A program made the position numbers and the translations under genes. Of a stretch of 64,000 bases of DNA, positions 1-64,000 are shown piece by piece (positions within the stretch are counted from its first letter, which is position 1; each line of letters opens with the position of its first letter). Below the pieces are notes generated by a model that saw only the letters and a program-made list of their open reading frames with translations, was not told the origin of the DNA and did not search any database. The stretch covers positions 372,001-436,000 of the forward strand of contig JADZAS010000013.1 of NCBI GenBank assembly GCA_020852515.1, in the 5' to 3' direction. Origin of the DNA: Phycisphaerales bacterium (GTDB lineage: Bacteria; Planctomycetota; Phycisphaerae; Phycisphaerales; UBA5793).

Positions 1-1149
1 GTGGAGCATCAGGCCGCCCACGCTCAGCGCCAGCAGCACCACGGCCCAGACGATGACCAGGGCCAGGCGGGTGGGCGTGAGGCCGGCGGCGCTGGCGGCG
101 ACGGCGGGAACGCCTGTGACGCTGGCGGGAACGGTGGCGAGATTGACCAGCGGCGCCGCGTCGCCGGCGTCGCCATCGTCGAGGCGCGGCACCAGATCGG
201 CCTGCGGCATAAGGTCGGCGACCTCTTCGATGAGCGTGGCGCGAAGGCGCGGCCAATCAACAAGAAAGCCCTGCAGATGCTGCTGTCCGCCAGCGCGGAT
301 GCAGCGGAGGTAGATGAGTTCAGGCTGCGACGCCGCATCGCCGACCCACAGCGGCACGAACGGACCGACGTGCACGGCGTCCGACTTGGTGAAGATTGGA
401 GGCGGCGACAGCGATCCGATGTCAGCCGTCTGAGGCTGCGGCGCCACCTCGAACTGCTGCGACTCCGTCTGGTGGGCCTCGTTGCTCTCGATGCTTCGCG
501 CTGCCCGCTTGACCTGCTCGATGTTCGACCAGGCGATCTGCGCCTTCTGGTAGTTGCCGCCGACGTCGTCCTGCGACTGGAACATCTGCGCCGGCGGCGG
601 CTCGGGCGTCATCGCCAGGGCCGCTTCGGCGTCGAGCACGCGGGCCCGGAGGTCGTCGATGGGGATCAGGATCGCGATGCGGTCGAGCACGGTGTTGCAG
701 CCGAGGATCTGCTCGGAAGTGAGCACGGTCGACTCGGCGAGATCGCGGTGATTGCTCGTGGGCACCTGCGGCGAACTGAGCCGGTTCTGCGCGTCGATCT
801 GAAAGTGGAGCGTGATGATCGGCTCGCGGAAGGTGAGCAGCGGCGAAGGGGTGAGCACCGCGCCTTCGTCGATGGGAGTGAGCATGCGGGTGTAGGCCCG
901 CTCCTGCGGGTAGTAGGACAGGTACTCGAAGTAGGGCCGGGCGGCTTCGCGGGCGAGGCGCGGGCCGAGCCAGGAATCCATCCGCCACAGCGCCAGGCGC
1001 AGGACTTCCTGCCGGCGGGCATCGGCGCGGGCCCGGATCTCCGATCGTTCGAGCGCGAGCACCGCCGAAGTCACCCACGCGAGCGCCAGGACGACCAGCG
1101 CTGCGCCCAGCGCGAACCATTTCCACCATGCGGAGGGAGGTCTGCTCAT
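1..1149 (-). CDS. Sensor histidine kinase, N-terminal part (truncated by window edge)
   Basis: This reading frame runs off the left edge and has no stop in the window. Its ATG (1149-1147) overlaps the stop of the upstream response regulator as ATGA, so the two genes are translationally coupled. About 383 residues are visible: a hydrophobic segment at roughly residues 12-32, a long extracytoplasmic region rich in Gln, Glu and Pro, and a second membrane segment at roughly 362-382 right at the edge. This is the layout of the sensory half of a membrane histidine kinase. The HisKA and ATPase domains would lie outside the window, so the kinase call rests on the layout and on pairing with an OmpR-type regulator. 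The ligand is unknown. Confidence 0.75.
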   Translation of the reverse strand, partial: MSRPPSAWWKWFALGAALVVLALAWVTSAVLALERSEIRARADARRQEVLRLALWRMDSWLGPRLAREAARPYFEYLSYYPQERAYTRMLTPIDEGAVLTPSPLLTFREPIITLHFQIDAQNRLSSPQVPTSNHRDLAESTVLTSEQILGCNTVLDRIAILIPIDDLRARVLDAEAALAMTPEPPPAQMFQSQDDVGGNYQKAQIAWSNIEQVKRAARSIESNEAHQTESQQFEVAPQPQTADIGSLSPPPIFTKSDAVHVGPFVPLWVGDAASQPELIYLRCIRAGGQQHLQGFLVDWPRLRATLIEEVADLMPQADLVPRLDDGDAGDAAPLVNLATVPASVTGVPAVAASAAGLTPTRLALVIVWAVVLLALSVGGLMLH

Positions 1150-1859
1150 CGCGGCTCGATCTCCACTTCACTGCTGAGCATGTACCCCTTGCCGCGCACG
1201 GTGGCGATCATCTCGGTGTCGTGCTCGTTCACGGCGAGTTTGTCGCGCAGTCGGGCGACGTGCATGTCAACAGTGCGCGTCTCGACGCCGCGCGGGTCGA
1301 TGCCCCACACGCGGTGGAGCAGTTCATCGCGGCTGATGATGCGGCCGGCGTTGGCGGCGAGGTAGCGCAGGATCCCCGCTTCGCGCTGCGAGAGCGTCGC
1401 GCAGCACGCGCCGCCCTGCACGACTTCGCAGCGGTCGAGGCGGACGATCATGTTGCCCAGGCGCAGGCTCTGCACGTCACTGGGGCGTTCGGGGCTGCGG
1501 CGGAGTACGGCCTCGACGCGGGCGAGCAGTTCGCGGGCGCTGAAGGGCTTGATGACGTAGTCGTCGGCGCCGCTCACAAGGCCGCGGACGCGGTCGTCTT
1601 CGCTGCCGCGCGCTGTGACCATGATGACGGGCAGCGTGGGGCGGGCGGCGCGGAGATCATCGAGGATGCTGTAGCCGTCGCGGCCGGGCAGCATGACATC
1701 GAGCAGGACGAGATCGATGGAGGCTTCAACGGCCATCGCCGCGCCGCGCCGGCCGTCGGCGGCTTCGAGCACCTCGTAGCCGGCGTAGCGGAGCGCATCG
1801 ACAAGGCCTCGCCGGATCGCCGTGTCATCTTCAACTACCAGGATGGTCTGTTGCGTCAC
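1146..1859 (-). CDS. OmpR/PhoB-family response regulator
   Basis: The product is 237 aa. The receiver domain (about 1-120) has the acidic pair D11/D12, the likely phosphoacceptor D54 in LVLLDVMLPG, T82, and K104 in the YVIKPF motif. The C-terminal half (about 130-232) is a winged-helix DNA-binding domain containing SQREAGILRYL and the typical VRGKGYML ending. It overlaps the downstream sensor kinase by 4 bp, so this is a standard two-component pair in which phosphorylation would control promoter binding. The target genes cannot be told from sequence. Length and motifs are complete and nothing looks damaged. Confidence 0.95.
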   Translation of the reverse strand: MTQQTILVVEDDTAIRRGLVDALRYAGYEVLEAADGRRGAAMAVEASIDLVLLDVMLPGRDGYSILDDLRAARPTLPVIMVTARGSEDDRVRGLVSGADDYVIKPFSARELLARVEAVLRRSPERPSDVQSLRLGNMIVRLDRCEVVQGGACCATLSQREAGILRYLAANAGRIISRDELLHRVWGIDPRGVETRTVDMHVARLRDKLAVNEHDTEMIATVRGKGYMLSSEVEIEPR

Positions 1860-1917
1860 GACTCGATCCTCGCGGGCAAGGGATCATACCGCATGGCATC
1901 CCGCGGCGGGCGCGGCA

Positions 1918-1975
1918 GCGGCGTGGCGCCGAAAGGCGCCACGCCGCAAGGTGTTCGGGGGGAAGGCTCCCGAAC
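1918..1975. terminator. Two adjacent stem-loops between VWA gene and response regulator
   Basis: A perfect 13-bp stem (1918-1930 with 1935-1947) is capped by a GAAA tetraloop on the plus strand. A second stem follows, with GTTCGGG (1953-1959) pairing to CCCGAAC. The pair sits just beyond the stop of the minus-strand VWA gene and before the response regulator start. Neither stem has a clear T-run, so intrinsic termination is uncertain. An RNA processing or pause role is equally possible. Confidence 0.4.
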
Positions 1976-1995
1976 GAAAGGGGTCGCTGCCGGAA

Positions 1996-3300
1996 TCAGC
2001 AGTCGTCAATCGTCAGCTGAGTCTGCTCATCCTGAGGCTGCTCGGCCGCGGGCTGTTCGAGCGCGGGGTCAGGCTTGAACTGGAAGCCCTTGGCCTGAGC
2101 CTGAGCGCGAATCGCTCCACGCAGAGCTGCGTCGAACGAGCGGTCGGCGTCGCCCTGGTGCTTCTTCATTTCTTCGTTGACGTAGGCCTGGCGCTTGGCG
2201 CTGTAGTCGGTGATTTCTTTCTGAATTGCTTCGCGCTTTGCGTTCACCTCGGCGATGTGGGCCTGCTTCTGCTCGAGCGTCATGCCGCGCATGGCTTCGG
2301 GGAGTTCCTCGTCCTTGACCTCGGCGAGTTTGAAGTCCTCGGCCTTGCAGGCATCGACGAGATCCCAGCCTGCGTTCCAGTAGAGGCCGCCGCCCTTGGT
2401 CGAGCAGCGCTGAGCCGCGGTGGCGGTGTTGAGCGACTGGGCGTTGGCGTCCTGAAGAGCCTGGTTCATCTTGCCTTGCTCGCCCGCAGCGCCGTAGGGG
2501 ATGTAGGTCTCGTTGATGGCGCTGCTCAATTCAGCCAGCTTGTCGTCGAAGGGAGAGGCGATGACGATGTTGCCGTTGTTGTGATCGATGGCGGCGTAGT
2601 GTCCATCGGCGAGCAGGGCGACTTCGCGCCAGGCCGGCGCGATCTGATCAGCCGGATTGCCGCAGTAGATGGCGTTGACCATGACGCCGCGCGAGATGAG
2701 GCTCTTGCACACATCGGGATAGCGGAACTGCTGGTCCTGATCGGCGGATTCGTTGCCGGCGACGACGACGAGCTTGAGCGTGCTGTCGGAGGGCGTCCAG
2801 TCGAGCTGTTCGCCGGCTTCGCGCAGGACACGGCCGACGAGTTCGGTGCCGCCGTTGGTGCGCAGGGCGAACAGTTGGCGCGAGACTTCGTCGAGGTCTT
2901 CGGTGAAGGGGCAGTCGATCTTCACCCAGCCGTCCTCGGCGATGTGGCCGTCGTTGCCGTAGGTGAGCAGCGCCACGCGCAGGCGGGGCGTGGGCGTGGC
3001 GAGCGCCAGGTCATTGACGATGTCCCAGAGTTTGAGTTTGGCCGCTTCAATCAGGCCATCCATGCTGCCGCTCGTATCGAGGCAGATGGCCAGTTCGACC
3101 GTGCGGCGGCCGGCCTCGCGCTGATGCAGCACGATCGGGGGGAGCGCTCCGACGCCTTCCAGGTGAATCAAGACTTGGCGCTCGTCCATCGGCAGGATCT
3201 GCTCCTCGGCCGTCTGAGGCGAGGGGTTGTCAGGCGGCGCGGCAATGGCGAGACTGCACGTAGCGGCGAGCAAAGCGGCGGTGAGTTGAGCGGTGTGCAT
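1996..3300 (-). CDS. Secreted von Willebrand factor A domain protein
   Basis: The product is 434 aa starting at the ATG at 3300-3298, which has an AAGGAG ribosome site just upstream; the frame extends to 3363 but without such a site. Residues 1-22 form a signal peptide ending in Ala-rich sequence. The VWA domain (about 68-260) has the metal-binding motif DTSGS at residues 75-79. The C-terminal third is charged, helical and Gln/Glu-rich, possibly coiled coil. It lies 83 bp downstream of a second VWA gene in the same orientation, so the two are probably co-transcribed. Role: likely metal-dependent protein binding outside the cytoplasm; the partner is unknown. Confidence 0.85.
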   Translation of the reverse strand: MHTAQLTAALLAATCSLAIAAPPDNPSPQTAEEQILPMDERQVLIHLEGVGALPPIVLHQREAGRRTVELAICLDTSGSMDGLIEAAKLKLWDIVNDLALATPTPRLRVALLTYGNDGHIAEDGWVKIDCPFTEDLDEVSRQLFALRTNGGTELVGRVLREAGEQLDWTPSDSTLKLVVVAGNESADQDQQFRYPDVCKSLISRGVMVNAIYCGNPADQIAPAWREVALLADGHYAAIDHNNGNIVIASPFDDKLAELSSAINETYIPYGAAGEQGKMNQALQDANAQSLNTATAAQRCSTKGGGLYWNAGWDLVDACKAEDFKLAEVKDEELPEAMRGMTLEQKQAHIAEVNAKREAIQKEITDYSAKRQAYVNEEMKKHQGDADRSFDAALRGAIRAQAQAKGFQFKPDPALEQPAAEQPQDEQTQLTIDDC

Positions 3301-3383
3301 CGGAATCTCCTTAGGTGGTGGGTTGTAGCGCTCCCTTCGCAGAGCCTCCGGGTCGCGGCTCAACGAGGGGTGTCAGCGGCACG

Positions 3384-5720
3384 TTACGGTGATGGCGCGT
3401 TGCGCACGAGGATGTTGCGGCCTTCGTAGCGGAGCATGATGTCGCCGTCGAGCGAGAGCACGCCCTGGCGATTCTGGGTGATGAGCGCCTGCAGGATGGT
3501 GATGTGCTCGGGGCTGCCGAACTGCACGGTTTCGTCAGGCGTGATGGGCTCGCCGGGAGTTTCGCTGGGCGTGATGAGTTGCGAGTCGATCCAGCAGCCG
3601 TCGCGCTTGAAGAAGGCGCGGTCGCAGACCTGCTGCACGGCGGAGATTTCGACGCGATTGAGTTTGTCATCCACGTACCGGTTCTGGTAGTTCAGTTTGG
3701 CCTGGAGTTTCTGCTCGTTGAAGTTGACGCCCTGGTTGACGGCGCTCTGGCCCCAGCGCTGCTGGACGGCGCGCGTGTCGAGGTTCGTGTTGCAGTTGGC
3801 CTGAAGGTTGTTCCAGTCAGAGAGATCGGTGCCCTCGGTGGCGAGGAACGCGGTGTACTCGGTGAGGATGCCGAACTCGGTGGACAGGCGCAGGATCTCC
3901 TCGGCCAGCTCGCGGTAGCGCGGGTCTTCAAAAACCGGCGTGTTGTTGGTGATGCTGCCGACCGAGGCGGCGCCGGCCTGGCGAATCTGATCGACGAGAT
4001 AGGCGATGCGCCGGCTGGCCCACAGCCGCGGCACAAACGCGTTGCGGGTCGTGGCGCTGCCCAGGTCGAACTCGAACTCGAAGGTCTTCTGCTCGCCGAG
4101 GAAATCGCCCGTCAGGCGGAAGTGCAGCGGCGAAGCGTCGGCATCGGGCCGGCGGTACTGGCCGAGCACGATGAGTTGATCGCCGTCGAACAGATCCGGC
4201 AGCGCGGAAGGAATGAGTTCGCGCACTGCGGCGCCGGTGGTCACCTGGCCCTGATCGCCAATCGTGTCCAGACTCGCGTTGGCAAGGACCGGGCCGGACA
4301 GACGGCGGAAGGTCTGCGCGACCTTCAGTTCGACGTCTTCATCCGGCTGCACGTAGACCGACACGGCGCGCGTGGCGTCGGAAAGGCGATCGAGCAGGGG
4401 GACGTTGACGTCGTTGCCCACGCCGAAGGTGAAGATGCGCCGATGCTGGTGGTTGCCCTTGTCGGCCAGGGCGCGGATGTCGACCTCTGAAGTCTGGCCG
4501 ACCGTCGGCAGGCCATCGGTGAGGAAGAGCACGAGAGGCAGGCGGCCTTCGGTCGATTCGTGCGTCTTGAGCGCTTCGACGAGGGCGTCGTGGATGTTGG
4601 TCCCGCCGCCGGCGCGCATCATGTCGAGGTAGACGCGGGCGGCGGCGGCGCTCTTGCTGTTCTTCTCGACGGGTTGATTCGAGAAGAGCGAGACGGTCGT
4701 TGAGAAGTCGATGATGTTGAACGCTTCGCCATCTTCGAGGCCTTCGAGCACCTGAAGGGCTGCGGCCTTGGCCTGGTCCATCTTGGGCCCGGCCATGGAG
4801 CCGCTGCGGTCGATGACGAGCGTAACCTCGCGCTTGATGCCGGGGCGCTGGTCTTTCGATTCGCCGGGCAGGCCGGCGACGAGCAGGAAGTAGCCGCCTT
4901 CGATCTTGGGATCGGGATAGGCGTAGAGCGAAGCGGTGACGCCCTGCTGCTCGCGCAGGTAGGAGAGGCGAAACGAGCCGGGGTCCATCACGCTGCCGGG
5001 CGCGATGCTGGCCTTGAGGTGATTCGGCGAGATGCGCTTGGTGTCGAGCGTGTGGCTGGGTGAATAGACCATTGAGATCGGCGGCCGGGACTGCATGTCA
5101 ACCTGCACGTTCCACGGATGCCGGCGGTCGAGCGATTCGCTTCGGGGCAGGATGTAATCGACGCGCGGGCCGTCGACGGGGAGCAGGTGCTCGTAGGTGA
5201 GACGGACCTTTTGCGTGCCTCCGGCGGGAACGGGAAAGACGCTCGAGCGGACGAGGTTGTAGCCGGCGAATTCGAGCAGCGCGGGGTCGCGGACTCTTGC
5301 GACGATGGCGTCGTAGAGGCGGCGGGCTTCATCGCGGCGCATGACCTGGGCGGTGGGCTCGGCGGACGCGCCCTCAAAGAGGAACGAGCCGACGACCGCG
5401 CCGTCGGGCACCGGCAGCAGCAGCACCGCTTCGGCCTGGGCCGATGACGCGTTGCGGAGCGACACTTCAAGGGTGGTCGTCGCGGTCGAATCGAGGATGC
5501 GGACCTGCGCATCGACCTTGTCGATGAGGATCGGGTCGCCTTGGCGAGTGACGTTGAAACTGCGGGCCTGGGGTACGACGACCTGCGTCGCGCTGCCGAG
5601 GTTGGAGCGGATGATGATCTCGATCTGCTGGTCCTGGGCGGCGGCCGGGCCGGCGAGGAGACCGAGGAGGGTGAGGAGGGTGGTTATCAGGCGTGGTCGT
5701 CGCGATTGCTGGCTGAGCAT
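3384..5720 (-). CDS. Secreted VIT plus VWA domain protein
   Basis: The product is 778 aa from the ATG at 5720-5718, chosen because AAGGAG lies about 9 bases upstream and a clear signal peptide (about 1-29, ending AAAQ) follows; the frame extends 25 codons further without these signs. A VIT (vault/inter-alpha-trypsin) domain occupies about 60-190 and a VWA domain about 298-470 with the metal site DRSGS at 304-308. The C-terminal part is unassigned. VIT-VWA proteins are common in planctomycetes and are thought to mediate extracellular protein contacts. It is the first gene of a two-gene VWA unit. Confidence 0.88.
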   Translation of the reverse strand: MLSQQSRRPRLITTLLTLLGLLAGPAAAQDQQIEIIIRSNLGSATQVVVPQARSFNVTRQGDPILIDKVDAQVRILDSTATTTLEVSLRNASSAQAEAVLLLPVPDGAVVGSFLFEGASAEPTAQVMRRDEARRLYDAIVARVRDPALLEFAGYNLVRSSVFPVPAGGTQKVRLTYEHLLPVDGPRVDYILPRSESLDRRHPWNVQVDMQSRPPISMVYSPSHTLDTKRISPNHLKASIAPGSVMDPGSFRLSYLREQQGVTASLYAYPDPKIEGGYFLLVAGLPGESKDQRPGIKREVTLVIDRSGSMAGPKMDQAKAAALQVLEGLEDGEAFNIIDFSTTVSLFSNQPVEKNSKSAAAARVYLDMMRAGGGTNIHDALVEALKTHESTEGRLPLVLFLTDGLPTVGQTSEVDIRALADKGNHQHRRIFTFGVGNDVNVPLLDRLSDATRAVSVYVQPDEDVELKVAQTFRRLSGPVLANASLDTIGDQGQVTTGAAVRELIPSALPDLFDGDQLIVLGQYRRPDADASPLHFRLTGDFLGEQKTFEFEFDLGSATTRNAFVPRLWASRRIAYLVDQIRQAGAASVGSITNNTPVFEDPRYRELAEEILRLSTEFGILTEYTAFLATEGTDLSDWNNLQANCNTNLDTRAVQQRWGQSAVNQGVNFNEQKLQAKLNYQNRYVDDKLNRVEISAVQQVCDRAFFKRDGCWIDSQLITPSETPGEPITPDETVQFGSPEHITILQALITQNRQGVLSLDGDIMLRYEGRNILVRNAPSP

Positions 5721-6093
5721 GTGCCCGGCTCCTTGCTCGGTGTTGAGGCGGTCTCCTTTCAATATACGTTCAATGCGGAGGTGCTTGCGCAACAACGGCG
5801 TAACGACTTGCGGCCCACTTCTTTGGGAAAAACAGGTCGTGTTGACCGCTGAACCGCCTTGACAGCGGCGCGTCGGTTCCGGTATGCTGACAGGGATGGA
5901 TCATGGCGAACGTGTCCTCGCCGGATTCTGCCTGTCAGGACCAGTTGCGACACAGAGAGGGGAGGAACGCATCTGTATTCGCGCCGGCAGTCGCGCGGCG
6001 CGTTTTCATTGGCAGGATGATCGGAAGCGTGGAACGGGGGCCACCCCGGCTTTCGATCGTTCAGGTGCTTGTCAACATCAAAGGAGAAGAAGA
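5721..6093. other. Divergent intergenic region
   Basis: This 373-bp spacer separates a minus-strand VWA gene from a plus-strand secreted-protein gene. It holds the minus-strand ribosome site next to 5720 and a strong plus-strand promoter-like sequence at 5859-5888. The implied 5' leader for the 6094 gene is about 200 nt. Within it a 64-codon frame from ATG 5903 ends at 6097, overlapping the ATG at 6094. No recognised riboswitch was seen. Confidence 0.6.
5859..5888 (+). promoter_or_regulatory. Sigma-70-like promoter of the 6094 gene
   Basis: TTGACA (5859-5864) and TATGCT (5883-5888) are separated by 18 bases and point at the secreted-protein gene. The -35 box is a perfect consensus, and the -10 box keeps the first two bases and the last T. 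Transcription would start near 5895, leaving a leader of about 200 nt. Confidence 0.6.
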
Positions 6094-6957
6094 ATGAGAA
6101 AGTCAGCGATGTTCGCCGCTCTCGCATGCTGCTCGATCGGAGCAGCGGCGTTTGGCCAGTGCGACGACAGTATCACCTCGACGTTTAGCGGCGGCAACGG
6201 TCACCGCGGCGCCATGTGGGATCTCACCTGCCTCAATCCCGACGGCATCACGATCACGAGCTTCGACTTCAATGCCCGTGCAGGGACGAGTGGCCAGGCG
6301 ATCGTCGAGGTCTACTACGTCACCGACCACACGTCCTACGTCGGCAAGGAGAACAACGGATCGCTCTGGACCCTGCTGGGAACCGAGACGATCCCGTCGA
6401 TCAATCCGAACGGCACACCAACCCCTGTGAACATCGGCGGCCTCACGATTGCGTTCGGTGAGACGTGCGGCCTGTATTTCACGCGCAGCGACGGAATCAG
6501 CATCGAGTATACCAACGGTCCGCTCGGGGCGTTCCAGAACAACGACGTGCGCTGGGAGGACCGCGGCATTGGCGGAGAGTACCCGTTCCTTCTCTCGTTC
6601 AACAATCGCATTTTCAACGGCACCGTGTACTACGACTGCGGCGGCGGTGGCGGTTATCGCCTGACTGTCGGCGGCACGTGCCCGGGCACCGTGACCGTTG
6701 ACTGGGCCGGCGCCACGCCCAACGTGCAACAGGGAATCGCGTTCGGACAGGGCCAGGGCAGCACCATCATCCCCGGCGGGCCGTGCGCCGGAACGATGCT
6801 CGGCATCCAGGGCGGCGTGCAACTTGTACGCACGGTGAGCACCGGCAGCGGGAGCGGCGGAGTCGCGGGCAACGCGGGCACCGGAGCGTGCGGCGGCTAC
6901 CTCCAGCTTGTTGAAGCAGGATCCTGCAACACGAGCAACGTGGATCAGATTCCGTGA
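6094..6957 (+). CDS. Secreted protein with conserved four-Cys C-terminal domain
   Basis: The product is 287 aa. The start was chosen at ATG 6094 because AAAGGAG lies at 6080-6086 and a signal peptide (about 1-21, ending AFGQ) follows. The N-terminal part (about 22-185) is Gly/Asn/Thr-rich and beta-like, unassigned. The last ~95 residues, from LTVGGTCPG onward, form the domain shared by six proteins here: Cys residues in CPG, GPCAGT, GACGGY and the terminal CNTSN, ending QIP. The gene is monocistronic, with its own promoter (5859) and terminator (6984). It is probably exported; its function is unknown. Confidence 0.85.
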   Translation: MRKSAMFAALACCSIGAAAFGQCDDSITSTFSGGNGHRGAMWDLTCLNPDGITITSFDFNARAGTSGQAIVEVYYVTDHTSYVGKENNGSLWTLLGTETIPSINPNGTPTPVNIGGLTIAFGETCGLYFTRSDGISIEYTNGPLGAFQNNDVRWEDRGIGGEYPFLLSFNNRIFNGTVYYDCGGGGGYRLTVGGTCPGTVTVDWAGATPNVQQGIAFGQGQGSTIIPGGPCAGTMLGIQGGVQLVRTVSTGSGSGGVAGNAGTGACGGYLQLVEAGSCNTSNVDQIP

Positions 6958-6983
6958 GCTGATCGAATCGCCTTGCTTCAATC

Positions 6984-7020
6984 AAGCCCCGTCGCTTCGT
7001 GCGACGGGGCTTGCTTTTTT
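6984..7020 (+). terminator. Rho-independent terminator of the 6094 gene
   Basis: A perfect 12-bp stem (6984-6995 with 7001-7012, AAGCCCCGTCGC arm) has a 5-base loop and is followed by a T-rich tail ending in six T residues. It begins 27 bp after the stop codon. Confidence 0.88.
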
Positions 7021-7054
7021 CTGGCTGGTAACCGTGAACTGCGCCTGCCCCGTA

Positions 7055-7951
7055 TCAGATCTGCCCGACCCAGCCGCGGTTGTGTTGTTTGAACAGTTGG
7101 CGCAGCGATGCGACCTGCTCGGCGGGCAGCGGACCCTTGTCGAGCAGTTGCACGTTGCGCAGGAAGTGGTCGGCGCGGCGGGTGCCGATGATGATGCTGC
7201 TTACGCCCGGCTGGAACGCGGAGAAGCGCAGGGAGAGTTCATCCCAGCTGAGCGGCTCGGGCGTGAGCTTCATCGAATGGGCCCGCTTCCAGTACTCTTC
7301 GCAGTATTCGCCGGCGGGCTGCTCTTCGAAGCGCCAGAACGCGTTGGCGAGCGGGCGCTTGATGATGACGCCCAGGCCCTTGGCCTTGCAGTGCGGCAGG
7401 GCGCGGTCGAGGCAGGACTGATCGCAGATGTTGAGCGAAGTCTGAATACTGGCGAAGCGGCCGGAGTCAATGGCCCAGAGCAGGGCTTCGTTGTCGCCGC
7501 TGTAGGCTGCGTGGCGGATCTTGCCGGCCTCGACGGCGCGGTCGAGCGCGTCGATGGCGTCGCCCTGCCGAAGGACGTCGAGGCCGCACGAGTGCAGGTG
7601 CATGATGTCGATGCGGTCGGTGTGGAGCAGCTGGAGCGAGCGGTCGATGCCGGCGGTGATGGCGCGGGGCGACCAGTCTTCGTTCATGTCGCGGTCGTAG
7701 CCGCACTTGCTGCTGAGAACGAATTCATCGCGGCGGCTGGCGATGGCCTTGCCGATGCGCTCTTCGGAAAGGCCGTACATCCCGGCGGTGTCGATGAGGG
7801 TGACGCCGGAGTCGAGCATGGCGTTGAGCAGGGCGTGCACGTCGCGGTCGCCCACGCCGCCTGTTTCGCCGGGCGCGTGCCAGATGGCCGCGCCGCCGAA
7901 GCCGATGGCGGAGACGTTCAGGCCGGTGTTGCCCAGTGGGCGCTGCTGCAT
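7055..7951 (-). CDS. Aldo/keto reductase family oxidoreductase
   Basis: The product is 298 aa, the usual length for the family, which reduces aldehydes and ketones or oxidises sugars with NAD(P)H. The TIM-barrel catalytic tetrad is visible: D54 in LIDTAGMYG, Y59, K82 in LSSKCGY, and the His of IMHLH near 118-120. The C-terminal GTRRADHFLRNV segment fits the cofactor phosphate-binding region. Transcription converges with the plus-strand gene ending at 6957. The substrate cannot be deduced. Nothing unusual. Confidence 0.92.
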   Translation of the reverse strand: MQQRPLGNTGLNVSAIGFGGAAIWHAPGETGGVGDRDVHALLNAMLDSGVTLIDTAGMYGLSEERIGKAIASRRDEFVLSSKCGYDRDMNEDWSPRAITAGIDRSLQLLHTDRIDIMHLHSCGLDVLRQGDAIDALDRAVEAGKIRHAAYSGDNEALLWAIDSGRFASIQTSLNICDQSCLDRALPHCKAKGLGVIIKRPLANAFWRFEEQPAGEYCEEYWKRAHSMKLTPEPLSWDELSLRFSAFQPGVSSIIIGTRRADHFLRNVQLLDKGPLPAEQVASLRQLFKQHNRGWVGQI

Positions 7952-8080
7952 CTCATCCTCCTGTCACATTGAGCGGCACATGACGATGGTACGCGCGGCA
8001 GGCGGAGGTTCGCGGCCTGGTGTGCGGCGCGTGGCGCGGGATGCACCCTTACAATGTGCGGCCATTTTTGGAAGCCGCCC

Positions 8081-11000
8081 ATGACGCCGCAGCCGAGCAC
8101 CGCGCTCGACCAACTGATTGATGAGTGCATGATCAACGACCGGCATCGCCTGATGCAGAGGCTCCGCGCGCTCAGCGGGCGGGCGGAAGCGCGAAGGCCG
8201 CGCGGCCGGGTCGCGGCGGCGCGGCGGGCGGGTGATTCGATCGGCGCGCTGGAAGCGGACATTCGCAGGTCGATGGATCGCGTTGCGACCCGCCGCGCTG
8301 CGGTACCGCGCATCACGTATCCACCCGATCTGCCCGTCGTTCAGAGGCGCGCCGAGATCGCCGAGGCGATCCGGATCAACCAGGTGGTCGTGCTGTGCGG
8401 CGAGACGGGCTCGGGCAAGACGACGCAACTGCCCAAGATCTGCCTCGAACTGGGGCGCGGCATCACGGGCGCCATCGGCCACACCCAGCCGCGGCGGGTG
8501 GCGGCGCGGACGGTGGCGGCCCGCATCGCGGATGAACTCAGCGTGCCGCTGGGGAAGCAGGTCGGTTACAAGATCCGCTTTGGCGATCAGACGAGCGAGA
8601 ACACGCTCATCAAGATCATGACCGACGGCATCCTGCTCGCCGAGACGCCCAGCGACCGGTTTCTGAGCGCGTATGACACGATCATCATCGACGAGGCGCA
8701 CGAGCGCAGCCTGAACATCGACTTTCTACTGGGGTACATCAAGCAACTGCTGCCGCGGCGGCGCGACCTGAAGGTGATCATCACTTCGGCGACGATCGAC
8801 CCGCAGCGCTTCAGCGCGCACTTTGACGATGCGCCGATCATCGAAGTGTCCGGGCGGGCGTATCCGGTCGAGGTGCGCTACGAGCCGCCTGCCGCTGAAG
8901 CGGATGAAGACGAGGCGCCGGACCTGATCGACGCAACGGTGAGCGCCGTGGATGAACTCATCGGGCGCGAGCGCGGCGACATTCTCGTATTTCTCAGCGG
9001 GGAGCGCGAGATCCGCGAGGCGGCCAAGGCGCTGCGGCACCAGGCGTCGCGCGGGGTGGATGTGCTGCCGCTGTATTCGCGGCTGAGCAGCGCCGAGCAG
9101 AACCGCATCTTCCAGCCGCACCAGCAGCGGCGCATCGTGCTGGCGACGAACGTGGCGGAAACGTCGGTGACGGTGCCGGGCATCTCGTGCGTGGTGGATC
9201 CGGGCATGGCGCGCATCAGCCGCTACAGCACGCGGACCAAGGTGCAGCGCCTGCCGATCGAGGCGATCTCGCAGGCGAGCGCCGAGCAGCGCAAGGGGCG
9301 CTGCGGCCGGGTCGGGCCGGGGGTCTGCGTGCGGCTGTATTCGGAGCAGGACTTTGCAGCGCGGCCGGAATTCACCGAGCCGGAGATTCTCCGCACCAAC
9401 CTCGCCAGCGTGATCCTGCAGATGAAGGCGCTGCGGCTGGGGGATGTCGAGCGGTTTCCTTTCATTGAGAGGCCGACGGCGCGGATGATCCGCGACGGCT
9501 ATCACACGCTGCATGAACTCGGCGCCGTCGATGCGCACAATGAACTGACCGAACTCGGCCGCGAACTGGCTCGTCTGCCGATCGATCCGCGACTGGGGCG
9601 GATGATTCTTCAGGCCGATCGCGAGCACTGCCTGGCGGAGGTGCTCATCATCGCCGCGGCGCTGTCGATACCTGATCCGCGCGAGCGGCCGCACGACCAG
9701 CAGGAGAAGGCGGATGCGGCCCATGCGCGCTTCGCGCACGAAGACTCGGACTTTCTCGCGTTCGTCAATCTCTGGCGCGCGTACCACGATGAGGCCCGGC
9801 GCTTGTCGCACAGCAAGGCCCGGCACTGGTGCCGGCAGAACCACGTCAACTTCATGCGCATGCGCGAGTGGCACGACATCCACACTCAACTGCGCGAACT
9901 CGCGATCGAGAGCCGGCTGCGAATCAACACGGAGCCGGCGGAGTATGACACGGTGCACCGGGCGGTCTTGTCGGGCCTGCTGAGCAACATCGGGCTGCGC
10001 ACCGACGGGCACGAATACACGGGAGCGCACGGCACGAAGTTCTTCATCTTTCCCGGCTCGGGACAGTTCAGGAAGAGCCCGGCGTGGATCATGGCCGCCG
10101 AGATCGTGGAGACGACGCGGCTGTATGCGCGCTGCGTGGCGAGGATTCAGCCGCAGTGGATCGAAGCGCTCGCCGAGCACCTCGTGAAGCGGCACTACTC
10201 CGAGCCGCTGTGGAGCGAAGACACGGCGCAGGTGACCGCGGCTGAACGCGTGTCGCTGTACGGCCTCGACATCGCATCGGGCCGGCGGGTGCACTACGGC
10301 CCGATCGAGCCGAAGGCGTCGCGCGAGCTGTTCATTCACCATGCGCTGGTGGAGGGCGAGTGGCGGACCCAGGCGCCGTTCTTCGAGCACAACCGCCAAC
10401 TGATCGCCGAAGTCGAGAAGGTAGAAAGCAAGGTGCGCAAGCGCGATGTGCTCGTGGATGTGCACCAGCGCTTCGCGTTCTATGACCAGCGCCTGCCGGC
10501 GGATGCGTACAGCGGGGCTACGTTTGACAAGTGGTGGAAGGAGGCCCAGCGAAGCACGCCTCGCCTGCTGCACATGACGCGCGACGATCTCGTGCAGATC
10601 GAGCGCAGCGCCGCTGACTTTCCGGATCGCATGACTCTCGGCGAACTCACGCTGTCGCTGCGCTACGTGCACGATCCCGGCGCACCCGATGACGGGGTGA
10701 CGGCGATCATTCCGGTCGAAGCGCTGCACGAGATCGACGCGGCGCCGTTCACCTGGCTCGTGCCGGGCATGCGGCTGGAGAAGATGACGGCGCTGATCAA
10801 GTCGCTGCCCAAGGGCACGCGCACCGCATTTTTGCCGGCCGGGGACTTTGCGCGCACTTGCGCTGAGAGCCTCCACCCCGACGAGCGGACGCTCGAAGCG
10901 GCGCTCGGCGAGGCGCTGCACGGCCTGCGCGGCATTCCGATCAAGCCGTCTGACTTTCAGATGGACAAACTCGATCGCCACCTGCTGATGAACTTTCGCA

Positions 11001-11980
11001 TTGTCGATCGGCGCGGCCACATCGTCGGCGAGGGACGCGATCTCGAACAACTTCGCCGCGACCTGGCCGGCAAAGTGCGCTCGCAACTGCAGTCGATGAG
11101 CGACCAGCGCTACTCACGCAAGGGGATCACCACGTGGGATTTTGGCGCGCTGGCCGAGTCGATCGAGATCAAGCGAGGCGGCATGACGGTGACCGCGTAC
11201 CCGGCCGTGGTGGATGAAGGTTCGTCGGTTCGCCTGACGATTCTCGATACTTCCGCCGCGGCGCTGGCGGCGAGCCGGCTGGGCATTCGCCGGCTGTACG
11301 TCATCGCAGCGCATGATGAACTCGCGCATCAACTCAAGACCATGCCGCAACTCAATCGGCTCAAACTGCTCTACGCTTCGCTTGGGCCGCCGAAGCTGCT
11401 GCACGAGCAGATCATCGAGACTGCAGCAGAGCAGGCGTTTCTGGGTGATCGTGAGATCCCGCGAAGCCGCGAACAGTTCGAAGCGCGGCTCAACGATGGC
11501 TGGGTGCGCATCGGTGAGGCGATGTTCAGTATCTGCTCGCTCGTCGAGCCGATTCTCGCGGCCCGGCACGAAGTGCACCTGCGACTGGATAAATCCGCGC
11601 CGCCGACGTGGAAGCCGATCGTCGATGATCTCAAGACGCAACTCTCGGAACTGTTGCCCGGCGAGTTTCTGCGCATCACGCCGCTCGCGCGACTTCGGCA
11701 CATTCCGCGCTACGTGGCGGCGATGCAGCGCCGACTCGAACGCCTGAGCGGCGCTGGACTGGCGCGCGATGCGCAGCATCGGCAGGTGATCGAAGTCCAC
11801 CGGACCCGGCTCGCGCAGGCGATGGCCCGGCGCGATCCGAGTCAGGCGACTGATCCACGGCTGGTCGAGTACCGATGGCTCATCGAGGAGTTGCGCGTGT
11901 CGCTGTTCGCGCAGGACCTTGGCACGGCGGAGAAGGTGTCGCCGCAGCGGTTGGATAAGTTGTGGGAGCAGATGGCTTAG
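8081..11980 (+). CDS. hrpA: HrpA-type DEAH-box ATP-dependent RNA helicase
   Basis: The product is 1299 aa from ATG 8081 (preceded by GGAAG); an in-frame ATG at 8054 would add nine residues. The length matches E. coli HrpA (about 1300 aa). Visible helicase motifs are GETGSGKTT near residues 107-115, DEAH at 204-207, SAT shortly after, and QRKGRCGR near 402-409. The helicase-associated region and the long HrpA-specific C-terminal region with RFAFYDQRLP follow. HrpA family proteins unwind RNA and in E. coli act in mRNA processing and rescue of collided ribosomes. It stands alone, 129 bp from the divergent reductase. Confidence 0.95.
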   Translation: MTPQPSTALDQLIDECMINDRHRLMQRLRALSGRAEARRPRGRVAAARRAGDSIGALEADIRRSMDRVATRRAAVPRITYPPDLPVVQRRAEIAEAIRINQVVVLCGETGSGKTTQLPKICLELGRGITGAIGHTQPRRVAARTVAARIADELSVPLGKQVGYKIRFGDQTSENTLIKIMTDGILLAETPSDRFLSAYDTIIIDEAHERSLNIDFLLGYIKQLLPRRRDLKVIITSATIDPQRFSAHFDDAPIIEVSGRAYPVEVRYEPPAAEADEDEAPDLIDATVSAVDELIGRERGDILVFLSGEREIREAAKALRHQASRGVDVLPLYSRLSSAEQNRIFQPHQQRRIVLATNVAETSVTVPGISCVVDPGMARISRYSTRTKVQRLPIEAISQASAEQRKGRCGRVGPGVCVRLYSEQDFAARPEFTEPEILRTNLASVILQMKALRLGDVERFPFIERPTARMIRDGYHTLHELGAVDAHNELTELGRELARLPIDPRLGRMILQADREHCLAEVLIIAAALSIPDPRERPHDQQEKADAAHARFAHEDSDFLAFVNLWRAYHDEARRLSHSKARHWCRQNHVNFMRMREWHDIHTQLRELAIESRLRINTEPAEYDTVHRAVLSGLLSNIGLRTDGHEYTGAHGTKFFIFPGSGQFRKSPAWIMAAEIVETTRLYARCVARIQPQWIEALAEHLVKRHYSEPLWSEDTAQVTAAERVSLYGLDIASGRRVHYGPIEPKASRELFIHHALVEGEWRTQAPFFEHNRQLIAEVEKVESKVRKRDVLVDVHQRFAFYDQRLPADAYSGATFDKWWKEAQRSTPRLLHMTRDDLVQIERSAADFPDRMTLGELTLSLRYVHDPGAPDDGVTAIIPVEALHEIDAAPFTWLVPGMRLEKMTALIKSLPKGTRTAFLPAGDFARTCAESLHPDERTLEAALGEALHGLRGIPIKPSDFQMDKLDRHLLMNFRIVDRRGHIVGEGRDLEQLRRDLAGKVRSQLQSMSDQRYSRKGITTWDFGALAESIEIKRGGMTVTAYPAVVDEGSSVRLTILDTSAAALAASRLGIRRLYVIAAHDELAHQLKTMPQLNRLKLLYASLGPPKLLHEQIIETAAEQAFLGDREIPRSREQFEARLNDGWVRIGEAMFSICSLVEPILAARHEVHLRLDKSAPPTWKPIVDDLKTQLSELLPGEFLRITPLARLRHIPRYVAAMQRRLERLSGAGLARDAQHRQVIEVHRTRLAQAMARRDPSQATDPRLVEYRWLIEELRVSLFAQDLGTAEKVSPQRLDKLWEQMA

Positions 11981-12022
11981 GTTGCAGATTTCGGATCGCA
12001 CGTGCAGTACGATTAGCAAACG

Positions 12023-12472
12023 ATGAAGCAGAGAATATACCTCGACACTTCGGTGATCAGCGCCCTCGATGATCTTCGGCATCCAGAGAGGGCACAGATG
12101 ACCCGTGACTTCTGGTTGCGTCTGGACGAGTTTGAGATCTGCTCGAGCGAGGCGATTCGGATCGAAATCGTCAGCACACGGGATGATTCCCGCCGTGGTG
12201 AGATGTTGCGCCTTCTTCCGCAGATCATGATTCATCCACTCACGAGCGAGATGAGATCACTTGCCCGGAGATACGTGGATGCGGCGGTTTTCGGAGAGTC
12301 AGTCGTCATCGACGCCCTCCATGTGGCAGCGGCCGTTTTGACGCAGTGTGAAGTACTCGTTTCCTGGAATTTCCGACACTTGGTCAATCGGAGGCGGCGG
12401 GCGGCGGTAAACGCAATCAACGCGGAGCAGGGACTTCAGTCCATCGAAATCGTCGCTCCACCAGAGGTTTGA
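12023..12472 (+). CDS. PIN-domain protein, VapC-like putative toxin
   Basis: The product is 149 aa, a single PIN domain, the fold of VapC-type endoribonucleases. Acidic metal-binding candidates are D8 in YLDTSVIS, the Glu of EAIRIEI, the Asp of VIDALHVAAA, and the polar cluster in SWNFRHLVN. It starts 42 bp after the helicase gene. A 75-codon gene begins 15 bp downstream and may be the antitoxin or partner. Toxin activity is inferred from family only; the usual VapBC order would put the antitoxin first. Confidence 0.8.
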   Translation: MKQRIYLDTSVISALDDLRHPERAQMTRDFWLRLDEFEICSSEAIRIEIVSTRDDSRRGEMLRLLPQIMIHPLTSEMRSLARRYVDAAVFGESVVIDALHVAAAVLTQCEVLVSWNFRHLVNRRRRAAVNAINAEQGLQSIEIVAPPEV

Positions 12473-12487
12473 AGCCTAGAATCCGCT

Positions 12488-12715
12488 GTGAACGGTGAGC
12501 CGCTTTATTTCGATTATCCGGCTGCTGCCCGAGCGGCTGGGATCAGCACCGAGCAGTTGCGCCTTCTCGAGCAGATGTTCCGAGCTGATTATCCGACGGA
12601 CGACATGCTTTACGAACTGCACGTGCTGAGGGCGTGCAACTCGGTGAGTGGCGGCCTGGCTTCACTTGACGCCATTCTGCGCGAAGCCAGGGAGCGCGGC
12701 GCATCTGCGGCTTGA
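12488..12715 (+). CDS. Small protein downstream of PIN gene, possible antitoxin
   Basis: The product is 75 aa with a GTG start (12488), 15 bp after the PIN gene, so the two are probably co-transcribed. It is mainly helical and acidic in the middle, with no Cys and no membrane segment. No named domain is recognised. Its position suggests a PIN partner, but the order is reversed relative to classic vapBC and no DNA-binding motif is obvious. The GTG has no clear ribosome site, so translation may depend on coupling. Confidence 0.6.
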   Translation: MNGEPLYFDYPAAARAAGISTEQLRLLEQMFRADYPTDDMLYELHVLRACNSVSGGLASLDAILREARERGASAA

Positions 12716-12765
12716 GCGCCGCCGAGCGACTTGAACCGGCCGAATCCGCGAGGCACCAGGCCAAC

Positions 12766-12861
12766 TCAGGACCTGACGGACGCGCGGCCGCGCGGGGCGA
12801 CGAAGGAACAACGCTCGCCGAGGCTCCGGTTCGCGCTGTACTGTCAGGTTTCGCCTGACCT
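12766..12861. repeat. ~96-bp dispersed element, copy A
   Basis: This segment aligns without gaps to 13780-13875. The first 14 bases (TCAGGACCTGACGG) are identical, the last 50 differ at about seven positions, and a 19-base middle is diverged. The 3' end forms a small TCAGG/CCTGA hairpin. It lies between the end of the toxin-like pair and the end of the minus-strand gene 12880-13269. It appears to be non-coding. Confidence 0.75.
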
Positions 12862-12879
12862 GCTCGTCTGGCCCGCCTG

Positions 12880-13269
12880 TCACGTCGGCGTGTCGCGGAA
12901 CGGCACGGCGGCAATCTGATGGTCGTCTTCGTACACGATCACGCCCGGCCGATCTGTTCTGAGGATCTCGGTCGCGATGCCGTACCTGTTCAGGACGATG
13001 CAGAGTTGATGCATGCGCTGGATGTGATTGTGGGCGGTTCGACGGTACCATGAGATGGCGTTGGGCGCTGCGTTGTGCTTGCGCGATCTCGAAAGCCGGT
13101 CAGGTTGATCGAGGTGATCCTGATACCAGTTCAGAGCCGCCCGCATGTCGGCGCGATCGGCCGCATCGATGACCTGGTCAGACTTGAGAAGGTCAAACGC
13201 AGCCTGAAAAACGCCGAGCCGGCGATGCGAGTCTTCATCGATTCGATTACAGACGAAGCGGAGGTACAT
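12880..13269 (-). CDS. Conserved-looking hypothetical protein
   Basis: The product is 129 aa, basic and His/Arg-rich, with no signal peptide or membrane segment and no domain I can name. Its codon pattern reads as a real gene, and the sequence is compact and folded-looking, ending in a beta-rich segment (VIVYEDDHQIAAVPF). It is followed on the same strand by nothing for 160 bp except repeat copy A. Together with 13299-13754 it is enclosed by two direct copies of a ~96-bp element, so it may be cargo of a mobile unit. Confidence 0.65.
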   Translation of the reverse strand: MYLRFVCNRIDEDSHRRLGVFQAAFDLLKSDQVIDAADRADMRAALNWYQDHLDQPDRLSRSRKHNAAPNAISWYRRTAHNHIQRMHQLCIVLNRYGIATEILRTDRPGVIVYEDDHQIAAVPFRDTPT

Positions 13270-13298
13270 AGCGAATAAGCATATGTTGCCGGCGGCGC

Positions 13299-13754
13299 TT
13301 ACTTCTCTGCATCCATGAACTCGAACAGCTTCTCCTCCATTGATTCATCCAAGACTTGGCGCTGCTGGACATCCTCGACTCGCTGGAACACCTCGTACAG
13401 CTCGCGAAGCTGCTCATCAGTCAGCGATTCGAAATAGGGCCAATAGTTGTGCGTGTCGTAAGCGGCCCTGTGGGGTCGACCGTGCCCGCGCGATCTGTGA
13501 AGGAGACCGTAGCCATCGCCCGCGTACGAAACCCAGTGGTGCTTGAGGTTCTCGCCTCCGAGCCGCGTCTCAATGGGAGACGTCTTGTACCACTCATCGG
13601 TGCTGAAGCCGAAGATCCACTCGCGATAGCCCATATGCGAGCACGTGTATTCGCAGGCAAATGCGCGATCGGTGTAGATGGTGGGGTCCAGCAACAACAG
13701 CAGGATTGCTCCGGCGGCGACGATTGAGCCGGCAATCAGGGTGCGCCTTCGCAT
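13299..13754 (-). CDS. Hypothetical membrane-anchored protein
   Basis: The product is 151 aa from ATG 13754-13752; the frame stays open to 13991 but that extension is the translated repeat element, so it was excluded. Residues about 5-24 form one hydrophobic segment after an Arg-rich start (signal anchor or signal peptide). The rest is Tyr/Trp/His-rich with two Cys near residue 35-40 (CEYTC). The C-terminus is acidic and helical. No family is recognised. It lies 29 bp upstream of the 12880 gene on the same strand, so they may be co-transcribed. Confidence 0.6.
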   Translation of the reverse strand: MRRRTLIAGSIVAAGAILLLLLDPTIYTDRAFACEYTCSHMGYREWIFGFSTDEWYKTSPIETRLGGENLKHHWVSYAGDGYGLLHRSRGHGRPHRAAYDTHNYWPYFESLTDEQLRELYEVFQRVEDVQQRQVLDESMEEKLFEFMDAEK

Positions 13755-13776
13755 GCTGAACGATAGTTGCTTGATC

Positions 13777-13875
13777 AGGTCAGGACCTGACGGTCGGGCG
13801 GCCGCGAACAGTGGTCTGCGTACCGCGCTCGCCGATGCTTCGGTTCGCGTCGTACTGTCAGGTGTCACCTGACCT
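13777..13875. repeat. ~96-bp dispersed element, copy B, with inverted-repeat ends
   Basis: Direct copy of 12766-12861. Its left end (AGGTCAGGACCTGAC) matches the reverse complement of its right end except for a 4-base insertion, so the unit has terminal inverted repeats like a MITE or REP-type element. The right end folds as GTCAGGT-GTC-ACCTGAC. It begins 22 bp upstream of the 13754 start codon and so sits in that gene's promoter region. Confidence 0.75.
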
Positions 13876-14137
13876 ACGCACTTTCGCAACGCGCGGCGCG
13901 CAACGCTGCGCCGCACGCCACGAGAACACCTTCGGAGTTCAAAGAAACGCGACTCACCCTTCCGGGGGTGGCGCTCGAAAACTCGCTTCACCCCCGGCCA
14001 CTCACGATCACGCCTTCGGCGTGCAGAAGTCCCGTCATACCCGCGCGACCCTTACAGGCGCGGCTCGTCCGGACGGACATTCGGAGCGCCCCCACCCCGG
14101 CCCTCCCCCGCAAAGCCGGAGGAGGGAGTCCAGCACG
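13876..14137. repeat. Non-coding structured sequence with several stem-loops
   Basis: No gene is seen here. A 9-bp perfect stem (13962-13970 with 13989-13997, CCGGGGGTG arm) and a 6-bp stem CACGCC-TTC-GGCGTG (14009-14023) lie in a row. The style resembles dispersed palindromic repeats of planctomycete intergenic regions, but only one copy is in the window, so repetition is not shown. Confidence 0.4.
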
Positions 14138-16234
14138 TTACTTCTTCATCCACCGCTTCCACCAGTCGGTGATCTGGTGCAGGCGGTGGAGGCGCATGTC
14201 GGGCGGGCCGCCTCGGCTCATGCCGTGGCTCGTGCTGCGCGGGTAGCGCACCATGCGGGCCGGAACATTCTGCAGCTTGAGTGCGGTGAAGACCTGCTCG
14301 GCCTGTTCGATGTTGCAGCGCAGATCGCCCTCGCTGTGGATGATGAGCATCGGCGTCTTGACGCCCTTGAAGTACTTGATCGGGCTCGCGTTCCAGCGAG
14401 CTTCGGGCCGGTCCCACGCGTTGCCTTCCCAGTAGTGATCCGGCAGCGACATGTAGTCGCTGTTGCCAAACTTGCTCACGAGATTGGACACGCATCGGTC
14501 GGTGATCGCGGCGCGGAACTCGTCGGTGTGGCTCACGGCCCAGTTGGTCATGTAGCCGCCGTAACTGCCGCCCATGATGCCGATGCGACTGCGGTCGATG
14601 CCGCGATGGTTTTTCATGAAGGCGTGCACGGCCTGGATGTCGACCCAGTCGGCCACGCCCCAACTGCCGCGGATGGCGGCGGTGTGTTCGCGGCCGTAGC
14701 CCTTGGAGCCGCGCGGATTGGAAAAGACCACGACGTAGCCCTGGGCCGCGAGCATCTGGAACTCGTGGAAAAAGCCGATGCCGTATTGCCCATGCGGCCC
14801 GCCGTGCACTTCGAGAATGCCGGGGTACTTGCGGCCGGACTTCGCGTCGGGGGGCATGAGCACCCACGCCTGCACCTGCGTGCCGTCGGCGGTCTTGATC
14901 CAGTGCTCTTTGATGTCGGCGAGTTTGAGTTGATCGAGCAGCGGGCCGTTGAGGTTCGTCAGGGGCGCAATCTTGAATTGTGCTGTGCCGGTTTCGGCGA
15001 CGCCGATTTCGTCGAGCGTGGTCGCCGTGCCGCGCACGATGGCCATGCGCCTGCCGTCGCGGCTGAGGTTGCTCAGTTGATGCGCCGCGGCGCCGGAAGT
15101 GTGGAAGGCGATGGCCCCGCCGCTGCGCGCGACGGAGGCGATGTGCGTCTGCCCGTGCCAGCCGATCTGCATGTAAATGCGCCGGTTGTCGGGCGCCCAG
15201 CGAAGTTTGGGCGCGAACTCAGCCTCGGAGGTGTCGCTGATCGACACGGCCAGGAGGCAGTAGTCTTCGCCGCCTGTAAGGCTCTGCGCTTCGCCCTTGA
15301 CGGGATCGCAGATGAACAGTTCGAGGTTTTCGGTGCTGTACGAATCATCCATGCCTACGCGGCCGGCGTAAGCGATCGTCTTGCCGTCGGGCGACCACGC
15401 GACGCTGCTCTTGGGGCCTTCGGGCAGGTTGCGGATCGGCGTGGCCCGCCGCGTCGCGAGGTTGATGCGGATGATTTCGTCCTTCCACGGCCGTGCGTAG
15501 GCCATGCGGTCGCGGTTGCGCGTCACGGCGAGTTGTCTGCCGTCGGGCGAGAAGTCGTAAGAGAAGTAGCCCGTGGTGTCGCGCGTCGCGAGCGTGCGGC
15601 TCTTGCCCGTCGAGGCGTCGATGAGATGCAGCGCGTAGCGCTGGGCGTTGAAGTAGCCGTCGCCGTCGTAGCGGCAGAACCAGTCGTCGAGGACGCGCGG
15701 CGGATCGCAGTTACCCCCCTGCTCGCGCTGCTTCTTTGCGTCGCTGGTCCAGTCGGGATCCTGCGGCCGGAAACTGGCGACGATGCAGTTGCCGTCGGGC
15801 GACCATTTGAAGTCGCGCAGCGATCCTTCGGAAAAGGCCGTCAGGTCGCGCGCTTCGCCGCCGGCGGCGCTGATAAGCGCGATCTGCGGCCGATCTTTGG
15901 TGCGGCCGCTGATGAACGCGATGGTCGAGCCATCCGGCGACCAGCGCGGGTGGCGGTCCTTGTTGCCGGATGTGAACGGCCGGGGCTCAGTCCAGTTGCC
16001 CTTGCTGTCGGCGCTGACGATCCAGAGGTTGAGCGCGTATTCGTTCTTCTCGCCGACGGTCTTGTTGACGAAGACGATGCTCCGGCCGTCGGGTGAAATC
16101 TGCGGATCGGAAAGCCAGCGGAACTGCAGAAGATCTTCGGCGGTGATGAGACGCCGGCGCGAGCTGGCGCGGCGCGAGGTGGTGCGGCGCTTGCCGCGGA
16201 CTTTGCCGTTGCGCTTTGCGCGTGATGCAGCCAT
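14138..16234 (-). CDS. S9 family (prolyl oligopeptidase / acylaminoacyl peptidase) serine peptidase
   Basis: The product is 698 aa. Residues about 35-430 form a beta-propeller built of TolB/PD40-like repeats (DPQISPDGRSIVFV, HPRWSPDGSTIAF and others). The C-terminal alpha/beta-hydrolase domain carries the catalytic triad: S557 in GGSYGGY, D637 in HSEGDLR and H670 in STSHGMS. The first 25 residues are Arg/Lys-rich with no signal peptide, so a cytoplasmic peptidase is likely, cleaving short peptides or acylated N-termini. The gene stands alone. Confidence 0.93.
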   Translation of the reverse strand: MAASRAKRNGKVRGKRRTTSRRASSRRRLITAEDLLQFRWLSDPQISPDGRSIVFVNKTVGEKNEYALNLWIVSADSKGNWTEPRPFTSGNKDRHPRWSPDGSTIAFISGRTKDRPQIALISAAGGEARDLTAFSEGSLRDFKWSPDGNCIVASFRPQDPDWTSDAKKQREQGGNCDPPRVLDDWFCRYDGDGYFNAQRYALHLIDASTGKSRTLATRDTTGYFSYDFSPDGRQLAVTRNRDRMAYARPWKDEIIRINLATRRATPIRNLPEGPKSSVAWSPDGKTIAYAGRVGMDDSYSTENLELFICDPVKGEAQSLTGGEDYCLLAVSISDTSEAEFAPKLRWAPDNRRIYMQIGWHGQTHIASVARSGGAIAFHTSGAAAHQLSNLSRDGRRMAIVRGTATTLDEIGVAETGTAQFKIAPLTNLNGPLLDQLKLADIKEHWIKTADGTQVQAWVLMPPDAKSGRKYPGILEVHGGPHGQYGIGFFHEFQMLAAQGYVVVFSNPRGSKGYGREHTAAIRGSWGVADWVDIQAVHAFMKNHRGIDRSRIGIMGGSYGGYMTNWAVSHTDEFRAAITDRCVSNLVSKFGNSDYMSLPDHYWEGNAWDRPEARWNASPIKYFKGVKTPMLIIHSEGDLRCNIEQAEQVFTALKLQNVPARMVRYPRSTSHGMSRGGPPDMRLHRLHQITDWWKRWMKK

Positions 16235-16297
16235 GATCGGGCGTCTCCTTGCGGCGGTCTGACGGGACGATCATGCTACGCCCGATGCGCGCGGCAG

Positions 16298-16327
16298 AAT
16301 AAAGCCCAGGGAGGGCATTCCCTGGGC
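16298..16327 (-). terminator. Rho-independent terminator of the 16362-17348 gene
   Basis: On the minus strand an 8-bp perfect stem (arms 16320-16327 and 16304-16311, GCCCAGGG) with an 8-base loop is followed by TTTATT. It lies 34 bp past the stop codon of the secreted-protein gene. Confidence 0.75.
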
Positions 16328-16361
16328 GTTGTGCGCGAAGCAGAAGATGTTGCGGATGCTG

Positions 16362-17348
16362 CTATGGAATCTGCGCGACGTTGCTGGTGGTGCAGGGACT
16401 TTCCACGACGATGAGTTGCACGTAGCCGCCGCACGCGCCGGTGCCGACCTGGCCGTTCACCTGCCCGCTGCCGCTGCCGGTGTTGATCGTGTTGACTAGG
16501 CGGAGGTTGTCTGTGCCCAGACCGAGTTGGGTGCCGCCGCACGGACCCTGGGGCAGAACGAAGGACCCGGTGTTGTTGGCGAAGGCGATGGCCAGCGGCC
16601 GGCTCGGCGTGGCGTTACTCCACGCGAGGGTAATGGTGCCCGGGCACTGGCCGCGAATGGAGAGGCCCACGCCGCCGCCGCCGCCACCCGAGCCGAGCCA
16701 CTGAGCGACGTTGGCTGCGAACACGCCGCCGTCGAGGGTGTTCCACCGGTCGTCTTCGAACACGTTCACGTCGAGCATGCTGAGCACGTTGTCGGTGCCG
16801 TTGCCCGACCAGAGCGTGGCGGTGTTCGTGGTGAAGATGTTCAGCCCGCCGCTGGCGATGCCGCCGTTGGGAATCTCGATCGAGGTCACGCCGTCGGTGA
16901 GGATCGGAACCTGGTTGGCGACGTTGTACACGCCGTTGGATTCCTGGTTGGTCGAAGAGCCGCCGGCGACGGTGCAGAGATCGTTGTTCCACGAGTACCA
17001 CAGCGACGGATTCTCGCCGATCATGAGCACGCGCCGGCCGGTGGCGATGTATTGCGTGAGGTTGGTCTTCTCGGTCAGCGTGAGCACGGCGTTCCACTCG
17101 CGGATCTGCACCATGATCGCGTCGTACTGGAGCATCTGCGCGTAGTCTTCGAGATTCGGCGCGATGTCGACGGCGGAAAACCAGCGGTCGATCTCGACGG
17201 TGAAGTTGTCGTAGCGGTAGTCGCCATAGCCGAAGCCAAAGCCGTGCCGCTCCTGCGAACAGAGCAGGCGCTGCTGGGCCAGAGCGCCGGCAGAACCGAT
17301 GAGCATGGCTGCGGCGGCGCACACGACGGCGAATGAACGGATGGACAT
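16362..17348 (-). CDS. Secreted protein with conserved four-Cys C-terminal domain
   Basis: The product is 328 aa from ATG 17348-17346, with GAGGAG upstream; the longer frame to 17477 lacks such a site. A signal peptide (about 1-24, ending ALAQ) is clear. The middle (about 25-230) looks like an alpha/beta fold (VLMIGENPSLW, DAIMVQIREW), unassigned. A six-Gly linker precedes the shared C-terminal domain with Cys in GQCPG, GPCGGT, GACGGY and CTTSN, ending VAQIP. The gene is a single transcription unit with its own promoter and terminator. Likely exported; role unknown. Confidence 0.85.
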   Translation of the reverse strand: MSIRSFAVVCAAAAMLIGSAGALAQQRLLCSQERHGFGFGYGDYRYDNFTVEIDRWFSAVDIAPNLEDYAQMLQYDAIMVQIREWNAVLTLTEKTNLTQYIATGRRVLMIGENPSLWYSWNNDLCTVAGGSSTNQESNGVYNVANQVPILTDGVTSIEIPNGGIASGGLNIFTTNTATLWSGNGTDNVLSMLDVNVFEDDRWNTLDGGVFAANVAQWLGSGGGGGGVGLSIRGQCPGTITLAWSNATPSRPLAIAFANNTGSFVLPQGPCGGTQLGLGTDNLRLVNTINTGSGSGQVNGQVGTGACGGYVQLIVVESPCTTSNVAQIP

Positions 17349-17448
17349 GGCACTTCTCCTCTCGCGGGCATGGGCCCGGCGGCTGATCGCACTCGTGGCG
17401 GCCGCGGCTGCGCGTGTTCGCCCGGCCCGCGGCTCGCCGATGCGCCCA

Positions 17449-17477
17449 TGGTAACTGAAAGCAGCAGCGTCTGTCAA
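17449..17477 (-). promoter_or_regulatory. Sigma-70-like promoter of the 16362-17348 gene
   Basis: On the minus strand TTGACA (17477-17472) and TTACCA (17454-17449) are 17 bases apart, about 100 bp upstream of the start codon. The -35 is perfect; the -10 is weak. Confidence 0.45.
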
Positions 17478-17517
17478 TGGCCGGCGGCGACCGTCCCGGC
17501 TGGAGCGCCAGAAAAGT

Positions 17518-17544
17518 GCAGCCCCGCCACGGGGGCGGGGCTGC
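17518..17544 (-). terminator. Rho-independent terminator of the 17595-18401 gene
   Basis: An 11-bp perfect GC-rich stem (17518-17528 with 17534-17544, GCAGCCCCGCC arm) is followed on the minus strand by a short TTTT run at 17515-17512. It lies 50 bp past the stop codon. Confidence 0.75.
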
Positions 17545-17594
17545 GGAGAATCGCTGTCGATGGACGCGTGGAACTCACGCTCCGACCGAAGGGA

Positions 17595-18401
17595 TTACGG
17601 GAGCTGAGCAACGTTGCTCGTGGTGCACGGGCTGGCGTCCACGACGACCAGCTGGATGTAGCCGCGGCAGGCGGCGGTGCCGGCCTGGCCGTTGACCTGG
17701 CCGCTACCGCTGCCGGTGTTGACCTGGTTGACCAACTGGAGCTGCTGGGTGCCGAGGCCGAGCTGGGTGCCGGCACACGGGCCGCCGGGGATCACATAGG
17801 CGCCGGTGTTCTGGGCGAAGACGATGCCCATGGGCTTGTTGGGCGTCGCGCCGCTCCAGGCGACGGTGATCGTGCCGGGGCACTGGCCGCGGAGGGTGAG
17901 GCCCAGGCCGCCGAGCGTGCTGTAGGTGCGGAAGGTGTAGTCGAAGCCGGGGAACGAGCCGTAGCCCGGGTTGGCGTAGACCTGGCCGTAGGGATAGCCG
18001 TTGGCGATGTCGCCGGAGATGCCAAGGGTCTGATTGCCGGTGAAGCGCAGGTAGTAGGTCGTGTTGGCGTTGATGGCGACTGGGGCCCAAGACACGTCGA
18101 CCCAGTTGCCCGAGGTGCCCTGAGCCGAACCGGTGGCGAGCATCTGGCCGCCGCCGTTGGGCAGGGTCGTCCAGAGTTCGATGGTCACGTTGTCCGTGCC
18201 GCCAATGCCGGCCTGCAGGAAGATGCCGGCGCCGCAGATGCTGTTGGCGACCTGGTGCTGGAACGACTGGGCCAGATCGCCCTGCGAGAACGCGGCCATG
18301 TAGGCGTTGTTGGTCGAGGCGTTCTGATCGATGTTGCACTGCGCGTTGGCGACGCCACAGGTGGCTGCGAGAAGCGCAGCAGACAGCAGAATCTTCTTCA
18401 T
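17595..18401 (-). CDS. Secreted protein with conserved four-Cys C-terminal domain
   Basis: The product is 268 aa with AAGGAG ahead of the ATG and a signal peptide (about 1-20, ending ANAQ). Residues about 25-165 are a beta-rich, jelly-roll-like region (QSFQHQVANSICGAGIF, TYYLRFTGN) resembling carbohydrate-binding or choice-of-anchor beta-sandwiches, which is a guess. The last ~95 residues are the shared domain: Cys in GQCPG, GPCAGT, AACRGY and CTTSN, ending VAQLP. It has its own promoter and terminator. This copy and 16362-17348 are the most alike of the six C-termini. Confidence 0.85.
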   Translation of the reverse strand: MKKILLSAALLAATCGVANAQCNIDQNASTNNAYMAAFSQGDLAQSFQHQVANSICGAGIFLQAGIGGTDNVTIELWTTLPNGGGQMLATGSAQGTSGNWVDVSWAPVAINANTTYYLRFTGNQTLGISGDIANGYPYGQVYANPGYGSFPGFDYTFRTYSTLGGLGLTLRGQCPGTITVAWSGATPNKPMGIVFAQNTGAYVIPGGPCAGTQLGLGTQQLQLVNQVNTGSGSGQVNGQAGTAACRGYIQLVVVDASPCTTSNVAQLP

Positions 18402-18478
18402 CTCGTTTTCTCCTTCTCAATCCTCAAGTGGTGGGATTCACGCTCGAACCGCCGAACAGTTCGGCGATGCGAGCATTA

Positions 18479-18505
18479 ATCATACCGGCATCCGGGAAAA
18501 AGCAA
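18479..18505 (-). promoter_or_regulatory. Putative promoter of the 17595-18401 gene
   Basis: On the minus strand TTGCTT (18505-18500) and a good -10 TATGAT (18484-18479) lie 15 bases apart, shorter than ideal. The -10 is convincing; the -35 less so. Confidence 0.4.
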
Positions 18506-18614
18506 CACGATTCGGCCACCTGCTTCAAACAAAATAGAAAAGGCTTGACCCGCGGTCCTGATCGCCTTTACCTCGACAGGCCGCGGCTAGGCTCCGCCGG
18601 GAATTGAGGCAGGG

Positions 18615-20087
18615 TTATCGCTCCCGCCCCGCCGTCGGAGGGGATTCCCACTCGCGGTCGAGCGCCATCGAAATCAGGTGATCGGCTCCGCTGCGCGGAT
18701 AGGAGAGGTCGAGCCGGCCATTGAGTTCGAACGTGACCAGACCGGTAAGGAGGCTGGTACCCGCGCCGAGGCGCGGCGGCAGTGCGGGGGGCGGGCCGCC
18801 CGACTCGCGCCAGCGGAGTTCGACGGCGATGGTGTCCGCCACCGACTCGGCGCTGCGGATGCACCAGTCAATGCCGACGCGGCCGCCGGCGCAGCCCAGC
18901 GCGCCGTGCTTGATGCTGTTGAACATGAGTTCCTGAATCACCATCGCCAGCGGAATCGCCTGCCGCGGCACGACGCGGAGTTCCGACCCGCTGGAGGCGA
19001 CGCGGCCGCCGAGGTCCGGGAGAATCGAGGAGCGCACCAGTTCCGCCAGGCGCAGCGGGCTCCAGTGCACGCGCGAGAGCAGCGTGTGCACGCCGGCCAT
19101 GCCCGCCACGCGCGAACGCAGCGTGGCCGCGAACGACTCAACCGTCTGCCCGGATTCGCCGGCAGTGAGATCGATGAGCGAGATGAGCGCGGCGAGGTTG
19201 TTTCGGATGCGGTGGTCGAGTTCGCTCAGCATGCGATGCTGCCGCTCGATGCTCTGCCGGTGGGCCTGTTCGGCGCGCTTGCGCATCGAAATGTCGCGCA
19301 CAATGGCCAGGACGCGGTCGCGGCCGCACGGGACCATGCGCACTTCGTAGTGCCGCCTCTCACCCGAGTGGCGCGCTTCGTACTCGTACATCTGCATGGA
19401 GCGGTGGGCGAGGGTGCGCTCCAGAGCGCGCTGGTGTGCGTCGATGTCGGTGCCGACCATGACTTCGCGCATGGATCGGCCGAGGAAATACTCCGGCTCG
19501 GCCATGAGCCGCGCACCCGGAGGCGCGTGGTAGTCGAGATACGTCCCGTCGCGATCGATAAGAAAGATACAGTCAGGCAGGGCGGCCAGCAGCGCCGTGC
19601 TCCGCTCCTGCCCGGCCTGCGCCTGCGCCTCGGTCTCAATCCGCCGTGTGACGTCCACGAGCACGCCGCTCGTATACGGCTCGCCGCGCTCGGGCGTGAC
19701 GTGCACCATCCGGTTCTCGAGCCAGATCCACTCGCCATCGCGGCGGCGGGCTCGGAATCGCGACTGGAGTACGCCGATCGATCCGTGCGCCTTCCACCTG
19801 CGCACGCGCTCGCGGAGAGCGTCCGCATCCTCGGGGTGAATCAGCGAGAGCAGCAGGGCTGGATCGGCCACGAACTCCTCGGCCGCGTAGCCCAGCAGGT
19901 GCAGCACGTTGTTGGAGATGAAGTCGCGGCCGCCGTCGGTCTCATACAGGACCAGGTCGTGCAGGCGTTCGAGAAGCACGGCGAGGCGGCCCTCCGCGTG
20001 GCGCAGCGCATCGAGAATCGTCGCCGATTTGTCATCGCCGACGGCCTGCACAGGCTCCACGGCCGCACCGGAACTGTGGCTCGACAT
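18615..20087 (-). CDS. Soluble PAS-PAS sensor histidine kinase (HisKA_2/HWE-like)
   Basis: The product is 490 aa with no membrane segment. Two PAS domains are placed at about 33-150 and 165-272, the first followed by a PAC-like segment (RRRDGEWIWLENRMV). The dimerisation/phosphoacceptor box is LDHRIRNNL with H292, typical of HisKA_2-type kinases. The ATPase part starts with the N-box VIQELMFNSIKHGAL; later boxes are short (GTSLLTGLV). It would sense a cytoplasmic signal and phosphorylate a response regulator, but none is adjacent, so it is an orphan kinase. Some homologues feed general stress pathways; that is not shown here. Confidence 0.88.
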   Translation of the reverse strand: MSSHSSGAAVEPVQAVGDDKSATILDALRHAEGRLAVLLERLHDLVLYETDGGRDFISNNVLHLLGYAAEEFVADPALLLSLIHPEDADALRERVRRWKAHGSIGVLQSRFRARRRDGEWIWLENRMVHVTPERGEPYTSGVLVDVTRRIETEAQAQAGQERSTALLAALPDCIFLIDRDGTYLDYHAPPGARLMAEPEYFLGRSMREVMVGTDIDAHQRALERTLAHRSMQMYEYEARHSGERRHYEVRMVPCGRDRVLAIVRDISMRKRAEQAHRQSIERQHRMLSELDHRIRNNLAALISLIDLTAGESGQTVESFAATLRSRVAGMAGVHTLLSRVHWSPLRLAELVRSSILPDLGGRVASSGSELRVVPRQAIPLAMVIQELMFNSIKHGALGCAGGRVGIDWCIRSAESVADTIAVELRWRESGGPPPALPPRLGAGTSLLTGLVTFELNGRLDLSYPRSGADHLISMALDREWESPPTAGRER

Positions 20088-20136
20088 GCATCATCTTACG
20101 AGCCGGGGTGCGGCCCGTCGCACGACGGTGCCCATG

Positions 20137-20168
20137 AAAGAGCCCCGCCTCCGGTTGGAGGCGGGGCT
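20137..20168 (-). terminator. Rho-independent terminator of the 20196-21944 gene
   Basis: A perfect 12-bp stem (20141-20152 with 20157-20168, AGCCCCGCCTCC arm) with a 4-base loop is followed on the minus strand by CTTTC. It shares the AGCCCCGCC arm with the terminator at 17518. Confidence 0.75.
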
Positions 20169-20195
20169 GGCTGTGCCTCTCGATGTGCGACCGAG

Positions 20196-21944
20196 TTACG
20201 GAATGGTCGCGTAGTTGCTGGTGTCGCAGGCGGGAATGTCGTGCATCTGCAGGTAGTCGCCGCACGCCTGGGTGTTGCCCGAGACGGATCGATTGCCCGT
20301 ACCGGAACTGAACGTGTTGATCAACTGGATGTTCTGGCTGCCCAGGCCGAGGTAGGTCCCTTGGCAGGGGCCGAAAGGAATCTCGAAGTTGCCGAGGTTG
20401 CGGGCGAAGACGAGCGCCAGCGTGACGTTCGGCCGCGCGTTGGACCAGGTTACGGTGATGCGCCCGGGGCACGTGCCGGTGATGGACAGGTCGAAGTGGT
20501 CCACTTCGCAGTAGGTCAGGTCGTCCATCGTCCAGTTGTTGAGCGGCGAGACGAACTCGATCTCATCGACGCGGAACTCGTACCCGGCATCGATCCAGCG
20601 CGGCACGCCGTCGCCGTTCATGTTCAGCGTCGCCGTGGTCGCCACCACCACGCCGGCGCGCTTGAGGCGCATGGTCACTTCCGTACCCGTGGCGCCGGAG
20701 AACCAGGCGCCTTCGACGCGCACATCGCGGCCGAAGTGGAGGCTGCCCGTCGTCCCGGTGGTGGCATAGGCCCGCTGCGCTGGCGACTTGGGCGTGTAGG
20801 GATCCTGCTGCGATTCGTAGTGGCGCCAGTTCGTCCAGGTCGCGACTCCGCCGTAACCGTTCGAGACGGTGCCGCTGCCCGCGAGATTGTCGAAACTGAC
20901 GACGGTGCAGGTTTCGCAGTAGACGAGATTGTCCATCACGAAGAACCCCAGGTCCCCGTCAAACTCGACGGCGTCAACTTCGCCGTTGTAGCCGGTGGAT
21001 CGATACTGGGGAATGCCGCTGCCGTCGGTTGTAACTGAAGCGCTCGTGTGGACGAGGCCGCCGTTGCGATACAGCCGGAAGCGGATAGGCGCGTGTCCTG
21101 ATGGGCCGGAGAACCAGGCGCCCTGCACGATCACGGGACGGCCGAAGGAGAAGCGCGATGACTGACCCTGAGGAACGTAGACGCGCTGCGTGGGCGATTT
21201 GGCGGTGTACGGGGACTGCGGCGTCTCGTAGAAGCGCCAGGCACCCCAGTCGGCGACGCCTCCGGTCCCCGCGGACACGATGCCCGAGCCGGTGAGTTCG
21301 TCAAAGTCGGCCGAGGTGCAGTCAGGCCGGGTGAAGCGGAAGTTGGGCCCGTACCGGTCGAAGGTGGTGGATTGCGTGGGCATACGGAAGCCGCCGGAGT
21401 TGGCTTCAAAGCGGCCGTCGCCGACGTGGGTGATGAGCGGATCGAAGATGTCCTCGCCGAACGCATCGACGACGATGCCGTCGGTGTTCGAGACCGCGGA
21501 GTAATAGCCGATGGTGTAGTTCGTGCCCGCGGTGAGACGGCCGGACGCGCGGACCCAGCGGTAGTGATTGCTCAGTTCGGAACCCGTGCCCGCGGGCAGG
21601 GTCGCATCAGCGATGAGCAATTGATCACTGGTGCGCCAGATGCCGATGCGGTGCTCGATGTCCATGCCATCGTCATCGCGATCCCACACGCCCAGGTGCG
21701 TGACGACGATGTTCTCTGCCGGAACGAACTGCCAGCCGTGCATCGAGTCGGCGGCGGGTGTGCTGTCGTTGCCATGATTGAACATCGTCATGGCATCGGT
21801 GTAGTAGCCGAGCATGGGCGCGGCGTCGGGTGTCGCCAGCGGCGGGCCTCCGTTGCGGCCCGGCGCCGCCACCTCGCCGCTCTGGCCCAATGCCCCGGAA
21901 CAAAACATGGACAACGCCACAGACAGCGCCAGTGCACTTTTCAT
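20196..21944 (-). CDS. Secreted repeat protein with conserved four-Cys C-terminal domain
   Basis: The product is 582 aa from ATG 21944-21942 (GAGGAG upstream), with a signal peptide (about 1-20). Residues about 40-200 form one beta-rich unit. Two tandem homologous units of about 135 residues follow, each with a W-x-W-R-x-YE core, SPYTAKSPTQR/DPYTPKSPAQR, GAWFSG and MDxLxYCE. The shared C-terminal domain has Cys in GTCPG, GPCQGT, QACGDY and CDTSN, ending ATIP. A TTGACA-type promoter precedes it and a terminator follows. Likely cell-surface or extracellular; ligand unknown. Confidence 0.85.
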   Translation of the reverse strand: MKSALALSVALSMFCSGALGQSGEVAAPGRNGGPPLATPDAAPMLGYYTDAMTMFNHGNDSTPAADSMHGWQFVPAENIVVTHLGVWDRDDDGMDIEHRIGIWRTSDQLLIADATLPAGTGSELSNHYRWVRASGRLTAGTNYTIGYYSAVSNTDGIVVDAFGEDIFDPLITHVGDGRFEANSGGFRMPTQSTTFDRYGPNFRFTRPDCTSADFDELTGSGIVSAGTGGVADWGAWRFYETPQSPYTAKSPTQRVYVPQGQSSRFSFGRPVIVQGAWFSGPSGHAPIRFRLYRNGGLVHTSASVTTDGSGIPQYRSTGYNGEVDAVEFDGDLGFFVMDNLVYCETCTVVSFDNLAGSGTVSNGYGGVATWTNWRHYESQQDPYTPKSPAQRAYATTGTTGSLHFGRDVRVEGAWFSGATGTEVTMRLKRAGVVVATTATLNMNGDGVPRWIDAGYEFRVDEIEFVSPLNNWTMDDLTYCEVDHFDLSITGTCPGRITVTWSNARPNVTLALVFARNLGNFEIPFGPCQGTYLGLGSQNIQLINTFSSGTGNRSVSGNTQACGDYLQMHDIPACDTSNYATIP

Positions 21945-22016
21945 TGCTCTCTCCTCTTGTTGGTTTGGTTCGGTGCCCCCGCGCGCCACGCGCAGAAGGG
22001 CGGTTTGCCACGTCCG

Positions 22017-22046
22017 ATAGTCTGGCGATCAGCGGGGAATTGTCAA
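22017..22046 (-). promoter_or_regulatory. Putative promoter of the 20196-21944 gene
   Basis: On the minus strand a perfect TTGACA (22046-22041) is followed after 18 bases by GACTAT (22022-22017), a weak -10. It lies about 75 bp upstream of the start codon. Confidence 0.4.
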
Positions 22047-22084
22047 GTGAGGCGGATTAAATTGTCCAACCTTGCGCATCGAGT

Positions 22085-22118
22085 GCCGCACAACCATCTG
22101 TATAGGTGGCTGTGCGGC
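22085..22118 (-). terminator. Stem-loop after the 22158-23951 gene
   Basis: GCCGCACA (22085-22092) pairs perfectly with TGTGCGGC (22111-22118), extended by a wobble and CCA/TGG. It lies 40 bp past the stop of the VCBS-repeat gene. There is no strong T-run, so it may be a weak terminator or RNA-stabilising hairpin. Confidence 0.45.
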
Positions 22119-22157
22119 GCGGGCGCGGCCGCGTTGTGCGGCCCAGTGCGGAGCGCT

Positions 22158-23951
22158 TCAGCGGATCTGGAGCACGTTGCTCGTGCCGCAGTCGCCCAGG
22201 CCGATGGCCTGAAGGTACTTGCCGCAGGCGCCGCTGTCGGCGCTGCCCTGCACGTTGGCGATGCCCGATGCGTTGAAGCGCAGCACCGTGAGGCGCCGCG
22301 CGGTGTTGTCGAGACCCAGCATCGTGCCGGCGCACGGCGCGCCGTTGGGGATGCGCGCGCCGCCTGTCGACTCGGCAAAGAGCAGCGCTGCGCGCGAGCC
22401 CGGCGAGCCGTTGGAGATCGCCACCGTCACCTGCGCCGGACACCCGCCCACGAGCGACAATTGCAATCCCGATAGAGCAGCGCCGTGGCGGAGGATCTGC
22501 ACGGTGTCATCGAGTTCATCGATGAGCCCGAGATCGAGATCACCGTCGTTGTCGGCGTCGAACATGACCGAGCAGGATGCGGCGCTGGTGGCCGCGAACT
22601 CGCGAAGGAACGAGAACTGTCCCGCGCCGTCATTGATGAACAGGCTCCAGTCGCCGCTGAAACTCGCGTTGATCCAGTCAAGATCGCCGTCGCCATCGAG
22701 GTCGCCGAGATCGGTCGCCAGTGGGAATTCGTCGGTGACATAGCTGGTCGCCGGGGCGAGGTTGCCCGCGCCGTCACCCAGCAGCGCGACTCCGGCGCCA
22801 GGCGAGAAGGCGTTCACGCCGACGACATCGGCGTTTCCATCGCCGTTGAGATCGCCCAGCGCGACCATCCACGTGTAGCCGCCGCTCGAACGCGACGAGG
22901 CAAGCGTGAACGTGCCGTCGCCGTTGCCGGCGAGGACGACGATGAGGGTTGAGTTGACGGTGCTGGCGACGAGATCGAGTATGCCGTCGCTGTTCATGTC
23001 CGCCGCGGCCAGGCCGTATTCGCCGGACCCGCCGCCCTCGAAGAACTGAGGCGGATTGAACGTGCCGTCGCCGCGATTGATGAGCGTGGAGAGATTGCTG
23101 CTGCTCGAGTTGGTGTTGACGATGTCCATGTGGCCGTCGCCATTGGCGTCAACGACCGCTATGCCGCGCGGCGCGCTGCCCACGTTGTACTGCGTCTGCG
23201 GCTGGAACGTGCCGTCGCCGCGCCCCAGCAGCACTGAGATCGTGTTCGTGTTGATGTTGGCCACGCACACATCGGCGAAGCCGTCGTGATTGAAGTCGGC
23301 GGGCTCGTTGGGGCTCGCGCGGCGGTTGACGGGGTACGGCCCGCTGAAGTTGTCGAACTGGCAGTTGCCTTCGGCCCTGTTGATGAAGACGCGCAGGTCG
23401 GCCGAGTCTTCGTTCACCGTGGTGAGATCGAGAAACCGGTCGCCGTTCAGATCCGTCGCCAGTGCGCCATAGGCGCGCGTGCGCGCGTTCGGATTGGTGC
23501 GCGTGCTCAGCGTCTGCACCGGCTCGAATCCGAGGCCGGCCGGCTGGGCCCGCGTCCAGAACAGGTGCGAGTAACCTGCAGCGCGCAACGCATCGCCGGA
23601 CACGCCGCGGATATCGTGCGAGAGGATCACCATCACCGTCTCGCCGGCTGAAAACGGCTGATCGGGCGTAAGCGTCACGACCCGATCCTGATCCGAGTAC
23701 GAGAACGATCCCGAAGCGGTGCCGCTCCAGCGCCCGAACGCCCAGAAGGACGCCGCGGTGATCGTGCTCCGATCGACAGGCTGATCGAATGTGACGCTGA
23801 TGCTGGCATCAACCGGCGCGCTGAGCGAATTCGACGCGGGCGCGATGTTGATGACGCTGATGTTCTGGGCCTCAGCGGCCTGGCCGCACAGCGCCAGCGC
23901 GGCGGCGGCGAGAATCCCCCGGCAGTTGATGACAGCGATCCTGCGAATCAT
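22158..23951 (-). CDS. Secreted FG-GAP/VCBS-repeat protein with Ig-like domain and four-Cys C-terminal domain
   Basis: The product is 597 aa from ATG 23951-23949 (GGAGGAG upstream), with a signal peptide (about 1-29, ending AEAQ). Residues about 30-135 form a bacterial Ig-like domain (SVTFDQPVDRSTI). About seven repeats of the FG-GAP/VCBS type follow, each with calcium-binding-like loops such as DLNGDRFLD, DFNHDGFAD, DANGDGHMD and DLDGDGDLD, which should fold as a beta-propeller. The shared C-terminal domain has Cys in GGCPA, APCAGT, GACGKY and CGTSN, ending in VLQIR. Probably an extracellular adhesion protein. Confidence 0.87.
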   Translation of the reverse strand: MIRRIAVINCRGILAAAALALCGQAAEAQNISVINIAPASNSLSAPVDASISVTFDQPVDRSTITAASFWAFGRWSGTASGSFSYSDQDRVVTLTPDQPFSAGETVMVILSHDIRGVSGDALRAAGYSHLFWTRAQPAGLGFEPVQTLSTRTNPNARTRAYGALATDLNGDRFLDLTTVNEDSADLRVFINRAEGNCQFDNFSGPYPVNRRASPNEPADFNHDGFADVCVANINTNTISVLLGRGDGTFQPQTQYNVGSAPRGIAVVDANGDGHMDIVNTNSSSSNLSTLINRGDGTFNPPQFFEGGGSGEYGLAAADMNSDGILDLVASTVNSTLIVVLAGNGDGTFTLASSRSSGGYTWMVALGDLNGDGNADVVGVNAFSPGAGVALLGDGAGNLAPATSYVTDEFPLATDLGDLDGDGDLDWINASFSGDWSLFINDGAGQFSFLREFAATSAASCSVMFDADNDGDLDLGLIDELDDTVQILRHGAALSGLQLSLVGGCPAQVTVAISNGSPGSRAALLFAESTGGARIPNGAPCAGTMLGLDNTARRLTVLRFNASGIANVQGSADSGACGKYLQAIGLGDCGTSNVLQIR

Positions 23952-24144
23952 GGGCTCTCCTCCAGAGGTTCGGGATCGGAACAGTCCACACGTTGTGAAC
24001 ATGCCCAACCGCCGCCGGGTTGCAGGTATTCCTGAGAACGCGGCGGCGCGCAGGTCGGGACGGTACCGTGCAGGCCCGGCGCGATCAATCTCTGGCTTGA
24101 TGACGGCACGGGCGGTACGATGGTGCATCCCAGGGAGGTGCCTG

Positions 24145-25185
24145 ATGCGCGCAACCGTGCTCTTTGGCGTCTTACTTCTACTTCTCTGTTCTGCCGCCGT
24201 GCCGGCTCAGGACGCCCGGATTGATCCGGTGCAGCAGCAACTCGATGCGCTGCTCGCCGAACACGAGGCGTCTGAACTCGCATACCCCGAGGCTTACCGC
24301 GCCTTCCTGCCGCGCTTCGAGAAGTTCATCGAAGAGCATCGCGGCACCGAACCCGAAGCCCGCGCGACGCTCTGGCTCATTCAGCAGACGTGGTGGCTGC
24401 GGGAGGGCAACAGCATGGAGAAGGTCAACGAGGCCGCCATGCCGCTGGCCGAAGACCTGATCAAGCGTCATCCCAAGTCGCCGCAACTCGACCTGCTCGT
24501 CGAGTACAAGTACAACTTCAGCAAGGAGCAGCGCGAGACGCTGTTCAACCGGCTGCTGGAGGTCTCTCCGCATTCGCAGGTGAAGGCTGCGGCGCACTTC
24601 GGCCTGGCGCAAGGCTCGCCGGCGCGCAACGAAGACGGCTCGCCGAATGAGCACTTTGCGCTGCTCACGACCGAGTTCGCCAAGGTGAAGTGGCGCGAGA
24701 CCACCTACGGCGCCATCGCCGAGGCGTACCTCAACCCGCTCTCCCCGGCCGACCTTGCGCCCGGCAAGCCCGCGCCGGAGATCGAAGGCATCGACCACAA
24801 CGGCAAGCCGATGAAGCTGTCCGACTACCGCGGGAAGGTGGTGCTGCTCGACTTCTGGGGGGACTGGTGAGGCCCCTGCCGGGCCATGTACCCACACGAG
24901 CGGTCGCTCGTGCAGAAGTATGAGAACAAGCCGTTTGCCATCGTCGGCGTCAACAGCGACCCGACGCTCGAATTCCTGCGCACCGTGATGAAGGAGAAGG
25001 ATCTCACCTGGCCCTCGTTCTTCGACGGCGGCGGTACGGGCGGACCGATCGCCACGCGCTGGGGCGTGCGCGGCTGGCCGACCGTCTACCTCATCGATCA
25101 CAACGGCATCATCGCCGAGGGTGATCGCGGGAATCTCGATGAAGCAATCGAACGGCTCGTGAAGGCCGCTTCGCCGGCGAAGTAG
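24145..25185 (+). CDS. TlpA-like thioredoxin-fold protein, probable selenoprotein (UGA at codon 242)
   Basis: ATG 24145 is preceded by GGGAGG. The frame runs to TGA 24868-24870 and continues intact in the same frame to TAG 25185: 346 aa if the TGA is read as Sec242. Residues 1-22 are a signal peptide, about 23-195 a helical domain, and about 200-346 a redoxin/TlpA domain (APEIEGIDHNGKPMKLSDYRG). The active site reads W-[UGA]-GPC where the family has W-C-GPC, and the cis-Pro motif GWPTVYLID is intact. A hairpin with a GGUC loop lies 24 nt downstream, as expected for a bacterial SECIS. An extracytoplasmic thiol/selenol reductase is likely. The alternative is a nonsense mutation (TGC to TGA), but the downstream part shows no decay. 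Confidence 0.82.
24868..24912 (+). promoter_or_regulatory. UGA codon plus putative bacterial SECIS hairpin
   Basis: TGA is at 24868-24870. A 5-bp GC stem follows at once (24871-24875 with 24881-24885). Then CACGAGC (24895-24901) pairs perfectly with GCTCGTG (24906-24912) around the loop GGTC. E. coli fdhF SECIS is known to present a GGUC apical loop to SelB. Here 31 nt separate the UGA from the loop, within the spacing I recall for bacterial SECIS elements. The bulged U of the E. coli element is not seen. Confidence 0.65.
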
Positions 25186-25214
25186 CGAAGCGATGCCCTG
25201 AATCCCGAACCCGC

Positions 25215-25847
25215 TCAGGCGGTGGCCTGGGCCGCGTGTCTGCCTTCCAGCACTTCTTCAATCATCTTGTCGATGAACGCGGGCAGATCATCGGGGGTGC
25301 GGCTGGTGACCAAGCCCGCGTCCACGACAACTTCCTGATCGGTCCAGCGCGCGCCGGCGTTCTTCAGATCGTTCTTGATCGAGGGATAGCTCGTGACGGT
25401 GCGCCCTTCGATCACGCCGCAGTCGATGAGGATCTGCGGGCCGTGGCAGATCGCACCGACTGGCTTGCCCTTCTTGAAGAACTCGCGCACGAAGGTCGTC
25501 ACATCTTCGCGCATGCGAAGCTGGTCCGGGTTCATGACTCCTCCAGGGAGGAAGAGCGCGTCATAATCATCTGCATTCGCGTCGTCGAGGGTGCGATCGA
25601 CGTCGACCTCATCGCCCCAGTTGTCATCTCGCCATCCGCGGATGCTGCCGTCTTTGGGGCTGATGACGTGCACGGTCGCGCCGGCGTCGAGCCAGGCTTT
25701 CTGCGGCTCGACGAGTTCGCTTTCCTCGAAGCCGTCGGTGGCGAGGATCGCGATCGTCTTTCCGTCGAGTCTTGAGCCGCTGCCGCTGGAGTTCTGGTTC
25801 CGGTCATCGCTGCGGCCGGAATCCTGCTTCGATTGCTTCATGGCCAT
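25215..25847 (-). CDS. DJ-1/PfpI family protein
   Basis: The product is 210 aa from ATG 25847-25845, with AAGGAGG just upstream; the frame extends to 26030 without support. After a hydrophilic, Ser/Asp/Gln-rich N-terminal tail (about 1-28) comes a complete DJ-1/PfpI domain: acidic residue in GFEESELVEP near 41-42 and nucleophile C134-H135 in AICHGPQ. Family members act as glyoxalase/deglycase-type enzymes, proteases or chaperones under stress; which applies is unclear. It converges with the selenoprotein-like gene, 29 bp away. The Ser-rich tail is unusual. Confidence 0.9.
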   Translation of the reverse strand: MAMKQSKQDSGRSDDRNQNSSGSGSRLDGKTIAILATDGFEESELVEPQKAWLDAGATVHVISPKDGSIRGWRDDNWGDEVDVDRTLDDANADDYDALFLPGGVMNPDQLRMREDVTTFVREFFKKGKPVGAICHGPQILIDCGVIEGRTVTSYPSIKNDLKNAGARWTDQEVVVDAGLVTSRTPDDLPAFIDKMIEEVLEGRHAAQATA

Positions 25848-25997
25848 AGGGGCCTCCTTTGCGGGAATGTAGCAGGGCGCCGCGCCGCGCTGCAGCGCCG
25901 ATGCACCGCCGAGGTGATAGGTGATTCGCTCAGCAAGGCGATGTGATTGATTGCCGCGGTTCGGATGCCCCCGCAGCGGCGTCGGCCGCGACCGGAC

Positions 25998-26021
25998 GGG
26001 GCCACTCCAAGCGGTGGCCCC
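25998..26021. other. Inverted repeat upstream of tRNA-Thr
   Basis: GGGGCCAC (25998-26005) and GTGGCCCC (26014-26021) form a perfect 8-bp inverted repeat with an 8-base loop, 48 bp before the tRNA and in the region between it and the divergent pfpI-like gene. Function is unknown. Confidence 0.5.
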
Positions 26022-26069
26022 GCGGCACACCTGCCGGCGGGGCGTTGCGAACTACAATGTGAGCCCTGC

Positions 26070-26142
26070 GCCACCGTAGCTCAGTTGGCAGAGCGGCTGA
26101 TTTGTAATCTGCAGGTCCGGGGTTCGAGTCCCCGCGGTGGCT
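26070..26142 (+). tRNA. tRNA-Thr (anticodon UGU)
   Basis: A full cloverleaf is visible: acceptor GCCACCG/CGGTGGC, D-arm GCTC...GAGC, anticodon loop TTTGTAA with anticodon TGT, T-arm CGGGG-TTCGAGT-CCCCG, and discriminator T. CCA is not encoded. The anticodon stem has one U-U mismatch (26098 with 26110), which is odd but the rest is canonical. A TACAAT box at 26053-26058 is a plausible -10 for it. Confidence 0.93.
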
Positions 26143-26287
26143 TTGAGTCCTCGCCCGACTCCGACACAGCCGACTTCAAGCCGCGCCACACCGAGGAGAA
26201 TCACTCGATCGGCAACTCGCACCACGCCTTGTGTTTCGCGTGCCGTGCGAAGTGGTCGCTCCCCCAACTGTTCAGCCCGACGGGGCC

Positions 26288-27808
26288 CTATTCGATGAGG
26301 ATGACATTCGACGTCGCGCAGGTCGAAAAGTCGATCGCCTGGAGGTGGATGCGTCCGCAGTACTTTGGATCGACGCGATGCCGGATCGTGGCAAATCCAC
26401 TCTGATCGGCCGATCCGTACGAAACCACTCGAACGGATTCGTCGAGGCACAGAATCGTGCCGCTACATGGTTGATTGGGGGGCACCTGAAAGTTCCCCCG
26501 ACCGAAGGCCACGACAATCGCACCCTGAGCTCCGGGAGTGGCTCCGGTCACTCGGAGGTGTACCGTCTCAGAGCAGGAACCGCGTTGCCATAACGCCAAT
26601 CGATGATCTTGGGTGTCAAACACGTACGCGGAGCCGGAGTTGCGGCCGCTGTTGTCGTCATACAGGGCGCCGACGACGGCAATCGACTGATTGATTCCGA
26701 CTGCGTAGCCGAAGTAATCATACTCGTTGCTATCCGGCGCAAGCAACTTTTCAAGCTGCTGGCCCGAAGACACATCGAAGACGTAAACGGCACCGGAATT
26801 GCTGCCCCGCTCGTCACGCCCGAAGGCGCCAACGACGGCGAGCTCGTTATCGATTGCAACCGTCCAGCCGAACATGTCGTAGGCTGCTCCATCCGTTGCG
26901 CGCAACTTGCCGACTTCCTCCCCACTCAGAGTGTCGAAGAGGTAGGCGACTCCCGAGTCTGCCAAGTTCTCATCATGCAGATGTGCGCCGATGATCGCTC
27001 TGTTACCCGATATTCCAGCAGACACTCCAAACCAGTCCCCTTCTGCATTGTCACTCGGAACAAGTTTGGCCACTTCGACGGGAGCGGCAGGATCGGCCAC
27101 GTCGAACAAGTATGCTGACCCTGAACCGGAACCGTTGACATCGGCAAGATACGCGCCGACAACTACTCTCGTCGTGCTGATCGCGACACTGCGACCAAAG
27201 TAATCTCCTTCCTGCCCATCACTCGACAGCAACTTCGCGGTCTGCTCACCCGAACGCACATCGAAGAGGTAGGCCGCACCAGAGTTCGGCCCATTGCTGC
27301 TGTGGGCGATGGCACCAATGACGAGCAAGTCGCCGCTGACCGCCACCGCACTGCCGAACCGCTCTCCTTCTTCACGATGATTTGGGAGCAACTTGTACAT
27401 CTCTGCGCCGGTCGATGCATCGAAGATGTACACCGCTCCACTGTCGTTATCGCAACCTGGCGCGCCGATCACTGCGACATTCCCATGGATCGCTACCGAC
27501 GAACCAAAAGCGTCACCCGATCGGCCGTCGCTCGCGAGGAGTTTGACTCGCTCCTCACCCGTCAGCGCGTCAAACAGATATGCCGACCCCGCTTGAGGAC
27601 CATTCTCGTCGTCCTCATACGCCCCGACGACCGTGAGTTGTCCGGAAACGCCCACCGCCCGTCCAAACAGATCTCCGGCGGATCCGTCGCCCGGCAGCAG
27701 TCGCAGCAAGAACGGAGGATCACATTGGGCGTGTGCATTGATCGTAGTCAGACTAGATGCAACTATGATCCCGATCCGCAACGCGTCCGTTATGCGCTTT
27801 GCTACCAT
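26288..27808 (-). CDS. Secreted FG-GAP-repeat protein with divergent four-Cys C-terminal domain
   Basis: The product is 506 aa from ATG 27808-27806 (GGAGAG upstream); the longer frame to 27958 is a low-complexity Arg-Val tract from a tandem DNA repeat and was excluded. The signal peptide is about 1-27 (NAHAQ). Seven repeats of about 50-60 residues follow, each with a G-D-x-FG-x-V-A core, VVGAY/VIGA and SAYLFD or AVYIFD, the FG-GAP integrin-type propeller pattern. The C-terminus keeps the four Cys of the shared domain (GSCSE, QPCSGT, KYCGRI, CATSN) but ends VILIE. The gene's G+C looks lower than its neighbours. Confidence 0.83.
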   Translation of the reverse strand: MVAKRITDALRIGIIVASSLTTINAHAQCDPPFLLRLLPGDGSAGDLFGRAVGVSGQLTVVGAYEDDENGPQAGSAYLFDALTGEERVKLLASDGRSGDAFGSSVAIHGNVAVIGAPGCDNDSGAVYIFDASTGAEMYKLLPNHREEGERFGSAVAVSGDLLVIGAIAHSSNGPNSGAAYLFDVRSGEQTAKLLSSDGQEGDYFGRSVAISTTRVVVGAYLADVNGSGSGSAYLFDVADPAAPVEVAKLVPSDNAEGDWFGVSAGISGNRAIIGAHLHDENLADSGVAYLFDTLSGEEVGKLRATDGAAYDMFGWTVAIDNELAVVGAFGRDERGSNSGAVYVFDVSSGQQLEKLLAPDSNEYDYFGYAVGINQSIAVVGALYDDNSGRNSGSAYVFDTQDHRLALWQRGSCSETVHLRVTGATPGAQGAIVVAFGRGNFQVPPNQPCSGTILCLDESVRVVSYGSADQSGFATIRHRVDPKYCGRIHLQAIDFSTCATSNVILIE

Positions 27809-27891
27809 AACTCTCTCCGCTGTCTGCGCCGTTTCTCTGACGGATGTTGTGACCGAACTCAGCAAATGCTGACTCGCTCCAGGCAGACTCT

Positions 27892-27943
27892 GAACCCGTC
27901 GAACACGTCGAACACGTCGAACACGTCGAACACGTCGAACACG
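27892..27943. repeat. Tandem repeat of a 9-bp unit
   Basis: The unit GAACACGTC is repeated about 5.8 times head to tail (first unit GAACCCGTC). It lies 84 bp upstream of the 27808 start codon, in the promoter region of that gene. Confidence 0.9.
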
Positions 27944-28035
27944 AATCCGCCCATACAACCTCCGCTTTTACTGAAGTATTCCCTCATCGTCGCGCATGGA
28001 GCACCGGAGAAGGACCTGCGAACGTTTGCACAGGG

Positions 28036-29094
28036 TTACAGAGACCAGCGCCCCCGCCGCGCCAGCCGCTCGTTCTCCGCGCGGTACGCGCCTGACAGGA
28101 TGCTCTCCCACCACGGCTGGTTGGCGCGGTACCACTGCACCGTCTGCTCCAGGGCGGCCGGCCAGGCCGAGCGCGTGGCGCGCCAGCCCAGCGACTGCTT
28201 CGTCCACGTCGAGTCGATGGCGTAGCGGCGGTCGTGGCCGAGGCGGTCGGTGACGTACTCGATGGCCGACTCATCGCGCCCCGTCAGCCGCAGCAGCATG
28301 TGCGTCAGCTCAACGTTGGGGTGCTCGTTGCTCGCGCCGATGTTGTACACCTGGCCCGGCTGCCCGCGCTGCAGGGCGGCGATGATGGCGCTGCAGTGAT
28401 CATCCACGTGAATCCAGTCGCGGACGTTGAGCCCGTCGCCGTAGAGCGGCACGCGCTGGCCTCGCATGAGGTTGATGGTGAACAGCGGGATGACCTTTTC
28501 GGGAAACTGGCGCGGCCCGAAGTTGTTCGAACAGCGCGTGATCATCGCCGGGAAGCCAAAAGTGTGGCCGTACGCGAGCACAAGCAGATCAGCCGCGGCC
28601 TTGCTCGCCGCATAGGGCGAACTCGGGTTGAGCGGCGTGGTCTCCTTGAACGCCGGTTCGCTCGGATCGAGTGAAAGCGAGCCGTAGACCTCATCCGTGC
28701 TCACCTGCAGGTAGCGCTGCACCTTGAGTTCGCGGGCGGTGTCGAGCAGCACCTGGGTGCCGAGCACGTTGGAGCGGATGAACGGGCTCGAATCGATGAT
28801 CGAGCGATCGACGTGCGACTCGGCGGCGACGTTGATCACCGCATCGCAGCCGTCCATCGCCCGCCGCACCGCCTCGCGGTCGGTGATGTCGCCGTGCACG
28901 AAGTGATGCCGCGGATTGTCGAGCAGATATTCCAGTCCGGCCAGGCTCGCGGCGTAGGTGAGCGCATCGAGATTGACAATCTCGGCCTGGGGCAGTTGTT
29001 CGAGCACGTTGCGCACCAGGGCCGAGCCGATGAAGCCCGCTCCGCCAGTGATGAGCACCCGCTTTGGCTGGTAGGACTGCTGGGGCATGCTCAA
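28036..29094 (-). CDS. rfbB: dTDP-glucose 4,6-dehydratase
   Basis: The product is 352 aa, a normal length for this extended short-chain dehydrogenase that turns dTDP-glucose into dTDP-4-keto-6-deoxyglucose, the precursor of rhamnose and other deoxysugars. The NAD-binding motif GGAGFIGS is near 17-24, the dehydratase triad-like STDEVYG has T133-D134-E135, and YAASK gives Y161/K165. It starts at ATG 29094-29092, overlapping the rfbA stop as ATGA, so the two are coupled. No rfbC or rfbD follows here, so the final sugar is uncertain. Confidence 0.95.
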   Translation of the reverse strand: MSMPQQSYQPKRVLITGGAGFIGSALVRNVLEQLPQAEIVNLDALTYAASLAGLEYLLDNPRHHFVHGDITDREAVRRAMDGCDAVINVAAESHVDRSIIDSSPFIRSNVLGTQVLLDTARELKVQRYLQVSTDEVYGSLSLDPSEPAFKETTPLNPSSPYAASKAAADLLVLAYGHTFGFPAMITRCSNNFGPRQFPEKVIPLFTINLMRGQRVPLYGDGLNVRDWIHVDDHCSAIIAALQRGQPGQVYNIGASNEHPNVELTHMLLRLTGRDESAIEYVTDRLGHDRRYAIDSTWTKQSLGWRATRSAWPAALEQTVQWYRANQPWWESILSGAYRAENERLARRGRWSL

Positions 29095-29888
29095 TCATCC
29101 GCCGCGCTGGAATGCTTGCGGGCCGGGCCCTTGCCGTTGGCGCCGAGCCGGGCGACGAGGCTGGACGCGTGGTGCAGGCTCTCGATCGTGCCTGCGTCAG
29201 ACCACCAGCCCTGCAGCATCGAGAACTCCAGCTGGCCGCGCTTGAGATACGCGTTGTTCACATCGGTGATCTCAAGTTCGTTGCGCGCGGAGGGCTTGAG
29301 TCCCTTGATGATGTCGAACACGCTCGCGTCGTACATGTACAGACCGACGACCGCGTACATGCTCGGCGGGTTCTGGGGCTTCTCGACGATCTCGACGATC
29401 CTGCGGCCGGCCTGGCCATCGACGCCGTCGAAGCGCGGCACGCCGAATCGCTGCGGGTCTTTGACATCCTTGAGCGCGATGCGGGCGCCTTGGTTGCCGT
29501 TCTCAGCCAATTGGCTGCGGTACGCCGCGGCCATCTCGGCGATGTCGTTCTGAAAGATGTTGTCGCCGAGGATCACCGCGATGGGCTGGCCGTCGGCGAA
29601 GTCCTCCGCCAGGCCGAGGGCCTCGGCGATCCCGCCGGCGCCCTTCTGAAAGGCGTAGGAAAGTTTGCGCAAGCCGAACTCCTCGCCGTTGCCCAGCAGT
29701 TCGACGAAGTCGCCGGCCGCGTTGCCGCCGGTGACGAGCAGGATCTCCTTCACCCCGGCCGTCACGAGCGACTCGATGGGAAAGTACACCATCGGCCGGT
29801 CATAGACCGGCAGCAAGTGCTTGTTGGTCACGCGGGTCATGGGTAGCAGCCGCGTGCCGAATCCCCCGGCAAGTATGACGCCCTTCAT
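29091..29888 (-). CDS. rfbA: Glucose-1-phosphate thymidylyltransferase
   Basis: The product is 265 aa. It joins dTTP and glucose-1-phosphate to give dTDP-glucose, the substrate of the coupled rfbB product. The nucleotidyltransferase signature GGFGTRLLPMT begins at about residue 8, with K23 in VTNKHLLPVYD, then LGDNIFQND and VEKPQNPPS. It is slightly shorter than the ~290 aa of typical RmlA, lacking the C-terminal extension. It is transcribed divergently from the NusG-like gene and the EPS cluster, so it probably supplies that cluster. Confidence 0.94.
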   Translation of the reverse strand: MKGVILAGGFGTRLLPMTRVTNKHLLPVYDRPMVYFPIESLVTAGVKEILLVTGGNAAGDFVELLGNGEEFGLRKLSYAFQKGAGGIAEALGLAEDFADGQPIAVILGDNIFQNDIAEMAAAYRSQLAENGNQGARIALKDVKDPQRFGVPRFDGVDGQAGRRIVEIVEKPQNPPSMYAVVGLYMYDASVFDIIKGLKPSARNELEITDVNNAYLKRGQLEFSMLQGWWSDAGTIESLHHASSLVARLGANGKGPARKHSSAADD

Positions 29889-30313
29889 GAGTTGGCCATC
29901 CTAGAGAGAAGGGCCCCGAGGATCAAAGCGGTTATCGGCGGCTTGCGGGGCTGCACTCCCCAAATCGGTCGGCGTTCGGCGGCCACTTCGTTACATTGAA
30001 CTGCCCGCCGGGCACAAAGCGGCCGATGGGTAACCGCACGGCGGGCGTTGCGGTCCCCGTGTCGAAGCCGGCGACGCTGGTGAGAGTGGGCAAGGTGGGC
30101 GGCCGAGACGAGGCACAATTGCGGTGATCTGCCCCGGATAAGGGAGTTGGCCTTGCACGAGAGCCGATCTTCAGGTAAACTACGCACTGCCCTGTGGATC
30201 ACGAGCGAGGAACGTATCGCAGGGGGCTGCACTCTTCTTCAACTGCTGTTCGCGCTGCGACGCGGTGGGTAACTCTTTCAGGTGGCGTGGAAGTGGACCA
30301 GGTGGCGATCGGT
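29889..30313. other. Divergent intergenic region, EPS regulatory region
   Basis: This 425-bp stretch separates rfbA (minus) from the NusG-like gene (plus). The NusG frame can be extended to GTG 30194, so part may be coding. I see no clear sigma-70 promoter and no convincing riboswitch, although it must hold promoters for both directions. Confidence 0.5.
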
Positions 30314-30892
30314 ATGAACGTGGAAAGTGGCGCCCACCCGGCCTGGCCGGCAGGCGGTGGTGCCGCCGTCGCCACCTCGGACCCGGCGAGGCTGCACGAC
30401 AGCGCCATTGAGCGCTGGCACGTGCTCCGCACCCTCAGCCGCCAGGAGAAGGCCATCGACCGGACGCTCCGCAGCGCCGGTTATCGGGTCTTTCTCCCGC
30501 TCGTGCAACACGTTCGCATCTATGGCCATCGCAAGCGCACCGTCGCGGCCCCGCTCTTTCCCGGCTACGTCTTCCTCTGGGGCCCGCTCGACGCGGCGTA
30601 CTTCGCGACCGAGTCCGGCCGTGTGGCGCAGATCATCAAAGTCGCCAACCAGGCCCGGCTCGAGCACGAACTTGCACAGATCCGCCTCGCCATCCAGGGC
30701 GAGGCTCAACTTGATCCCTACCCGTTCCTGCGCGTCGGACGCCACGTGCGCGTCACGCAGGGCGCGTTCAAGGGTGTGGAAGGGCTGATTGACGAACGCC
30801 GCTCGCCCGATCGCTTGATCCTCGTGATCGATGCGCTCGGCCGGGCGACGTGCATGGAGATTGACGCTTCGATTCTCGCTCCGATTGACTGA
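30314..30892 (+). CDS. NusG/RfaH-like specialised transcription antiterminator
   Basis: The product is about 192 aa from ATG 30314 (start uncertain; GTG at 30194 would add 40 residues). The NusG N-terminal domain is at about 25-125 (WHVLRTLSRQEKAIDRTL, PLFPGYVFLWG), followed by a KOW domain (VGRHVRVTQGAFKGVEGLI). Paralogues such as RfaH, UpxY and LoaP bind RNA polymerase and suppress termination in long polysaccharide operons. Its place just before ~33 kb of same-strand EPS genes fits that job. No ops-like sequence was identified. Confidence 0.85.
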   Translation: MNVESGAHPAWPAGGGAAVATSDPARLHDSAIERWHVLRTLSRQEKAIDRTLRSAGYRVFLPLVQHVRIYGHRKRTVAAPLFPGYVFLWGPLDAAYFATESGRVAQIIKVANQARLEHELAQIRLAIQGEAQLDPYPFLRVGRHVRVTQGAFKGVEGLIDERRSPDRLILVIDALGRATCMEIDASILAPID

Positions 30893-31343
30893 TGCCAGCC
30901 GAGGCGCGGCGTGAAAACGCCGATTGAACCCGCCTCAGGACACGAATCCGATCGATCCAGGGATGATCGGAACATGACAACCAGATGCGCCGAATCGGCC
31001 GGCCGGCCCGCCACCTTTTGTGCGCGCGACATGGGCAACGCCCGCGCTGACCTACGGTCAACCCTGCCTGACGACATTGAACGCTCGATTTTATAAGACC
31101 CTTGCTCGCAACGGCGCTCGCGCAGCCGGCGGTTATCAGTCACTGCCGCCCTCCGGCGCAAATGCGAGACGGTGCAGATCGTGCCGGTCAGCGAAACTGC
31201 CCCGATGATGCCGGCGCGAGCGATGAGGAAAGACCGGCGAGCTGGACATGCGGCTTGATCCTCTACTTACCCAATCGGACACTCTTCAAGGCGGTATCGT
31301 GCCGATATGCGGCAGGTCCGCGCGCACTATCGAGGAGTGGGTC
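30893..31343. other. Intergenic leader before the EPS gene array
   Basis: This 451-bp gap holds no supported gene. It contains a nested hairpin at 30901-30936. No clear -35/-10 pair was found, so a promoter for the array is expected here but not located. A ribosome site (GAGGAG) stands just before the 31344 start. Confidence 0.5.
30901..30936 (+). other. Nested hairpin downstream of the NusG-like gene
   Basis: GAGGCG (30901-30906) pairs with CGCCTC (30931-30936), enclosing CGGCGT-GAAA-ACGCCG (30907-30922) with a GNRA tetraloop. There is no T-run, so it is not a standard terminator. It could be a recognition or pause element for the antiterminator encoded just upstream. Confidence 0.5.
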
Positions 31344-34256
31344 ATGATGAATTGCCGAATCGCCGTCAACACGCTGGCCGGATCGTTCAATCGACGCATG
31401 TATGCCGCGGGCGGCCTGCTGGCGGCTGCCCTGCTCGTGCTCCTCGCGCCTGCTTTGCTGGCGATGCAGGCCGCCGGCGATGACCTCAAACTCCGCGCTG
31501 CCAAGGAGCCGGCGATCATCGACCTGCACCTGCGCGAGCAGGACATCCTCTCGCGCAACGCAGCGCCGCTCGAAGCCGCCGGCAACGCGGCCATCGAACG
31601 CATCGCCGCGGCTGGACAGTCCAATCCGGGCCGGCTCGTGGCCATCCGCCTCACCGGCGCCGGCCTCAGCCTCAGCGACGCCCAGTACAGGCAGGCCCTC
31701 ACGACCGGCGGTCCGGAAGAAGCCCAGCGCGTCGCGGCGGCATACGAACAGACGCTCGGCCAGTACCTCGAAGCCTTGCTCGACGCGATTCGCACGACCG
31801 ATGACAAGGTCTCACTCAGCGTGCTCGGCCTGCCGCTCGAATCGCGGCGCAGCCTCGACCCCAAGGCGGCCAACCGCAACTACAAGGGGGTGCTCGATCG
31901 CGTCGATGCGTTCGTCGCCGCCAAGAGCATTGTTCTCTCAGGCGGCACGGTGACCGAACGCATCGCCCTGCGCGACGGCCTGCCCAGCAGCCTGGCCCTG
32001 CGAGACGGCCGGCCGGTGCTCTACCGCGCCAACGGCTCGTGGCGCATCGCGCTCAACTCAGAGGCCCTCGCCGACCAGCCGCTGCGGACCATGGACGCCG
32101 ACCAGGCGCAGGCCGCGGCCCAGGCGGGCGAAACGACCGAGGCGTCCGAGGGCGGCCTGATCGTCGTCGACGACGAAAGCGCAATGGAGGGCGACCCCTT
32201 CGCCGAGCCCATCGAGGATGACGTGTGGGCGGAAGAAGGCGAGGATGACCTGACCCTCCTCGCCTCAGCGACCGAAGGTGGCACGAGCGGCTCGAGCACC
32301 TCATCCGACGCCCACTTCAAGTTCCACACCGGCGACAACACCCCCATCGGCCGGCGCCGCAGCAGCGGCGGCGGAGGCGGCGGTAGCGGCGGCGGCTCGT
32401 TCGTCGTCGGTGGTGGCGGCGGTGGCGGTGGCGGCGGTGGCGGCGGAGGAGGCGGCGGTGGCGGAGCCGGCGGCCTGGAAGGTGAAGGCGGCTCCGAAGG
32501 CGGCTCAGGCGGCGGCGGCAACTCCGGAGGCGGCAACTCCGGAGGCAACAACTCCGGCGGAGGCAACTCCGGCGGCAACCAGGGCAACCAAGGCACCGAA
32601 CCCTGGAACTCCTGGAACCACCTCCACGACTTCACCGGCCTGCCCATGACCGAAGACGGCTGGACTGACCTCCTGGCCATGTACCAGCACCCGCTCTACT
32701 ACAAAGACAGCCGCATCATCTACGTGTCAAGCTCCGACGGCAACGACGCCACGGCAGTCTACTACACCCCGGAGGCCCCCATCGTCGGCCCCGACCCGTT
32801 CAACCCCGTCGGCCCCCTCCAGCCGTTCAAGACCCTGGCTGCAGCGTACAACCAGCTGCGCGATGGTTACCCGGACATGATGCTGCTGAAGCGCGGGGAT
32901 GTGTGGGAGGAACAGATACCAACGTGGCAGATTTCTGGCCGCTCGCCATTGGAACCGATGATCGTTTACACATACGGTCCATTGGACACCGACCGTCCCA
33001 CTGTCGGTGCGTTCCGGACACGCTATGGCCCCACTCATCCGCAGTACGCCTTCAACCATATCGTGCTGGCAGGCTTGCACATCAACGCGCCGAGCGGTAT
33101 TGGGAGGGAGATTGGAGGAAACGGGTGGCTCATCGAAGATCTCTTCCTGCCGGAACATACCAATACTGGCATGTCAATCCAGGGTGTCGGTTCGATCCCG
33201 CTGCAGAATGTGGCCATCCGCCGCTGCGTGGTTGCCGATCGCTACGCGATTCCGGGAAGCGGCCATGTGCAGGGTGTCTTCGTGTCGGCGACTCACGGCC
33301 TGCTTGTCGAAGAGAATATTTTTGACCATAACGGCTGGCACGAGACGATTCCCAGCGGCGCCGCCACCATTCATAATCATAACGCCTACATTCAGCACAC
33401 TTGCTCGGATGTCGTCTTTCGCAAAAACATCTCAGCCCGATCATCCTCTCACGGCGTGCATCAACGGCCGGGTGGGCTGATGGAGGACAACCTCTTCCTG
33501 CAAAACCCCATCGTCCAGATGGGCTACAGTCACAGTGCCAATGCCAATGGGCCATGGAGCGGCATTGTGCGGCACAACGTGATTCTGGACTCACGAGACA
33601 TTGACGACAGTCCGCGAGGGTTCGGATTGTGGCTTGAGACTCTCAAGGGCGCTGAGATCTATGGCAACGTCGTGGCACATCAGCGGACGGGCACTTCCAA
33701 TATTCGGGCAATCGTCTATGGCCACACGAGCCCAGAACTCCACCATGCTGAAGACATTACCATTCGCGACAACGTTGTGTATCGCTGGGAGCGCGGCGGC
33801 TACGGCGCAGGCGAGGGGATTCGGATTTACAAAGATGATGCCCCAATCCTGAACTTCGTCATCACCGGCAACATCATCCGCCAATTCGCCGGCTCCGTGA
33901 TTCATGTGCCCACCGATCCTGGGTCACTCAGCGAAATTGCGGTCAGCAATAACAGGTATTTCGCAGAGAACTCCTCTGTTTTCGCTCCAGGCTCGACATT
34001 CATCGGTTGGGTTGCTGCCACGGGAGACAGCGGATCAGTCTTTTCAGAACCGTCTTTTCCTGATCCCGAGCGTGACATTGAGGCTTACATGTCCTCGATT
34101 GGCCGCCCGGCCGAGAGTTACGAAGCAGCTCTTACTGCATTTCTCGCCGAAGCCGCCAAGCAGCGACGCGGCTTCTGGAGAGCGGAATTCACTTCCCGTG
34201 CGGTCAATGCCTTCATCCGCGAGGGGTTCGGATTGCCTGCCGTGCCCGCGAATTAG
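31344..34256 (+). CDS. Large secreted right-handed beta-helix protein with poly-Gly linker
   Basis: The product is 970 aa from ATG 31344 (GAGGAG upstream). The N-terminus is a signal or anchor segment (about 20-42, LLAAALLVLLAPALL). Residues about 45-230 are helical, then an acidic stretch and a roughly 100-residue Gly/Ser/Asn tract including about 20 Gly in a row. The C-terminal half (about 440-900) is a right-handed parallel beta-helix (pectate-lyase-like, with many IRRCVV, VFRKNI, IRDNVVY and FVITGNII rungs). Such proteins often cut or epimerise polysaccharides. As first gene of the EPS array it may process the exported polymer. Catalytic residues not identified. Confidence 0.82.
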   Translation: MMNCRIAVNTLAGSFNRRMYAAGGLLAAALLVLLAPALLAMQAAGDDLKLRAAKEPAIIDLHLREQDILSRNAAPLEAAGNAAIERIAAAGQSNPGRLVAIRLTGAGLSLSDAQYRQALTTGGPEEAQRVAAAYEQTLGQYLEALLDAIRTTDDKVSLSVLGLPLESRRSLDPKAANRNYKGVLDRVDAFVAAKSIVLSGGTVTERIALRDGLPSSLALRDGRPVLYRANGSWRIALNSEALADQPLRTMDADQAQAAAQAGETTEASEGGLIVVDDESAMEGDPFAEPIEDDVWAEEGEDDLTLLASATEGGTSGSSTSSDAHFKFHTGDNTPIGRRRSSGGGGGGSGGGSFVVGGGGGGGGGGGGGGGGGGGAGGLEGEGGSEGGSGGGGNSGGGNSGGNNSGGGNSGGNQGNQGTEPWNSWNHLHDFTGLPMTEDGWTDLLAMYQHPLYYKDSRIIYVSSSDGNDATAVYYTPEAPIVGPDPFNPVGPLQPFKTLAAAYNQLRDGYPDMMLLKRGDVWEEQIPTWQISGRSPLEPMIVYTYGPLDTDRPTVGAFRTRYGPTHPQYAFNHIVLAGLHINAPSGIGREIGGNGWLIEDLFLPEHTNTGMSIQGVGSIPLQNVAIRRCVVADRYAIPGSGHVQGVFVSATHGLLVEENIFDHNGWHETIPSGAATIHNHNAYIQHTCSDVVFRKNISARSSSHGVHQRPGGLMEDNLFLQNPIVQMGYSHSANANGPWSGIVRHNVILDSRDIDDSPRGFGLWLETLKGAEIYGNVVAHQRTGTSNIRAIVYGHTSPELHHAEDITIRDNVVYRWERGGYGAGEGIRIYKDDAPILNFVITGNIIRQFAGSVIHVPTDPGSLSEIAVSNNRYFAENSSVFAPGSTFIGWVAATGDSGSVFSEPSFPDPERDIEAYMSSIGRPAESYEAALTAFLAEAAKQRRGFWRAEFTSRAVNAFIREGFGLPAVPAN

Positions 34257-34304
34257 CGCAGTGGGCGCTCACAGGCGGCATTGCCATAACTCAACGATTG
34301 CGGG

Positions 34305-35165
34305 GTGAGATCAGCGTACGAGTTGGTCGAGGCGCATCGACTGCGAGTATCACCATTGCCTCAGTCGCCTGCTGTTATTGAGTTCGTCGGTATACCCGGA
34401 AGTGGAAAAACCACAATCGCTCGCGCCCTCTTGAGTGCACTTGATGAGGCCGGCGTCTCGGTCCGATACGAAACTAACATCTTCAATTGGACCACTTCTA
34501 CGTCAGATTATCAACTGCGCCGCAGGTGGCGTCGTCTGCTTGTCGACAATGCCTTCATCGCCGCGGTCCGAAATCCCGCTCTTTACTTCTCGATGCTTCG
34601 CTTCGCCTTGAGCATCCGCCCTTTCACCTTCAAGAACGTTCAGTACGGATGGCTGATCCTGGGCTGGGTGCGCCGCACTTCCACCAGTATCAGCTCTACA
34701 GGTACTGTGAATACAGTCAACGTGCAGGATGAAGGCGCCTTGCATCTTCTCACTAGACTTGCCATGTACGGCGATCGATACTCCGAATCTGCGCTGCGAA
34801 GTATCGCCTCGCAGTTGGCGGTCGCGCTGCCTCGGATTATGGTTGTCGTATCTCCGATCTGCATTGAGACGGCAGTCACGCGGTACGTGCTTCGCAAGGG
34901 CCTTTCATTGGCCGACTCGCTTAGGATTTGCCGAAACGGTGCTCTCACTTTTGAGGAGGCGGTTGCTTTGCGCCGTCGTCACCAGGAGGCAGTGAAGGCG
35001 ATTGCGATGCGTTTGCACGAGTCGATGCCCGGCCGGCTGATTCAGTGCCTCAATGATGATACGCCGATCCAAGACCATGCAGCCGCCATCTTGGACGCCC
35101 TTCCTCGGGGCTGGTGCCGTGGCGCCGATAGCACGGAGGTCGCCCATGCAGCTTCACCCAGTTAG
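34305..35165 (+). CDS. P-loop kinase-like NTPase
   Basis: The product is 286 aa with a GTG start at 34305 and no strong ribosome site. The Walker A motif GIPGSGKTT is at residues 29-37, preceded by a beta strand (AVIEFV). The rest is Arg-rich and helical. It resembles sugar or nucleotide kinases and sulfate-activation-type P-loop kinases seen in polysaccharide loci, but the substrate is unknown. It lies 48 bp after the beta-helix gene and 39 bp before a methyltransferase, in a stretch with somewhat lower G+C. Confidence 0.7.
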   Translation: MRSAYELVEAHRLRVSPLPQSPAVIEFVGIPGSGKTTIARALLSALDEAGVSVRYETNIFNWTTSTSDYQLRRRWRRLLVDNAFIAAVRNPALYFSMLRFALSIRPFTFKNVQYGWLILGWVRRTSTSISSTGTVNTVNVQDEGALHLLTRLAMYGDRYSESALRSIASQLAVALPRIMVVVSPICIETAVTRYVLRKGLSLADSLRICRNGALTFEEAVALRRRHQEAVKAIAMRLHESMPGRLIQCLNDDTPIQDHAAAILDALPRGWCRGADSTEVAHAASPS

Positions 35166-35204
35166 GCGGCAGCCGATTCACCTCATCAAGAGGGACGTTC
35201 CGTT

Positions 35205-36011
35205 ATGACGCAGAAACGTGCCGTGAGAATGCTCGTCCCGGAGAGGCTCCGACGCGCCGTCTACGAGCGGCTTGGCGCTCGACAACGCCGTCTTCGCCCT
35301 CTTCGCCTGAGCAACGTCCTCGAGAATCACTTACGCTACGAGGGCGAGCTCTACGAACCGGTACGGTACTCCGATCGTTTGCGCGAAGGTAAGCGCGACT
35401 GGACTCAGCGATGGTCGATGATTAGCCGGGTGCTTCAGCAGTATGATGCCGGATCGATCCTAGATATCGGGTGTGCAGAAGGGTGGTTCTTGCGGCGGGC
35501 GGCAGAGGAGTTTGGCTGCTTTGCTTTGGGTATTGAAATCGACGACAGGCGACTATTCAGAGGCGAGGTTTCGCGACTAGTTGATGAGAGCGAGTGTCAT
35601 GCGATCATGAAGGCCAAACTGACTCCGGCGAGCATTCTGCGACTGCCGACAGTTGATGTCGTGTTGTGCCTGTCCGTGGTTCACCATGTCGTGCGCGCCG
35701 AGGGAGTTGAAGGCGGAAGGGCATTCCTGCGATCAGTTGCCACACGTGCACGAAAGGCGCTCGTGTTTGAAATGGGTTGCCGCGAGGAGCACGAGATGTC
35801 GTGGAAAGAAATCATGCCCGAAATGCCCGAGGGCCAGGATAGGTTTATGATAGAGTACCTGCGCTCAGCCGGCTTTCACAACGTGCGCGTGCTTGGCGCG
35901 ACGCCATCACTTCGACATGAAGCGACACGATCGCTCCTGGTGGCCGAACCATGCGACCGTCAATTGGCGAGTCGCGAAGCCGAGGCTCAAACCGTGACGG
36001 AGAAGCTATGA
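35205..36011 (+). CDS. Class I SAM-dependent methyltransferase
   Basis: The product is 268 aa. The SAM-binding motif I is ILDIGCAEGWFL (about 86-97), followed by GIEIDDR (motif II) and DVVLCLSVVHHV (motif IV region). It would methylate a sugar, lipid carrier or small molecule in EPS synthesis; the target is unknown. Its stop overlaps the next start as ATGA. Confidence 0.85.
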   Translation: MTQKRAVRMLVPERLRRAVYERLGARQRRLRPLRLSNVLENHLRYEGELYEPVRYSDRLREGKRDWTQRWSMISRVLQQYDAGSILDIGCAEGWFLRRAAEEFGCFALGIEIDDRRLFRGEVSRLVDESECHAIMKAKLTPASILRLPTVDVVLCLSVVHHVVRAEGVEGGRAFLRSVATRARKALVFEMGCREEHEMSWKEIMPEMPEGQDRFMIEYLRSAGFHNVRVLGATPSLRHEATRSLLVAEPCDRQLASREAEAQTVTEKL

Positions 36012-36925
36012 GCATCGCCGAGCTTCCGCAGTGTTGCTACGTGGTTACGGCGCGAACGGGGCGTGATCTACTGATCATGACCCATGCGGCCCTATTGACA
36101 CTTCGGCATCACCACGCCGGAGCGAGGGTTGTCTTACTGACTGATGTTCCGACTCAGTCTTCCTGCCGTCAGCTCTATCCGGCACTCATGGACGCCGTTG
36201 ATGAGACCATCGTCATTGACTCTGGTCTGGAGAACGGCCCGGCTTCATCGCGCTTCGTCAAGACCCGGATGAGGGAGGCCGTCAGGGGAGACCTGATTTA
36301 CTTTGACATCGATACGGTTGTCTTGCGACCTGTCGACGCATTGGTAGATCACGACTGTGCGCTCTGCGGCGCGGAGTATGACCTTTCGAAGGGCGGTCGA
36401 TTCGATTCGGTTCTGCTTGACAAGTTCCGTCGGGCGGGATGGCCGGCGCCGGTGTGCCCATATCTCAGCAGCGGCGTGCTGTTCATGCGCGACGACGAAC
36501 AGGGTCGGCGCGTCGGCGCGCGTTGGCACGAGTACTGGAGAGCGACTCGCGAGATCATGGGCGACACCGATCAGCCGTCTCTGCACCGCGCGACGGTGGA
36601 GGCGGGTGCCTCTGTTCACCTTGTGCCTGAGGACTACAACCAACCCGTGCGTGACATGCCCCAGAAGCTCAAGAGGCCCGCGGTGTTGCATTACACGACG
36701 CGCGCGGCCTTGAACAAGCCCTACGTGTTGATGCATCACCTAATGAGGCATCTCGAGGAGCACGGTACTCTCGATGTTCGGGCATTGGAGCGTGCGCGTG
36801 ATCGGAATGATCCGTGGGTCTCACCGGGCCCGGGGATCAAAGGGAATTGGTACACGGGGCGGTACGGCGCGGCTGCGAGAGAAGCTGCGCGCCGGGCGGT
36901 TCGATTCGCACTGCGAAAGGCATGA
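36008..36925 (+). CDS. Putative glycosyltransferase with DxD motif (GT8-like)
   Basis: The product is 305 aa from ATG 36008, overlapping the methyltransferase stop by 4 bp. The N-terminal part is Rossmann-like (CYVVTARTGRDLLIMTHAALLTL), followed by YFDIDTVVLRP, a DxD sugar-nucleotide/metal site, and a later YLSSGVLFMRDD typical of GT-A glycogenin-like enzymes. It probably adds a hexose to the EPS repeat unit. Donor and acceptor are unknown. Confidence 0.72.
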   Translation: MSIAELPQCCYVVTARTGRDLLIMTHAALLTLRHHHAGARVVLLTDVPTQSSCRQLYPALMDAVDETIVIDSGLENGPASSRFVKTRMREAVRGDLIYFDIDTVVLRPVDALVDHDCALCGAEYDLSKGGRFDSVLLDKFRRAGWPAPVCPYLSSGVLFMRDDEQGRRVGARWHEYWRATREIMGDTDQPSLHRATVEAGASVHLVPEDYNQPVRDMPQKLKRPAVLHYTTRAALNKPYVLMHHLMRHLEEHGTLDVRALERARDRNDPWVSPGPGIKGNWYTGRYGAAAREAARRAVRFALRKA

Positions 36926-38403
36926 AGCAGCCGTTGACCAGATCGTTGGCAGTCCAAGGCGCCTTGTGGACGCTCGGCGGCTACGGCTGGAGCCAGATCA
37001 TGCGCCTCGGCAGTCACCTCATCCTCGCCTGGCTGCTGGCGCCGGAGATCTTCGGCCTCATGGCGCTCGTCAAGGTCTTCATGCAGGGCATGGAGATGTT
37101 TTCCGATGTGGGCATCAAGCCCAGCATCATTCAGAGCAAGCGCGGCCACGACCCTGCCTTCCTCAATACCGCGTGGACGATTCAGATCATTCGCGGGCTG
37201 GGCCTGTGGCTGTGCACCTGCCTGCTGACCTGGCCGGCCGCAGCCATGTTCGCGCGCAACGACGAGACCGCTTGGGCGCTGCTTTACCTGCTGCCGGTCG
37301 CGGGCTGCGGGACCGTCATCGCCGGTTTCAGTTCGACGGCCCTGGCGACGCTCAACAAGGACCTGCGGCTGGGCCGGTTGACGACGCTCGAAATCGCCTC
37401 ACAGATGGTCTCTCTCACGGTCATGGTCCTCTGGGCGCTGGTGAACCCGTCCGTGTGGGCGATGGTCGCCGGCGGACTGGCGAGCGTCTGCTTCAAGATG
37501 ATCGCCAGTCACTTCATCGTTCCGGGCCACCGGGTTCGGGTGGCGTGGGACCGCGAGAGTGCGCAAGAACTGTTCACTTTCGGCAAATGGGTGTTCCTGA
37601 GCACTGCGTTTACGTTTCTGGCGCTGAATCTCGATCGGATCATCCTCGGCAATGTTCTGACCCTGGCTGACCTTGGGCTCTACAGCATTGCGTTCGTATT
37701 CGCGAAGGTGCCCTTCTACGTCTGCACGCGGCTGGGCGGGACGGTGCTTTTCCCGGTCTACGCCAGGCACCGCGACCGGCCCGAGCGGATGGTCGAGGTT
37801 GCGCTGCAGGCGCGCGAGGTGGTGCTCTGGGCGGGGGCAGCAGTGTGCATCGCCATGGCGGTGGTGTCACCGCTCTTTTTCGAGACCCTTTGGGATGAGC
37901 GGTACCACAGCGCCGGCGGGATCGCGCAGTGGATGGCGCTGTACATCTGGAGCATGATCGTGCTGCTCACGATGGACCGCCTGCCTCTGGCACTGGGCAA
38001 TTCCAAGGCGCTGTTTTATGCGAACGTCTGGCGGACCGCAGGAGTCGTGTTCGCCGTTGCGGGCTATGCAGTGTGGGGGCTGGCGGGATTCGTCATCGGT
38101 CTGGCGCTTGGGCCGGTGATCGCGCATGTTTATGTGCTGCGGGAAGTGCCCTTCGGGCGCGAGGCGCTGACGCGCCAGGCGGTGAGGTTCACGCTCGGGG
38201 CGGCCGCGTACGGCCTGCCCGCGGCGCTCATCGCCAATAGACTGGATTCGGCATACGAGTTCTGGATTCGAGTCGCAGCGACGGCGGGTCTCGCGGGCAT
38301 GCCGCTGGCAGTGGCGGCGGTTGTCGTGCGCGGCCAGGTCTGGGGAAGGCGCGAGCCAAAAGCGTCCGCCTCGCCGGCGGTAGTCGTTCCGGAGGCGCCA
38401 TGA
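36922..38403 (+). CDS. Wzx-type polysaccharide flippase
   Basis: The product is 493 aa from ATG 36922, overlapping the previous stop. It has about 12-14 hydrophobic segments and belongs to the MOP/polysaccharide-transport superfamily (for example the MKQPLTRSLAVQGALWTLG start and GLYSIAFVFAKVP). It moves lipid-linked repeat units across the inner membrane for Wzy polymerisation. Neighbours upstream and downstream are a glycosyltransferase and a kinase-like gene, consistent with a Wzx/Wzy pathway. Confidence 0.88.
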   Translation: MKQPLTRSLAVQGALWTLGGYGWSQIMRLGSHLILAWLLAPEIFGLMALVKVFMQGMEMFSDVGIKPSIIQSKRGHDPAFLNTAWTIQIIRGLGLWLCTCLLTWPAAAMFARNDETAWALLYLLPVAGCGTVIAGFSSTALATLNKDLRLGRLTTLEIASQMVSLTVMVLWALVNPSVWAMVAGGLASVCFKMIASHFIVPGHRVRVAWDRESAQELFTFGKWVFLSTAFTFLALNLDRIILGNVLTLADLGLYSIAFVFAKVPFYVCTRLGGTVLFPVYARHRDRPERMVEVALQAREVVLWAGAAVCIAMAVVSPLFFETLWDERYHSAGGIAQWMALYIWSMIVLLTMDRLPLALGNSKALFYANVWRTAGVVFAVAGYAVWGLAGFVIGLALGPVIAHVYVLREVPFGREALTRQAVRFTLGAAAYGLPAALIANRLDSAYEFWIRVAATAGLAGMPLAVAAVVVRGQVWGRREPKASASPAVVVPEAP

Positions 38404-39200
38404 TCGCTCCCGTTGATCTTGCGCGCTGGGAGCCGCTGATCCGCGAGGCGATTGAGTCCGGGCGGACCAGCGAGTGCGGCGGCTGCGAGTTTCTGCGGGG
38501 GCGCACACGCGGCCGTGGAATGCTGATGCGCATCACCGACTCCGGCGGCGACTCCGTTGTCGTCAAGGCCTGCCGGCAGCGGGACCTGAAGGAGCGGCTC
38601 CAGGGGCTTTCGGGCCTGAGCATGGCGCATCGCGAGTGGCGAGCCCATGAACACGTCGTGCGATCCGGGATTCGCGCGCCGCGACTGCTTCAGTTTCTCC
38701 GGCTGAACCTGAATTCGGGGGAGCGGTTCGAGGCGATCGTGATGGAGGATCTCGGACCGACCTGCAACGGCATGGTGCATCTCAAGGAGTTGATCGCACA
38801 AGGCGATGAGGATGCGGTCGAGAGCTTTGAAAGCCGGGTGGTGGGTCTGACGGAGCGTCTGCTCGCCGCGAAAGTCGTGGATGTGGATCACCAGTTCCGC
38901 AACATCGTGGTCGGCCAGGACCGGGAGCCCATGCGGGTTGATTTTGAGTGCGCTCGCGTGTTCAGAGGCGCGAAACCGCCTGCGAGTTCGCATGGCGCGA
39001 TGCTTGGGTGGTTGATTGTGAGTCATGCATTCACCTGCCAGCCCGAAACCTCGCGCACCGAACGCTTTGCCGACCATCTCAGACAGTGTCTGCGGCCACC
39101 GGAGGCGGTGCTGGAAGTAGCAAAAGAACGCGTGAATAGAACTCTCGAACACCAGCGTCTGGCGAACGGAATTGACTCCCGGGTGCGTCTTGAGTGGTGA
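38400..39200 (+). CDS. Lipopolysaccharide kinase-like (WaaP/InaA-type) protein
   Basis: The product is 266 aa overlapping the flippase by 4 bp. A protein-kinase-like fold is suggested by SVVVKACRQRDLKE (Lys in the N-lobe), then VDVDHQFRNIVVG, which resembles the H-x-D-x4-N catalytic loop in altered form, and MRVDFECAR, equivalent to the DFG/DFE metal motif. WaaP-type kinases phosphorylate LPS heptose, so this one may phosphorylate a sugar of the surface glycan. It is one of two kinase-like genes around the polymerase. Confidence 0.78.
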   Translation: MIAPVDLARWEPLIREAIESGRTSECGGCEFLRGRTRGRGMLMRITDSGGDSVVVKACRQRDLKERLQGLSGLSMAHREWRAHEHVVRSGIRAPRLLQFLRLNLNSGERFEAIVMEDLGPTCNGMVHLKELIAQGDEDAVESFESRVVGLTERLLAAKVVDVDHQFRNIVVGQDREPMRVDFECARVFRGAKPPASSHGAMLGWLIVSHAFTCQPETSRTERFADHLRQCLRPPEAVLEVAKERVNRTLEHQRLANGIDSRVRLEW

Positions 39201-39203
39201 CAA

Positions 39204-40595
39204 GTGACGCCGCTGATCCCGATCGCGCTGTTCGGCTGGCCGGCAGCGGTGCTGGTGCTCTTTGCCATACTCCAGGCTCGGGTGGCGGTGCTGGTGTCCT
39301 ATCTGGGCGCGTGGCTTTTTTTGCCAATGGCTGCGTACGAGTATGCCGGTCTGCCCGGTTATGGAAAAATGGAAGCCGCGTCGTACGGCGTGCTTGCCGG
39401 AGTGATCCTCTTCGACTCGGCGCGACTCGGTCAGCTTCGCCTGAACAGGTTCGACCTGCCGATCGCAGTGTGGTGCGTCTCACCCTTCTTTACGTCTGTG
39501 CTCAATGGCCTCGGAGCGTACGACGGCGCGTCGATGGCCTACGGCCAGGTCATCAGCTGGGGCGTGCCGTATCTGATGGGTCGGCTCTACTTTTCCGACA
39601 TGGAGGGGCTGAAGGCGCTGGCGATCGCGGTGGTGATCGGCGGCCTGCTTTACGTGCCGCTGTGTCTGTTTGAGATTCGAATGAGCCCCCGGCTGCACAT
39701 CTGGGTGTATGGATTTCACCAGCACTCGTGGGGACAGTCGCACCGGTTCGGCGGATGGCGGCCGACCGTGTTCATGCAGCACGGCCTGGCTGTGGCGATG
39801 TGGATGACGACTGCTTCAATCGTGGCGCTGTGGATGTGGTGGTCGGGGGCGCGCCGTGGGCTCTGGGGAATTCCCTTGGGCTACATCGCTGCGGCACTGT
39901 CGACGACAACAGTTCTGTGCAAGTCCATCGGCGCCATTGCGCTGCTGGCGATCGGCGCGGCCGCGATGGCGTCTGTCAAAAAGCTGCGAACCGGAATAGT
40001 GGTCAGTCTGTTGCTGGTGGCGCCTGTGATGTACATGGGCTTTCGAGCATTGGGAGTCTGGGATGCTGCACAACTGATGTCTCTCGCCGACGCGGTGGCC
40101 CCGAGCCGGGAGGGATCGCTGCGGTATCGTTTAGAAGCAGAAAACATTCTCAGCGAACACGCGATGCGCAGGCCCTTCTTCGGCTGGGGAACGCACAGCC
40201 GCAACCGCCCATCTTCGATGGGATACGACGTCGATAACATCGCGACCGACGGCTTTTGGATCATCACATTCGGCCAGCAGGGCGCTGTTGGACTCGTTTC
40301 AGTGGCGGCGCTGATCTTGCTGCCGGCGTGGATGCTGTTCCGACGAACGCCCCCATCACTGTGGTCGAGTCGCGAAGTCGGGCCCGTCTTCGCGCTCGCG
40401 TTGTGCCTGGTGCTGTTCATGGTTGATTCGCTCTTCAACGCCATGATGAACCCAGTCTACGCAGTCATCGCTGGCGGCCTGTGCGGGGCGACGAGTGTCG
40501 GCGCTTTGAGGCCTGGCTTTGCGCGCCCTGCGCGTGTCGCCTCTCATGACTCCGCGATTCTCGCTTCCCGAATGGCGCACAAAACTTACTCATGA
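39204..40595 (+). CDS. O-antigen ligase/polymerase-like membrane protein
   Basis: The product is 463 aa with a GTG start (39204), 3 bp after the previous stop. About 10-12 hydrophobic segments and a large loop between about 285 and 350 (RLEAENILSEHAMRRPFFGWGTHSRN) give the Wzy/WaaL layout. It would polymerise repeat units or ligate glycan to an acceptor in the periplasm. Polymerase and ligase are not distinguished by sequence alone. Flanked by two kinase-like genes. Confidence 0.82.
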   Translation: MTPLIPIALFGWPAAVLVLFAILQARVAVLVSYLGAWLFLPMAAYEYAGLPGYGKMEAASYGVLAGVILFDSARLGQLRLNRFDLPIAVWCVSPFFTSVLNGLGAYDGASMAYGQVISWGVPYLMGRLYFSDMEGLKALAIAVVIGGLLYVPLCLFEIRMSPRLHIWVYGFHQHSWGQSHRFGGWRPTVFMQHGLAVAMWMTTASIVALWMWWSGARRGLWGIPLGYIAAALSTTTVLCKSIGAIALLAIGAAAMASVKKLRTGIVVSLLLVAPVMYMGFRALGVWDAAQLMSLADAVAPSREGSLRYRLEAENILSEHAMRRPFFGWGTHSRNRPSSMGYDVDNIATDGFWIITFGQQGAVGLVSVAALILLPAWMLFRRTPPSLWSSREVGPVFALALCLVLFMVDSLFNAMMNPVYAVIAGGLCGATSVGALRPGFARPARVASHDSAILASRMAHKTYS

Positions 40596-41632
40596 ATGTA
40601 TTCGCAACAAGTGTGGTGCGGCAGGACGTCAGCGGCGCGGTGGCTACCGAAGTGGATGCTCTAAATGATGAGAACTCGCACATCACCATGGAGGTCCTTG
40701 AACCTCTTCTGCGACCGTCGCTCGAAGCGCTTGAATTGCAGCTCGGTCCGAACCTCTCGCTTTCGCCGCTTGGCCGTCTCAAGCCTGGCATCGACTCTAC
40801 GACCAAAGGACTCATCGAGAATGGTAGTGGTGAGGCCGTGGCCGTCGTCGTCTGCTCGCGGCCGTCATCACCCCTGCTCGTCGCGCGGGGTACGGAGCGT
40901 GCCGAGCGCATCCGCTCAATGCTCGGAGAGCGATTGGGTGCCGCGATCATTGCGCCGATTTACAGTGGCGTCATCGACGGACGAAGTTACGTCGTCCTGC
41001 CTGTGGCGCGCGATCTTCCTTCAAACCGGCTCGTGCTGCGGTGGCGGCTGTGGAGTTTGAGGCGAACGCTTCTCGACTGGCTGGCAGACGCGGTCCGGGC
41101 CGCGGCGATAGCGCAAAGAATTACGCCACAAAGCGACAGTCAGTTTTCACTGGCCCTCTCACACCTTGGATCACAGGCGTTCCTGGACTCCGCAACCAAG
41201 ACGGCGGTTAATGAGTCGCTCAATCGCCTGCATGCGGGTCAGTGGTCGCCATTGCACACTTTCGACCATAACGATCTGTGGTACGGGAATATTTTGCAGC
41301 CACTTACTTCAGCAAAGCGCGACGGCACCAAGTGGCCATTTGTGCTGATCGATTGGGCCGGAGCGAATCCTCGCGGCTACGGCGTGTACGATCTGATCCG
41401 CCTCTCCAGGTCGCTTCAGCTTTCTTCCGCGCGACTCGGCCGTGAACTGGTTCGGCATGCCAGGGCGCTTGAGTGCGAGCCTGCAGACCTTCGTGGCCAC
41501 TTTTTGGCTTCGATGGGACATCTTCATCGCCACCTTGAGCACTTTCCGCTTGAGCGCTTCGTGGAGGTCTTCAAGTCCTGCTGGCTGACACTCGATCGCG
41601 GATTGGACACGGTTCCTTCAAAGGCGCAATGA
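40592..41632 (+). CDS. Aminoglycoside-phosphotransferase-fold kinase-like protein
   Basis: The product is 346 aa overlapping the polymerase gene by 4 bp. The catalytic loop FDHNDLWYGNIL (H-x-D-x4-N) and the metal motif FVLIDWAGA are clear marks of the APH/choline-kinase fold. The N-terminal lobe is less clear. In this setting it probably phosphorylates a sugar or small alcohol for EPS assembly rather than causing antibiotic resistance. The next gene overlaps as ATGA. Confidence 0.78.
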   Translation: MNVFATSVVRQDVSGAVATEVDALNDENSHITMEVLEPLLRPSLEALELQLGPNLSLSPLGRLKPGIDSTTKGLIENGSGEAVAVVVCSRPSSPLLVARGTERAERIRSMLGERLGAAIIAPIYSGVIDGRSYVVLPVARDLPSNRLVLRWRLWSLRRTLLDWLADAVRAAAIAQRITPQSDSQFSLALSHLGSQAFLDSATKTAVNESLNRLHAGQWSPLHTFDHNDLWYGNILQPLTSAKRDGTKWPFVLIDWAGANPRGYGVYDLIRLSRSLQLSSARLGRELVRHARALECEPADLRGHFLASMGHLHRHLEHFPLERFVEVFKSCWLTLDRGLDTVPSKAQ

Positions 41633-42696
41633 TTCAGGCGCATCGGAACTTTGTTGGAGGATCGTCGACGTCGTCGCGGCCGCGCGGGTGGCAGAGCGTT
41701 CGCCGACCAGTGAAAGCTGCGCTTGGCTGCCTGGGCGTGCCGGATCTATACGCAAGACTTTCGCGCCGTCGCGGGGCGATTATTCTCATGTACCACAGTG
41801 TGGCCGGGCCCGACGAGGCGGCGTGGATCGATCCGGCGAACCACGTGCCTGCCGATGTGTTCGAGGAGCAGATGCGATTCCTCGCCGAGAGACGGAAGGT
41901 GCTGCCGCTGCTGTCGATCGTTGACATGCTCAACCGAGGCGCGTCTCCTCCTGCCGGCAGCGTCGCCATCACGTTTGACGACGGCTATCTCGACAATCTT
42001 CTGGTCGCGGCCCCGATACTTGATAGTCTCGGTCTCTGCGCAACGCTGTTTCTCGCGACCGGATACGTCGAACGTGCCGATCCGCAGTGGATCGATGTCG
42101 CATACGCCTGCTTCGCTCATCGAAAGAACGCCCGACTGGAGTGGGCCGAGGCGCCCGCCGGCACTTGGCTTCTGGACTCTGTCGATGTTGAGCGGCAGGC
42201 ATACGGCGCCGTGTGTGATTCGCTTCTCAAAGCCGAACCAACCACTCGGCGAACGCTGCTGAACGATTTGCACACCCAACTTGCACCATCGCAGGAGCCG
42301 CCTCGCCTCACGCTAGATTGGTCTGATGTGCGACGGCTCGTGCAAGAATACCGCTGCTTTGAACTGGGAGCGCACACGGTTGATCACATCGATCTGACCG
42401 GAACCGAAGACCTGGCGGAACATCAGGTCCAAGAAGCATGCGCCGCCATCGCCCGACAGTCCGGTCGACAAGCGCGGCTTTTCTCGTTCCCTTACGGTCG
42501 AAGCTCGCCTCGCCTGCGCGATGTGCTCAAACGTTCCGGACTCGCAGGCGCATGCGGCGGCGGCCACGAGACGGTCATCGACTGCGGTTGCGACCCTTTT
42601 GCGATGTCACGTGTTCCCGCCCCCCGAAGCATGCACCAATTCGAATTCCTCACCAGCACCGCCAATACCGGAATCCTTCGCCGCTGCATGCGATAG
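41629..42696 (+). CDS. Polysaccharide deacetylase family protein (1)
   Basis: The product is 355 aa. NodB-homology motifs: AITFDDGYLDN (metal Asp pair) and HTVDHIDL (His metal ligands), with FSFPYGRSSP near the C-terminus. Preceded by GAIILMYHSV, the strand start of the family. It removes N- or O-acetyl groups from a polysaccharide. A second member lies at 51678, so the polymer may be deacetylated at two kinds of site. It overlaps the preceding gene by 4 bp. Confidence 0.9.
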   Translation: MIQAHRNFVGGSSTSSRPRGWQSVRRPVKAALGCLGVPDLYARLSRRRGAIILMYHSVAGPDEAAWIDPANHVPADVFEEQMRFLAERRKVLPLLSIVDMLNRGASPPAGSVAITFDDGYLDNLLVAAPILDSLGLCATLFLATGYVERADPQWIDVAYACFAHRKNARLEWAEAPAGTWLLDSVDVERQAYGAVCDSLLKAEPTTRRTLLNDLHTQLAPSQEPPRLTLDWSDVRRLVQEYRCFELGAHTVDHIDLTGTEDLAEHQVQEACAAIARQSGRQARLFSFPYGRSSPRLRDVLKRSGLAGACGGGHETVIDCGCDPFAMSRVPAPRSMHQFEFLTSTANTGILRRCMR

Positions 42697-42699
42697 CCG

Positions 42700-43614
42700 A
42701 TGCGCCCGCTGGTTTCCGTCATCATCGTTACGTACTACTCTCGCTCAACGATCCGTCGTTGTATCGACGCGCTGCGTTCATCCGTGGACGCTGGGATCGC
42801 ACGCTGCATTGTCGTGGACAATGCCAGCGACGACGGCACAGCTGAAGAGGTCGAGGCCAGCTTTCCCTGGGTTACGCTGGTTCGGAGTCCGCACAATCTG
42901 GGATACGGCCGAGGCTGCAACCTCGGCTTTCAGCGCTGCGATACAAAGTACGTGATGATTCTGAACCCCGACACGGTCCTCAGCCGGGAGGCGATACAGA
43001 CTCTCTGCGAGTTTATGGAAGCTCACCCCTCCTGCGGCATAGCTGCCCCGGCAATCCTTGAGGACAACTCGCACCTTCAGGCGGCGGGACTGATGACGAC
43101 ACCATGGACGGTTCTCCGCGCCGCGATGGGATCTCGGCAGGCGTACACCCGTCGCCGAGTAATCATGCCCGGCGAAGAGGCGTTCCGGACGAATTGGGTC
43201 TGCGGCGCTGCCATGCTCATCACGAGCGATCTGTTCCGCTCACTCGGGGGATTCGATCCTTGCTTCTTTCTGTACTTCGAGGAGACCGATTTGTGCCGTC
43301 GTGCGACGTCGGCTGGCGCGGAGATCTGGGCGGTCGGTGCGGCGTCGATCTCCCACGTCGGCGGCGCGAGCGCCGAGGCAACTGGTGCCGCGCGCGTCGG
43401 CTCATGCATCGCAGCGTACTACTTCCCCAGCCGGTATTACTACCTGAAGAAGCATTTCGGGGTGGCTGCTGCAGCGATGACCGAGCTTCTTGAGACCATT
43501 GCCCTGCGAACTCGCGGGCTGCTGCGGTACATCTTGCGCGGCAAAGCGTTGAATGAACAGCTTCGCCGCCCGCCGCTGTTTCAGTCACCCAAGTGTCCAT
43601 CGCCGAAAGCATGA
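42700..43614 (+). CDS. GT2 family glycosyltransferase, rhamnosyltransferase-like
   Basis: The product is 304 aa. The GT-A fold is clear: VSVIIVTYYSRSTI, VVDNASDDGT, NLGYGRGCNLGF, MILNPDTVL (a DxD equivalent) and FLYFEETDLCRR. This pattern is typical of WbbL-like rhamnosyltransferases, which fits with rfbA/rfbB in the locus. Located 3 bp after the deacetylase. A hydrophobic C-terminal helix may bind the membrane. Confidence 0.9.
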   Translation: MRPLVSVIIVTYYSRSTIRRCIDALRSSVDAGIARCIVVDNASDDGTAEEVEASFPWVTLVRSPHNLGYGRGCNLGFQRCDTKYVMILNPDTVLSREAIQTLCEFMEAHPSCGIAAPAILEDNSHLQAAGLMTTPWTVLRAAMGSRQAYTRRRVIMPGEEAFRTNWVCGAAMLITSDLFRSLGGFDPCFFLYFEETDLCRRATSAGAEIWAVGAASISHVGGASAEATGAARVGSCIAAYYFPSRYYYLKKHFGVAAAAMTELLETIALRTRGLLRYILRGKALNEQLRRPPLFQSPKCPSPKA

Positions 43615-44684
43615 AGTACTTCGCGATTCCCGCCCGTGAACTGTCAGATGATCTCATCGAGCGATGGCGCCTGATCCAACAGACCAATGATACATTTGCC
43701 AGCCCCTACTTCTGTCCTGACTTCACGCAAGCGGTCGCCCGGGTGCGACGTGACGTGTACGTCGGTCTTATTGAAGACGCCGGGAGAGTGGTCGGCTTCT
43801 TTCCCCACCACCGCCGATGGGATCGAGTCGCCCGGCCGGTCGGGCTGCGCCTCTGTGATTACCACGGCGTCGTCGTCGACACGAGTGTTGACTGGCGGGC
43901 GGAGGACCTGCTGCGCGGGTGCCGCCTCGTCCGCTGGGAGTTTGATCATCTTCCTGCGCGGCAACACCAGTTCTCAGCTGGCTTCGCCAACGAAGAGATC
44001 TCGCCCATCGCCGAATTGCACCACGGCTTTGACGCCTTCAAGCAGGCGTGCGGCAAGAATGGACGAAAGCAGATCCGGGAGGCCGAGCGCAAAGCGGAAC
44101 GACTCGCGCAGCGCGCGGGACCCCTGCGTTTCGTGGAGAACTGCGACGATAAGCGTCCGCTGGAGTGCCTCTTGAAGTGGAAATCGAAGAAGTGCCAGCA
44201 GACTGGGGTCGTTGACTTCTTCGCCATCCGTTGGTGCCGAGCGCTGATCGAGCAGTTGATGGCGATGAAGCTCGCTGGCTTTGGCGCGCCTCTCTCCGTT
44301 CTCTATGCGGGTGACGATATCACGGCTGTTCATTTGGGACTGGCCACGGCCCGAGTACGACACTCGTGGTTTCCAGCGTACGACGAGCGCTTCGCCGCGG
44401 ACTCGCCGGGTGCGATCCTCCTGCTTCACCTGTTGAAATGCGCTGCGGAGGCGGGAGTGGATCACTTCGACTTCGGCAAGGACGTTTCCGTGTACAAGAG
44501 CCGGTACATGACCGGCGCCATCCCGCTCGCTCAAGGTCGGTTCGAGGTGCCGTCAGTCGTCAACTGTGCCGCACGCTGGCGCTCGCAGATCGAATCTTGG
44601 AGTCGCCGTTCCCGCCTGCGAGCGGTACTGCGGCATCCGGGGCGCCTCATCCACGCTCTCGAGCATCGTGGCCGTTATGATTGA
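43611..44684 (+). CDS. GNAT/CelD-like acyltransferase
   Basis: The product is 357 aa from ATG 43611, overlapping the previous stop as ATGA (an upstream GTG at 43593 is possible). The sequence has the BioF2/CelD-type GNAT_6 layout: an Arg/Lys-rich central helix (NGRKQIREAERKAERL) and a C-terminal half with AVHLGLATARVRHSWFPAYDERFAADSPGAI... and DHFDFGKDVSVYKSRY. Such proteins transfer acyl or aminoacyl groups. It is the first of four acyltransferase-like genes in a row. Confidence 0.8.
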   Translation: MKYFAIPARELSDDLIERWRLIQQTNDTFASPYFCPDFTQAVARVRRDVYVGLIEDAGRVVGFFPHHRRWDRVARPVGLRLCDYHGVVVDTSVDWRAEDLLRGCRLVRWEFDHLPARQHQFSAGFANEEISPIAELHHGFDAFKQACGKNGRKQIREAERKAERLAQRAGPLRFVENCDDKRPLECLLKWKSKKCQQTGVVDFFAIRWCRALIEQLMAMKLAGFGAPLSVLYAGDDITAVHLGLATARVRHSWFPAYDERFAADSPGAILLLHLLKCAAEAGVDHFDFGKDVSVYKSRYMTGAIPLAQGRFEVPSVVNCAARWRSQIESWSRRSRLRAVLRHPGRLIHALEHRGRYD

Positions 44685-45330
44685 ATCGCCCGCCGGTAGG
44701 AGGGGTCCAGATGTCTCAGCTTACCGACGTCGCTTCGGCGAGGTTGTAGGCCGGGGGTGGCATGGCGTATTCCGGCGCATTCAGTCACAATACCGGCGTC
44801 TGTTTCGAAAGCGGAACCATGTTTATGTGCATGAGGGACCTTTTTCCCCGCCGCACAACAGTTCCTTACGGTTTGGCCAGTATGTACGCTGTGAAGATCT
44901 TCCGATGTGCGTCGTCGAGTCGATTGTCACGCACGGCGGCAAATCGATGCTCGATCTCGATTTCCAGGAGATGCGTCAGAACGCCGTGATGTGGGTCGCA
45001 TTCAGCAACGGCGATCCTGTCGGCATGCTGTTTACTCGACAAGGGCAGCACTTCGCGAGGTGGTTCGTTGATCTCAATCCTGACGACATCGTCATTTTCA
45101 GAATGCGCACTTATCCGGAATACCGTGGCCGCGGAATAGCTCCTGCACTGATGACGCATGCTATTTGGTCGCTCTGCGCGAATGGAACGCGAGCATTTAT
45201 CGATTGCCGCGTGTACAACCAGCCTTCTATTCGGTCTATTCTTAAATCCGGGTTCAGGCGCATTGCCACGATGAAGCCGCTGAGGCGCGACGATGTGCTT
45301 CCCGATCGTGATGGACGACCGGACGCGTGA
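44677..45330 (+). CDS. GNAT-family N-acetyltransferase
   Basis: The product is 217 aa from ATG 44677, overlapping the previous gene by 8 bp; the frame can be extended upstream but into the other gene. The acetyl-CoA motif YPEYRGRGIAPALMTHAI (R-x-x-G-x-G/A) is clear, followed by CRVYNQPSIRSILKSGF. The N-terminal ~55 residues are Arg-rich. It likely acetylates an amino sugar or another EPS component. Donor and acceptor unproven. Confidence 0.82.
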   Translation: MIESPAGRRGPDVSAYRRRFGEVVGRGWHGVFRRIQSQYRRLFRKRNHVYVHEGPFSPPHNSSLRFGQYVRCEDLPMCVVESIVTHGGKSMLDLDFQEMRQNAVMWVAFSNGDPVGMLFTRQGQHFARWFVDLNPDDIVIFRMRTYPEYRGRGIAPALMTHAIWSLCANGTRAFIDCRVYNQPSIRSILKSGFRRIATMKPLRRDDVLPDRDGRPDA

Positions 45331-46499
45331 ATAGCTACTCGCCCATTGAGGAGCGGCGCACGGGATCGCTTGCACTCTCCTGTTCGGCTGCTGCAACAAC
45401 CTGCTCGGAAGGCCTCGTGCCAGTTCACGATGCCGGTATTCAAACACCCAGCTCGACTACCGCGACAGCGGGCCAAGCGGCCTCCGTCAGCGACGTCGAT
45501 TGGGAGACATTCGTTGCGTCTCACGATGATGGGCATCATGAGCAGTGCGTGGAGTATTCGCGACAAAGAGAGAGCCGGGGATTTGCTCGCTCTCGAGTGG
45601 CGATCTGCAGAGGCGGAGCGGTCGTAGCCGGCTGCAACGCGATCATCGCCTCTACTCCAGTCGGCCGTCTCGGGCTCATCCAGCGTGCTCCCATCGTGCA
45701 GGACAATTGCGCTTCCCTCCTGACCGCGACGGTATCTTCTCTGGACGGGTTGGCGAGCGATAAGAGTCTCGCTGTGCTGCGGATCGACACCTTTCCGACG
45801 CAGACCGCAGTCCATCAGGTGCTGCTCGATGCCGGCTATTGCTGGTCTGCACCCTGGTGCGGCAAGCGCGCATCGCTGCTGATCTCGCTGCGCGCCGGCG
45901 ATGCAGACCTTCTTTCACAGATGAAGACCAAGGGGCGCTACAACACACGTCTTGCGGAGAAGGCCGGTGTCATCGTCGAGACCGGTTCGCTGAATGAAGT
46001 GCCGGAGTTCTATGAACTCCACAGCAAGACGGCAGCTCATCATGGCTTTCCGGTGTTTCCTCTCGAGTACTTTGCGTACCTCTGGAGACTCTTCGCCACG
46101 CGGAACCGGATGGCCTTCTTCATCGCGAGATTCAATGGCCGACCGGTGGCAGCAATCTGCAACACCGTCGTGGGATCGCGAATGTACTACGGCTGGGGCG
46201 GCATCGATCGGGATCCTTCGTGCAGCCGCCTCATGGCCAATTACCTGCTTCACTTTCGAGCAATGCAGTGGGCTCGAGAGCACGGCTGCACCCATTACGA
46301 CCTCTGCGGCGACACCGAGTTCAAACGGAAGCTTGGCGGCGAGCCGATTCTCTGGCCGCTGCCCTTGCGAAAGTTTTACGGCCCCTTCGCCGGCCTTCGC
46401 CGCTGCGCGTTGGAGACCTGCTGGAAGCGGCCGCTGCTGCGGCGAACTGTGGACCAGATCGCGTGGCGTGCTGGCTGCCGCCCGCGCCTGCCCTACTGA
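45327..46499 (+). CDS. FemAB/GNAT-like acyl- or aminoacyltransferase (1)
   Basis: The product is 390 aa with a GTG start at 45327 that overlaps the previous stop as GTGA. After a Ser/Thr/Ala-rich, variable N-terminus (about 1-55) comes a FemAB-type double GNAT region with TFPTQTAVHQVLLDAGYCW, RYNTRLAEKAGV, FYELHSKTAAHHGF and YDLCGDTEFKRKLGGEP. FemAB enzymes add amino acids from tRNA to peptidoglycan; relatives in exosortase loci are known. It is closely related to the next gene, a tandem duplication. Confidence 0.82.
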   Translation: MNSYSPIEERRTGSLALSCSAAATTCSEGLVPVHDAGIQTPSSTTATAGQAASVSDVDWETFVASHDDGHHEQCVEYSRQRESRGFARSRVAICRGGAVVAGCNAIIASTPVGRLGLIQRAPIVQDNCASLLTATVSSLDGLASDKSLAVLRIDTFPTQTAVHQVLLDAGYCWSAPWCGKRASLLISLRAGDADLLSQMKTKGRYNTRLAEKAGVIVETGSLNEVPEFYELHSKTAAHHGFPVFPLEYFAYLWRLFATRNRMAFFIARFNGRPVAAICNTVVGSRMYYGWGGIDRDPSCSRLMANYLLHFRAMQWAREHGCTHYDLCGDTEFKRKLGGEPILWPLPLRKFYGPFAGLRRCALETCWKRPLLRRTVDQIAWRAGCRPRLPY

Positions 46500-46500
46500 G

Positions 46501-47625
46501 ATGCACAGCGCTCTTCACCGTACATTGCCCGCGTCGCTGGCGTCCTCCGTTCCGCACGAACGGGCGAGCGAGCCCAGTGAAACCGAAAGAAGAGCGCAAA
46601 GCGGCGCCGACTTTGACGCCGATGAGTGGAACGCGTTCGTTGCCGAGGCCCTCCACGGGTACCACGAGCAGACCTACATGTACGCGATGGTTCGGCAAAA
46701 CTTTGGATTCGCGTGCCGACACGTATTCATTCGTCAGGCGGGAAGGCTCGTCGCCGGTGCTCAGGTTCTCCTGCGACGAACGCCGATCGGGCTCCTCGCG
46801 CACGTGTGGCGAGCCCCCATTGCCGTGGAAGATCAGCCCGAGCTGCTCGACCAGGCGGCGCGGGCGATTGACGATGCCGCGCGAGAGTGGCGCGTCGCTT
46901 CGATCCGGATTGATACGCTGCCGACACAGGATGCGGCGCGGCGGGCCCTGCGGGAGCAGGGATTCTGCCCCAGTGACGCGTGGATTGGAAAGAAGACCTC
47001 GCTCGTGATCCCGCTGGTTGGGAGCGACGATGCATTGCTCGCGCGCATTCGCCGCAAGACCCGTTACAACATGCGCATCGCCGCGCGCGAGGGAGTGGAC
47101 ATCCGGGTTGAGATGACCGGCAAGATCTCCGAGTTCTACGAACTCTACCGCCAATCCGCGGCGCACAACGGATTCGTTCCCTTTGAACAAAGGTACTTCG
47201 AGCAGATCTGGCGCACCTTTGCGCCGCGCGGCCGAGCGATGATGTGCACTGCATCGCTCGGCGACCGGCCAATCTCGATGCTGTTGAGCATGAAGTGCGG
47301 TGAACGCCTGTACCCCTCCTGGATCGGCACGGACCGTGACGCTCTCCACCGCAACCTGCAGGTCGGTGGTTTGCTCTACTACGAGGCAATGCGCTGGGGA
47401 CGCGACCACGGCTGCTCGCTGCTGGACTTCCAGGACGCGATGCCGTACAAGCGTCTTTATTCGGATCAGGAACTCTCCTGGCCGGTGCCGATGCGGAAGT
47501 ACTACGGCCCGCTCCGAGCCGCCAGATCGCGTGCGGTCGAATGCTCATGGTCAAGGCCAGCCCTTCGCCGCTCGATCACGGCCGCCGCGCAACGTCTCGG
47601 ACTGCGGCCGCGAATGCCTTATTGA
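46501..47625 (+). CDS. FemAB/GNAT-like acyl- or aminoacyltransferase (2)
   Basis: The product is 374 aa from ATG 46501, one base after the previous stop. It is a paralogue of 45327-46499: matching blocks include RIDTLPTQDAARRAL, RYNMRIAAREGV, FYELYRQSAAHNGF and the ending RPRMPY versus RPRLPY in the partner. The N-terminal ~45 residues are not shared. Duplicate copies may act on two positions or donors. The 88-bp gap to the next gene is the largest in this part of the array. Confidence 0.82.
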   Translation: MHSALHRTLPASLASSVPHERASEPSETERRAQSGADFDADEWNAFVAEALHGYHEQTYMYAMVRQNFGFACRHVFIRQAGRLVAGAQVLLRRTPIGLLAHVWRAPIAVEDQPELLDQAARAIDDAAREWRVASIRIDTLPTQDAARRALREQGFCPSDAWIGKKTSLVIPLVGSDDALLARIRRKTRYNMRIAAREGVDIRVEMTGKISEFYELYRQSAAHNGFVPFEQRYFEQIWRTFAPRGRAMMCTASLGDRPISMLLSMKCGERLYPSWIGTDRDALHRNLQVGGLLYYEAMRWGRDHGCSLLDFQDAMPYKRLYSDQELSWPVPMRKYYGPLRAARSRAVECSWSRPALRRSITAAAQRLGLRPRMPY

Positions 47626-47713
47626 CCATAGTGACGCACGACGCAAACTGTCCAATTCACTTTCGGTCCGGAGACGGCGGGTAACTCCGATGCCCGTGAG
47701 GGAGACTCACCAA

Positions 47714-49318
47714 ATGCAACCTATTTATCTTTACGACACGACTTTACGAGATGGTACTCAAGGCGCCAACATCAGCTTCAGTTCCGCCGACAAACTGGCA
47801 ATTTGCCATCGACTCGATTCGTTCGGAATTCACTATATTGAGGGTGGGTGGCCAGGATCAAACCCACGTGATCTGCAGTTTTTCGAGCTTGCGAGAAAGG
47901 CACGCTTCAAACACGCCAAGCTGGCCGCATTCTCTTCCACACGGCGCGCACATACAGATGTCACTGCAGATGCGAATATCCGGGCGTTAATCGACAGTGA
48001 AGCGCCCGTCATCGCGATCTTTGGCAAGAGCTGGGACGTACATGTTGAGCGAGCACTGTGCACAACTCTGGACGAAAATCTGCGCATGATCGCTGAGTCG
48101 GTCGCGTACATGAAGCAGCGTGGCCGCGAGGTGGTCTATGACGCCGAGCAGTTCTTTGATGGATTCAAACACAACCGCGACTATGCGCTGCAGACGTTGT
48201 TTGCTGCGGTAGATGCAGACGCAGATTTCATCACGCTATGCGATACCAATGGCGGCACTTTGCCAAGCGACATCAGTGCGATCACGACCAGCGTGCGTGA
48301 CGCTCTGAGAGTCAGGTACGGCAGTTCCCGAACTGTCAGACTCGGCATTCACACTCACAATGACTGCGGCATGGCCGTAGCCAACACAATCGTCGCGGTA
48401 CAGGCTGGCGCTGAGATGGTTCAGGGAACGATCAACGGATATGGGGAAAGAACGGGCAATGCTGATCTGACCTCCGTAATTCCTGTGCTGAAGCTGAAAC
48501 TCGGGCTAAGCTGCGTGTCGGATGATCAACTCGCCGGGCTAACAGATCTGGCGCGTTACGTGAGCGAGACGGCGAACATGATTCCGCAGAACTCACGCCC
48601 CTTTGTAGGAAAGAACGCGTTTGCTCACAAGGCGGGCGTCCACGTCAACGCGATCATGAAGTTCCCTGAATCGTACGAGCACATGGAACCCGCACTGGTC
48701 GGCAATCAGAGGCGCATTGTGGTTTCGGACTTGGCGGGGAAGAGCAACATGGAGTTCAAGGCCAAGGAATTTGGCTTTGAGTTTGGAAAGGACGGTTTGG
48801 ACAGCCGCACACTAGTCGCGGAAATCAAGCGCCTTGAGCAAGAAGGTTACCAGTTTGACAGAGCCGAGGGGTCCTTCAAGGTATTGATGCAAAAGCTCAC
48901 GGAGCGATTCCGTCCGTTGTTTGAGCTTGAGGCGCTGCGAATCACCATCGAGAAGGACCGACACGACAGCAGTCTCGTTCATGCAGTACTGAAGATTCGG
49001 GTCGGCGACAGCATTGAGATGACCGCTGCGGAAGGAAGCGAAACTGTCGATGTGCTCGACAGGGCGCTACACAAAGCTCTGGATGTCCATTACCCGGAGC
49101 TCCAGACTCTGAAGACAATCGACTACAACATCAGAGTGATAGAGGGACACAATGGCTCTCCATCACGTTCCAGAGTCTCGATCGAGTCACGGGATGGCGA
49201 TCATCGGTGGAGCACGATGGGCGTCTCTCCAAATGTGATCGAGGCCTGCTGGACGGCACTGGCAGATAGCTTTCACTATAAGCTCATCCGGCCGCAAAAT
49301 GCCTCACCAATCGGCTGA
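47714..49318 (+). CDS. cimA: Citramalate synthase-type enzyme (HMG-CoA-lyase-like family)
   Basis: The product is 534 aa from ATG 47714, with GAGGGAG at 47698-47704; an upstream ATG at 47690 is in frame but less well placed. Metal and substrate motifs are DTTLRDGTQG, IEGGWPGSNPRD (typical of CimA rather than LeuA), YGERTGNAD and HTHNDCGMAVAN. A C-terminal regulatory domain follows (about 400-534). CimA makes citramalate from pyruvate and acetyl-CoA in a leucine-like isoleucine route. Inside an EPS array its job may be general or an acyl precursor. Base composition looks lower in G+C. Confidence 0.88.
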   Translation: MQPIYLYDTTLRDGTQGANISFSSADKLAICHRLDSFGIHYIEGGWPGSNPRDLQFFELARKARFKHAKLAAFSSTRRAHTDVTADANIRALIDSEAPVIAIFGKSWDVHVERALCTTLDENLRMIAESVAYMKQRGREVVYDAEQFFDGFKHNRDYALQTLFAAVDADADFITLCDTNGGTLPSDISAITTSVRDALRVRYGSSRTVRLGIHTHNDCGMAVANTIVAVQAGAEMVQGTINGYGERTGNADLTSVIPVLKLKLGLSCVSDDQLAGLTDLARYVSETANMIPQNSRPFVGKNAFAHKAGVHVNAIMKFPESYEHMEPALVGNQRRIVVSDLAGKSNMEFKAKEFGFEFGKDGLDSRTLVAEIKRLEQEGYQFDRAEGSFKVLMQKLTERFRPLFELEALRITIEKDRHDSSLVHAVLKIRVGDSIEMTAAEGSETVDVLDRALHKALDVHYPELQTLKTIDYNIRVIEGHNGSPSRSRVSIESRDGDHRWSTMGVSPNVIEACWTALADSFHYKLIRPQNASPIG

Positions 49319-49377
49319 CGCTTCCGTGTCATTTGCTGTCAGGATCAGTTCAAGAATGGGTAAGGCAATCATTCTCG

Positions 49378-50421
49378 ATGGCTGATACCGCCGTCATCAT
49401 TATCGGACGCAATGAAGGCGAGAGACTGCGAAGGGCGATTGCTTCAATCCCACAAAACGAGGGCCATTCTCTTTACGTGGATTCCGGCTCCACAGATGGC
49501 AGTATCGAAATCGCGAGATCTCTCGTTGCGGTGCACCAACTCAATCCTTCGACTCCCTTTTCCGCCGCACGCGCCAGGGCGGAGGGCGTGGAAGTATTGG
49601 CACGAGAGTACGCCAGAGTCGATTACATCCAGTTTCTCGATGGTGACTGCGAGCTTGCTTCCGAATGGCTGCGACAAGCCGCGGCCTACCTTGATCAGCA
49701 TGAAGACGTCGCCATCGTCTGCGGGCAACTCAGTGAAGCACAATCCGATGTGTTGCTCTATCGCAAGCTGAGTCCGCAAACCTGGAAGCAGCCCGCAGGT
49801 GATGTGGAGGCTTGCGGCGGCATCTTTATGATTCGAGCGCTAGCGTATGAGGCCGTCGGAGGGTTCAACCGCTCACTGCTTACCCGCGAGGAAAGCGATC
49901 TCTGTGCCAGGATCAGAGCCGCAGGGGGACGAGTCGTTCGGCTGGATCTCCCGATGGCCTGCCACGATTCGGGAATTGACACCTTTTCACAGTGGTGGGC
50001 GCGGGCCGTCTGGGGTGGGTATGGCGATGCGCTGAGCATCCGCAACAGTCGCGCAAACCGGCGGCGTCTTCGCCGAATGTGGACGGCTCTACTGCTACCA
50101 CCCACGCTTCTTGTCATTGGGTGCTTTGGGATGATCTGGTCACTCTGGTTTGCGGCCGCCATCGTCTGCGGACTGGCGGGTATTGGAGTGCAGTTCACGA
50201 GAACAGCTGTCGCGCGTTGGCGACAGGGCGACTCAGTTTCCTACGCGCTCCAGTTCTCCGCTTTTTCGTCCCTGCGGGTGATCGCGGGGGGAGTCGGCTT
50301 TCTGAGATACTACACCCAGCGGGGTGCGACTGCGAAGCGCCCCGACCCGCGTCCGGGCCTGGACGCGACGGTAATCGATGCGGTGTCAGAGCACGATCGG
50401 TGTGCCGCCGACGCTGTCTGA
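49378..50421 (+). CDS. GT2 family glycosyltransferase
   Basis: The product is 347 aa from ATG 49378. GT-A motifs: AVIIIGRNEGERL, YVDSGSTDGSI, QFLDGDCEL (DxD region) and ESDLCARIRAAGG. Two hydrophobic helices near the C-terminus (about 240-285) make it a membrane-associated transferase. It adds a sugar to the lipid-linked EPS unit; the sugar is unknown. 59 bp after the cimA-type gene. Confidence 0.88.
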   Translation: MADTAVIIIGRNEGERLRRAIASIPQNEGHSLYVDSGSTDGSIEIARSLVAVHQLNPSTPFSAARARAEGVEVLAREYARVDYIQFLDGDCELASEWLRQAAAYLDQHEDVAIVCGQLSEAQSDVLLYRKLSPQTWKQPAGDVEACGGIFMIRALAYEAVGGFNRSLLTREESDLCARIRAAGGRVVRLDLPMACHDSGIDTFSQWWARAVWGGYGDALSIRNSRANRRRLRRMWTALLLPPTLLVIGCFGMIWSLWFAAAIVCGLAGIGVQFTRTAVARWRQGDSVSYALQFSAFSSLRVIAGGVGFLRYYTQRGATAKRPDPRPGLDATVIDAVSEHDRCAADAV

Positions 50422-50430
50422 GAACAATCG

Positions 50431-51678
50431 ATGAGTGGCAATCGCACTGTTGTTGTACTCGGAGTCACTTGTAACGGGCTCTCCGTCGTCCGAAGTTTCG
50501 GACGACGTGGCATTCCCGTTGTCGCGGTCGATTCCTACACGGACCGCGCTGGCCTCGGTTCGCGCTATGCCAAGGTCATATTCGCTCCGACCAATATCAT
50601 TGAGGACGAATCGCCCTGGCTTGACTTTCTGATCAAACTGGCCTCCCGCGAAGCGGAAAAGCCGATTCTCTTTCCAACCGAGGATGCCTATGTGTTGTTT
50701 ATCGCGAAGCATCGCGAGGAACTGGGCACCTGCTACGACTTCAACCTACCGCCGGACGAAGTTGTTCAAGCATCCGTCAGCAAGCTGGGCACTCACGCAC
50801 TCGCAGTCAAGTGCGATATTCCGACACCGTGGACCTATCTAGTGCAGACGTATGAGGACTATGAACGGATCAAGGATCAGGTTTCGTTCCCATGCGCCTT
50901 AAAGCCGTCGCTGGCACACGTGTGGTTGCGAAAGTACACTGACGAGAAGCTGCTGGTCATTGAACGACCCGAGCAGTTGCACGAGCGACTGCGAGAGCTG
51001 ATGCGCCTTGGGATTGAAGTGATCCTTCAGGAGATCATCCCGGGTGGGGATGAACAGGTGTTCGTGTTCGGTGTCTACGTCGGCAGAAGCGGACAGGTGC
51101 TCGGGCACACCGTCATGCACAAGCTGCGCCAGTGGCCGGTCGATTTTGGAGTCGGGGCATTCGACGTGAGCGTGATTGAACCTGGACTGAAGGAGACGGC
51201 GTTCGAGTTGATTCGCAAGTCCGGTTACCGCGGAATGGCGTCAACAGAGTACATGCTTGACCCCCGAGATGGTCTCTACAAGCTCATCGACATCAATCCG
51301 AGAACCTGCATGATCGGGGAGCTGGCGATCGCGAGCGGAGTCGATCTTCCGTACCTCTACTATCGCGATGTCATCGGTGACCAGGTGGAGCCAGTGGAGC
51401 CGTGCAAGCTTGGGGTGAAGTGGTTCTGCTTCGAGTGGGACCTGAAGAGTTTCCTAGAGCACAGACGCCGTGGCGAATTGACCCTGCGAGGCTGGCTGGC
51501 CTCATTGCGCGGGAAGCGTGTGTGTGCGTACTACGCAGCGGACGATCCAAAGCCGTTCTTCACGGCGATGATTCAGCTTGTGCGGCGCACTTTCAGCAAT
51601 GCCATTGGTCGCTCCGCGCCCAGATCAAATGAGCCGTGTCGGCAATCCGTACTTTCAGGTTCCGAGTGCCAGTCCTGA
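50431..51678 (+). CDS. ATP-grasp domain ligase
   Basis: The product is 415 aa, 9 bp after the glycosyltransferase. The N-terminal Rossmann-like part (VVVLGVTCNGLSVVRSFGRRGIPVVAVD) precedes an ATP-grasp fold with PCALKPSLAHVW (Lys), VILQEIIPGGDEQVFVF and LYKLIDINPRTCMIG (metal-binding Asp/Asn). Such enzymes join a carboxylate to an amine or alcohol with ATP. In this locus it could attach an amino acid or acid to a sugar. The product is not predictable from sequence. Confidence 0.85.
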   Translation: MSGNRTVVVLGVTCNGLSVVRSFGRRGIPVVAVDSYTDRAGLGSRYAKVIFAPTNIIEDESPWLDFLIKLASREAEKPILFPTEDAYVLFIAKHREELGTCYDFNLPPDEVVQASVSKLGTHALAVKCDIPTPWTYLVQTYEDYERIKDQVSFPCALKPSLAHVWLRKYTDEKLLVIERPEQLHERLRELMRLGIEVILQEIIPGGDEQVFVFGVYVGRSGQVLGHTVMHKLRQWPVDFGVGAFDVSVIEPGLKETAFELIRKSGYRGMASTEYMLDPRDGLYKLIDINPRTCMIGELAIASGVDLPYLYYRDVIGDQVEPVEPCKLGVKWFCFEWDLKSFLEHRRRGELTLRGWLASLRGKRVCAYYAADDPKPFFTAMIQLVRRTFSNAIGRSAPRSNEPCRQSVLSGSECQS

Positions 51679-52709
51679 TGCAGCAGGTGCGAACGCGTCT
51701 CGATCGAGCCGCCTCGAAAGCGGGAGTCTTGCGGGCGTACGAAGACTGCAGATCTCCTGGTGTGGCTGTGTTGATGTACCACCGCGTCCTTCCGGCGGGG
51801 CAGGCACGCGAGTATCCGCTGGCTTCGCTGGCGATGCCGGTTCACGCGTTTGAGGAGCAGGTCGCGTGGTTGGCCGGGCGGTATCACGTCGTCTCGCTTC
51901 GCGATGCGGCGGAGATGCTGCACCGCGGCGAGGCGCCAGAGAAGCGGGTCATCGCGCTCACGTTTGACGACGGCTACGCGGACAACTTCGAAAACGTGGG
52001 GCCGATCCTGGAGCGGTATGGTCTGCGCGGCACGTTCTTTGTCACGACCGGATTCGTCGAAGGCAGCGAGCCGATGTGGTTTGACATCGCGGCGGAAGCC
52101 TGGCTGAGAGGTTCGCCCAGCGCCCGGGAGGGCATGGTTGCATCCCTGCCGAAGCCGCCCGACAGACGCGTGGCACGGGAGGGCGGCATTCGAGTGTGGA
52201 TGCAGGGCTTGAAGCAAGTGCGGCCCGGCGAACGGTTGGCGCTGATCGACCGAGCGACCAAACTGGCTCCGGGCGGGGCTGATCCGGCCAAGTACCGCGC
52301 GATGACGCGCGAGCAGGTAGCCGAGCTGCACGCGCGTGGACACGAAATCGGCTCTCACACCATTACGCACCCGATTCTGACGCAACTCGATGATGGTGAA
52401 TTGCTTCGCGAACTTGTGGAGTCCAAGGACACACTCGAATCGTGGATCGGCGACGAAGTGTCGAGCTTCTGCTACCCCAATGGAGACTGGGACGAACGCG
52501 TGAAGGCGGCCGCGCTCGAAGCCGGGTATCGCGTCGCCTGCACGACGACGCCTGGCTTCAACCGGCGCCAGACGGATCGCCTGTTGCTCAGCCGGTTCGA
52601 CATCACTCCGCAGAGGGTGCTGAATGCCGATGGCACTCACGATCTGCTCGGGTTTCGTGCGGAGGTTTGCGGGTGGCGGCACCTGTGCCGAAGGCTGATG
52701 TTTCGATGA
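51678..52709 (+). CDS. Polysaccharide deacetylase family protein (2)
   Basis: The product is 343 aa from ATG 51678, overlapping the previous stop by one base (TGATG); an upstream GTG at 51636 is possible. NodB motifs: ALTFDDGYADN and GSHTITHPIL (His ligands), plus FCYPNGDWDERV. The start VAVLMYHRVLP is typical. It deacetylates an exported or lipid-linked sugar. Differs clearly from the deacetylase at 41629. Confidence 0.9.
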   Translation: MQQVRTRLDRAASKAGVLRAYEDCRSPGVAVLMYHRVLPAGQAREYPLASLAMPVHAFEEQVAWLAGRYHVVSLRDAAEMLHRGEAPEKRVIALTFDDGYADNFENVGPILERYGLRGTFFVTTGFVEGSEPMWFDIAAEAWLRGSPSAREGMVASLPKPPDRRVAREGGIRVWMQGLKQVRPGERLALIDRATKLAPGGADPAKYRAMTREQVAELHARGHEIGSHTITHPILTQLDDGELLRELVESKDTLESWIGDEVSSFCYPNGDWDERVKAAALEAGYRVACTTTPGFNRRQTDRLLLSRFDITPQRVLNADGTHDLLGFRAEVCGWRHLCRRLMFR

Positions 52710-53833
52710 GTTCAATCTTGGCAACACCTTCGATTGCGGAACAGCGGGCCGGCGAGAGCCGGGGCCCGGCACTCGGCGCTGCAACAGTCCGCGCAACCCT
52801 GATCGGCAGCGGCAAGATCTCTGAGCAGCACATCCTGGCGCTTCGGCATCGGGTCGGATGCGAAGTTGCGGCGATTTGCGACCTTTCGCCAGCCATGGCG
52901 CGCTTCACGGCGGAACGGTTCAGCATCCCGGCGACGTTCACTGACTTTGAGCGCATGCTCAGTGAGTGTGAGCCGCAAGTCGTGCACGTTCTCACCCCTG
53001 CCGCGTCGCATGCACGGATCGTGCGGCGATGCATCGAAGCCGGCCGGCACGTGATCGTGGAAAAGCCGGTGGCACTGTCGCACGAGGAGTTTTGCTCACT
53101 GCGGAGCCTCGCCGAGTCTAAGGGGGTTCTCCTCATCGAGAATCACAACTACCGGTTCAACCGGCCGTTTCTGTGGCTGGAGGAGCGGGTGGCCGACGGC
53201 GCCGTGGGCGAAGTTGAAGAGGTTGACGTCCGGCTGGCTCTGCGCATCCGCGACGGTGGACGGTACGCCGATGCCAACGCGCCGCATCCGAGTCATCAAC
53301 TACCGGCGGGAGCAATTCATGAATTCATCTCGCACCTGTGCTATCTCGCGCTGCGGCTTTGCGCGGCAGAGCCGGATCACGTCCGCGCGGCGTGGCGCAA
53401 CTTAGGCGGCGGAAGCATTTTCAAGTACGATGACCTGGACGCGGTCGTCGGATTCGGTCGGACGACCGCACGACTCCGCTTTACCTGCCGTCAGTGGCCG
53501 GATGAGTTCAGCGTTGCGGTGCGAGGCAGTCGTGGTCAGGCATTCATCGAAATGTTCAACCCGACCTGTCGACTCGTGCGACAGCGAGGCGGGAGCCCTC
53601 ACCTCGTGCCCCTGTTCAATTCACTCTCGAATGCGCGCTCTTGCCTTGCTTCTGGATTCGGCGGCGTGTGGGGCAAGATCGCCGGAAGGACCGCGTACGA
53701 GGGCCTCGAGCGACTCCTGAACTTGACCTACGACGCCATCGAGAGCGGCGGAGACCCTCCCGTAACTCTCGATGACATGGACCGCACGAGCCGGTTGATC
53801 GATGCGCTCCTTGCACTGGAGAATCAGGTTTGA
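52706..53833 (+). CDS. Gfo/Idh/MocA family oxidoreductase
   Basis: The product is 375 aa from ATG 52706, overlapping the deacetylase stop as ATGA. The NAD(P)-binding region reads RATLIGSGKISEQH near 30-43, and the catalytic EKPVALS motif lies near 120. It oxidises or reduces a sugar or nucleotide-sugar ring position, for example in making keto- or acidic sugars. The C-terminal half follows the family pattern. Substrate unknown. Confidence 0.88.
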   Translation: MSSILATPSIAEQRAGESRGPALGAATVRATLIGSGKISEQHILALRHRVGCEVAAICDLSPAMARFTAERFSIPATFTDFERMLSECEPQVVHVLTPAASHARIVRRCIEAGRHVIVEKPVALSHEEFCSLRSLAESKGVLLIENHNYRFNRPFLWLEERVADGAVGEVEEVDVRLALRIRDGGRYADANAPHPSHQLPAGAIHEFISHLCYLALRLCAAEPDHVRAAWRNLGGGSIFKYDDLDAVVGFGRTTARLRFTCRQWPDEFSVAVRGSRGQAFIEMFNPTCRLVRQRGGSPHLVPLFNSLSNARSCLASGFGGVWGKIAGRTAYEGLERLLNLTYDAIESGGDPPVTLDDMDRTSRLIDALLALENQV

Positions 53834-54882
53834 GACTGCTGATCACGGGTGCGGGAGGGTTCTTGGGCCGCGCTGTGGTAAAGGCGGCAGTGGAGCGTGG
53901 GCACTTTGTTCGAGCACTTGTTCGGCCGGCTGCCGGGCCGATCCCTCGAGAATGGGCGGGTGAAGAACATATCGAAGAAGTCCGGCATGATCTGCGACAG
54001 CGTCAGGGTTGTTCATCATTGCTCAATAATGTTGACGCCGTCATCCACCTTGCCGCAGCGAAGTCCGGCGACCTGTACGAGCAGTTGGGCGGAACGGTGG
54101 TCGCGACGGAGAACCTGCTGGACGCGATGACTGCAGCCGGAGTGAGTCGGCTGGTGTTGACGAGTTCCTTCGCGGTGTACGAGTACCTTGACCGGTGGTC
54201 ATGGAGTCGACTCGATGAAGACTCTCCGCTGGCGAAATGCCCCACAAACCGCGACGAGTACTGCCAGACGAAACTCTTCCAGGAGCGGCGTGCTCGAGAA
54301 CACGCCGAGAAGCACAAGTGGCGCCTGGTGGTGCTGCGGCCGGGGGTCATCTTTGGCCGAGGCAATTTATGGTCTGCTCGACTGGGTACTCAGGCGGGGA
54401 GATGGTGGATGTGTACGGGGCTGCTCAATGAAACTCCGCTGACCTATGTTGAGAACTGCGCCGAGGCGATTGTGTTGGCGGCCGAGCATGAAGGAGCAGT
54501 TCGCGAACTCGTGCTCAATGTTGTGGATGAGCGGCCGCTGGCGCTGACGTACATCAACGAGGTCCGGCGAAAGGTCGCGCCCGGCGCATTCATCGTCCCC
54601 ATGCCCTGGATGCTGATGCGGACGATCGCCCGCTTTGCCTGGCTCATGAACAGGATCGTGTTCAAGGGCCGAGGAAAGCTCCCGGGGCTGCTTGTGCCCG
54701 TGCGGCTGCACGCCCGCTGCCGACCGCTGCGCTATCCGAACGATCGCATCCGCACCGTGCTCGGCTGGAAGCCGCGTTATTCATGGCGCGAGGGCCTGGA
54801 TCGTTCTGTGCGGCAGTCCGCCCAATCGGCGCCACCGGCGGTCGAGGAACCGGCGGCTGTGCCTTTGAGACAGGCTGTCTGA
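53830..54882 (+). CDS. NAD-dependent epimerase/dehydratase
   Basis: The product is 350 aa with a TTG start (53830) overlapping the previous stop as TTGA; no ATG is well placed. The Rossmann motif GAGGFLG is at 7-13, then LTSSFAVYEY and the catalytic Y-x3-K in EYCQTK. It belongs to the extended SDR family and likely epimerises or dehydrates a nucleotide sugar. The C-terminus has an Ala/Pro-rich tail. Confidence 0.85.
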   Translation: MRLLITGAGGFLGRAVVKAAVERGHFVRALVRPAAGPIPREWAGEEHIEEVRHDLRQRQGCSSLLNNVDAVIHLAAAKSGDLYEQLGGTVVATENLLDAMTAAGVSRLVLTSSFAVYEYLDRWSWSRLDEDSPLAKCPTNRDEYCQTKLFQERRAREHAEKHKWRLVVLRPGVIFGRGNLWSARLGTQAGRWWMCTGLLNETPLTYVENCAEAIVLAAEHEGAVRELVLNVVDERPLALTYINEVRRKVAPGAFIVPMPWMLMRTIARFAWLMNRIVFKGRGKLPGLLVPVRLHARCRPLRYPNDRIRTVLGWKPRYSWREGLDRSVRQSAQSAPPAVEEPAAVPLRQAV

Positions 54883-56183
54883 TGACCTTGCGCGTGGCCT
54901 ATCTCTGCGGCGAGTACCCCCGTGCGACGGATACGTTCATTCAGCGCGAAGTCGCGGCGCTGCGATGCGAAGGGTTCGAAGTTGAGACGATCTCCGTTCG
55001 ACGACCTGCGCAGCGAGAGGCTGGGACTGTCGAGCAGGAGGAAGAACGGCGGCGGACGCACTATCTCATACCTTGCGGGCCTGGGCGGCTGCTCACTGAT
55101 CACCTTGGATGCTTCATCCGATCGCCGTGGCGGTATCTACTCGCGCTTCGAACGGCACTCGTAGTGAGATCTCCAGGATTGAAATCGCTTCTTTATCAGC
55201 TCTGCTATTTTGCAGAGGCGGGCCTCGTCGTAGCCGAGTCGCGCCGGCGACAGGTCAAGCACATCCACAACCAGGCGCCCGACGCAAGCGGCTATGTCGC
55301 CATGATTGCAGCGGAGATGGGTGATCTCACCTATAGCTTGACGCTTCATGGATTTGGCGCGCTGTCAGAACCGAGCCGCTGGCGGCTGCGCGAAAAACTT
55401 GAACGGAGCCTGTTCGCGATCTGCGTTAGTTCTTGGGCGCGGGGCCAAGCTATGCTTTGGAGCGATCCTGTGCACTGGGATAAGTACCACGTCGTGCACT
55501 GTGGAATCGATGCGAGCCAGTTTCAGCCGCACACGCACGATGGTCGAGGCAAACGCCTTCTGTTCATCGGGCGGTTCGATCCCGTCAAGGGCCTGCCCCT
55601 GCTGATCGAAGCAATCGATCGGCTCGCGAGGGATCACCCCGACGTGCACTTGGATCTGGTGGGCGATGGCCCTTTGCGCGGTGACCTCGAAGCCATGGTG
55701 TGCGGACTGGAACTGGAAAAGTACATCACGTTCCATGGCTACCTCTCTCAGGCAGAGTGTCGCGTTCGACTGCAGCATGCAGATGTGCTGGTGATTTCCA
55801 GCTTTGCTGAGGGCATCCCCGTCGTGCTCATGGAGGCGATGGCGTCCCGCGTGGCCGTGTTAGCCACGAATATCGCAGGCATTCCCGAACTGGTCGAACA
55901 TGGCGTGAGCGGCGTGCTCGTGCCGTCTGGAGACGGCGAGGCTCTGGCGCAAGGACTCGACCAACTGCTTGCCAGCCCTAAGTGGCGCGAGCAATTGGCG
56001 GACGCGGGTCGGCAGCGCGTGGAGCGCGACTTCAGGTCCGATCTGGAGGCGGCGCGTCTCGTTCACATCTTTCGGGAACGACTTGCCGGCAGGCCCGTGT
56101 CGGTGCGTCCAATTGTTCGAGGCACAGATCGATCGCATTGGCAAGAGATTCCAACACCAACCCCAGTCGGGACGGGGCAGTGA
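54882..56183 (+). CDS. GT4 family glycosyltransferase
   Basis: The product is 433 aa from ATG 54882, overlapping the preceding stop by one base. The N-terminal half (LCGEYPRATDTFIQREV) and the donor half with LLFIGRFDPVKGLPLLIEAI, LVGDGPLRGDLE and the E-x7-E region SFAEGIPVVLMEAMA are typical GT-B retaining transferases. Adds a sugar to the lipid-linked repeat. Donor unknown. Confidence 0.9.
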   Translation: MTLRVAYLCGEYPRATDTFIQREVAALRCEGFEVETISVRRPAQREAGTVEQEEERRRTHYLIPCGPGRLLTDHLGCFIRSPWRYLLALRTALVVRSPGLKSLLYQLCYFAEAGLVVAESRRRQVKHIHNQAPDASGYVAMIAAEMGDLTYSLTLHGFGALSEPSRWRLREKLERSLFAICVSSWARGQAMLWSDPVHWDKYHVVHCGIDASQFQPHTHDGRGKRLLFIGRFDPVKGLPLLIEAIDRLARDHPDVHLDLVGDGPLRGDLEAMVCGLELEKYITFHGYLSQAECRVRLQHADVLVISSFAEGIPVVLMEAMASRVAVLATNIAGIPELVEHGVSGVLVPSGDGEALAQGLDQLLASPKWREQLADAGRQRVERDFRSDLEAARLVHIFRERLAGRPVSVRPIVRGTDRSHWQEIPTPTPVGTGQ

Positions 56184-57226
56184 ATAGCGGGTTTCCTCGA
56201 AGCGAAGGGCTCGCTGCACACCCGGAGGCGTGCTTCGAACCCAGCGGGCCGGCATACGTGGCGATCTCCCCCTGCCGGGATGAGGCGGCGTACATGCGGC
56301 AGACGCTCGACTCTGTGATTGCCCAGACAGTGCGTCCGTCGGTTTGGGTCATTGTCGACGACGGCTCGACGGATGGCACGCCCGGGATTCTTGCGGAGTA
56401 CGCGGCGCGTCATGAGTTCGTTCGGGTCGTGCGACGGGGGGATCGCGGGCGGCGCAGTGTTGGGCCGGGCGTCATCGATGCGTTCTACGCGGGTCTGGAG
56501 ACGGTCGAGCTCGCCGACTTTGACTTTGTTGTCAAACTTGATCTCGATCTTGATTTGCCATCCGGTTACTTTGAGGAACTGATCTGCCGCATGGAGGCCG
56601 ATCTTTCGATCGGCACGTGCAGCGGTAAGCCGTATTTCATCGATCCTCGCAGCCGGAAACTCGAAAGCGAAATGTGCGGCGACGAGATGTCTGTCGGGAT
56701 GACGAAGTTCTACCGCCGCGAGTGCTTTGAGCAGATCGGCGGGTTCGTGCGCGAGGTGATGTGGGACGGGATCGACTGCCATCGCTGCCGGATGCTGGGG
56801 TGGAAGGCGTGCAGCTGGGATGATCCGGAGTTGCGGTTCATTCACCTTCGGCCGATGGGCACGAGCGACAAGGGCTGGTGGACGGGGCGCATGCGGCACG
56901 GGGCCGGGCAGTATTTCATGGGCACGGGTCTCGCGTACATGACGATCAGCGCGTTGTATCGCATGACGCGGCCGCCGCGCGTGCTTGGCGGGCTGGCGAT
57001 GTGGTGGGGCTATGTGAAGGCAATGCTCCAGCGCCGGCCGCGCTATGACGATCTCGAGTTTCGCCGGTTCCTCCGGGGCTACCAGTGGCAGTGCCTTTTC
57101 AAGGGCAAGCGCCGGGCAACCCAGGAATTGGATGAACGCCAGGCGGCGGTGTTTGAGCAGCGGATGAAGGCTCAGTCCGCCTCGAGCAGCCGAGTGACGC
57201 GAGGCGCCGCTGTCGCGGCCGGATAG
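56180..57226 (+). CDS. GT2 family glycosyltransferase
   Basis: The product is 348 aa with a GTG start at 56180, overlapping the previous stop as GTGA. GT-A motifs: VAISPCRDEAAYMRQTL, WVIVDDGSTDGT, VKLDLDLDLP (DxD) and GMTKFYRRECF. The C-terminal part is basic. It likely adds another sugar to the EPS unit. Donor not predictable. Confidence 0.88.
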   Translation: MNSGFPRSEGLAAHPEACFEPSGPAYVAISPCRDEAAYMRQTLDSVIAQTVRPSVWVIVDDGSTDGTPGILAEYAARHEFVRVVRRGDRGRRSVGPGVIDAFYAGLETVELADFDFVVKLDLDLDLPSGYFEELICRMEADLSIGTCSGKPYFIDPRSRKLESEMCGDEMSVGMTKFYRRECFEQIGGFVREVMWDGIDCHRCRMLGWKACSWDDPELRFIHLRPMGTSDKGWWTGRMRHGAGQYFMGTGLAYMTISALYRMTRPPRVLGGLAMWWGYVKAMLQRRPRYDDLEFRRFLRGYQWQCLFKGKRRATQELDERQAAVFEQRMKAQSASSSRVTRGAAVAAG

Positions 57227-57233
57227 CGGCGTG

Positions 57234-58043
57234 ATGACCATCGTTTCAAAACCCTCAAACGTCTTCTCCGCACCACGTCCCATACGACTTCTGGGCGCGC
57301 GGCTCGATTCGACGACGGAGCAGCAGTGCATCGCGCATGTACTCGACTCACTCGATGAGGGTCGAGGCGGGTGGATCGTGACCCACAACCTCGATCACCT
57401 CCGCCGGCTCACGCTCGATGGCGCGTTTCGAGCGCTTTGCGAGCAAGCGGACATCCGTGTCGCGGATGGGATGCCGCTTGTCTGGGCGAGCTGGGTCCAA
57501 GGTACGCCGCTGCCGGAGCGCGTGGCGGGTTCGAGTCTCATCTGGACGCTCAGCGCGGCCGCGGCGATGCGAGGCAAGTCGATCTTTCTGCTTGGCGGCG
57601 ACGGCGAGAGCAGTTCGCGCGCCGCCGAGGCGCTGCGGAGCAAGTGGCCGAATCTCAAAGTTGCGGGCGTGGACCCGGCTCCAGTGGGCTTCGATCGAGA
57701 TGCTGCACGGATGGAGCAACTCAGGCGGAGACTCATCGCCGCGGGGCCCGACATCGTGTATGTCGCGCTCGGCTCGCCCAAGCAGGAACAGTTGATCAGC
57801 GAACTGCGCAGCACCCTTCCCCAAGCCTGGTGGATCGGCGTGGGGATCAGTTTCAGTTTCGTCTGCGGCGAAGTGAGGCGGGCGCCGCGCTGGGCTCAGC
57901 GGGCCGGCCTGGAGTGGGTGCATCGCCTGGCCCAGGAGCCCGGGCGTCTCTGGCGGCGATACTTGTGTCAGGGCATCCCTTTCGCCGCCCGGCTGTTCGT
58001 TTCTGCAGCACTCAAGCGATTCGCGGTGCGTACAGAAACATGA
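57234..58043 (+). CDS. WecG/TagA/CpsF family glycosyltransferase (GT26)
   Basis: The product is 269 aa from ATG 57234 (GTG at 57231 is adjacent). Family marks are ADGMPLVWAS near 80-89 with the general-base Asp, FLLGGDGESS, and the C-terminal APRWAQRAGLEWVHRLAQEPGRLWRRY. Members transfer ManNAc, ManNAcA or glucose to a lipid-linked sugar. The next gene is a nucleotide-sugar dehydrogenase that could make an acidic donor for it. Confidence 0.9.
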   Translation: MTIVSKPSNVFSAPRPIRLLGARLDSTTEQQCIAHVLDSLDEGRGGWIVTHNLDHLRRLTLDGAFRALCEQADIRVADGMPLVWASWVQGTPLPERVAGSSLIWTLSAAAAMRGKSIFLLGGDGESSSRAAEALRSKWPNLKVAGVDPAPVGFDRDAARMEQLRRRLIAAGPDIVYVALGSPKQEQLISELRSTLPQAWWIGVGISFSFVCGEVRRAPRWAQRAGLEWVHRLAQEPGRLWRRYLCQGIPFAARLFVSAALKRFAVRTET

Positions 58044-59440
58044 ACCGCCGCGTAACCGACGGATTCGCAACGCAACCGCAGGAAGCGCCAGTGCAAATGT
58101 CGCACACAGAACTCCAATCCCGACTCGACTCCGCGACCGCCACGATTGGCGTCATTGGCTTGGGGTACGTTGGGCTGCCGCTGGCGAGTGCGTTGCATGC
58201 CGGGGGGTTCCGGGTCGTCGGGTTCGACGTCGATGCGAGCAAGATCGAAGCCCTCGCGGCGGGGCGGAACTACCTCAAGCATCTCGGGCAGGAGATGACG
58301 GCGGCTGTGGCGGCGAGCGATCGGTTCGAGGCGACGACCTCGTTTGCGCGGCTGGGCGAGCCGGATGTAGTGATTGTCTGTCTTCCGACTCCGCTTGGCG
58401 CGCATCGCGAGCCGGATCTGAGTTACGTGATTGACGCGGGGGAGCGCATCGGCGCGACGCTTCGCCGCGGGCAGTTGATCGTGCTCGAGTCGACGACGTA
58501 TCCTGGCACAACCCGCGATGAGTTTCTGCCGGCGGTGGTTGAAGCGGCTCGCCGGGCAGGTCGCGAGTCACTCGAATGCGGCAAGGACTTCTTTGTCGCC
58601 TACTCGCCGGAGCGCGAGGATCCGGGCCGGCAGTCGCACTCGACGCGCACCATTCCCAAGCTCGTCGGCGGCCTGGATGATGTCGCGACTGATCTCGCGG
58701 TGCGCCTGTACCGCCGGGCCGTTGAGCAGGTGATCCCAGTGCGATCTGCGGAGGTCGCGGAAGCGGCGAAACTGCTTGAAAATATCTTCCGCTCGGTGAA
58801 CATCGCGATGGCCAACGAGATGAAGATGATTCTGGATCCGATGGGGATCGACGTGTGGGAGGTAATCGCTGCGGCCTCGACCAAGCCGTTCGGCTTCATG
58901 CCGTTTTATCCGGGGCCGGGGCTCGGCGGGCACTGTATCCCGATCGATCCGTTCTACCTGACGTGGAAGGCCAAGGAAGTGGGCCGGCCGACGAAGTTCA
59001 TCGAACTTGCCGGCGAGATCAACACGTCGATGCCGCATTACGTGATGGGCAAAGTGACCGATGCGCTGAACCAGCAGGGCAAGGCGGTGCGCGGCTCGCG
59101 CGTGCTTGTGCTCGGGCTGGCGTACAAGCCGAATGTGGACGACATCCGCGAATCGCCTTCGTTTGAGTTGATCGAACTGCTGCGCGATCATGGGGCGCTG
59201 GTGGAGTATTCGGATCCGCACGTGCCGCAGACGCACCAGATGCGCAAGTACGATCTGCGGATGAAGAGCGTCGAACTGTCGCGCGAGTCGATCGGTTCGT
59301 TCGACGCGGTGCTGATTGCGACGAATCACGATGCGTTTGACTATGAATTGCTTGCGGCGCATGCGCGGCTCGTGATCGACACCCGCAACGCGATGCACGC
59401 GTTCGAAGCGCAGATGGGCGCGCGGCTGGTGAAGGCCTGA
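58040..59440 (+). CDS. UDP-sugar dehydrogenase (WecC/UDP-GlcNAc dehydrogenase-like)
   Basis: The product is 466 aa from ATG 58040, overlapping the previous stop as ATGA. NAD motif GLGYVGLPLA, catalytic Cys in PGLGGHCIPIDP, and VLVLGLAYKPNVDDIRESPS in the C-terminal domain. It oxidises a UDP-HexNAc to a uronic acid. EPS therefore probably contains an acidic amino sugar. The exact epimer is unknown. Confidence 0.93.
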   Translation: MNRRVTDGFATQPQEAPVQMSHTELQSRLDSATATIGVIGLGYVGLPLASALHAGGFRVVGFDVDASKIEALAAGRNYLKHLGQEMTAAVAASDRFEATTSFARLGEPDVVIVCLPTPLGAHREPDLSYVIDAGERIGATLRRGQLIVLESTTYPGTTRDEFLPAVVEAARRAGRESLECGKDFFVAYSPEREDPGRQSHSTRTIPKLVGGLDDVATDLAVRLYRRAVEQVIPVRSAEVAEAAKLLENIFRSVNIAMANEMKMILDPMGIDVWEVIAAASTKPFGFMPFYPGPGLGGHCIPIDPFYLTWKAKEVGRPTKFIELAGEINTSMPHYVMGKVTDALNQQGKAVRGSRVLVLGLAYKPNVDDIRESPSFELIELLRDHGALVEYSDPHVPQTHQMRKYDLRMKSVELSRESIGSFDAVLIATNHDAFDYELLAAHARLVIDTRNAMHAFEAQMGARLVKA

Positions 59441-59521
59441 GCGAACGCGCAGCGCCGCCACGCGGCAGCGCGACGGCGACAGCACTTCGAAGATCGCGCC
59501 ACTTTCGGGCAATGACGGCAC

Positions 59522-59538
59522 CGAGATTCTCAATCTCG
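59522..59538 (+). other. Hairpin just before the 59541 start codon
   Basis: CGAGATT (59522-59528) pairs perfectly with AATCTCG (59532-59538) around CTC, ending 2 bp before the ATG. It occupies the ribosome-binding region, and no clear Shine-Dalgarno sequence is seen, so it may lower translation. Confidence 0.5.
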
Positions 59539-59540
59539 AA

Positions 59541-60545
59541 ATGACTCCCTTCGACACAACTCAAGGCAAAACGAACGGCTCGCTGCTGCCGGAGCTGGCG
59601 CGCCTTGCGCCGGCGGCCGGAGGTTGCGTCGAGGCGTTTGTGCTGCTCGGCGGCGGACTCACGCCCTCGCCGCTGACGGCGGCTGCGCAGTGTTCGGTGC
59701 TCGATCTGCTGGTCGGGCCTGGCGATCGCACCGTTCTCAACCGCTGGATGGAAGTCATCGACGGGCTTGGAGATCTGGCTGCGGATCGGCTGTCGATCAT
59801 CGTCGCCAACGGGGAGGACATTCCCCCGCCGCGTCTGTCGGCGGAGGCGGCGAGGCAGATCGAGGTCGTGGTCGATCAGGAGAGCTACCGCGGCGCGGCG
59901 GGCGTGGTGCACGATGTGTCGCAGCATCTGAGCGACGACTCGCTGCTGCTGGTGGCCGAGGCGGCGCGGTGCCCGGACTTTGACCTGGCGGCGCTGGTGA
60001 AGCATCACCGGTCCAATGCCTACGAAACAACGGTGCTGGTCAATCCGGACGGGACACCCGCGGGCGTGTATGTGGTTGCCCGCCACCTCATGCGCTACGT
60101 GCAGCGCGAAGGGTACATGGATCTGAAGGAACAGTGGCTGGCGAAAGTCATCGCCGGCGAGCATCGCGTGGGGGCGTTTCGATTGATTGATGGATACTCG
60201 CGGCCGCTGCGCACGCGGGAGCAGCTGCTGCATGCGGCAAGGCTCAGCGCGCAGCCCGCTTCGCAGAGCAGGTCGGCTCGATTTCGGCTTGAGGCTGCAG
60301 CGCGGCGAAGCGGATTTCAGTGCATCGCAGCGGATGCAACGGTGGACTCAACGGCGGTCGTGGTTGATTCGATCATCATGGCGGCGGCCAATGTCGGCGC
60401 GGGCAGTATCGTGACGCGGTCGATTGTTTGCGCCGGAGCGGTCGTGCCGGCCGAGGCGCGGCTGGTGGATGAGGTGTTCACCGCCGGCCACTCTCAAGTC
60501 GATGCGGCACGCAAGAACGGAAACCACCGGGGGCCGACACGTTGA
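59541..60545 (+). CDS. Degenerate sugar-nucleotidyltransferase-like protein with beta-helix tail
   Basis: The product is 334 aa. The order of elements matches NDP-sugar pyrophosphorylases (GAAGVVHDVSQHL, AGVYVVARHLMRYV, HRVGAFRLIDGYSRPLRTREQLLHAAR) and the C-terminus has short left-handed beta-helix turns (DSTAVVVDSIIMAAANVGAGS). The active-site loop is replaced by LLGGGLTPSP, lacking the GxGTRL signature, and the metal Asp region is gone. It is likely a non-catalytic or regulatory homologue. ATG 59541 follows a hairpin. Confidence 0.7.
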   Translation: MTPFDTTQGKTNGSLLPELARLAPAAGGCVEAFVLLGGGLTPSPLTAAAQCSVLDLLVGPGDRTVLNRWMEVIDGLGDLAADRLSIIVANGEDIPPPRLSAEAARQIEVVVDQESYRGAAGVVHDVSQHLSDDSLLLVAEAARCPDFDLAALVKHHRSNAYETTVLVNPDGTPAGVYVVARHLMRYVQREGYMDLKEQWLAKVIAGEHRVGAFRLIDGYSRPLRTREQLLHAARLSAQPASQSRSARFRLEAAARRSGFQCIAADATVDSTAVVVDSIIMAAANVGAGSIVTRSIVCAGAVVPAEARLVDEVFTAGHSQVDAARKNGNHRGPTR

Positions 60546-61414
60546 GCACACTTCGGCGCACATGGGACTTTTCACTCGGGCTCTGGCTCGGCGTGCTGAC
60601 ACTCGTCGCCGTCGCGGCCACCATCGACCTCTGGCGCGACATCTTCGCCATCGGCTGGCAGGATCCCGAGAATTCGCATCTCATTCTGGCGCCGTTCGTC
60701 GCCGCCTGGCTGATCTGGGTGCGGCGCGAGCGGATTCGCTTCGTGCGGCCGAACCCGAGCGTGTCTGGCCCGCTTGTCGTGATCGCGGGTTGGATCAGCG
60801 TGCGTATCGGCTACCAATATGGCATCATCGTGGCGCAGCACGGCGGAGCACTGCTCATCGTCTGCTGCGCCGCACTCACGATGCTCGGGCCCCAGGTCGT
60901 GCGGCTCTTCCTGCCGGCTGCCGCGGCGCTGCTGTTCATCCTGCCGGTCCCCGGGCGGATTCGTGAGGCCATTGCCCTGCCGCTGCAGGAGCACACCGCG
61001 CAGATCACCCATTACCTTCTGACCGCCATCGGCATTCCGCTCGAACGCGGCGGCAGCGTGCTGACCATCAACGGTACCGAAGTCGCCGTGGCCGAAGCCT
61101 GCAACGGAATGCGCATGGTCACGGCGTTGATGCTCATCACGTTCGCGTTTGTGTTCTCGGTGCCGATGCGGCAGCGGATCCGGCTGTTCTTTCTCATCCT
61201 CAGCCCGGTGATCGCGCTGCTTGTCAACGTGATCCGCCTCGTGCCGACTGTGCTGCTCTACGGCTACGCCAGCGAATCGGTGGCTACGACGTTTCACGAC
61301 ATCAGCGGGTGGATCATGCTTTTCGTCGCCCTGGGGATTCTCTGGGCGATGCTCGGGCTGCTGCGGTGGCTGGAGATTGCGGTGTCGCCGCATCCGATCG
61401 GAGAGGAGGACTAG
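60542..61414 (+). CDS. Exosortase/archaeosortase family protein
   Basis: The product is 290 aa with a TTG start (60542), overlapping the previous stop as TTGA; no ATG is better. About eight hydrophobic segments are seen. The catalytic residues are C187 in AEACNGMRM, R232 in VNVIRLVP and H252 in TFHDISGW. Exosortases cleave PEP-CTERM-type sorting signals at the membrane and are often coupled to EPS operons. No PEP-CTERM substrate was found in this window. The EpsI gene follows directly. Confidence 0.93.
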   Translation: MSTLRRTWDFSLGLWLGVLTLVAVAATIDLWRDIFAIGWQDPENSHLILAPFVAAWLIWVRRERIRFVRPNPSVSGPLVVIAGWISVRIGYQYGIIVAQHGGALLIVCCAALTMLGPQVVRLFLPAAAALLFILPVPGRIREAIALPLQEHTAQITHYLLTAIGIPLERGGSVLTINGTEVAVAEACNGMRMVTALMLITFAFVFSVPMRQRIRLFFLILSPVIALLVNVIRLVPTVLLYGYASESVATTFHDISGWIMLFVALGILWAMLGLLRWLEIAVSPHPIGEED

Positions 61415-62107
61415 ATGACGCGAGGCAACCGCCATCGACTCCGCTCGCGGGGCATTCCGCTGGTCACGCTGGCGCTGCTGATGTGCATGTTTGCATTCGG
61501 CGGACTCGGGCAGGACCCGCCGACGGGAGCGCCGGACTACTTCGCTCGCGTGGCGGCAAAGATGGATGAAGTGCCCTTCAGGGTCGACAACTGGTTTGGA
61601 GTCAATCTGCCGTACACGGACGTCGAAGTGGAAATGCTCCGGCCCAACAAGATGCTTCAGCGCACCTATCAGGATCAGACGACGGGGCAGAAGGCCAGCC
61701 TGTCGATTGTGCACTGCACGGATGTGCGCGACATGGGCGGCCACTACCCGCCGGTCTGCTATCCCGCGCATGGATGGAACCTGGAGTCGAGCGAACTCTC
61801 CGAAGTGTCTGTGCAGGGTCGGCCGCAGAGCGTGCGCGTCTACGTATTCTCGCGCATGAACCGTGGAACGAGAGAGGCCATCCGGATCGTGAGCTTTTTC
61901 ATCATTCCGAACTCATCGGACATTCGCAGCGAGAGAGACGGGCTGGAGCGTGCCGCCAAGCGGCCACAGGCGGCGGGGCTTGGCGCTGCCCAGGTGCAGA
62001 TTCTGACGCCCGATTCGCAATCGAAGGAAACCACCGCAGAGATGGTGTCGAAACTGATTGACGTCGTCGAGCCTGTCATCGCGACAGTCCAAGAAGGTGT
62101 GAAATGA
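61415..62107 (+). CDS. EpsI-like exosortase-associated protein
   Basis: The product is 230 aa from ATG 61415, immediately after the exosortase stop. The N-terminal hydrophobic segment is at about 16-32. The family hallmark HYPPVCYPAHGW sits near 108-120. EpsI domains accompany exosortases in EPS loci and may be needed for EPS assembly or export. The gene overlaps the next start by 4 bp (ATGA). Confidence 0.9.
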   Translation: MTRGNRHRLRSRGIPLVTLALLMCMFAFGGLGQDPPTGAPDYFARVAAKMDEVPFRVDNWFGVNLPYTDVEVEMLRPNKMLQRTYQDQTTGQKASLSIVHCTDVRDMGGHYPPVCYPAHGWNLESSELSEVSVQGRPQSVRVYVFSRMNRGTREAIRIVSFFIIPNSSDIRSERDGLERAAKRPQAAGLGAAQVQILTPDSQSKETTAEMVSKLIDVVEPVIATVQEGVK

Positions 62108-64000
62108 ACGCAGACGGACAGATGCAGGTTCACCGCGTGCAGGTCGGTGACGGCCTGGTCGGGCCGGCAGCCGAGGAGCGCCAGGCCGGGGCGGTGGCGC
62201 TGCTCCACCGCCGGCTGCGCGGCCGGTACCCGATCGCGATCATCCTGGCCGCGGTGTTCGCGTCGATCGGCATCGTTGGCGGCTACCTCTCAAGCGGGCC
62301 GCAGTACACGAGCGAAGGGTTCATTCGAATTGTTCCAACGCTGCCGCGCTTGATGTACCGCACGGAAGAGAACGAGATGCCGCCGCTGTTCGGCGAGTTT
62401 GTCGCCTCGCAGGCCGAGATCATCGACTCCCCCCGTGTTCTGCAGCAGGCCGCCGACGATTCGAAGCTCACAGAAATAGGATGGCCCATTGGCGGTGACG
62501 GCGCTTCAAAACTGAAACGAAGCATCGACGTCAACTATCGTCGCGGGACTCAGATCATTTTTGTGAGCGCGACGACCGATTCGCCGCGCGAGTCGGAGCG
62601 GGCGGTCAACGCGGTCATCGAAGCCTACATGGCTCTCTATGGCGACACTTCCGACTCTGAGGTTACCGAGAAGGTAAGTCTTCTGCGCTCCCGCCGCACC
62701 GATCTTGAGAACCGCCTCACCAGTATTCGCGGTTCCATCCTCGCGTTCAGCGACAACTACGGCTCATCCGATCTGGACTCGATCCTGGCGGCGCGCACGC
62801 AGGAACTCATTTCCATTGAGCAGGACATCTTCACTGTAAAGCAGCGCATTCTCGGGCTGGAGACGGCCGAGCCTCGTGAGACCGGCTCCCAAACAGGCGA
62901 GCCTGATCTCTCACTGGAGTACCTCGCCAAAATGGATCCTACCGGCCTCGGAGAACTCGTACGCCAGCGCGAGCAACTCGACGCGCAGATTGAAGAAGCC
63001 CAACGCTTCGGCCCGCGTCATGTTCAGACCCGCCGGTTGATCGAAGAGCGCGACGTCCTGAACTCGCAGATCAACAAGCGGCTGGAGGTCGTTCGCGGCT
63101 GGGCCCGCGACGGCAGCCTCACTCCAACTGAACTGGCCGGCAACACCGGCGATCTGACGCTTCAGCAGGCGCAGGATCTGCTCGCGAGGCTGGAGACCGC
63201 CCGCAATGCCGCCTTTGAGGAAATGCAGCGAATCTCCAAAGCCATGAGTGAGATCGACGCGAAGCGCGAGGAGGCGGAATCCGTAAAGGGCTGGCTTGCC
63301 GAGACGGCGCGCGCTCTCGAACAGCTGCTCGTCGAGACACAGAACTCGACTCAGGGTCGCATCGACCCTTCGCTGGGCGACCTGCCGACCCAACCCTCCA
63401 AGGACCGCCGCTTCCAGCTCGCCGTCCTCGGCGGCATGGCTGGCGCGGGCTTCGGCGTCGGCCTTGTGCTGCTCTTCGGCCTGCTCAGACCGAGTTTCCG
63501 CTACCTTGATGAGATCGAAGAAGCCGAGACGCTTCTGCCCGTGCTCGGCACACTGCCCGATCTGAGCAGCGAAGCTGAAGACCTCGAATCGATGGCCACG
63601 CTGAGCGTCCATCACTTGCGCAACATGCTCGCCATGCAGGCCCGGCCGCGCAAGCAGGGCGGAACGGCGTTCATGGTCACGAGCGCCCGGCCCGGCGACG
63701 GCAAGACGAGTCTGACGGTTGCGCTGGGCATGTCGTTCGCCGCCCAGGGCGTCAAGGTGCTCCTGATCGACGCCGACCTCATCGGCCACGGCCTCTCGCC
63801 GACGATGCGCATGGATGGCAAGGTCGGCCTGCGCCAGGTTGCCGGCGGCGCCTCGCTGGCCGAGTGCATCGTGCCATCGCGCATCGCCAATCTCTCCGTG
63901 CTGCCCGCCGGCCAGTCCACGCGTCAGAGCGCCGGGTCCAACGGCAAGGCTGCATCGAATGGGTCGCTCGAAGCCGAACACCTCTCCACCGAGCGCATGC
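62104..64000 (+). CDS. Wzc-like chain-length determinant and tyrosine-kinase (C-terminus beyond window)
   Basis: The frame from ATG 62104 stays open to the window end, about 632 residues. It has a first membrane helix (about 42-63), a large periplasmic Wzz-type domain with coiled-coil segments (about 170-420), a second helix (about 437-461), then the cytoplasmic BY-kinase domain with Walker A TSARPGDGKTS near 528-538 and Walker A' VLLIDADL. It controls polymer length and export through phosphorylation cycling. Truncated by the right edge. Confidence 0.92.
   Translation, partial: MNADGQMQVHRVQVGDGLVGPAAEERQAGAVALLHRRLRGRYPIAIILAAVFASIGIVGGYLSSGPQYTSEGFIRIVPTLPRLMYRTEENEMPPLFGEFVASQAEIIDSPRVLQQAADDSKLTEIGWPIGGDGASKLKRSIDVNYRRGTQIIFVSATTDSPRESERAVNAVIEAYMALYGDTSDSEVTEKVSLLRSRRTDLENRLTSIRGSILAFSDNYGSSDLDSILAARTQELISIEQDIFTVKQRILGLETAEPRETGSQTGEPDLSLEYLAKMDPTGLGELVRQREQLDAQIEEAQRFGPRHVQTRRLIEERDVLNSQINKRLEVVRGWARDGSLTPTELAGNTGDLTLQQAQDLLARLETARNAAFEEMQRISKAMSEIDAKREEAESVKGWLAETARALEQLLVETQNSTQGRIDPSLGDLPTQPSKDRRFQLAVLGGMAGAGFGVGLVLLFGLLRPSFRYLDEIEEAETLLPVLGTLPDLSSEAEDLESMATLSVHHLRNMLAMQARPRKQGGTAFMVTSARPGDGKTSLTVALGMSFAAQGVKVLLIDADLIGHGLSPTMRMDGKVGLRQVAGGASLAECIVPSRIANLSVLPAGQSTRQSAGSNGKAASNGSLEAEHLSTERM

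Follow-up and report, generated by a model that had tools for sequence, protein, structure and literature searches.

Does an in-frame TGA at the catalytic codon of a redoxin-like gene from a Phycisphaerales bacterium end translation, or does it specify selenocysteine (Sec)? The gene lies on the plus strand of the 64,000-nucleotide stretch of DNA analysed here (the window). Automated gene callers would probably split genes of this kind at the TGA.

A TGA codon at the redoxin active site

Translation of the locus gave a frame of 346 residues plus a final TAG, with a single internal stop, the TGA at codon 242. The surrounding sequence reads DFWGDW, the stop and then GPCRAMYPHERSLV, the TGA standing at the first Cys place of a W-C-G-P-C motif. 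The first-pass annotation had described one frame broken only by this TGA, with the second Cys, the cis-Pro and the rest of the fold intact behind it. The translation agrees with that description, its coordinates are right, and both Cys245 and the cis-Pro region (GWPT, P312) are present. Judged by the criterion that the domain of a bacterial selenoprotein runs on past the in-frame UGA, the gene behaves as one, with an AhpC-TSA match at residues 206-324 that spans residue 242. The coordinates of all features are collected in Table 1.

Table 1. Features of the predicted selenoprotein gene and of related loci in the source genome.
Feature	Position	Strand	Basis or remark
Shine-Dalgarno-like GGAGGTG, putative	24134-24140	+	just 5' of the ATG; read from the sequence
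Predicted selenoprotein gene, ResA/TlpA-like redoxin	24145-25185	+	346 residues if TGA 24868-24870 is Sec
Hydrophobic N-terminal segment, likely signal peptide (MRATVLFGVLLLLLCSAAVPA)	24145-24207	+	sequence; helix 3-17 in the model, low confidence
Helical N-terminal domain	24208-24744	+	helices between 28 and 196 in the model; no Pfam match
Thioredoxin-fold domain (AhpC-TSA/Redoxin)	24751-25170	+	Pfam; closest solved folds ResA, DsbE-like
UGA codon, predicted selenocysteine 242 (W-U-G-P-C)	24868-24870	+	TGA in 6/6 family genomes; Cys in many relatives
Putative bacterial SECIS hairpin CACGAGC-GGTC-GCTCGTG	24895-24912	+	7-bp stem; loop GGUC 31 nt after the UGA
W-U-PPC paralogue of the source genome (L026)	C5:144928-145344		
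Redoxin-like selenoprotein candidate, HIFASW-U-QGCR, hydrophobic leader	C16:97139 (L016, TGA at 5140)	-	near selA-selB-selD-selC
Four-Cys C-terminal domain, about 100 residues	ends of 17595-18401, 20196-21989, 22158-23993, 26288-27958	-	four window proteins, Cys invariant

A scan of the window for read-through TGA genes, based on codon-position GC, returned 15 candidates, and by eye a redoxin active site was recognised only in this one. The neighbours on either side are encoded on the opposite strand, an FG-GAP/Big_5 protein upstream and a DJ-1/PfpI protein downstream, and are not redox partners of the usual kind. At gathering score, Rfam found one tRNA only in the window, which ARAGORN assigned as tRNA-Thr. 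Elsewhere in the window, a frame of 1002 residues (31248-34256, plus strand) contains a long glycine/serine-rich middle stretch, and a short tandem repeat near 27880-27958 reads (VRR)n on the minus and (NTS)n on the plus strand.

Orthologues carrying TGA at the same codon were detected in all six genomes of the family, the source genome included, at 64-100% identity. The orthologue in genome G001 reads W-U-DPC, and that in G003 is split over two contigs. Three of the six genomes also encode a paralogue with W-TGA-PPC (W-U-PPC) at 49-52% identity. Among named records, the nearest relatives come from metagenome-assembled genomes, which carry the labels Planctomycetota (KLAP200, PNC21), Phycisphaerales (UBA5793) and Vicinamibacteraceae (PLA1). 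The Vicinamibacteraceae label of WYBR01, isolate PLA1 (L050, L051), looks wrong; this genome lies in the genus of the window.

A Cys codon (TGC or TGT) could also have become a stop through decay of the gene or through a sequencing error, in which case only fragments would be made. The TGA is indeed one base away from either Cys codon, and the remaining frame is intact. However, five other genomes carry the same TGA, one of them of another genus at 64% identity, the codons after the TGA are conserved, and the stop is kept at the catalytic codon in genomes that have selB and selD, unlike what decay would produce. A read error at codon 242 in particular is very unlikely because the TGA recurs in those five genomes, and we consider a pseudogene or error explanation highly improbable. 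Conservation at the nucleotide level was also scored: where the residues are identical, 44/53 codons match at +1 to +15 after the UGA, versus 593/931 in the rest of the gene. Windows of 12 codons after the UGA reach 0.93, the gene maximum, yet values of 0.91 and 0.92 occur ten codons before and about 65 codons after the UGA.

Outside the family, six genomes matched in a search of the order (201 genomes, E up to 1e-25); none of these matches has an internal stop, and all are confined to the redoxin domain. A search of the class (397 genomes, E up to 1e-24, five candidates scored per genome) gave a match in at least 52 genomes. Among the matches listed, relatives that cover most of the N-terminal domain occur both with TGA (for example L075, L080, L082, L088) and with Cys (for example L077, L079, L083, L085). 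The motif could be located in 51 loci among the matches listed, the window gene included, and codon 242 is TGA in 14 and TGC or TGT in 37 of them. This set was drawn from 59 loci; L057, L061, L081, L087, L090, L039 and L045 yielded no motif, and L037 was left out as a spurious match. Homologues thus carry either residue, which is the Cys/Sec exchange that the first-pass annotation had named as a check on its reading. In a tree of 61 redoxin domains, computed with the codon itself left out, the distribution of Sec and Cys needs four changes, and well-supported branches require at least three of them. The window protein belongs to a clade (support 99/99) of 15 Sec and 8 Cys rows.

Selenium machinery and the putative SECIS hairpin

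The source genome possesses the complete set of selA, selB, selC and selD that the first-pass annotation had suggested looking for. On contig C16, which is not the contig of the window, selD, selB and selA adjoin and are followed by the gene for tRNA-Sec, all within 16 kb. Profile searches scored selA at 531.4 bits (cut-off 267.9), selB at 363.1 bits (cut-off 242.25) and selD at 333.9 bits (cut-off 125). The tRNA-Sec (C16:98647-98742) has the anticodon TCA and scores 68.2 bits (gathering score 47). The selD gene itself contains an in-frame TGA, between NCAG and AGKL (minus strand of L016 at 11274; L016 is G000:C16:92000-108000), and, read from its sequence, is a selenoprotein gene in its own right (NCAG-U-AGKL). 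Its hairpin TTGCACA-GGT-TGTGCAA has a loop that starts 32 nt after the TGA. A selD with one TGA was found in 6/6 family genomes, each time together with the hairpin.

The distribution of selB was compared with that of the two forms of the redoxin. All ten searched genomes with TGA (Sec) forms have selB, as does the source genome, and none of the six order-level genomes with Cys forms has it. At class level, selB is present in 12/12 genomes whose best match has no stop, one of which (G401) also encodes a Sec paralogue. The presence of selB alone therefore does not track the Sec form, and Cys forms persist in genomes that decode Sec.

Several TGA-interrupted redoxin genes in one lineage might also reflect a TGA that is reassigned or leaky, with SelB-independent insertion of Trp, Cys or some other amino acid. 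In the window, though, the stops of 30 long coding-like frames, which were picked by composition alone and may include some shadow frames, are 18 TGA, 6 TAG and 6 TAA, so TGA still works as a stop. Furthermore, the TGA sites that were followed up coincide with the active site in redoxins, in a deiodinase-like protein and in SelD, and a tRNA-Sec(UCA) is present. We regard a reassigned or leaky TGA as very improbable.

Taking together the sel genes, the TGA in all family orthologues and the exchange of Cys and Sec among relatives, we infer that Sec is inserted at codon 242. The UGA very probably codes for selenocysteine in the redoxin active site, and the gene would be a genuine selenoprotein gene from which all 346 residues are made; the claim of a real selenoprotein in the first-pass annotation has held up.

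Downstream of the UGA, a hairpin matches the model of bacterial SECIS elements that PMC13188914 quotes, which specifies a loop of 3-9 nt with a G in the first two places, a stem of 4-16 bp, a distance of 16-37 nt from the UGA and an energy of at most -7.5 kcal/mol. Loop, stem, distance and energy (-11.6 kcal/mol in a 22-nt window) are all in range. The core ACGAGCGGTCGCTCGT is identical in all nine Sec genes of two subfamilies that were fetched from the family. A stem of at least six Watson-Crick pairs with a G in the first two places of a 3-9 nt loop is present in 10/14 Sec rows and 6/6 selD genes, and in 1/37 Cys rows. No hairpin fitting the model was detected in the other four Sec rows (L076, L080, L082, L088), nor at 9/11 further TGA sites. 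The same review (PMC13188914) notes that some bacterial selenoprotein genes do not conform to the SECIS model.

Compared with synonymous shuffles, the excess stability of the window hairpin is weak (z -1.36, p 0.116); it is not significantly above the shuffles because the peptide itself favours a hairpin. A shuffle p below 0.05 was obtained for 2/14 Sec rows, 0/6 selD genes and 0/37 Cys rows, with mean z values of -0.98, -1.04 and 0.15, respectively. When 75-nt segments were folded to minimum energy, the hairpin formed in 5/9 family sequences and was absent from the window's own. The MAFFT alignment misplaced the selD hairpins against the redoxin ones. From its sequence, the hairpin is likely to be the SECIS element of the gene.

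Domain structure and probable function of the protein

With the TGA read as Cys, the protein matches the Pfam families AhpC-TSA (PF00578, 71.5 bits, gathering cut-off 26), Redoxin (PF08534, 65.2 bits, gathering cut-off 26.6) and Thioredoxin_8 (54.7 bits), all within residues 206-332. Scores against the more specific models stay below their cut-offs: 78.7 bits for NCBIfam ResA (NF002854, cut-off 170), 56 for NCBIfam TlpA (NF047696, cut-off 230), 43.9 for DsbE/CcmG (TIGR00385, cut-off 123.15) and 40.3 for NCBIfam WAxxUGC_long (NF041054, cut-off 300; residues 210-324). By these sequence scores, the protein is ResA/TlpA-like but no catalogued member of the NCBIfam ResA, TlpA, DsbE or WAxxUGC families.

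A structure model built from 17 aligned sequences (mean pLDDT 89.6) shows helix 3-17, helices across residues 28-196 and then a thioredoxin fold. The closest solved structures are the DsbE-like protein 3gl3_A (Z 20.8, 34% identity across 134 residues) and ResA 2h1b_C (Z 20.1, 27% identity). The chains of Bacillus ResA (PDB 4nmu, 1st9, 2h1b) and of 3gl3 are 137-147 residues long, cover the model from residue 199 or so onwards and, unlike the window protein, carry Cys. For the N-terminal region (24205-24750), no Pfam family was found at E up to 0.01, and Foldseek with the model named no fold, its match list being filled by the redoxin domain, so that this outcome has no bearing on how novel the N-terminal domain is. 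This domain, for which we found no family name, is about 180 residues long and common to Sec and Cys relatives in the same class. The leader suggests export, and the protein is probably an exported two-domain protein.

Even with Sec in place, the protein could act chiefly as a peroxiredoxin-like peroxidase. The best Pfam match, AhpC-TSA, points in this direction, and Sec peroxiredoxin-like proteins with UxxC are described in PMC1088965. By contrast, the motif W-U-G-P-C resembles that of ResA/TlpA in having a resolving Cys, structural comparison places ResA and DsbE-like proteins closest, and the peroxiredoxin motif PxxxTxxU, as quoted in PMC13188914, is absent from the codon-242 site. Judged by fold and motif, which do not settle the matter by themselves, a mainly peroxidatic role seems rather unlikely, and we favour a thiol-disulfide reductase or isomerase.

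For such an enzyme the following sequence of events can be proposed. SelB would carry Sec-tRNA(UCA) to the UGA, aided by the SECIS hairpin just downstream, and read-through would yield the full-length protein, which the hydrophobic leader would direct to export. The mature protein would then combine the helical N-terminal domain with a ResA/TlpA-type thioredoxin domain whose active site reads W-Sec-Gly-Pro-Cys. Sec242 would use its selenolate to attack an exported client at a disulfide (or sulfenate), with Cys245 then resolving the mixed selenide-sulfide. The protein may in this way serve as a periplasmic thiol-disulfide reductase/isomerase that works fast and is readily reduced.

The literature on UxxC Sec redoxins goes back to 2005-2006 (PMC1088965, PMC1794560). 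Table 1 of PMC13188914 (2026) names the 'Thiol-disulfide isomerase-like', 'Prx-like thiol:disulfide oxidoreductase' and 'Redoxin family' proteins as UxxC selenoproteins. As described in these three sources, UxxC selenoproteins share with the window protein a thioredoxin-like fold, Sec as the first residue of UxxC and the existence of Cys homologues. The window protein may differ from the families of PMC13188914 in the helical domain that precedes its redoxin domain; the table lists those families by their redoxin or thioredoxin domain. The main text of PMC13188914 has no match for either 'Planctomyc' or 'Phycisphaer'. NF041054 (ResA-like WAxxUGC motif-containing protein) models a ResA-like selenoprotein, as the window protein is predicted to be, although the window protein scores below its cut-off; the model is nearer to the W-U-QGC protein of the source genome (G000:C16:97139), which at 69.6 bits is also below 300. 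The planctomycetes P1 and P2 from Porphyra resemble the source genome in having complete Sec-insertion genes and several selenoproteins (PMC4807772). For these two, PMC4807772 discusses formate and formylmethanofuran dehydrogenases, and its S9 Table may list a redoxin. What is new here is a selenoprotein member in an uncultured planctomycete lineage; UxxC Sec redoxins as such were already known.

Further selenoprotein candidates and a four-cysteine protein class

In the source genome, the candidates found are the window gene, its W-U-PPC paralogue, selD and the W-U-QGC redoxin-like protein encoded near the sel genes. The counterpart of the latter in G001 reads W-U-AGC. Two sister genomes contain tandem pairs of W-U-GPC redoxins (L100, L101), and further candidates were seen in sister genomes at L103, L104 and L105. 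G001 also encodes a deiodinase-like candidate (L102 at 9760, SYT-U-PPF, PF00837 with 105.9 bits), followed by the W-U-AGC protein and located close to selD-selB. A search with PF00837 gave a match in this one of the six family genomes and none in the source genome.

Four proteins of the window end in a common domain with four invariant Cys residues. At E up to 1e-6, at least 115 copies were counted in the source genome, where 150 of 185 candidates were scored, and 64 to 142 copies are listed in each of the six family genomes. A stricter search (E up to 1e-12) of 61 genomes of the order detected the domain in six, each belonging to the window's family, and in 0/55 others. We read 27 of the best 28 copies in the source genome, the four window copies included; L121, whose locus is truncated at a contig end, was left out. 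The four Cys are present in each of the 27, with the domain ending 0-3 residues before the stop. Searches of Pfam and NCBIfam assigned it to no family; a single Pfam match at E 0.032 occurred in one of the four members. The leaders seen in the window suggest that the four-Cys proteins are exported, and the domain may serve to sort or anchor exported proteins.

That these proteins are clients of the Sec redoxins is speculation, the two being linked by a single co-occurrence in which both mark one lineage. It is a doubtful proposition that the family has built an exported set of Sec redoxins (the window gene, the W-U-PPC paralogue, the W-U-QGC protein near the sel genes and more in sister genomes) that serves a very large, lineage-specific class of four-Cys proteins. 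If true, many secreted proteins of the family would have their maturation or sorting linked to selenium, and the possible link would make the client testable. The locus adds a well-supported, two-domain and probably exported selenoprotein subfamily in Phycisphaerales-related bacteria, in which the reason for using Sec can be examined directly by comparing related Cys and Sec forms.
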